From the IMG/VR virus record IMGVR_UViG_3300025086_000258, positions 1 through 23,353 of that record: a stretch of 23,353 bases of DNA; one strand, written 5' to 3'. Origin of the DNA: a virus. This document shows positions 1-23,353 of this stretch, piece by piece. The position numbers and the translations under genes are program-made. Position 1 is the stretch's first letter; each line of letters begins with the position of its first letter. Under the pieces are notes generated by a model. It ran no database searches. It saw only the letters and a program-made list of their open reading frames with translations, and was not told the DNA's origin.

Positions 1-1538
1 CCTGTTTCGGTTGCCACGCGAGCTAATAGCCCTGTTAAAGCCGCACCCGCCGCAGGGTCAGCATTTACATCCGCATGTACGAATGATGCCAATGGGTCAA
101 ACACAATGAGCTTTATATTTCCGAGCTGGATAATTTGTTCGTATATCTTCTTGAACTCATCCGTCTCGCTGTAGTCGCCCATATTCTCTCGTAGTATAGG
201 AAACACACCGCCTACGTTTGGCAGGGGTACAACATGCAACTTGTTCGGGTAATCGAATCTGTGACCCGCCTCATCAAGACGCTCAATACGCCTGTGCATT
301 TCCGATTCATCATCTTCTGCTGTAAAGATAACAACATCCCCGAACTCTTTTACTACACCACCAAAGGCGTTAGACATTGGTTTGCCTGCGGCTACTTTCA
401 TCGCTAAATCTAGGGTCATCATGCCTTTACCAGCATCTCCTGCAGCGGCAAAGATGATAGGAACACCTAACGGAAATGTACCGTCAACCAAGAAATGTTG
501 AATTGGCGCAGAACCAGTAAATCGTGACACAAGCAAGCTATCATCTAATAAATTTATGCTTCTTCTTGTCGTGCCCACCGCGCTTTTAAGAAAATCTTTT
601 ACATCAAAACCTTCATTAATTGCGTCAGCCGCGTCCCATTTGGGTGGCTTGCCTTGAGGGTTTTGCAGTATTGTTACTGAGTTAGCGTCAGAGTCCAGCG
701 CTACTTCCCGAACAATTTCAGCGAGCCTCCTGCCAGCATCATCATTGTCAGGCCAAATAACAAGGTCTTTACCCCTAAGTGGCGTAAAGTCGAACTTATC
801 TGCGTTCTTTCTTGTTAGCGCACCTGCCCCGCCTAAAGTACATGTAGCCGTGATACCCGAATCAATTAAGGCTTGAGCGCACTTCTCACCTTCTACCCAT
901 ACGATCTGCTGTTCGTTTAATATGTTCGGTATATTGTACAAGGGGCGTACATCAGGCGCTTTTGGATAAGGCGAGCCAGGAATCCACGGGCGAAATTCTT
1001 TCTTGCCGTCAATGTCGTAGCGGCGCACTGTAACCAGCACCTCCCCATCCCGACTGATATAATCCCACTGCCCGTTATGCTCAGTATTCACATCAATGCG
1101 AACCTTTTCTGGCGCCGTCCCAGGAGTTATTGGCAAATTGTTCAGGTTAAGACCACCATTGGGCATTTTCCAAGACGGCTCTCTTACAGGTGCGCGTGAT
1201 TCTTCTGATATATATGACCCGAACAAATCTTTTATCTCTGGCAGCCGCATTCCGCGAGCTTCCATTAAAATCTTTACAATCCCACCGATGCCTTCACCAC
1301 CGTTAAAGTCCTGACCACGCATAAAGTGCGGACTACTGGGATTAATATCAATCTTTAAACTTTCACCAGCTTCCCCTGCCAGTGAACCGATATAGAAATC
1401 ATGCCCTCGAATTTTACCATTCGGATATGTCTCTCTAAGAATATCTACCTGTACGGAGCGCGGAACCTCATCACTTATCTTTTGTACTAATTCGTGCGCG
1501 GTACTAGATTTAGTATTGTCAAAACGTATAACACTCAT
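1..1538 (-). CDS. Phage primase-helicase (Toprim plus RepA/RecA-like ATPase), 3' end cut by window edge
   Basis: This gene probably makes RNA primers and unwinds DNA at the phage replication fork. About 512 residues are visible and the C-terminus is missing. The first ~110 residues have no cysteine zinc finger of the T7 gp4 kind. A Toprim domain follows: the glutamate motif VEGEK lies near residue 213 and the aspartate motif WPDNDDAG near 264. The ATPase domain begins near residue 330. Its P-loop, near residue 366, reads AAAGDAGKGM, with glycine where Ser or Thr is normal. Walker B, LIVFDP, is near 478. The ATG at 1538 has AGGA 9 bases upstream. It is the last gene of the minus-strand replication block, 83 bases after the nuclease gene. 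The Toprim/ATPase assignment is strong. Whether it primes, unwinds or does both cannot be read from sequence. Confidence 0.88.
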   Translation of the reverse strand, partial: MSVIRFDNTKSSTAHELVQKISDEVPRSVQVDILRETYPNGKIRGHDFYIGSLAGEAGESLKIDINPSSPHFMRGQDFNGGEGIGGIVKILMEARGMRLPEIKDLFGSYISEESRAPVREPSWKMPNGGLNLNNLPITPGTAPEKVRIDVNTEHNGQWDYISRDGEVLVTVRRYDIDGKKEFRPWIPGSPYPKAPDVRPLYNIPNILNEQQIVWVEGEKCAQALIDSGITATCTLGGAGALTRKNADKFDFTPLRGKDLVIWPDNDDAGRRLAEIVREVALDSDANSVTILQNPQGKPPKWDAADAINEGFDVKDFLKSAVGTTRRSINLLDDSLLVSRFTGSAPIQHFLVDGTFPLGVPIIFAAAGDAGKGMMTLDLAMKVAAGKPMSNAFGGVVKEFGDVVIFTAEDDESEMHRRIERLDEAGHRFDYPNKLHVVPLPNVGGVFPILRENMGDYSETDEFKKIYEQIIQLGNIKLIVFDPLASFVHADVNADPAAGAALTGLLARVATET

Positions 1539-1591
1539 TATATTGTATCCTGAAGTCTGATTGTTTCCTTTTTCTGATTTCGTTCTCACTT

Positions 1592-1621
1592 AAAGGGGTC
1601 GCTTGCGAGCGGCCTCTTTTT
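1592..1621 (+). terminator. Hairpin plus T-run, best formed on the plus strand
   Basis: Bases 1592-1603 pair with 1608-1619 in a 12-bp stem with a 4-base loop, and the T-run reaches 1621. On the plus-strand RNA all 12 positions pair, two as G-U wobbles. On the minus-strand RNA those two become A-C mismatches, and no U-run follows the stem. The structure therefore looks like an intrinsic terminator for plus-strand transcription, although no plus-strand gene lies nearby. Confidence 0.55.
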
Positions 1622-2344
1622 CTATGACCAACAAGTTTGACGAAACTCACAATATTTGCAAGCGAAATAATCTGAATTAACGGCAACACGCGGTAATATT
1701 TCGTTTGCTTTTGTTGCTTTTAATATATCTACACCCTTATCGCTAACACGTTGAGCAAGCTCCCTATCAAACGGAACAAGCTCATAATATATTTCGCTGG
1801 TATCTTTATTTAACACTGTAAACAGTGCGGGGTTTTCATTTAAATCCATATATGCTTGATACAGAGCTATCTGAGCAGCGTAAACAGGGTTTGCCCCTGC
1901 TACACCTTTACGAACAAATTCGGAGAACTTCCTGGTGTTCGCTGATTTACATTCCCATAACATTGGGTAGTCTATAGCTACTGGACCCGAACATATTACC
2001 CCATCTATATGTCCTTTTATTTGATTGTCCGCTACGGAAAACCCGAATTGCTTACCATCAGAGCCGTGCGTCTTTAACTCAAATCCCGCATCCCGAATAT
2101 ATTTAGCCATCAAGTCTTCTATAAAATGACCCATATCAAATATACGCAAGGTTCGAGCAGAAAACATTCTGTCTTCATCGGGCTTTACTTGCATGTATCT
2201 GTACTGAACCTGACGAGCGCAAGCGCTACCCAATGATGAACCACCAAGATATGTTCGCTTTGGTTGCGCGTCATTCTGTTCGCACAATGCTTTGTCTATT
2301 TCATAAGATATAAGCTCTATTGCATCAGAATGGAATTTCGTCAT
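1622..2344 (-). CDS. PD-(D/E)XK nuclease, Cas4/RecB-like with probable Fe-S cluster
   Basis: This is a predicted exonuclease that would resect phage or host DNA to give single-stranded ends for recombination. Numbered from the start used here, it has the active-site motifs GHIDG (Asp 114) and WECKS (Glu 131, Lys 133), and a QxxxY motif near 158. One cysteine lies early (42, in SACAR) and three lie at the C-terminus (229, 232, 238, CxxC-x5-C). This one-plus-three spacing is what Cas4 and AddB-type nucleases use to hold a 4Fe-4S cluster. The start is uncertain. The ATG at 2344 overlaps the upstream gene by 20 bases and has no clear Shine-Dalgarno. The frame is open to an ATG at 2413, which has GAGAG upstream but would overlap by 89 bases. 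Its neighbours are the SSB-tip protein and the primase-helicase. Confidence 0.85.
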   Translation of the reverse strand: MTKFHSDAIELISYEIDKALCEQNDAQPKRTYLGGSSLGSACARQVQYRYMQVKPDEDRMFSARTLRIFDMGHFIEDLMAKYIRDAGFELKTHGSDGKQFGFSVADNQIKGHIDGVICSGPVAIDYPMLWECKSANTRKFSEFVRKGVAGANPVYAAQIALYQAYMDLNENPALFTVLNKDTSEIYYELVPFDRELAQRVSDKGVDILKATKANEILPRVAVNSDYFACKYCEFRQTCWS

Positions 2345-2567
2345 CAGGGAAGGGTTCGTTAGCATTGGTGACACTCTGTTCAAATTCAAGAGCGCCCTGT
2401 TCTGTATAGTCATCTGTCAAATCTCTCGCTTTTTGTATAACGGCTATCAAGCCCAATACTTCATGTTCCTGTAGGTCGCATAACCTTTTGTGCCAGCCTA
2501 TAGTTTGAAAACAGTCACCTACATCTTTTAATGCACTATTATTTCGTCTGGTATTATTATATTGCAT
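2325..2567 (-). CDS. Small protein (80 aa) with SSB-type acidic C-terminal tip
   Basis: The function is not known. The middle (residues ~13-50) is probably helical, with a conserved-looking stretch around IGWHKRLCDLQEHEVLGLI. The protein ends PFPDDEIPF. Bacterial SSB proteins end in nearly the same way (E. coli SSB ends DDDIPF), and that tip docks replication and repair enzymes. I infer that this protein recruits, or competes for, the host SSB-interacting partners. The ATG at 2567 has a strong GGAGGG 10 bases upstream. The first 40 bases overlap the end of the 98-residue gene upstream, and the last 20 overlap the assigned start of the nuclease gene, which suggests coupled translation. Small phage proteins with such endings exist, but I cannot name this family. 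Confidence 0.8.
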   Translation of the reverse strand: MQYNNTRRNNSALKDVGDCFQTIGWHKRLCDLQEHEVLGLIAVIQKARDLTDDYTEQGALEFEQSVTNANEPFPDDEIPF

Positions 2568-2824
2568 AAATTTTTGCCCTCCGTTCCAGGTTGTTTCTTA
2601 GGATTGGCAAATGAAACCTGAAACAATTCATCACCTCTTAAAATTAAGTTAGCCACCCCTGTTGTAAATTCTGTCATATATTCTTCTGTAATTTTTTCAA
2701 TAAACCCAGCCATTTCATCAAGAACATCATCATCATCCGCGCCATCGCTTACCTTCAAAAACCCATTTATCTTTTTCATAGGCTTATTAGAAAAGAATAA
2801 AACCACGTCAATTTCAACTCTCAC
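2528..2824 (-). CDS. Hypothetical protein, 98 aa, GTG start
   Basis: I do not recognise the family. The start codon is GTG at 2824, with GGAG 7 bases upstream. The first ATG in frame is codon 16, which lacks an equally good site. The protein is mixed alpha/beta in appearance. Residues 1-25 look like a beta strand pair and are followed by an acidic stretch (DGADDDDVLDE, about residues 27-37). There are no cysteine clusters, signal peptide or membrane segment. It overlaps its upstream neighbour by 11 bases and its downstream neighbour by 40, so it belongs to one tightly packed operon with the methyltransferase and nuclease genes. Gene reality is well supported; function is not. Confidence 0.72.
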   Translation of the reverse strand: MRVEIDVVLFFSNKPMKKINGFLKVSDGADDDDVLDEMAGFIEKITEEYMTEFTTGVANLILRGDELFQVSFANPKKQPGTEGKNLCNIIIPDEIIVH

Positions 2825-3011
2825 GACACCGCTCCAGAGAACTGGTTCCTATATGTTTTTTATATTCTGTTTTATCTATATGTCTGCTTGTTAGGTTTTC
2901 AGAAATGTTCGCATCTTGAAACGCGCCATCAGGTATCATTGCGTCCCATTCAGCTAACTTTCGATTAGACTCTTCTTTCTTTTTCCGTTGTAAAAGTTCT
3001 TCTTTAGGCAT
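2814..3011 (-). CDS. Hypothetical small basic protein, 65 aa
   Basis: I do not recognise the family. The N-terminal ~20 residues are strongly charged and probably helical (KEELLQRKKKEE), and the rest is polar without hydrophobic segments. The ATG at 3011 is preceded by AGGAG at 7 bases, a strong site. The gene starts 50 bases after the methyltransferase stop, which is the largest gap in this stretch, and ends 11 bases inside the next gene. The good ribosome-binding site and the operon packing support it as real. Confidence 0.7.
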   Translation of the reverse strand: MPKEELLQRKKKEESNRKLAEWDAMIPDGAFQDANISENLTSRHIDKTEYKKHIGTSSLERCRES

Positions 3012-3061
3012 GTATTTTCTCCTAACAAAGTCATATAAATTATAATTGACAATACAGACTT

Positions 3062-4096
3062 TTATGATTTTTCAATCATCCCTTTAATACATAATCCTAT
3101 ATTCATTGCTACCTGTGGCACAATAGCATTTCCTAATCCTTTAATTCTGTCCACCCGATTGGATACCCCATCAACCACTCTGTCCAAGCAGGGTTCAGTT
3201 TCCCACTGGGTTGCGCTGTTTCTTTCACTGCTGCACAAAGATATTTTTTGTCCTTCATGTGAGTATGCGATTTGCTCCCCACTGGACCTGTATCCTTGTA
3301 CTCCGATGCTCTGGGTGTAGGCCACATCTTCACTTGGTCGGCTAAGTTCGCCCCGAACTTCAGGTTGGGGTTGCTCTTGCTCACCCTGCGACCCTTTTCG
3401 TCCAACTGCCTCGGACCGCCCGTTACATCCGTTGTGCGCGGCGTTGCCCACATCTTCGGTTCCTGTGCCTTGTTCCACATCTCTACTGTGTTCGGGTCTA
3501 CTTGCTCCCTCAAGTTTGCTGGTCTGGTGCGACCCTTCCTTGCCTGTGTCGCTTGCTTTAAAAGAGCCTCTGGCGACCTCTGCGGCAAGTGGTCCATCGT
3601 GTTCGGCGTAGCCCAATATCCAGATTCGGTCGCGCTTGTGGCGGGCGCCGACACCGCTAGCTGGAACAACAAACGGTTTGACGGTGTAACCTTCGCCTTC
3701 CATTGCATGGAGTACGTTGTCCAGCCCCATAGAGATGTGTCCATAAACATTTTCGAAAACGGTAAAAGTCGGTCTTGTTTGTGCAACAATTCTAACGATG
3801 TGCGGGAAGATGTGGCGAGGGTCCGCTTCTCCTCTCCTTGCCCCGGCTTGACTAAATGGTTGACACGGATATCCTGCGGTGAGGATTCCGATGGGTTCTG
3901 GAATAAATCTTTTTGGGTCATTTGCTATCTCCTTAACATCATCAGCGATAGGTACGTTAGGAAAGTTTTGTGCAAGTAACTTTCTGCACCACGGCTCGAT
4001 GTCACAAAAAAGGACGGGCTTAGATAAACCCGCCCATTTGAAGCCGAGGGCAAAACCCCCGACCCCAGAACATAAATCAACATGCTTTAGCATCAT
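3062..4096 (-). CDS. DNA cytosine-5 methyltransferase
   Basis: It methylates C5 of cytosine using S-adenosylmethionine, probably to protect phage DNA from host restriction. All the main motifs are in one frame. The SAM-binding motif DLCSGVGGF is at residues 7-15. GYPCQPFSQAG is at 75-85, with the catalytic Cys at 78. FENV is at 114-117, and HKRDRIW at 153-159. The C-terminal RVDRIKGLGNAIVPQVA is at 314-330. Residues ~165-300, where the target-recognition domain belongs, are very hydrophilic, poor in hydrophobic residues and partly repetitive (DVGNAAHNG, DVAYTQSIG, IAYSHEG). That region is also covered by a second open frame, described separately. Two consecutive ATGs open the gene, and the first overlaps the upstream stop as ATGA. 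Base composition is unusual: 38 of 60 bases in 3361-3420 are G or C, against 17 of 60 in 2641-2700. Confidence 0.92.
   Translation of the reverse strand: MMLKHVDLCSGVGGFALGFKWAGLSKPVLFCDIEPWCRKLLAQNFPNVPIADDVKEIANDPKRFIPEPIGILTAGYPCQPFSQAGARRGEADPRHIFPHIVRIVAQTRPTFTVFENVYGHISMGLDNVLHAMEGEGYTVKPFVVPASGVGARHKRDRIWILGYAEHDGPLAAEVARGSFKASDTGKEGSHQTSKLEGASRPEHSRDVEQGTGTEDVGNAAHNGCNGRSEAVGRKGSQGEQEQPQPEVRGELSRPSEDVAYTQSIGVQGYRSSGEQIAYSHEGQKISLCSSERNSATQWETEPCLDRVVDGVSNRVDRIKGLGNAIVPQVAMNIGLCIKGMIEKS
3133..3921 (-). CDS. Overlapping-frame protein nested in the methyltransferase gene (262 aa, W-T-P repeats)
   Basis: A complete 262-codon frame lies wholly inside the methyltransferase gene, shifted by +1. 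Its ATG at 3921 has AAGGAG at 3929-3934, an ideal 7-base spacing. The protein does not look like chance sequence. It has an aromatic segment (LWGWTTYSMQW, 64-74) and three Trp-Pro motifs, YWATPN (102-107), MWATPR (157-162) and MWPTPR (199-204). A basic block, ARKGRTRPANLREQV, is at 127-141, and it ends near LNPAWTEWLMGYPIGWT (242-258). I associate this layout with proteins annotated in other phages and bacteria beside or within cytosine methyltransferase genes, but I know no established function. The stop is about 70 bases before the methyltransferase stop. The alternative is that an open frame simply results from methyltransferase codon usage. The Shine-Dalgarno and the repeats argue against that. 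Confidence 0.6.
   Translation of the reverse strand: MTQKDLFQNPSESSPQDIRVNHLVKPGQGEEKRTLATSSRTSLELLHKQDRLLPFSKMFMDTSLWGWTTYSMQWKAKVTPSNRLLFQLAVSAPATSATESGYWATPNTMDHLPQRSPEALLKQATQARKGRTRPANLREQVDPNTVEMWNKAQEPKMWATPRTTDVTGGPRQLDEKGRRVSKSNPNLKFGANLADQVKMWPTPRASEYKDTGPVGSKSHTHMKDKKYLCAAVKETAQPSGKLNPAWTEWLMGYPIGWTELKD
3929..3934 (-). promoter_or_regulatory. Shine-Dalgarno of the nested gene
   Basis: On the minus strand this reads AAGGAG and lies 7 bases before the ATG at 3921. In the methyltransferase frame the same bases encode Lys-Glu (residues 55-56). Such a strong internal site at ideal spacing in front of a long open frame is the main evidence that the nested frame is translated. Confidence 0.65.
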
Positions 4097-4377
4097 TTGT
4101 CCAGCCGATATTCGTGTAGACGCTTGCGTTTGTTGTACTCTTTACCCAAAGCATAACCAGCCTTACGGATGCTCCACATTTCTGTGTAAATACTTCCTTC
4201 AGACTTGTTTAGCTTCTTCGCCAAAGATAAAACAGAAAATTTGCCCTTCTTCAGCAAGTTAAAAGTACCCATAGCGTTATTTGGAATTTTCTTAGATGCT
4301 TCGTTATTTTCTAGAATTGCTTCCAGAGCATCTAATCTTTCACGAATATCTTCAATCACTTTCTTTGCATTACGCAT
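4093..4377 (-). CDS. Small helix-turn-helix-like protein (94 aa), possible regulator
   Basis: The N-terminal ~28 residues form a likely coiled coil (VIEDIRERLDALEAILENNE). Residues ~43-80 read like a winged-helix or helix-turn-helix module (FSVLSLAKKLNKSEGSIYTE), and the C-terminus is basic. It may bind DNA and regulate phage genes, but this rests on pattern only. The ATG at 4377 is preferred because AGGAAGGG lies just upstream. The frame extends to 4452, but that part would read through the hairpin leader and lacks a site. Its stop overlaps the methyltransferase start as ATGA, so the two are translationally coupled. It is the first gene after a 213-base structured leader, which suggests it heads a transcription or processing unit. 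Confidence 0.68.
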   Translation of the reverse strand: MRNAKKVIEDIRERLDALEAILENNEASKKIPNNAMGTFNLLKKGKFSVLSLAKKLNKSEGSIYTEMWSIRKAGYALGKEYNKRKRLHEYRLDK

Positions 4378-4590
4378 TTTACTTCCCTTCCTTTCGTTAA
4401 TAAGGTGGGTGGCTTTACGGCACTGGTGCCACCCAAACCAGCTAACGACCATTTATGGATGCCGTTAGTATGCCTTTAAATTGTTGTCGGGAAGAGCCGA
4501 GCCCCCGTTTTTTGTGCCCTAGTACGCACCAGGAACTATGGGCTCTTCCCTAATCAATACCTGCTCAAGATACTTGAACTACAGTACCGA
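4378..4590 (-). other. Structured intergenic leader with three hairpins
   Basis: This 213-base stretch between the SSB stop and the helix-turn-helix start has no gene. It holds three inverted repeats. GGGAAGAGCC at 4489-4498 pairs perfectly with 4541-4550 (10 bp), and its 42-base interior can fold again. CTAACG at 4442-4447 pairs with 4463-4468, with an inner CCAT/ATGG stem. TGGGTGGC at 4406-4413 pairs with 4428-4435, and it competes with a second stem, GGCAC/GTGCC, at 4419-4430. No U-run follows any stem on the minus strand, so these are not intrinsic terminators. A structured 5' leader, a small RNA, an RNA-processing site or operators are all possible. I recognise no known riboswitch or ribozyme core. 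Confidence 0.5.
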
Positions 4591-5244
4591 CTATTTCTGT
4601 GCCCAAGCTGGCGTAACGCCGCTCTGAGCCTGTTGGGCTGGCATCTGCGCATTCATGGCCTGTTGCACCTGCGGTGGCATAGGTGACAATGGTGAGCCCG
4701 CAGAGGCGCCTCCAGAGCCATTTGGTGCAACAAAGTCCTTACTGTCTGGTGACAAGAAAGTTTTAATTCTATTCTTGTCTGCATACTGTGGGTCATTCGA
4801 TTTCTCGATACCAACCACAAAACAAACTTCTAAACCCTGCAAATCCTCAACGCCATTGATTTGACGTTTGGCCTGTGCTTCTGGTGACATATCGTTTGCG
4901 TTTAGATTGTGACCACTGTTGACAATCTTCCTGATTGTATCAAGGCCAATCATACGAGCCTTTGATACGCCAGTAGATTCGTCAATAGCATCGCCATGAA
5001 CAAAAATATTCTGCCAGACCTTACGCTTGTCGTATTGACCTCCAACAATAGTCATTTCGATTGGCATCCATACTGCGCTGGTATGCGCTGACTTTTTAAA
5101 GAACATGGCGCTCTGAGAAAACTCAGGCATCATTTGGTCGCCGCCTTGAAACATCAAGACGCCTCTGACAATGGTGCCATCAGGAATAAGTGTTAATGGC
5201 TCATTGCTTCCGCTTGATACGGGTACTTCGTTTAGATTAAGCAT
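4591..5244 (-). CDS. Single-stranded DNA-binding-like protein (217 aa)
   Basis: It is predicted to coat single-stranded DNA during replication and recombination. Residues ~15-155 look like one beta-rich OB-type domain (LIPDGTIVRGVLMF at the start, VWMPIEMTIVGGQYDKRKVW in the middle, LEVCFVVGIEKS at the end). This is followed by a flexible tail rich in Gly, Pro, Gln and Met that ends GVTPAWAQK. The tail lacks the acidic DDDIPF tip of bacterial SSBs. A small protein encoded about 2 kb further on ends in a similar tip. The start at 5244 overlaps the upstream ATPase gene by 8 bases. The assignment rests on resemblance to SSB-like phage proteins found next to RecA-fold ATPases, and the context supports it. 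Confidence 0.72.
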   Translation of the reverse strand: MLNLNEVPVSSGSNEPLTLIPDGTIVRGVLMFQGGDQMMPEFSQSAMFFKKSAHTSAVWMPIEMTIVGGQYDKRKVWQNIFVHGDAIDESTGVSKARMIGLDTIRKIVNSGHNLNANDMSPEAQAKRQINGVEDLQGLEVCFVVGIEKSNDPQYADKNRIKTFLSPDSKDFVAPNGSGGASAGSPLSPMPPQVQQAMNAQMPAQQAQSGVTPAWAQK

Positions 5245-6103
5245 TGGTTTCGTCCTCTACTTTAATTTCACTTGGGTTTACAAAATTCATCGGGCGTTCA
5301 GCTTGAGGCTTGCCGCCTGACATTTTTTCTAGAAGCCTTCCTAAGTGTGGTTCTTCTAGAAGGTCTAGTCTACCAGACCTGTCCTTGGCAGGGTATCCCC
5401 ACTGGTTCAGTGTCTGACAAACAAAAGCGCGATAAGGCGCTCCGCTATCATCAGGCATGATTGCCATCGTGATAACTTCGTCAACAATTCCGGGCAATTC
5501 ACGACCTGTTTTAGCGCCTTCAATTTGCAACTCATAAGTCTGCCGCCCATAATCATCAACTTTTTCGTCAAGAATGCCAACAAAAATAACATTCTTGTCA
5601 CGAATATGTTGAAGGTGCGATAGCCACCCCATCATTTCCCTGCCCTGCATACCATATGCGGCGCGAGTGTCTAGCTTGCCAGTTCTTTCTGATTTACACT
5701 CAGGCTGGTTCTGGCAGTGCGTAAAACACAAACGTCCAGCTACTGTAATAGAGTCAACAAAGATAGTGTCATATTTAGACAATATCTCTACTGGGTCGCC
5801 ATATGTCTGGCATACATATTCATAATGTGCCTGACTATATGTAGCTTCTTCACCTAACGATGGGTTTGCCCCGCCCAAGAAAACCGCAAAGTCGCGGCAC
5901 TCTTGCCACGTTCGCGGACGGATAACATCAATAGCTACACCTTCGATAGCCGCATCACCCGCTTCTAAGTCCATGAACAGGGTTTTGGATGGGTCAAGGG
6001 TACGAGCAAGAGAAGTCTTGCCTACCCCTGATTGACCACAAACAACCATCTTGTGGCCTTTCTTTTCTTTGAGCCTTTGCTCTGCTGTAATGATATTAAG
6101 CAT
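5237..6103 (-). CDS. Sak4-like RecA-fold ATPase (AAA_24 type)
   Basis: It is a predicted ATP-driven recombinase that pairs or anneals single-stranded DNA with the help of the neighbouring SSB-like protein. The P-loop GQSGVGKT is at residues 23-30, and the Walker B strand YDTIFVDS is at 111-118. DTRAAYG, near 145, and the following MMGWLSHLQHIRDKNVIFVG are typical of phage AAA_24 ATPases. Cysteines at 126, 130 and 136 form a small cluster of unknown meaning. I chose the ATG at 6103 because GAGAGG sits 7 bases before it. An ATG two codons earlier (6109) almost touches that site. The length (~288) is close to what I expect for Sak4-like proteins. It overlaps both neighbours by a few bases, so it is one operon with them. 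Confidence 0.85.
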   Translation of the reverse strand: MLNIITAEQRLKEKKGHKMVVCGQSGVGKTSLARTLDPSKTLFMDLEAGDAAIEGVAIDVIRPRTWQECRDFAVFLGGANPSLGEEATYSQAHYEYVCQTYGDPVEILSKYDTIFVDSITVAGRLCFTHCQNQPECKSERTGKLDTRAAYGMQGREMMGWLSHLQHIRDKNVIFVGILDEKVDDYGRQTYELQIEGAKTGRELPGIVDEVITMAIMPDDSGAPYRAFVCQTLNQWGYPAKDRSGRLDLLEEPHLGRLLEKMSGGKPQAERPMNFVNPSEIKVEDETNA

Positions 6104-6533
6104 TATCATCCCTCTCTAAATCCACACTTACACCTTGCAAATGTACAGTACGAGCCTCGCTCAGAACTCCCTTAATCTCTGGCGGTGCCGCATTAAATTT
6201 TGCTTCTGGAATAGTGTATTTAACGTCTACATAGTGACGGGCGGTATCTTCATCCATGCTATTCAGCACTTTAACGAGAATACCGGGTTCCCATTCTACG
6301 CGCTTACGAAGATTAACTTTGACCTTGTAACCATTATCATTAACGGTAACGCTGCCGAAGTCCTTGCCCTCTTGACGTAGCTTGTCTTGAGCCCTCTCAA
6401 GGTACCTTGACTCGATTTCGCTCTTAATGAGCTTAACCTTTTCTTGCGCCTCTAAAATTGTCTGCTCAAGTTCTTTCTTAAAGATATCAAGCTCAGACAG
6501 TGAAGAGGATGATACAGATAACATATCTGTCAT
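6096..6533 (-). CDS. Conserved hypothetical protein (145 aa) of the recombination operon
   Basis: The family has no name that I know, although similar proteins accompany Sak4-like ATPases in phages. Residues ~12-55 are predicted coiled coil (LDIFKKELEQTILEAQEKVK). The rest is a beta-rich domain with VKVNLRKRVEWEPG near 71-84 and SEARTVHLQG near 127-136. The start at 6533 has GGAGG only 5 bases upstream. The frame is open to 6593, but that would place the start far from any ribosome-binding site. It overlaps the ATPase start by 8 bases. Its position suggests an accessory role in recombination, but nothing in the sequence shows an enzyme active site. Confidence 0.72.
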   Translation of the reverse strand: MTDMLSVSSSSLSELDIFKKELEQTILEAQEKVKLIKSEIESRYLERAQDKLRQEGKDFGSVTVNDNGYKVKVNLRKRVEWEPGILVKVLNSMDEDTARHYVDVKYTIPEAKFNAAPPEIKGVLSEARTVHLQGVSVDLERDDNA

Positions 6534-6564
6534 TTTGACCTCCATAAATGTTGTCGTTAGAAAC

Positions 6565-6593
6565 AATCTAGGAAATCTTTTTCTACATTGCAA
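6565..6593 (-). promoter_or_regulatory. Candidate sigma70-type promoter ahead of the recombination operon
   Basis: On the minus strand TTGCAA (6588-6593) and TAGATT (6565-6570) are separated by exactly 17 bases. Each matches the consensus at four of six positions. It sits in the 63-base gap upstream of the gene starting at 6533, so a transcript would begin about 25 bases before that ATG. The matches are modest and an AT-rich gap can give them by chance. Confidence 0.35.
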
Positions 6594-6596
6594 GTA

Positions 6597-6953
6597 TTAT
6601 TTTTTAGAAATTTTTATATCAATATTGTTTACTGCTAGCATAAGTTTCTTTTTTAAGCGGAAAACATCAGTTTCTACGCCCTTTGCGTCTTCTACAATAA
6701 ATTCATCTACACCATCTTCATTGGGCTTGTAATAAGTGTAGTCGGCTATGTAAGAGCATATTTTTTGTTCATTAATAACAATATTAAACCGCACTTGCCT
6801 GTCTAAGTCTCTTATCTTCTCATTCTCTTGCATTTTCCATAATTGACCGTAACGCTCTGCCTCCCACTTGCTATCAAACTTCATCCCCATGAACTCTGTT
6901 TTTTTGGCGCCGAATTTGTTGCGTTTACCATAAAATCTGTTAGGATATGGCAT
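6597..6953 (-). CDS. DUF1064-type phage nuclease (VSR/PD-(D/E)XK fold)
   Basis: It resembles the DUF1064 family of phage proteins, which is related to small endonucleases. Early motifs are KFGAKKTEFMGMKFDSKWEAERY, spread over residues ~13-35. The middle has the strand SYIADYTYY, with a candidate acidic residue. VEDAKGVETDVFRLKKKLM, near 86-104, carries the typical E/D-x-K-G motif followed by a basic helix. The family is thought to act in DNA processing, possibly at branched or recombination intermediates; that is inference. The start at 6953 is chosen for AAAGGG 9 bases upstream. An ATG six codons earlier (6971) has no such site. It is divergent from the plus-strand gene at 6983, leaving almost no room for separate promoters. 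Confidence 0.8.
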   Translation of the reverse strand: MPYPNRFYGKRNKFGAKKTEFMGMKFDSKWEAERYGQLWKMQENEKIRDLDRQVRFNIVINEQKICSYIADYTYYKPNEDGVDEFIVEDAKGVETDVFRLKKKLMLAVNNIDIKISKK

Positions 6954-6982
6954 TGTTTGTTGCCCTTTCATTGGAGTAAGTC

Positions 6983-7177
6983 ATGCCTGCAATAAATCAT
7001 AAATCAATTGGTGTTGATATGAAAACATATAATAAATTAAAGAAAATGTCGGAGGATGAGCACCGTAATATCAGACAACAAATAGGTTTTCTTGTTAGTA
7101 AAGCGTATCAAGAAAAATACGGTGAAAACTCCTCTATAGGAGGGATAGCTTCAGTTGGACAAAAAAAGGCGGTCTAA
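6983..7177 (+). CDS. Small ribbon-helix-helix-like protein (64 aa), possible repressor
   Basis: Residues 6-45 fit the Arc/MetJ-type pattern: a short strand (HKSIGVDM), a helix (KTYNKLKKMSEDE), a turn and a second helix (IRQQIGFLVSKAYQEKY). Such proteins bind DNA as dimers and usually act as repressors. The C-terminal 18 residues are flexible. The ATG at 6983 has GGAG 6 bases upstream. It is one of only three plus-strand genes in the window. Its 5' end is back to back with the DUF1064 gene, and its last 27 bases overlap the 3' end of the endonuclease gene on the other strand. A regulator controlling the divergent replication operon is an attractive inference, not shown. Confidence 0.65.
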   Translation: MPAINHKSIGVDMKTYNKLKKMSEDEHRNIRQQIGFLVSKAYQEKYGENSSIGGIASVGQKKAV

Positions 7178-7573
7178 ACAATATTGCAAAGACCGCCGCT
7201 CCAAATCATCTTTGTTAAACTTTATTGGTGATATGCGTTTTGTGACTTGACCTTTTAAACATTCTATTGGCTTAAAAAAAACTCTTTCTGGCTCAATGGC
7301 AACAAACGCTACTATGTCGCAATGTTCTTTTGTTAAAGGTTTTTTTTTGCCACTGTGAGATGTGGCAAATTGATACCCCATGTGGCGCGTCATGCCACTG
7401 CCTCTACCCTTTAATATACTTGACTTGACCTGAATCCGCAGAAAAGTTTCTTGATAATTAATTACGATATCAACTGTATCAAGATTAATAATCTGACATG
7501 AGTAACCTAATTTCATAAGGTGGGTCATACATATATGTTCGCCAAGCTTACCAGCTTCGAAATTGTTCAGCAT
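7151..7573 (-). CDS. PD-(D/E)XK endonuclease-like protein (140 aa)
   Basis: This resembles the PD-(D/E)XK endonuclease group that includes the intron homing enzyme I-Ssp6803I, and also the fold of Holliday junction resolvases. An N-terminal helix, FEAGKLGEHICMTHLMKLGY (residues 5-24), carries the conserved early glutamate. It is followed by VDIVIN (34-39) with the metal-binding Asp and by RIQVKSS (46-52), where Q-x-K stands in for E-x-K. No intron structure is visible around it, so it looks free-standing. The ATG at 7573 follows GGGGGAAG. The gene ends in a strong terminator that overlaps its last codons. A DNA-processing or selfish homing role is possible, and sequence alone does not decide. 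Confidence 0.72.
   Translation of the reverse strand: MLNNFEAGKLGEHICMTHLMKLGYSCQIINLDTVDIVINYQETFLRIQVKSSILKGRGSGMTRHMGYQFATSHSGKKKPLTKEHCDIVAFVAIEPERVFFKPIECLKGQVTKRISPIKFNKDDLERRSLQYCLDRLFLSN
7161..7197 (-). terminator. Intrinsic terminator inside the 3' end of the endonuclease gene
   Basis: GGCGGTCT (7168-7175 on the plus strand) pairs perfectly with 7190-7197. The stem is 8 bp with a 14-base loop. On the minus-strand transcript it is followed at once by seven U residues (7167-7161). The U-run encodes part of the last residues of the endonuclease (LFLSN). The hairpin also contains the stop codon of the plus-strand gene. It should end minus-strand transcripts coming from the lysozyme and virion region before the replication block. 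Confidence 0.75.
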
Positions 7574-7670
7574 CTTCCCCCCGTTGGAAAGTGTGAAATT
7601 TATTTCTTGACAATGTTCATATAGTATGACCTAAATATTTATATAGAGCAACTTTCTAGGAAGACATCCT
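7574..7670. promoter_or_regulatory. Divergent AT-rich intergenic region, probable promoters
   Basis: This 97-base gap separates the minus-strand endonuclease start from the plus-strand zinc-ribbon gene, so promoters in both directions are expected. A perfect TTGACA lies at 7607-7612 on the plus strand, but no good -10 box sits 16-18 bases further on. TATAGT at 7620-7625 is a fair -10 box without a matching -35. No pair convinces me, so the exact sites are undecided. Confidence 0.35.
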
Positions 7671-7859
7671 ATGATGCAAGAAGGTGACGGAACTATGGCT
7701 AAGTTTATATCAAATGGACTTTGCCCTAAATGTGAGAGCAAAATGAATTTTAAGTCTGACGGGTTAGAAGAGGATTCTATGATTTGTCCTGTTTGCAAAC
7801 TAGAAATGCTTACTCCCAGACATAATGAGTTAGAAATTTTGGTAGAATTGGAAAATTAA
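7671..7859 (+). CDS. Small zinc-ribbon protein (62 aa)
   Basis: Two CxxC pairs, CPKC (residues 18-21) and CPVC (39-42), are 17 residues apart, as in a zinc-ribbon that binds one metal ion. The remainder is acidic at the C-terminus (LEILVELEN). The ATG at 7671 has AGGAAG 7 bases upstream. An ATG at codon 9 (7695) is an alternative. It is followed directly by the next plus-strand gene without any gap. The role is unknown. Such small proteins often contact nucleic acid or a host polymerase, but nothing here shows which. Confidence 0.65.
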   Translation: MMQEGDGTMAKFISNGLCPKCESKMNFKSDGLEEDSMICPVCKLEMLTPRHNELEILVELEN

Positions 7860-8081
7860 ATGTATACAGCTATTGTGGTTGTGTGCGCTGTTTTAGGACA
7901 GGGGCATGATGGTCATTGCTTTGAGTTAAAAGATAATTGGGGGCCATATAATAACATGTCAATTTGTAAAAAGCGCACAAAAGAAATAAAGAAGGAGTCT
8001 ATTTTAATCTTTAAAGATTATGAGTTTCCTTACAAGCCAATTGCATGGCGTTGTGATTATGATGATTCTGGAGCGGCCTGA
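7860..8081 (+). CDS. Small secreted or membrane-anchored protein (73 aa)
   Basis: The first ~13 residues are hydrophobic (MYTAIVVVCAVLG), consistent with a signal peptide or single anchor. The remainder is polar, with cysteines at 20, 36 and 64 that could form disulphides outside the cytoplasm, and a WGPYNN segment near 27-32. Small phage proteins with a similar GPY and spaced-cysteine pattern are, as I recall, common in marine phages, but they have no known function. The ATG at 7860 follows the previous stop immediately (TAA then ATG), so the two plus-strand genes form one operon. Its last 25 bases overlap the end of the convergent gene at 8057. Confidence 0.6.
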   Translation: MYTAIVVVCAVLGQGHDGHCFELKDNWGPYNNMSICKKRTKEIKKESILIFKDYEFPYKPIAWRCDYDDSGAA

Positions 8082-8245
8082 CAGGTTTCTCCTTGACAAC
8101 AATCGTCAATGATACAATCACAATTAACGCACTGCGTATGACCATGCACATACACTGTCTTTAGTGGCTCGCTACAACGCGGGCAACGGCGACAGTGTTT
8201 TTTCATTGGCACTGGCCTTGTCGGTGCACTAACTTTCGGAATCAT
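8057..8245 (-). CDS. Cysteine-rich zinc-ribbon protein (62 aa)
   Basis: CPRC (residues 21-24) and CVNC (39-42) form a zinc-ribbon pair. An HGH motif lies just before the second pair, and further cysteines follow (DCCQGETC). I associate the 'VHGHTQC..C...CC.G' layout with small conserved marine phage proteins of unknown role. The start is uncertain. The ATG at 8245 overlaps the lysozyme stop by 17 bases and has no clear site. The ATG at 8206 (codon 14) has AAGG 9 bases upstream and would begin just before the cysteine motifs. It lies directly downstream of the lysozyme gene on the same strand. Confidence 0.7.
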   Translation of the reverse strand: MIPKVSAPTRPVPMKKHCRRCPRCSEPLKTVYVHGHTQCVNCDCIIDDCCQGETCQAAPESS

Positions 8246-8696
8246 TTGCCAATGCTCTCATGCGCGAAACTAACCGCCGTGCGCGGTTTGGGACTTGCGT
8301 ATACCACTTGGAATCGACCATCTCGTCCGCTGCGGAGTTAAACTCTCTTGCGTCTACGCCAGCCTTCATGCCTTTAAATTTTGACAGGCGCGGATAGCCA
8401 AGGTTGAACATCATGTTCGCAATAATAAGCTGACACTCTTCTGGCAAATCATCCCATTCTGGGTATAGGCGGTGACAATCTTCAAGGGTGACGGCAATGT
8501 CTAACTTAAACACATTGTCTACCCGCTCTTGCTCGATGACTGTGCCGACAGGCTTGCCGTACTCAGGGTCAGATTTTTTAATCAAGTGGCCAATGCCGAA
8601 GGTCGGCAAATTCAAGTGATCCAAATATATTTCGTATTTACAGCCTTCATCAGAAGCAAGCTCCTGACGTAGCTGGTCTATAGTTGTAGATTTCAT
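8229..8696 (-). CDS. Endolysin, T4-type lysozyme (glycoside hydrolase 24)
   Basis: It hydrolyses the N-acetylmuramic acid to N-acetylglucosamine bonds of host peptidoglycan at lysis. The catalytic triad is complete: Glu 17 (DEGCK), Asp 26 (YLDH) and Thr 32 (LPTFGIGHL). The 9- and 6-residue spacings are exactly those of T4 lysozyme (11, 20, 26). Later motifs, IIANMMFNLG and NRARRLVSRM, also fit. At 155 residues the protein is the usual length. There is no signal peptide or anchor, so it should depend on a holin, and I see none in this window. The ATG at 8696 has AGGA upstream. The gene follows the 951-residue virion gene with a one-base gap, so it is expressed with the late genes. Confidence 0.93.
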   Translation of the reverse strand: MKSTTIDQLRQELASDEGCKYEIYLDHLNLPTFGIGHLIKKSDPEYGKPVGTVIEQERVDNVFKLDIAVTLEDCHRLYPEWDDLPEECQLIIANMMFNLGYPRLSKFKGMKAGVDAREFNSAADEMVDSKWYTQVPNRARRLVSRMRALANDSES

Positions 8697-8697
8697 T

Positions 8698-11553
8698 TTA
8701 TGGGTTTCCTAACAGTCCTGCTGTTGCGCCGCGAATACCTAAAGCCTGCGCTATGCCAGGATTGGTCGCAGCTTGTTGACGTATGCTTGGTTGTGACGCC
8801 TGCTGTGGTATTCCGTAGAACTGTGCAGCGCCTGGTGTTACGGGGGTTACGCTCGCTAAAGACGAACTTTTGTTCGGTTCTGTAGGCTGTGGCGCCTGAA
8901 TCAGTCTACCAACTTCTCTGCCAGTTTGTCCAACTTGTTCAGCAAATGCTTGTGCGCCAAACTGACGCCCAGCACCTACTACGTTCATAGCGTTACCCAC
9001 AGAGTTCATTATGCCACCAACTCTTTGATTGGGCGCTCCTTGACCTTTTTTTGCATACATAGCAAGAACTTTAGGGCTGGCAAAAACTTTGGCAGTTGTT
9101 TTCATGCGTAAGTTATCACGCATTTTTGCTATAGGGTGAGCCGCAAAGGTGGCGGCGTAAATGCTCCCCTCTTTACCAACGTCTCCCAAATAAATCATGT
9201 CTTTAGCAAACTCATCAAGCATATTGTATGACTCTTTGCCTAATATCTTTTCCAGAACGCCATCTCTGTACTTGTCCATATTTCTTTTAAGAATGGCAGC
9301 AGAAGCAGGAGATGTAAATATGTCATCCCCGACACTTGATAATAGGTCACGCATGACCGACTCTTTGATTGTTTGCAAGGCTTCTGGGTCTGACTTGAAG
9401 AAGTTTTGTATGCGACCAACTTCAGATAGATTTGTTCCGGGTCTGGTTATGTACTGAGCGGCGTCTTCTGGATTAAGAATACCTTCATTGAATTCACGAA
9501 CAACTTTAATTTTGTTCGCTTCATCAAATGCGCGGCGCGCCTCTGAAAGCTTTTTTACGCTATCCATAATAGGCTTGTCAGCACCGATTCTAAGAATATT
9601 GTCCACAGCTTCTTGCGGCATTCTTGCTGGGCCTACTTGCGCTATAGTATCAGAAAGTTTTTTAACCTGCCCCCACTGATTTCCGAACAATTCTTTGCCT
9701 GTTGTTCCCAGAGCATGTATTTGGTTCCTGAAAGCAACACCGTTGAACTGATTCGGGTTCATAAGGTCAACACCAGTGCGGGACAATGCATCATTCAAAT
9801 ATGACTTAGCAAGCGCAGAGCGAACATATTCTTTGTCATCAACTGCATTTAGAACAGCTTTCAGCCTCTCAGGAGAGTTCTTTCTGATAACTTTCTGGAA
9901 GAACTGGTCTGCGTTAAATCGCGGGTCTTTTGAAGCGGCTTTGATACTACGCACAACACCAAACTTTTCTACGTCATCGAAGCGCTTCATTCCCTCTCTA
10001 TATTGATTGATAGCACGCTCTCTTTGGTTGGCAATCGCACGCAACTGAGAGTTTTGACCAGGAGCCAGACCCTTTATCTGATTTAAATTTACACTATCCA
10101 AAGCAGAATCAAATGCTTCTCTTAGCTTAAACAACTGGTCTGCTTGTGTGCGTGTAAGCTCTTTACCTGAAAATATTAGGTCGTTAATAAACTTTCTTTG
10201 ATTGGCTAATTGCTCAAAAGAGGCATACTCATCGAGAGACCTAATACCCATAATGGTTTTTCTTACATCATCGTCAAGCATTCTAAGAGAACCAATGCTC
10301 GCTTCTAACTGGTCTGTAGCGCCTCTAATTGCGTTTGTCGGGATGATTCTAGCCTTGCCGCCCTCTTTTACTACACCCTCAACAGCATCAGTAAAGCTGA
10401 GTCTGCCGAGCATGTCATCCATTAATCTAAATTGACCAGTGGCAACATCTTGAAAGGTCGAAAAGGCTTTTGTTATTTCACCCAGAACTTCATTATTAAT
10501 GTCTACGCCCTCCGCAGCACCGCGCTCCAAAAGGTCAACACTGTCTTTTACGGCCTTCATGGAAGCTTGTTGGGCTTCTTTCACGGTGTCATCAAGCATT
10601 TTATAAGACACGCTTGTTGCATCCGCAAAAGCGCCGCCAGCTTGCTCTAGAGTCGCAAGGTTTTGCAATAATTCATCTCGCTTGGCTACAGCTACGCTAG
10701 TATTGTTTATTACTCTCGTTGCGTCTTTTGTAGCTCCTTCAGCAAACTTTTGCGAATATCCTATGGCTGTAGGTGCGCCAAGGCGCTCTAAGCTAGGCAT
10801 GTAGCCCTCGTCTACAAGACGCGCACCTCTTGCGGCATCTGCCGCCTCTCCAGACATTTTGCCAGCCGCTCCACCAATAAGGGCTTTTCCAGCACGAAAC
10901 ACACCCATGCCAACTAAGTCCACGGTTCCAGCTAACAGAGCCTCTCCAGCAATATCTTTACCCACTTCGGGTAATGTTTGCTTTTGCACGCCAAGGAGGC
11001 TTTCAATGCCCTCCTCAAATGCTTGTCCTGCCGCTGCACCAGCCGCCGCTCCTGCGGCACCAGTTACGATGCCAGGGGCGCCTATAATCGCGCCCGCTAC
11101 CGAGCCTATGGATTCTGGCAATATACCAGCAAGGTCAGCAAAATCGCCAGCAGAGAAGCCTTCATCCTCCAGTATGACGTTCTTGTCACTAGGCTTCATG
11201 CCTACTGAGCGTTGCCCTTCTGGCGTAAGCGCTAGTCTACCGCGAGAGTCTTTGGTGTACCCACTTTCTCCAACATTTTTAAGAAGTATGGCCTCTTGCT
11301 CTTCTGCGGTTTCGCCAAAAGATACAAGCGCACGAATGCCAGATGTCGCGCCAGTTTTGTAGTCAAAGCCCTCATCCTCTGACTTTGTTTTTGTTTCCGC
11401 CATCAGGTCTTGAAATGTTCGTTCTGGTAAGAAGGGTTTAGACGCGCCAAAAAACTGTTGTTCTATTAACTCAGACTCTTGCTGAGTTGGTGCATCGCCC
11501 TCAATCTCAACCTGGACAATTCCATCAGGAGTTTCTACTTTTATAATTCCCAT
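8698..11553 (-). CDS. Large virion protein (951 aa), candidate internal/ejection protein
   Basis: This is a structural protein by context and composition. The start KVETPDGIVQVEIEGDAPTQQE resembles N-termini of large marine phage virion proteins. Residues ~135-250 are rich in Gly and Ala with hydrophobic stretches (SVAGAIIGAPGIVTGAAGAA). Such a stretch could insert into or cross the host membrane during DNA delivery. The middle (~270-800) is long, charged and helical. The last ~65 residues are Pro, Gln and Ala-rich. No lytic transglycosylase motif is evident to me. The ATG at 11553 has AGGA 7 bases upstream. It lies between two other virion genes and the lysozyme. An internal core protein ejected with DNA, like those of T7-type phages, is my inference. 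Confidence 0.65.
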   Translation of the reverse strand: MGIIKVETPDGIVQVEIEGDAPTQQESELIEQQFFGASKPFLPERTFQDLMAETKTKSEDEGFDYKTGATSGIRALVSFGETAEEQEAILLKNVGESGYTKDSRGRLALTPEGQRSVGMKPSDKNVILEDEGFSAGDFADLAGILPESIGSVAGAIIGAPGIVTGAAGAAAGAAAGQAFEEGIESLLGVQKQTLPEVGKDIAGEALLAGTVDLVGMGVFRAGKALIGGAAGKMSGEAADAARGARLVDEGYMPSLERLGAPTAIGYSQKFAEGATKDATRVINNTSVAVAKRDELLQNLATLEQAGGAFADATSVSYKMLDDTVKEAQQASMKAVKDSVDLLERGAAEGVDINNEVLGEITKAFSTFQDVATGQFRLMDDMLGRLSFTDAVEGVVKEGGKARIIPTNAIRGATDQLEASIGSLRMLDDDVRKTIMGIRSLDEYASFEQLANQRKFINDLIFSGKELTRTQADQLFKLREAFDSALDSVNLNQIKGLAPGQNSQLRAIANQRERAINQYREGMKRFDDVEKFGVVRSIKAASKDPRFNADQFFQKVIRKNSPERLKAVLNAVDDKEYVRSALAKSYLNDALSRTGVDLMNPNQFNGVAFRNQIHALGTTGKELFGNQWGQVKKLSDTIAQVGPARMPQEAVDNILRIGADKPIMDSVKKLSEARRAFDEANKIKVVREFNEGILNPEDAAQYITRPGTNLSEVGRIQNFFKSDPEALQTIKESVMRDLLSSVGDDIFTSPASAAILKRNMDKYRDGVLEKILGKESYNMLDEFAKDMIYLGDVGKEGSIYAATFAAHPIAKMRDNLRMKTTAKVFASPKVLAMYAKKGQGAPNQRVGGIMNSVGNAMNVVGAGRQFGAQAFAEQVGQTGREVGRLIQAPQPTEPNKSSSLASVTPVTPGAAQFYGIPQQASQPSIRQQAATNPGIAQALGIRGATAGLLGNP

Positions 11554-11562
11554 GTTGATGTC

Positions 11563-13347
11563 CTACTTTTGCTTTGCTCTACGGTATATTCCGTCATCTC
11601 CAAGCGCGAAGCCAGTACCTGTTTGACCAGAGTTGCCACGGTTAAAATCAACACCGTAACTTTCAAGATTTCTGTACGCTTCGTTTATTTCGCTTCGTCT
11701 TGTGCCAATAATATCTTCATATAAAGAGCCCAGTTTTTCAAGCAACAGCCCCTCATCACCTTCTGTAAACGAAATATCACCAACGATTTCAGAAACCATT
11801 CTACGGTCATTATCAGAAAGTGTTTTTCCTGATTCACCAAGAATTTCAGCAGCATTCTTAGCCTTTAGCTTTGTGAGCATAACCTTAATTTGTTTTACAG
11901 GGTCTGTCTCTCCACCCGCATCGAGGCCAAAGTTTCTTAATGTTTGAACAACCGCGCTTCTAGCTTGTGATGGTACGCTAATATCTGTTTGTTGCAGTAA
12001 GCCAGTTAGCTTTGAAAAGGTTTGCTCACCACGAATCATTCCTTTTTCCATGCTATTAATTTGATTAATAGCGGCGCTAACTGGTGTAAGTAAAACAGCT
12101 TCAGCATCAGAGCTTACATTTCTGTCTGGAAGCTGCACTTTAAGTTCTAGCTTAGAGCCACTGTACAGAGGGACATCAGTGGAAGTTCCAAGATATTTGT
12201 CTTTTGCCTCTGGGGTTTTGAGCGCCTCTTTTGCTAGGTCTGTATAGTCAGAAGCTCTAACAATTTCAAAGTTCTGATTAAACTCTTCGTTTGTATCTAA
12301 GTCATTCAACTCAAAAGAATTAAGGCGAGCAAACTCTCCTCTACCTTTGGTAATCGCGTCAACAACCCCCAATGGGCCACCCAACTTGCCCTTTGGTATA
12401 ATGTAGAAGTTTTCGCGCTGTTGAGCTTTCGCCTGGTCTTCTTTGGTTCTACCTAAAGCATACTCACCAGCTTTAGCACGCAATGCACGCGCCTCAGACT
12501 TGGCCTTTTCAAAGGCAGGCATAGCTTTCTCGCCTGCTTCACCTACGGAGCCAAGCATCTTACCCACATCAAAGCCTTTGCCAGCCTTGTTCTGCATAAG
12601 CGCCAATCCAAAGGTCATAAGCGCTGTGCTTTTGTCAGGCTTGCCAGAAACGTCCAATCCAGTAGCGTCTGCGAACTCTTTTATGTATTCCTCAGTCGTC
12701 TTGGCTTTTGATTCTTTACCCGTCATGCTCAGATAATCCTGAACACTTGTTCGTATAATATCTTCTGTTGCAGCTTCTGGTGTTTCTACAGATTGTGCGC
12801 CAGCGGCATCCGCTTCCTGCTCATCATCAATGCCGATGTCAGTTTGACCAGATTGAGATTGTGTAGGGTCTACTTGGTCACGGGTTTCTTGACCTCCCGC
12901 AGTAGTGAAAGAGCCTAGACCAGGAGTTGTAGACATGCCTGCTTGCGCAGCGGCTTTTTTTCTGCGTAACTCTTCTCGAAAAGGAGAAAGCTCGCTCTCC
13001 ACTCTTTTTATTTCATCTTGTATGGCGCTCTCTGTAGGAGATGATAAAATATCTCCAAGAGATTTAGTCACTATAGCAGGCGCGCCCGTCACTAGCCGAG
13101 CGCCTCTTGCGGCACTCTCTGCAATTCCGGGAATGTCAAATAGCTGACCAAATCTTGTCTGCGGTTCTGGGGCAAAATCAGGAACAGGCAAGAACTCTCC
13201 AGCTTTTTCACCAGTTCCTGACGCCAATCCTTCAGCGTAAGAACCTAGAATATCTAAGATTCCCTGTTGTTGACCTCTAACAACGTCTTCCGCGCTAGGG
13301 ATAGTCACTTGCCCTATACCAGTGCCTTTTATTCCAGAAACCGCCAT
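11563..13347 (-). CDS. Virion protein (594 aa), candidate internal/structural protein
   Basis: I do not recognise a named family. An N-terminal ordered part (~1-130) leads into a low-complexity acidic and Gln-rich linker (~150-200, with GIDDEQEADAAGA). A helical, Ala and Lys-rich region follows (~200-310), and then a mixed domain to the end. There is no membrane segment or signal peptide. The ATG at 13347 has AAGGAG 6 bases upstream, one of the best sites in the window. It ends 9 bases before the 951-residue gene. Being placed among Gly/Ala and Gln-rich proteins upstream of the lysozyme suggests an internal or tail-associated structural role. Confidence 0.62.
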   Translation of the reverse strand: MAVSGIKGTGIGQVTIPSAEDVVRGQQQGILDILGSYAEGLASGTGEKAGEFLPVPDFAPEPQTRFGQLFDIPGIAESAARGARLVTGAPAIVTKSLGDILSSPTESAIQDEIKRVESELSPFREELRRKKAAAQAGMSTTPGLGSFTTAGGQETRDQVDPTQSQSGQTDIGIDDEQEADAAGAQSVETPEAATEDIIRTSVQDYLSMTGKESKAKTTEEYIKEFADATGLDVSGKPDKSTALMTFGLALMQNKAGKGFDVGKMLGSVGEAGEKAMPAFEKAKSEARALRAKAGEYALGRTKEDQAKAQQRENFYIIPKGKLGGPLGVVDAITKGRGEFARLNSFELNDLDTNEEFNQNFEIVRASDYTDLAKEALKTPEAKDKYLGTSTDVPLYSGSKLELKVQLPDRNVSSDAEAVLLTPVSAAINQINSMEKGMIRGEQTFSKLTGLLQQTDISVPSQARSAVVQTLRNFGLDAGGETDPVKQIKVMLTKLKAKNAAEILGESGKTLSDNDRRMVSEIVGDISFTEGDEGLLLEKLGSLYEDIIGTRRSEINEAYRNLESYGVDFNRGNSGQTGTGFALGDDGIYRRAKQK

Positions 13348-13357
13348 AATAAGCTCC

Positions 13358-14227
13358 TTATGCGGATGTCATACCAGAGCCTTGTAACGCTGTATATGCG
13401 CCAATGCCCTGTAAAAACGGATTAGATGCAGGCTCTGTTACACTTTTAAATGTGGAAGATAAACTGCCTGAAGGGGTGCCTTTAAGCAACTGACTACCAA
13501 GCTCCAATCGAGTAAATGGATCCATAGTTTGTTGAAGCTGGTTCTGACGCTGGGCAGTAAGCTGCGCTTGTTGCTGTTGTTGCCCAATCTGACCAAGCTG
13601 AGAAAGCATGCCAATGTCAGCACGCCCTAGTTCGGACTGTAAGCGCCCTACATCAGCGATAGTGCCAGCCGCCTGACCTAAGCCACCAAACAACTGAGCG
13701 GCCTTCTGAGAGGCTCCAACGGCCTTGTCAAAGCCAGATGACAAGAACTTACCAATTTCACCAAGCCTGCGTCCTTCCTGCTCTGCCCTTTGTACGCCTG
13801 CACGAGAGCCTCCAAATGCACCAGACCCAACTGCTTGTGAAGAAAGCTTCTGCTGACCTATTGCGGCTTGACGATTGATTTCGTCAATCACCTCTTGCTT
13901 GTATGGGTTCATGTAAGACTGAATACCTTGAGCGGGGTCAAGCATGCCCAAGCCCTGTGCGATGCCAGATGTAGCAAGCTGTCCTGCCGTTTGAACCATA
14001 GGCTGAAACATGCCAAACTGCTGTTGAGCCTGTTGAGCGGCCTGCTGTTGCAACGGGTCGAGAGCCGCCACTTGATACTGAGGCAAGTTAAGAGGTGTGT
14101 CTAAGAGACCGGGAGAGGTCTGATTAGCCCCACTAAACTGACCAAAAGCAGTGCCAAGCAACCGCTTTTCAAGACCCTCAAGATAGGGCGCAAGTCTTTG
14201 TACCTGTTCTACAGTTTGAGTAGCCAT
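13358..14227 (-). CDS. Gln/Ala-rich virion protein (289 aa), candidate internal or tail protein
   Basis: The protein is very rich in Gln, Ala and Gly. Residues ~59-70 and ~215-235 are Gln runs (LQQQAAQQAQQQ, GQQQQQAQ). The segment YMNPYKQEVIDEI near 105-117 and the following GAFGGSRAG near 136-144 form a signature I know from marine phage structural proteins of unclear function. It is predicted largely helical, without membrane spans. The ATG at 14227 shares its A with the preceding TAA stop, and AGGAT in the last codons of the upstream gene serves as its ribosome-binding site. It probably sits inside the virion or in the tail tube, by context. Confidence 0.65.
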   Translation of the reverse strand: MATQTVEQVQRLAPYLEGLEKRLLGTAFGQFSGANQTSPGLLDTPLNLPQYQVAALDPLQQQAAQQAQQQFGMFQPMVQTAGQLATSGIAQGLGMLDPAQGIQSYMNPYKQEVIDEINRQAAIGQQKLSSQAVGSGAFGGSRAGVQRAEQEGRRLGEIGKFLSSGFDKAVGASQKAAQLFGGLGQAAGTIADVGRLQSELGRADIGMLSQLGQIGQQQQQAQLTAQRQNQLQQTMDPFTRLELGSQLLKGTPSGSLSSTFKSVTEPASNPFLQGIGAYTALQGSGMTSA

Positions 14228-15060
14228 TATGCCATCCTTTCAAACGCATCCATGAGCTTGTATTGAGCTTCAATGCCCATTCTTGCAGCTTCATCCTTGT
14301 TTTTCGCGCCCATCATTTTACCTAAACCTTCATTAGCGTCTCTAGTGTGAACAAACTCACCAGCCAACAAAAGCGCAGGAACATCATCTTTTGTGCCTGA
14401 ACCTTCAGATGGGTCTATGCCGCCATTGCGGCGAGGGAAGTAAGCCTCACCACCATCTGCGTAGTTAATCCCACCTAGCTGGCCTCCTGGGCCCCCAGCC
14501 CCAAATGGACGCCGTTGGAATGAGCCTTGAGCGACCTCATCTTCTTCGTCACCAGCTAGTAATTGCGCTACAAGCCCTGCAGCTAAACCTTCCCCAAGTT
14601 GGCTATTTAGTAGCTTAAATAGTAAGTTACCCTCATCTTCTCCAGCAATACCTAAAGACTTTAGTAAACCACCAGACATAGTTCCATCTCCCTTTGCCAA
14701 AGGGGCGGTTCCTTTAAGTGCGCCAAAACCAGCGCCGCCTACTGTCTTGCCCACCTTGTCTTTTATAATTTGTTCGGTAGCTTTGTCACCAGTAGCTCCC
14801 CCAAATGCAGACAAGTCGAACTTTTGTTCGGGTGTAGCTGCTGCGCCAGCGCCTCCTGAAAGATAACCCAAGCCTCCGCCAAGAGCGGCAGAAAGCAAGG
14901 CATCCTTTGGTTTCCCGCCAAGAGCCACACTGCCAATGCCAGAAATAAGAGCCTTCTGCAACATTGGATTCATGCCTGGCATCAAAGCCTGACCAATACC
15001 AGGGGCAAATGCGCTAAGTGCAACTGGCGCCGCAGTCTTGATTAAATCTTTTAAGTTCAT
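14227..15060 (-). CDS. Gly/Ala-rich virion protein (277 aa) with 'DDVPALLLAGEFV' motif
   Basis: Residues ~8-75 are hydrophobic and Gly/Ala-rich (AFAPGIGQALMPGMNPML), reminiscent of membrane-active or core proteins. The C-terminal part has the recognisable stretch YADGGEAYFPRRNGGID, near 198-214, and DDVPALLLAGEFVHTRDA, near 223-240. Sequences of this type recur in phage structural proteins, sometimes in tape-measure-like ones. The exact function is unknown. The ATG at 15060 follows AAGGTGGCATA, which belongs to the end of the upstream gene (1-base overlap). The gene ends with the codons that provide the next gene's binding site. Confidence 0.65.
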   Translation of the reverse strand: MNLKDLIKTAAPVALSAFAPGIGQALMPGMNPMLQKALISGIGSVALGGKPKDALLSAALGGGLGYLSGGAGAAATPEQKFDLSAFGGATGDKATEQIIKDKVGKTVGGAGFGALKGTAPLAKGDGTMSGGLLKSLGIAGEDEGNLLFKLLNSQLGEGLAAGLVAQLLAGDEEDEVAQGSFQRRPFGAGGPGGQLGGINYADGGEAYFPRRNGGIDPSEGSGTKDDVPALLLAGEFVHTRDANEGLGKMMGAKNKDEAARMGIEAQYKLMDAFERMA

Positions 15061-15287
15061 TATGCCACCTTTACAGTACCACTATCATTATACAGCGCTC
15101 CTGTCTCAAGTCCAGTGGCAGATGTGGGCAAATCTGTCAGCGTTAATTTAGTTCCCCGCATCTCACCAGGATTACGCTCCTGTTCAATAAAAGTTTGTAA
15201 CGAACGAACCAAATCCGCCATGTACTGCTGCGAGTACTCGGCCTGCGGTTCTGGGAGCCTTGGTGGCGCAACTTGATTACTTGACAT
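15060..15287 (-). CDS. Small virion-associated protein (75 aa)
   Basis: A proline-rich start (APPRLPEPQAEYS) is followed by a helix (MADLVRSLQTFIEQERNPG), and the end is beta-rich and polar, TGALYNDSGTVKVA. I recall this pattern from short proteins in marine phage structural operons, next to the 'INREVTSYSNEGGW' protein. The last residues (ALYNDSGTVKV) resemble the ending of some fibre-related proteins. The role is not known. It overlaps both neighbours by one base, and its terminal Lys-Val-Ala codons form the Shine-Dalgarno of the next gene. Operon position makes a virion role likely. Confidence 0.65.
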   Translation of the reverse strand: MSSNQVAPPRLPEPQAEYSQQYMADLVRSLQTFIEQERNPGEMRGTKLTLTDLPTSATGLETGALYNDSGTVKVA

Positions 15288-17428
15288 TATCTTCTACCAT
15301 CTTGCCTAATGTCCACACGAGGGCTACCTAGCTTCCATTTAGACCCTAGTGCGTTTGATTCTACACGAAGTGCAAAGGAACGTCCACGAACTCTTAAATC
15401 TAACTGTTCTGTAAACTCTTCAACAGGAGTTGTTTGTGTTCTGCTTGTAGTTCCAGATTGCGTGCTATCAAAGTCTGCACCGGGGTTGTTACGAGCCTTA
15501 ACAGTAAAAGTGGCTTGAGGAGAAGCTAAATTTGTTGACCCGTCAAAAGTTAAATCAGGAATAACTTTACGAAGATATGTAAACCTATCCCCGTCTCCAA
15601 TATCAATAGCGGCAGATTCGATAAACGAATCCATAGCAGAGCCGTCATCATCGTAGCCAAGTTCATGGTTATAAATAAACCCATCTCCCGTTGCTATGGG
15701 GAAGGTCCGAGTACCGCGATCCAGCCATGCAGTTCTTTCAATCGTGCCAAAGTACCATACTTTTTCACCATAATTGTATGTAACATAACGGTTATTGTCA
15801 CTTGCATTAGCGGACGGGTAGAACCAAGTTACTTCGCTAAACTCTGTGTTTACACCAGCAACAACTTTTTCTCTCTCGCTTATGTTAAAGTCTAAAAAAA
15901 CTTTGTCCTTTACCGTACACGGCAGTGTTTGTGTTTGCCCAGCATATACATAGAACGTATCAATACCCATCCAGAACACAAAGTCCTCGGTGGACACAGC
16001 AGAGTTTGGACTCATAATTGTGATGTTGCTGGACAGTTGCTGTAGACCAAAGGTAAACGGTGGGCCAATAAACCGCATAGATGTAAGAGCCGTGTCCGTC
16101 CAAACCAGTATCTCACGCTTTGTTTCCACTGCTTGTACAAAGGTAGAGCCCGCGCCCAAACGCAAGTCACCCGCCGTATTTGCTGAGGTGGGAAACCATT
16201 CTGTTGGGTTTTCTTGGTCAGAAAAACGAATCAACAACGGGTCTTGAATACCGTCTCCATCTGTTGCGCTAGAACTTGCATTTAAGCCATCAGAGCCAAA
16301 TGCAATAACGTGGCGGTCACGGTCAGAAACAAGAATCTGCTTGGCCAAAGTCGGGACACTTCGCTTTGTGCCTGTGATTGTGTTTAACTTTACAGCACGA
16401 GTGGACAAGTTGTTGGTTCTGTCCCAATAATAAATTTCATCATCGCGTGGATTAATAAGCAGGTCCTCACCAAAGTTATCGTGAGACCACAAACGTATCT
16501 GTGTCGTGGTTGTCAAACCACCTGATGCTGCCTGGCCCCAACCTGAAAAATCATTCGCAGGGTCGGCGTTGCCTAGTGCTAGTCTTACAACAGAGCCATC
16601 AGCATGTGTTGTAGCCGTAGTGCCAGAGTGCCCGCGTGTGCAACTTGTTAAGTCATTGCTTGATATACCACCAACTAGAATAAGCTCGTTACCAATTAAT
16701 ACAACGTCACTAGCTACAATACCCGTGGTGCTTGTCACGGTAATTGTTGTGTCCCCAGCGGTCAGCGTACCACCCTCGTTTACAGTTGTCTGTAAAGCAC
16801 CGTTGGTCACACCATAGTAAAGACCTGCACCCCAGCCTGTACCACCAACAGTGGTGTTCAATCCCACATTTACTTGATATTCACCAACGACACTTGAGCC
16901 ACCATTGCCCGTATCCGAAGAGTTTGCGGCTACCGCGCTGGTAATTTCGTAAGTATTCGCATCAACAATACGAGCAACCTGATACTCAATGTTAAGCACC
17001 GCCGCAGTAATTACGCCGCCAAGACTTACTGCACCTGAGAAAGTCACAAAGTCAAACTGGTTTGCACCGTGACTGACATCTGTCACTGTGATAGTTGCAG
17101 AACCATCTGTTGCGGCAAAGGTTACATCACCTGCGGAAGTGGTAGCGCGGACGGGGGTAATGTCGTTTAGAGTGCCACCCTCTTCAATGTAGTATTTTAG
17201 GTGAGAGCCTATGCCCAAGTAGTTGGAACCATCTAATGCTATCCAATTATGCAGTGCACGGGCTGTGCCTAAATAAGTGCTAGTGGTGTACTTCTCCCAG
17301 CCACCCATCTTTTCAGGAAACCCAAAGCGAAACCTAATCTTGTCACAATCACGCCAGCCGCCTTCGTTAGAATACGAAGTGACTTCTCTGTTAATACCGG
17401 GCTTAAACTGTAGCTTTGTTAACGGCAT
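15287..17428 (-). CDS. Head/tail stabilisation-type structural protein (713 aa)
   Basis: The opening, LQFKPGINREVTSYSNEGGWRDCDKIRF (split over residues ~6-33), and GFPEKMGGWEKY near 36-47 mark a family common in marine phages. It is often annotated as a structural or phage-stabilisation protein, by analogy with P22 gp10 of the tail hub. Residues ~85-290 carry Gly, Thr and Ser-rich beta sequence, probably an inserted Ig-like or adhesin domain. The rest is beta-rich, with EVTWFYPSANASDNNRYVTY near 530-550 and GDGFIYNHELGYDDDG near 590-605. It most likely forms part of the short tail or neck. The ATG at 17428 has AGG 7 bases upstream. The next gene upstream ends only 8 bases away. Confidence 0.75.
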   Translation of the reverse strand: MPLTKLQFKPGINREVTSYSNEGGWRDCDKIRFRFGFPEKMGGWEKYTTSTYLGTARALHNWIALDGSNYLGIGSHLKYYIEEGGTLNDITPVRATTSAGDVTFAATDGSATITVTDVSHGANQFDFVTFSGAVSLGGVITAAVLNIEYQVARIVDANTYEITSAVAANSSDTGNGGSSVVGEYQVNVGLNTTVGGTGWGAGLYYGVTNGALQTTVNEGGTLTAGDTTITVTSTTGIVASDVVLIGNELILVGGISSNDLTSCTRGHSGTTATTHADGSVVRLALGNADPANDFSGWGQAASGGLTTTTQIRLWSHDNFGEDLLINPRDDEIYYWDRTNNLSTRAVKLNTITGTKRSVPTLAKQILVSDRDRHVIAFGSDGLNASSSATDGDGIQDPLLIRFSDQENPTEWFPTSANTAGDLRLGAGSTFVQAVETKREILVWTDTALTSMRFIGPPFTFGLQQLSSNITIMSPNSAVSTEDFVFWMGIDTFYVYAGQTQTLPCTVKDKVFLDFNISEREKVVAGVNTEFSEVTWFYPSANASDNNRYVTYNYGEKVWYFGTIERTAWLDRGTRTFPIATGDGFIYNHELGYDDDGSAMDSFIESAAIDIGDGDRFTYLRKVIPDLTFDGSTNLASPQATFTVKARNNPGADFDSTQSGTTSRTQTTPVEEFTEQLDLRVRGRSFALRVESNALGSKWKLGSPRVDIRQDGRR

Positions 17429-17436
17429 ATTAATAC

Positions 17437-18159
17437 CTACGCAGGCTGAGTGTAGCTGTTAGAGTTATAAAATGTTCCTGTCATAATCTCAGAACCCTTT
17501 GCGTAACTGGATGGATTCTTTAAACGAAACCCATACCAAGTATAGCCAGAGCTTCTTGCGCCTGAAACATTGTCGGTTACAAAAGAAATGATACCTATAT
17601 TATAAACACCGCCTGTATACGTTATGGCGTTTATAAGACCATCAGCGTCCCAACCGATAGAATAACTTCTACTACCGCCTTGACTTCCGCTTGACCCCGC
17701 ATCCCATCTTCCAACTATATTAGTTACAGTAGAGGAACTTGTGCCTCCATACAAAAGAACATGTTCGGAGTTAGCGGCAACATCTTCATTTTGTTGTACG
17801 GTAATACTTGCGCTAGTAATAAAACCTGTCCCCGCATGAAAAACAGGCTGATAACAAAGAGAATTCGAGCTAACGCTAAACGAAGAAGGAGCCGCAGTGC
17901 TGCTTTGTGATGTCAGACCTACAGCGGAGTTACTAAAACCATAGTCCATGTTAACTTGTAAATTTCTTGTGGCAGTTCCAACACCCCCATAATAGTCACT
18001 GAAACTTGCGGTGCCGCTTTGGGGAATGCTTGTGTTTACCGCGTTGTCTGCAACATTTGCGCCGCCTCTGTAGTATTCCGAAACACTGTCAGGAGCCGTA
18101 CCACCAAAAGTAGTTCTAAACTGAGATAAGCTAATTTGACCAGAGCTAGGAAGAGACAT
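17437..18159 (-). CDS. Tail fibre/structural protein (240 aa) with 'LPSSGQISLSQ' start
   Basis: The N-terminus, LPSSGQISLSQFRTTFGG, followed by SEYYRGGANVADNA and a second SGTASFSDYYGG, is a signature of small marine phage tail or adhesin proteins. The first ~60 residues are probably a conserved attachment module. Residues ~65-240 are a beta-rich, Ser, Gly and Tyr-rich domain that probably faces outward and may bind the host surface. There is no enzyme motif. The ATG at 18159 lies 2 bases after the upstream stop, and its binding site (GGGA, ~10 bases away) is weak, so translation is probably coupled. Confidence 0.68.
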   Translation of the reverse strand: MSLPSSGQISLSQFRTTFGGTAPDSVSEYYRGGANVADNAVNTSIPQSGTASFSDYYGGVGTATRNLQVNMDYGFSNSAVGLTSQSSTAAPSSFSVSSNSLCYQPVFHAGTGFITSASITVQQNEDVAANSEHVLLYGGTSSSTVTNIVGRWDAGSSGSQGGSRSYSIGWDADGLINAITYTGGVYNIGIISFVTDNVSGARSSGYTWYGFRLKNPSSYAKGSEIMTGTFYNSNSYTQPA

Positions 18160-18161
18160 AA

Positions 18162-18968
18162 TTACACAGTCCCAAATGCTGATACATCGTTTGCAGAGGT
18201 AATTGCGCCGTTCGTTCCTATTTTAGCTACCTTGGTTGTTGTTCCACCGCTCGTGTAACTAAACACAAGTTCGTTACTAACAACACTAATTGTCCAATCT
18301 CCTAATGTAAACGTGCTGCCGCTAATCGGAACAGTAGAAAAGCTTAGAGTGCCAGAGCCGTCTGTTTGAAGGTACTGACCATTTGTGCCATCAGCGACAG
18401 GATAACTTAGACCGTCCAGCACAACTTTTCCGCTTCCGTTAGGTGTTATGTTAATATCTTGATTAGACACAGAAACGATACTGTGGGTCTGAACATCCAA
18501 GTTACCCCCTAATTGCGGGGTGGTGTCGTTTACAAGGTCGGTTGGTGCAGAAAGCGTGTTAGTGAAATCTGTCACCTGTGCGCCAGAACCCGCTCCATTT
18601 GCAAAAATAATGGAAGTGTCGCCGTTGTTAACAGTGGCGTTGCCACCGCTACCTTGTGTAAAAACAACCTGCTGCCCAGAATTGTTTTGTACAAAATACA
18701 ACTTGTCTTGATCGTTGGGGCTAATTGTAATTGTGTTAGTCCCGCTTGGAGAGCCACTTAAAATCAACACTTTGTTGTGACCGTCTGAAAGCTGCCCGTC
18801 AGTGGTTGTTAGTGTATGTGTTGTGCCCGATAAAGTAAGGGTGCCAACCCCGCCAGCAATGCGGTCAATGATATCAAAGTTTGTATTTACAGTTGTGCCC
18901 CAAGCACCCGCCTGTTCACCTGAACCGGGTTTTTGTATGCCTGAGTTTGAGGTATAGGTACTTGCCAT
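18162..18968 (-). CDS. Tail fibre protein (268 aa) with 'QKPGSGEQAGAWGTTVNTNF' module
   Basis: The N-terminal module (residues 1-40), including IQKPGSGEQAGAWGTTVNTN and FDIIDRIAGG, is a recurring phage tail-fibre start. A repetitive Gly, Thr and Ser-rich beta region follows (residues ~40-140). The segment TTPQLGGNLDVQTHSIVS, near 148-165, is a common marine phage fibre motif. The C-terminus (~200-268) looks like a small beta domain that may bind receptor or aid trimerisation. The ATG at 18968 directly follows the upstream stop, and its ribosome-binding site, AAGGTGG, lies in that gene's last codons. A structural role in host attachment is likely but not shown. Confidence 0.72.
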   Translation of the reverse strand: MASTYTSNSGIQKPGSGEQAGAWGTTVNTNFDIIDRIAGGVGTLTLSGTTHTLTTTDGQLSDGHNKVLILSGSPSGTNTITISPNDQDKLYFVQNNSGQQVVFTQGSGGNATVNNGDTSIIFANGAGSGAQVTDFTNTLSAPTDLVNDTTPQLGGNLDVQTHSIVSVSNQDINITPNGSGKVVLDGLSYPVADGTNGQYLQTDGSGTLSFSTVPISGSTFTLGDWTISVVSNELVFSYTSGGTTTKVAKIGTNGAITSANDVSAFGTV

Positions 18969-19685
18969 TTATGCCACCTTATTTATCCATGTTTCAGACG
19001 ATGTGCCTGCATTAATTTGAACCCAACTATCACCTGTGTGTGTTATGGGTGTCCAATTTTCAGTTGTTGCGCCTGCATCTACCTGTACCCAAAGTATATC
19101 ACCGTTTGCTGTTATAATAAATAGACTGTCCATTGTTTGTGAACCAGTTAATAAAAACCCTCCTAAAGTAGACAAGTCAAACTGAGAATCTAACGTCATT
19201 GCTCCGTTAAGCAATAAACCGCCAATCGCAGATTGAGTAAAGTTTGCCTGCAGTTCTGCAACACCTGACGAAATTAATTGTTGCGCGGTGGTTTGAGTAA
19301 AGTTAGCGTCAACACTAGCAGTGCCTACGGCTATAAGTTGTTGAGTGGTGGTTTGAGTAAAGTTTGCATCTACTTCTGCAACACCAGAAGCTGTAAAGTT
19401 TGGCGCGGTAGTCTGAGTAAAGTTTGCATCTACTTCCACAACGCCTACAGCTATGAGTTGTTGCGTTGTAGTTTGGGTAAAATTACTTGATAGATCCACT
19501 TCACCCACAAGAGTTCCAGCGGCGGCAGCTATTTTTACAAACAACGCTTCTAACTCTAACACCCCTGAAAAGGTAGCGTTAGCGGCGGTTGTTTGCGTAA
19601 AATTTGCGTCAACGGTCTCAGTCCCAAACAGCAAAATGCCTTCGGTAGCGATACTGTTTTCAGCTATCGCGTAAGAACCAAACAT
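18969..19685 (-). CDS. Repeat-containing tail protein (238 aa, 20-residue repeats)
   Basis: Residues 27-186 consist of eight consecutive 20-residue repeats. The typical form is ANFTQTTxQQLIxxGVxEVD; later copies (147-186) diverge to ANFTQSAIGGLLLNGAMTLD and SQFDLSTLGG. A half-copy precedes them. A C-terminal part (~187-238) has two WVQ(V/I)(D/N)AG-type units (ILWVQVDAGATTENW, SWVQINAGTSSETW) which look like an internal duplication of a small beta motif. The regular period suggests a stacked beta structure, such as a shaft or spacer. The repeat number could vary between relatives. It shares its ATG base with the upstream stop (TGATG). By context it is a fibre component; I recognise no named family. 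Confidence 0.68.
   Translation of the reverse strand: MFGSYAIAENSIATEGILLFGTETVDANFTQTTAANATFSGVLELEALFVKIAAAAGTLVGEVDLSSNFTQTTTQQLIAVGVVEVDANFTQTTAPNFTASGVAEVDANFTQTTTQQLIAVGTASVDANFTQTTAQQLISSGVAELQANFTQSAIGGLLLNGAMTLDSQFDLSTLGGFLLTGSQTMDSLFIITANGDILWVQVDAGATTENWTPITHTGDSWVQINAGTSSETWINKVA
19128..19607 (-). repeat. Eight in-frame 60-bp tandem repeats in the tail protein gene
   Basis: These bases encode residues 27-186 of the 238-residue tail protein as eight units of 60 bases without any change in length. The copies covering residues 67-146 are most alike, with FTQTT at the same position in each. The first two and last two are older-looking, diverged copies. Tandem units of exactly constant length suggest growth or loss by unequal recombination. 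Confidence 0.8.
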
Positions 19686-19858
19686 CAGTCTGCATCCTGA
19701 ATGGTGTTACCTTCAGCTACCCACTCAAGGATGGCTGCGTAGTGGCGGTTGTCTAGGGCATTATTTGGTACAATAATTACTTCACCGTCTATTGTAGCTG
19801 TAATAGAGGCGGTATCACTGATAATACTTTTATTATATTGTGCTGATGTAATTTTCAT
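19685..19858 (-). CDS. Small conserved tail-operon protein (57 aa)
   Basis: This short gene is easily missed. It starts at the ATG at 19858, with GGAG 8 bases upstream, and ends in TGA at 19687-19685, sharing one base with the next ATG. The protein begins MKITSAQYNKSIISD, has a beta-rich centre (ITATIDGEVIIVPN), and ends in a short helix, RHYAAILEWVAEGNTIQDAD. Short proteins ending in this 'W-x-A-E-G-N' way occur in marine phage tail regions and may be fibre-assembly or chaperone-type proteins; that is inference. It fills the gap between two fibre genes exactly, which supports it. Confidence 0.72.
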   Translation of the reverse strand: MKITSAQYNKSIISDTASITATIDGEVIIVPNNALDNRHYAAILEWVAEGNTIQDAD

Positions 19859-19860
19859 GT

Positions 19861-20961
19861 TTATAACTCCGCATCAAATCCTAATGCCGCAGAAGCATTG
19901 TTCCCATATAAAAAACCACCATCACCCTGTGTTCCGCTTACACTTCCAGAATTATATATAGAAACCGCGTTTTTATGAGAAAAAGCATCTAGAATAAAAT
20001 TATTAAAAGTATGCACCGCATAACCACCTATCATTCCATAATAATTTGACCCAGTTGTGTGAACGAGAGATGGGTTGGCTCTCATTGTTACAGGAAGTTG
20101 CAAAATTCCCTGCACATAACTAGAGGTGTAAAAAGAACCATTTGCTATATTTTTGTTTGCGCCAGAACCCTGACCTCCGCCAACAATTTGACAATAATAC
20201 CTCTGACACCCAGCCAACTCATCCCCAAACGAACGATGTTCAAACGGTGTGGCCTGTTCGCCTAGCTCAAGTTGTACGCCTGTGAGAAAAAAGTTTCCTG
20301 TTTGTGCGGCAATATTAACAGAGTCACTGTGTGCAAAATCATCTGTGCCACTATAAGCCCCCCAACCAGTATGAGGAGTGCCAGTAAAATCTGTACCAGC
20401 AGACAAAGTCCAAAATACATTAAATTCTTCTGTATTGTCATTCGCTATATTGCCTGATGTATCTCCATCAATAGTAATAGTTTTATATTCCCATGTGTTT
20501 GCTGACGATACCGTATAACTTTGCAAGTTACTACGAGGGCCTGTTGGTTGATAAAAAAGTATAGAGTGTTTTCCAGCTACAGGAGATTTTACCCAAAAAG
20601 ATAAAGTTACGCTTTTTGCATTAGATGTGCCGTAAGCTAATTGCTGAACATTTTGTCCTTCTAATTTTGTCTCAAGATACATAACTTCATCTGAGGCTTG
20701 TGCGCTTTCTGCTGTTGTCACTGCAACCTTTAAAGAATTTGAAAATCCATTACCAGAGGGATTATCTGTATCTTGTGTTACAGCTATAACCAATTCGTCA
20801 AAATTAGATTTTACAATAAGAAATCTATCTACTGTATAACCATTTGCAGTTGTCGTAGCATTTCTCTGGTCAACCTGCATCGCACCATTGATAATTAGAT
20901 TCCTGTTTGATAGGCTTGTTTGTGAACCTATCAGTGCGGCTAGTTCTGCTGCTTTACTCAT
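19861..20961 (-). CDS. Tail fibre/receptor-binding protein (366 aa)
   Basis: SNRNLIINGAMQVDQRN (residues ~18-34), followed by a GYTVDRF motif near 41-47, is a well-known start in phage tail fibre proteins. The central region (~50-240) resembles a carbohydrate-binding jelly-roll module. It contains VTLSFWVKSPVAGKHSI near 117-133, WEYKTITIDGDTSG near 156-169, and FFLTGVQLELGEQATPFEHRSFGDE, spread over ~223-247. The C-terminal ~120 residues are Gly, Ser, Asn and Tyr-rich and probably form the variable tip. It likely contacts host surface glycans. The ATG at 20961 overlaps the upstream stop as ATGA, with GGAG 7 bases upstream in the last codons of that gene. It is the longest fibre gene in the block. 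Confidence 0.75.
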   Translation of the reverse strand: MSKAAELAALIGSQTSLSNRNLIINGAMQVDQRNATTTANGYTVDRFLIVKSNFDELVIAVTQDTDNPSGNGFSNSLKVAVTTAESAQASDEVMYLETKLEGQNVQQLAYGTSNAKSVTLSFWVKSPVAGKHSILFYQPTGPRSNLQSYTVSSANTWEYKTITIDGDTSGNIANDNTEEFNVFWTLSAGTDFTGTPHTGWGAYSGTDDFAHSDSVNIAAQTGNFFLTGVQLELGEQATPFEHRSFGDELAGCQRYYCQIVGGGQGSGANKNIANGSFYTSSYVQGILQLPVTMRANPSLVHTTGSNYYGMIGGYAVHTFNNFILDAFSHKNAVSIYNSGSVSGTQGDGGFLYGNNASAALGFDAEL

Positions 20962-21353
20962 GCTAGGTCTCCGTGAATTGTAACGTATCCTCTTTCATCG
21001 TGATTCGTCCTGTTCGCTGAGGAACTTACATAATAAATTTCTAAGTCTATTGAACCAGAAGCATTTGTACCTTCAGTGGTATCAATGTTAAGAGAACTGG
21101 CACTTGCGCTACCATCGTCTGCCATACCTGAAACAGCATAGTTTGCAGATGAAAAACTGCTAGTGTAATTTAACCCAAAGTCTCCAGTACCGTCATCGTC
21201 TAGGGTAGAAACATTAAAACTATCGTTTATTGATGCACCATTTTGAGGTTTATCTATCCAGACCTTCGCACTTCCCCCTGCAACAAAGCTAGTAGCAATG
21301 CTGTTGTTCCCGCTGGCATCCTTCAGGGTGTTTACTCTCAGTTCGCTTGCCAT
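20958..21353 (-). CDS. Tail fibre paralogue D (131 aa), ends GDLA
   Basis: It opens with the fibre-type start SELRVNTLKDASGNNS and then has SAKVWIDKPQNGASINDSFN, near 28-47, and GTGDFGLNYTSSFSSANYAVSGM, near 55-77. The paralogue at 21760-22152 has the same order of motifs (SAKAW, NGTGDVTLSFTASLSNANYACSGM). It ends VTIHGDLA. The beta-rich, Ser, Asn and Asp-rich character suggests a virion surface protein, perhaps a short fibre or decoration. The start at 21353 shares a base with the previous stop, and GGAG lies 10 bases upstream inside that gene's terminal GDLA codons. Confidence 0.68.
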   Translation of the reverse strand: MASELRVNTLKDASGNNSIATSFVAGGSAKVWIDKPQNGASINDSFNVSTLDDDGTGDFGLNYTSSFSSANYAVSGMADDGSASASSLNIDTTEGTNASGSIDLEIYYVSSSANRTNHDERGYVTIHGDLA

Positions 21354-21760
21354 TACGCTAGGTCTCCGAAAAATGCTATTGAATGTGCCGCATCACTGTC
21401 GGACAAAGCACCGCCACTAGCAGTGTACATTCTAGTTATAAAAGCGGATGCGCTTGTATTATCAACAGTACCTGCACGATTATAAGAACTATCGTGATTG
21501 CTGATTAAAGCTGCAACCGCCAAAGCCGCAGAAAAAGCGTTAGTAACTGTAACAGTATTCAATCCAGTACCACCATCAGCAACGCTAGATATGTTTAAAG
21601 AAACTGCCGCATTGCTACTGGCATCACTTTGTAAGTTTCCTGTAACTTTTGCTACACTCTTTTGCAAAGAAAAAGTATTACTATTGTTTTCAGCAGTAAT
21701 CGTCACATTGCCAGCCGCTGTGTTACCTCTTAGGTCATCTACTTTTAGAATACTAGCCAT
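21353..21760 (-). CDS. Tail fibre paralogue C (135 aa), ends GDLA
   Basis: It begins ASILKVDDLRGNTAAGNVTIT, a start of the same type as its neighbours, and ends IAFFGDLA. The centre (SVAKVTGNLQSD near 35-46, then NAFSAALAVAALIS) is more diverged and more hydrophobic than in paralogues B and D. It lacks the SAK-W segment with Trp, so it may have a different binding face. It is probably a small fibre or surface protein. It overlaps the neighbours by one base on each side, and its ribosome-binding site GGAG is encoded by the GDLA codons of the gene upstream. Confidence 0.66.
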   Translation of the reverse strand: MASILKVDDLRGNTAAGNVTITAENNSNTFSLQKSVAKVTGNLQSDASSNAAVSLNISSVADGGTGLNTVTVTNAFSAALAVAALISNHDSSYNRAGTVDNTSASAFITRMYTASGGALSDSDAAHSIAFFGDLA

Positions 21761-22152
21761 TATGCTAAGTCTCCGTGAATAACTACCATAACAGGGTCGT
21801 AATCATACACATCAGCCGCATTATGCACATCAGTTACGCCAAATCTACAGCTACCAGCCGCACGACCACCTGTGTAATTTAAATGAACCAAACCTTCATC
21901 ATCAAAAGACGCATTAGCTGTTGTCATACCAGAGCAAGCGTAGTTAGCATTTGATAGGGATGCGGTAAAAGATAAAGTCACATCACCTGTTCCATTATCT
22001 GTGATGCCGCTTCCGTTGCTAGAGTTATCTAAAGAAGCCGTGCCTGTCATATCAATGTCAGCCCAAGCCTTAGCCGCACTCTGCTTAATCAACGTAACAG
22101 GTGACGTACCATTCTTTGCCGCAATCTCATCTACATTAAGTATACTGGTCAT
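21760..22152 (-). CDS. Tail fibre paralogue B (130 aa), ends GDLA
   Basis: It starts MTSILNVDEIAAKNGTSPV and carries SAAKAWADIDMTGTASLDNS, near 25-44, and GTGDVTLSFTASLSNANYACSGM, near 54-76. Alignment by eye to paralogue D is clear. It ends MVVIHGDLA. The start at 22152 is chosen because it overlaps the upstream stop as ATGA and has GGAG 6 bases before it. A TTG four codons earlier (22164) is possible but less likely. The protein is beta-rich and polar throughout, consistent with a virion surface role. Confidence 0.68.
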   Translation of the reverse strand: MTSILNVDEIAAKNGTSPVTLIKQSAAKAWADIDMTGTASLDNSSNGSGITDNGTGDVTLSFTASLSNANYACSGMTTANASFDDEGLVHLNYTGGRAAGSCRFGVTDVHNAADVYDYDPVMVVIHGDLA

Positions 22153-22607
22153 ACGATACTCCAATACCCGTTAACAGTCACAGTAGCAGACTGTGTTATA
22201 GGGCCAGCCGAAACACCGTTCTCATCTGCATCAATCGTAATGTCTGCGCTGATGGTCTGACCATTCAAACGGATGATGCTGTTGTTGCCCTTGAATGGGT
22301 AGCGTGTGTCTGATTCAGTCTTGGTGTACGAATTAGCAACAGAAAAGGTGTCATAGATGACCATCTCAACTACGTCATTGAGGCTTGCTCCTGTGACCAA
22401 GACTACTGTTGTACCTGTTGTAGCGGTATAGTCCGTCCCTGGTTTAAGCAAAACACCGTTCTGGTACACATCCATGTACAAGCTGTCTTGATACGTCAAG
22501 ACTTTACTGTCAACATCGCTGCCGCTAAAAGAGGTTTGCCCCGCAGTGGCTTGGTAGACAAAGCGATTGCGAAAACCTACTGCTGGGGATTTACCTATGT
22601 AGGGCAT
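22149..22607 (-). CDS. Tail fibre protein (152 aa) with 'MPYIGKSPAVGF' start
   Basis: The start, MPYIGKSPAVGFRNRFVYQA, and the following segments SLYMDVYQNGVLLKPGTDYT, near 42-61, and VVEMVIYDTFSVANSYTKTE, near 80-99, are familiar from marine phage tail fibres. There the same N-terminus heads longer proteins. At 152 residues this copy is short. The C-terminal 45 residues may be a small beta tip (ITIDADENGVSAGPITQS). Unlike its neighbours it ends in WSIV, without GDLA. The ATG at 22607 shares a base with the upstream stop, and GGAG lies 10 bases upstream. Confidence 0.7.
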   Translation of the reverse strand: MPYIGKSPAVGFRNRFVYQATAGQTSFSGSDVDSKVLTYQDSLYMDVYQNGVLLKPGTDYTATTGTTVVLVTGASLNDVVEMVIYDTFSVANSYTKTESDTRYPFKGNNSIIRLNGQTISADITIDADENGVSAGPITQSATVTVNGYWSIV

Positions 22608-23038
22608 TACGCTAAATCTCCTGTTAGGATGCCAGACACATCATCTGGTTCAGCATGAGATGTTATTCTTGGGTAGTATGAGCGATACAAGCAAGCTGTA
22701 GTTGTTTCAAAACCGCCAAAGATAGACATTACAGCTTCAAGTTCATCACTTGTTAAAACACAAGTCCACTTGTTGCTTTCCATAGTGTTTGTAAGGTTAA
22801 CTTGAGAATAGCCTGTATCATCCGCAAATGAACTAACATTATAGCTATCATCAATAACACCGTTGTTGCTGTCTAAATGCCACCATGCTTTGTTCAACCC
22901 ATTAAGCACGTTAATGCTAGCAGAACCTTTGGTTATAGCAGTGCTTGTAGTTACATCACCCGCACCAGATACAGTGCCAGTAAATGCAAATGTATCTGCA
23001 AGGTTAATACCGTCTGCTTGTGTTTTGGTCAGTGCCAT
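22607..23038 (-). CDS. Tail fibre paralogue A (143 aa), ends GDLA
   Basis: It begins ALTKTQADGINLADTFAFTG, a fibre-type module, followed by LNKAWWHLDSNNGVIDDSYN, near 48-67, which matches the K-[A/V]-W segment of paralogues B and D. The centre (WTCVLTSDELEAVMSIFGG) is different. It ends ILTGDLA, so it belongs to the same set of cassette-like genes. The ATG at 23038 lies 32 bases after the upstream gene's stop, the largest gap in the tail block; no strong promoter is visible in it. A surface fibre or decoration role is likely. Confidence 0.66.
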   Translation of the reverse strand: MALTKTQADGINLADTFAFTGTVSGAGDVTTSTAITKGSASINVLNGLNKAWWHLDSNNGVIDDSYNVSSFADDTGYSQVNLTNTMESNKWTCVLTSDELEAVMSIFGGFETTTACLYRSYYPRITSHAEPDDVSGILTGDLA

Positions 23039-23070
23039 CTATCTACTCCAAAAAGGGATGACCCCTACAC

Positions 23071-23353
23071 TTATGCGTAAGGGCTATCACCAAGTACACT
23101 TGTATCCCAAGCTGCTTTTAGCTTTGCGATTGTATCTGCGTTAGTAATTGCAGATGCTGCTGGGGCATCACGAAGAGCCTTTTTCTTATTTACAGAAGCA
23201 GTCTTTGCATCTGCATCATCAGTCTCTAGTGCTTTCATGTACACCACGTCTTCTGCGTCAAGCAGAGGCGCACGAACTTCACGGATTTTGTCCTTGAAGA
23301 TTACTTTGGCTGCGTCCATATCTTCTGATATGACTTTACCACTCAATGACCAT
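23071..23353 (-). CDS. Small helical tail-region protein, 5' end beyond window edge
   Basis: At least 93 residues are visible. The frame stays open to the right edge of the window, so the true start is probably outside. The TTG at 23346 and the ATG at 23319 are in frame but lack convincing binding sites. The protein is charged and helical, with VIFKDKIREVRAPLLDAEDV and a C-terminal KLKAAWDTSVLGDSPYA. Such helical proteins upstream of fibre genes are often assembly chaperones or fibre-associated. I cannot confirm this here. Confidence 0.55.
   Translation of the reverse strand, partial: WSLSGKVISEDMDAAKVIFKDKIREVRAPLLDAEDVVYMKALETDDADAKTASVNKKKALRDAPAASAITNADTIAKLKAAWDTSVLGDSPYA

Follow-up and report, generated by a model that had tools for sequence, protein, structure and literature searches.

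A phage C5-cytosine methyltransferase gene with a conserved gene nested in its +1 frame, a candidate two-frame heterodimeric enzyme

The locus

The window analysed here is the whole 23,353-nucleotide stretch of virus record IMGVR_UViG_3300025086_000258, and the two genes under study lie on its minus strand. The outer gene, alpha (3062..4096, minus strand), encodes a C5-cytosine methyltransferase of 344 amino acids, a large domain with motifs I-VIII and X, which matches PF00145 (E 6e-39) and, among PHROG families, phrog_363. The inner gene, beta (3133..3921, minus strand), is wholly nested in alpha in the +1 frame, for an overlap of about 790 bases, and encodes a 262-aa protein that matches phrog_1008 (E 7e-26) and is proposed to be a small domain, i.e., target recognition plus motif IX. 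The beta start codon, an ATG at 3919..3921, lies across Asn-Asp codons of alpha, and upstream of it, with a 7-nt spacer, an AAGGAG Shine-Dalgarno sequence (3929..3934) lies within alpha Lys-Glu codons. An earlier note on this DNA had reported such a 262-aa frame, starting 7 bases after AAGGAG inside the methyltransferase gene, and its description was confirmed on the sequence.

Alpha contains motifs I, IV (PCQ), VI (ENV), VIII and X of the C5-cytosine methyltransferases (PF00145), in agreement with the earlier claim that the outer frame keeps intact methyltransferase motifs on both sides of the region in question. Motif IV, GYPCQPFS with the catalytic Cys78 (3851..3874), is invariant or nearly so in alignments A2 and A4. 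The motif VIII region, GARHKRDRIWIL, occupies 3614..3649, and the alignments and codon-position variation place the move of constraint to the inner frame beyond this point. There follows a hydrophilic linker, residues 168-304 (3185..3595), that is stop-free, near-neutral (outer dN/dS 0.92) and modelled as disordered (pLDDT about 30-45). The motif X region, RIKGLGNAIVPQ (3113..3148), is conserved in A2 and A4 and is aligned by hhalign to ordinary motif X. The AF2 model of alpha is confident at residues 1-165 and 314-343, and among its best PDB matches are M.HhaI (rmsd 1.7 A, 166 columns) and M.HaeIII, in each case over the catalytic domain only. The likeness to that domain is close, but M.HhaI and M.HaeIII carry the small domain, with the recognition region and motif IX, in the same chain, and there is no small domain in the AlphaFold model of alpha. 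When alpha was compared with ordinary C5-methyltransferases by hhalign, the aligned parts were motifs I-VIII and, separately, motif X only. A pattern scan for motif IX found it in none of the outer proteins of 83 representative relatives (chosen at less than 88% outer identity). Thus neither motif IX nor a recognition domain was found within the alpha chain, which has no IX pattern and is disordered over residues 168-304.

The translation of beta contains two W-A-T-P repeats (3604..3615 and 3439..3450) and a W-P-T-P repeat (3313..3324), and T160 and P161 of the second repeat are invariant in alignment A1. It ends with the near-invariant segment LNPAWTEWLMGYPIGWT (3148..3198), the probable motif IX equivalent. 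The three W-[A/P]-T-P motifs, an ARKGRTRPANL block and LNPAWTEWLMGYPIGWT had all been listed in the earlier note, and all are present. The motif IX pattern was found in 82 of the 83 inner representatives; an hhalign comparison of the beta profile with 12 ordinary methyltransferases gave a motif IX alignment that was not significant. No Pfam or NCBIfam family matched beta, even when 84 relatives were scanned, and there was no match among PDB sequences. Modelled alone, beta gave a poor result (pLDDT 59, pTM 0.25), and a fold search with this low-confidence model returned no usable structural match; such a solo model is what an obligate partner might give.

Several further features of beta were seen. 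Among the 83 representatives its length ranges from 177 to 374 aa and the number of x-x-T-P repeats from 1 to 5, with the variation in the middle region of alignment A1, as if recognition modules had been gained or lost. On the Paenibacillus polymyxa plasmid pAP1 (L213, about 2200-2510) the motif IX tail is tandemly duplicated, with inner-frame stops between the two GQLNPxWVECLMGFP copies. In the window, a 235-aa antisense open frame (3272-3979, plus strand) faces the pair and has a weak match to phrog_38519 (E 0.008).

Chance and selection in the two frames

The +1 frame is open for a run of 263 codons. A run of this length was reached in none of 2000 synonymous-codon shuffles of alpha (shuffle mean 94) and in none of 2000 codon permutations. 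The corresponding +1 stretch, from motif IV to motif X, contained 4-23 stops (median 15.5) in 22 ordinary C5-methyltransferases, and some of these enzymes had +1 open runs of up to 117-137 codons over motifs IV-VIII.

Codon-position variation was determined for 69 independent pairs. Variation in the outer-only stretches peaked at outer codon position 3 (0.265, 0.302); beyond motif VIII most variation fell at outer 1 (0.196), equivalent to inner 3, and the third outer position varied least (0.060). Frame-resolved substitution ratios, from 52 pairs, gave an inner dNN/dNS of 0.125 (CI 0.086-0.185) beyond motif VIII and an outer dNN/dSN of 0.92 (0.76-1.09). The earlier suggestion that the inner frame is the main target of selection past motif VIII is thus borne out (inner 0.125 vs outer 0.92). 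Over motifs I-VIII the inner ratio was 0.41 (0.22-0.67) and the outer ratio 0.19, both below 1. Synonymous-codon shuffling of the inner frame in 81 genes predicted about 422 outer stops, and none was observed. Because the outer frame stays free of stops despite its near-neutrality, both frames must be needed, and beyond motif VIII the outer frame apparently serves only as a linker.

The translation start of beta is also kept. The Lys codon of the internal Shine-Dalgarno sequence is AAG in 63 of 63 relatives, vs 191 of 419 Lys codons (46%) elsewhere in these genes, and the Asn codon that forms the beta ATG is AAT in 53 of 54 relatives; the sequences are related, so these counts are non-independent.

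Distribution of the pair

Searches with the inner protein only yielded 80 + 80 viral loci, with some contigs represented twice, plus 41 loci from bacteria or archaea. Each of these 201 loci had a C5-methyltransferase gene whose +1 frame held the inner relative, so the recurrence predicted in the earlier note was found. The carriers are viruses, bacteria of many phyla and one archaeon, and with automatic boundaries beta was fully nested in 82 of the 83 representatives. When genomes of two phyla were sampled, 20 of 398 and 3 of 395 had the family, again in +1. Named carriers include Paenibacillus larvae phages, Lacticaseibacillus phages and mycobacteriophage Nitzel, and the coliphages N15 (gene 58), K1ind3 and Bas70. 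Stops in the +1 frame of relatives, a lost internal Shine-Dalgarno sequence and neutral change in the inner frame, which the earlier note had named as evidence that would count against it, were not seen. Among the relatives examined, both frames show conservation and constraint, alpha is without motif IX, the motif IX pattern is in beta, and the +1 arrangement is universal.

One locus, L010, was considered as an exception to the +1 rule and rejected, since both frames shift jointly, at about 2480-2575. The joint shift is consistent with a single indel, either real, in a broken gene, or due to sequencing or assembly error. The viral contig L049 has tandem nested methyltransferase pairs (2829-3932 and 4549-4893), the second of which is cut by the contig end.

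Variants in which the pieces are separated

In two Rickettsiales relatives (L127 and L216) the LNPDWVEWLMGYP peptide is in the outer frame, directly before motif X, and the W-x-T-P segment stays in +1. Differences by codon position were 5/6/23 over motifs I-VIII, 27/4/6 from VIII to IX and 6/3/14 from IX to X, indicating that the frame under constraint changes at one domain border and reverts at the next. The in-line IX-X segment has 42.6% identity (E 1e-4) to the ordinary single-chain enzyme of virus Rctr41k, a match that links motif IX with the tail of beta. A search for further in-line IX-X copies gave mostly two-piece, i.e., two-frame, matches.

On an Embleya plasmid (L304, 840-2058) the division is different: alpha consists of motifs I-VIII, and the +1 ORF carries the W-x-T-P segment together with motifs IX and X. 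A further methyltransferase gene lies downstream of this split pair. In a Flavobacteriales relative (L109, 1954-2749) a separate beta ORF follows alpha, with no methyltransferase frame overlapping it. The occurrence of beta apart from alpha is a strong argument that beta is a real protein. The L109 alpha has its own nested motif IX, which looks decayed; the contig is a metagenome assembly and a possible chimera.

Discussion

We think it highly probable, from motif content and patterns of constraint, that the pair encodes a phage heterodimeric C5-methyltransferase from two frames of one DNA stretch, with alpha the catalytic subunit and beta the small domain. Alpha would fold as the large catalytic domain, composed of motifs I-VIII, a long disordered linker and motif X. 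Beta, we infer, would be translated from its own internal ATG and Shine-Dalgarno sequence on the shared message and would bring the small domain, namely the target-recognition region with its W-x-T-P repeats, and motif IX. The two would assemble as a heterodimer into the active enzyme, in which beta would read the target. The assignment of the two frames to two enzyme domains comes from the match between the motif split and the domain contents of solved enzymes, in which the large domain has most motifs and the small domain has the variable region and motif IX (PMC3404938). Further, when ordinary C5-methyltransferases are cut at a point after motif VIII and before the recognition domain, the fragments reassemble (PMC3404938, PMC5944983), making an alpha-beta heterodimer mechanistically plausible. 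The beta tail, LNPxWVEWLMGYPxGWT, is very probably the motif IX missing from alpha, given its position, its pattern and the in-line Rickettsiales bridge. Beta thus looks like the small-domain half of an enzyme rather than an unrelated passenger. Of the roles offered in the earlier note, a partner that sets specificity is the best supported, since alpha is without the recognition domain and motif IX and beta fills their position; an anti-restriction or regulatory role is not needed. The motif IX identity of the tail, again very probable, and the M.EcoHK31I precedent were points that the earlier note had missed.

The neighbours of the pair are phage recombination genes, for a Cas4-like exonuclease, a Sak4-like annealing protein and a Holliday junction resolvase, and virion genes; no restriction enzyme was recognised among the neighbouring proteins scanned. 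From this recombination gene setting and the lack of a recognised adjacent restriction gene we infer that the enzyme would most likely be an orphan methyltransferase, shielding phage DNA from host restriction. Elsewhere in the window, a short DNA segment (20873-20972) matches, at 83%, the tail fibre genes of Puniceispirillum phage HMO-2011, which hints that the phage is marine and HMO-2011-like.

In M.EcoHK31I (Lee, Kam and Shaw 1995) the small ORF reportedly lies within the large one in a different reading frame. In the description of that system given in PMC3404938 (citing Lee 1995), two polypeptides are required, the large one with motifs I-VIII and X and the small one with motif IX. The present pair resembles M.EcoHK31I (YGGCCR) in the motif split so described and in the nested small ORF: beta lies inside alpha in another frame, alpha has motifs I-VIII and X and no IX, and beta has the probable IX. 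The two differ in that, by the same description, the M.EcoHK31I recognition domain is predicted to be in the large subunit, whereas here the evidence favours the nested subunit. M.EcoHK31I also comes from a bacterium and has a partner nuclease, whereas ours is encoded by a phage and no nuclease was recognised close to it.

Following that placement of the recognition domain in the large subunit (PMC3404938, citing Lee 1995), beta might supply motif IX only, with target recognition left to the alpha linker. We consider this improbable, since the alpha linker is near-neutral (0.92) and predicted to be disordered while beta is strongly constrained over the same DNA, and since in the Rickettsiales relatives, where motif IX is in alpha, the IX-less +1 segment is still constrained. 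Alternatively, two programmed frameshifts, one to +1 after motif VIII and one back before motif X, might give a single chain, and it is true that the domains follow one another on the DNA exactly as in an ordinary enzyme and that the frame changes where one domain meets the next. Such frameshifting is distinctly less likely again: the internal Shine-Dalgarno sequence and ATG are kept, the inner frame is constrained over motifs I-VIII too, where a frameshift product would have no use for it, active selection holds the outer linker open, and L109 has a separate beta gene. That beta is an independent protein, an anti-restriction protein or a regulator whose overlap with the enzyme is incidental, could draw on the absence of any Pfam or NCBIfam family for beta, families being thus unable to give its function; we regard it as very unlikely indeed, given a C5-methyltransferase at every locus examined, an alpha missing precisely the parts present in beta, the tail that resembles motif IX and the in-line IX variant. 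Finally, an inner frame that is only an untranslated by-product of alpha codon usage, an idea encouraged by the fact that +1 over motifs IV-VIII is often open from composition alone, is refuted computationally by the shuffles, the stop counts of ordinary enzymes, the inner constraint and the kept Shine-Dalgarno sequence, and is given almost no weight.

The proposed heterodimer can also be compared with other split or overlapping systems. M.AquI (CYCGRG) is likewise a naturally split, two-subunit C5-methyltransferase (PMC3404938), but its split is within the variable region and motifs IX and X are both in the small subunit, whereas here motif X is in alpha; the Embleya relative resembles M.AquI more than the window pair does. 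The same nested pair, with the same families, has been deposited as overlapping genes for Paenibacillus larvae phage Redbud (gp50/gp51, "g50 internal gene") and for K1ind3 (ORF30/ORF29, "Mte8-like"). These Paenibacillus larvae and K1ind3 pairs are annotated only, and the arrangement receives no discussion in the papers found. "Totally overlapping" C5-methyltransferases, with a second ORF lying over the enzyme gene in a different frame, have been noted in Streptococcus phages 5093 (5093-group) and MM1 and in Tn5252 (PMC5601072). The 5093 and MM1 overlaps were rejected as cases of the same arrangement: the outer enzymes are ordinary single chains with motif IX in-frame, and in both, stops interrupt +1 beyond motif VIII.

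The M.EcoHK31I-type split, represented by that single characterised enzyme, and the overlapping pairs deposited for Paenibacillus phages and K1ind3 are, then, already known. What appears to be new, in the literature examined, is how widely the arrangement occurs, the evidence that both frames are under selection, the assignment of the recognition region to the nested subunit and the variants with parts moved between frames. It seems likely that the nested two-frame methyltransferases are an old, widespread and largely unannotated class in which the small domain, recognition region and motif IX together, is in +1 of its own catalytic subunit and can move between frames at domain borders. Long same-strand overlaps conserved over great evolutionary distance are, to our knowledge, rare in bacteria and phages. 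This overlap is kept in phages as different as marine phages and coliphages, as well as across bacterial phyla, and its pieces occur apart in natural variants.

Many genes annotated as one cytosine methyltransferase would, on this evidence, specify one half of the enzyme, and the half that probably sets specificity lies in the other frame. Beta is usually omitted from annotation, and its family is missing from Pfam and NCBIfam. With the probable specificity half hidden in this way, attempts to predict methylation targets from these genes will fail. The laboratory phages N15 and Bas70 offer a clean system for studying how one message gives two subunits, and for swapping nested halves to follow the effect on the target.
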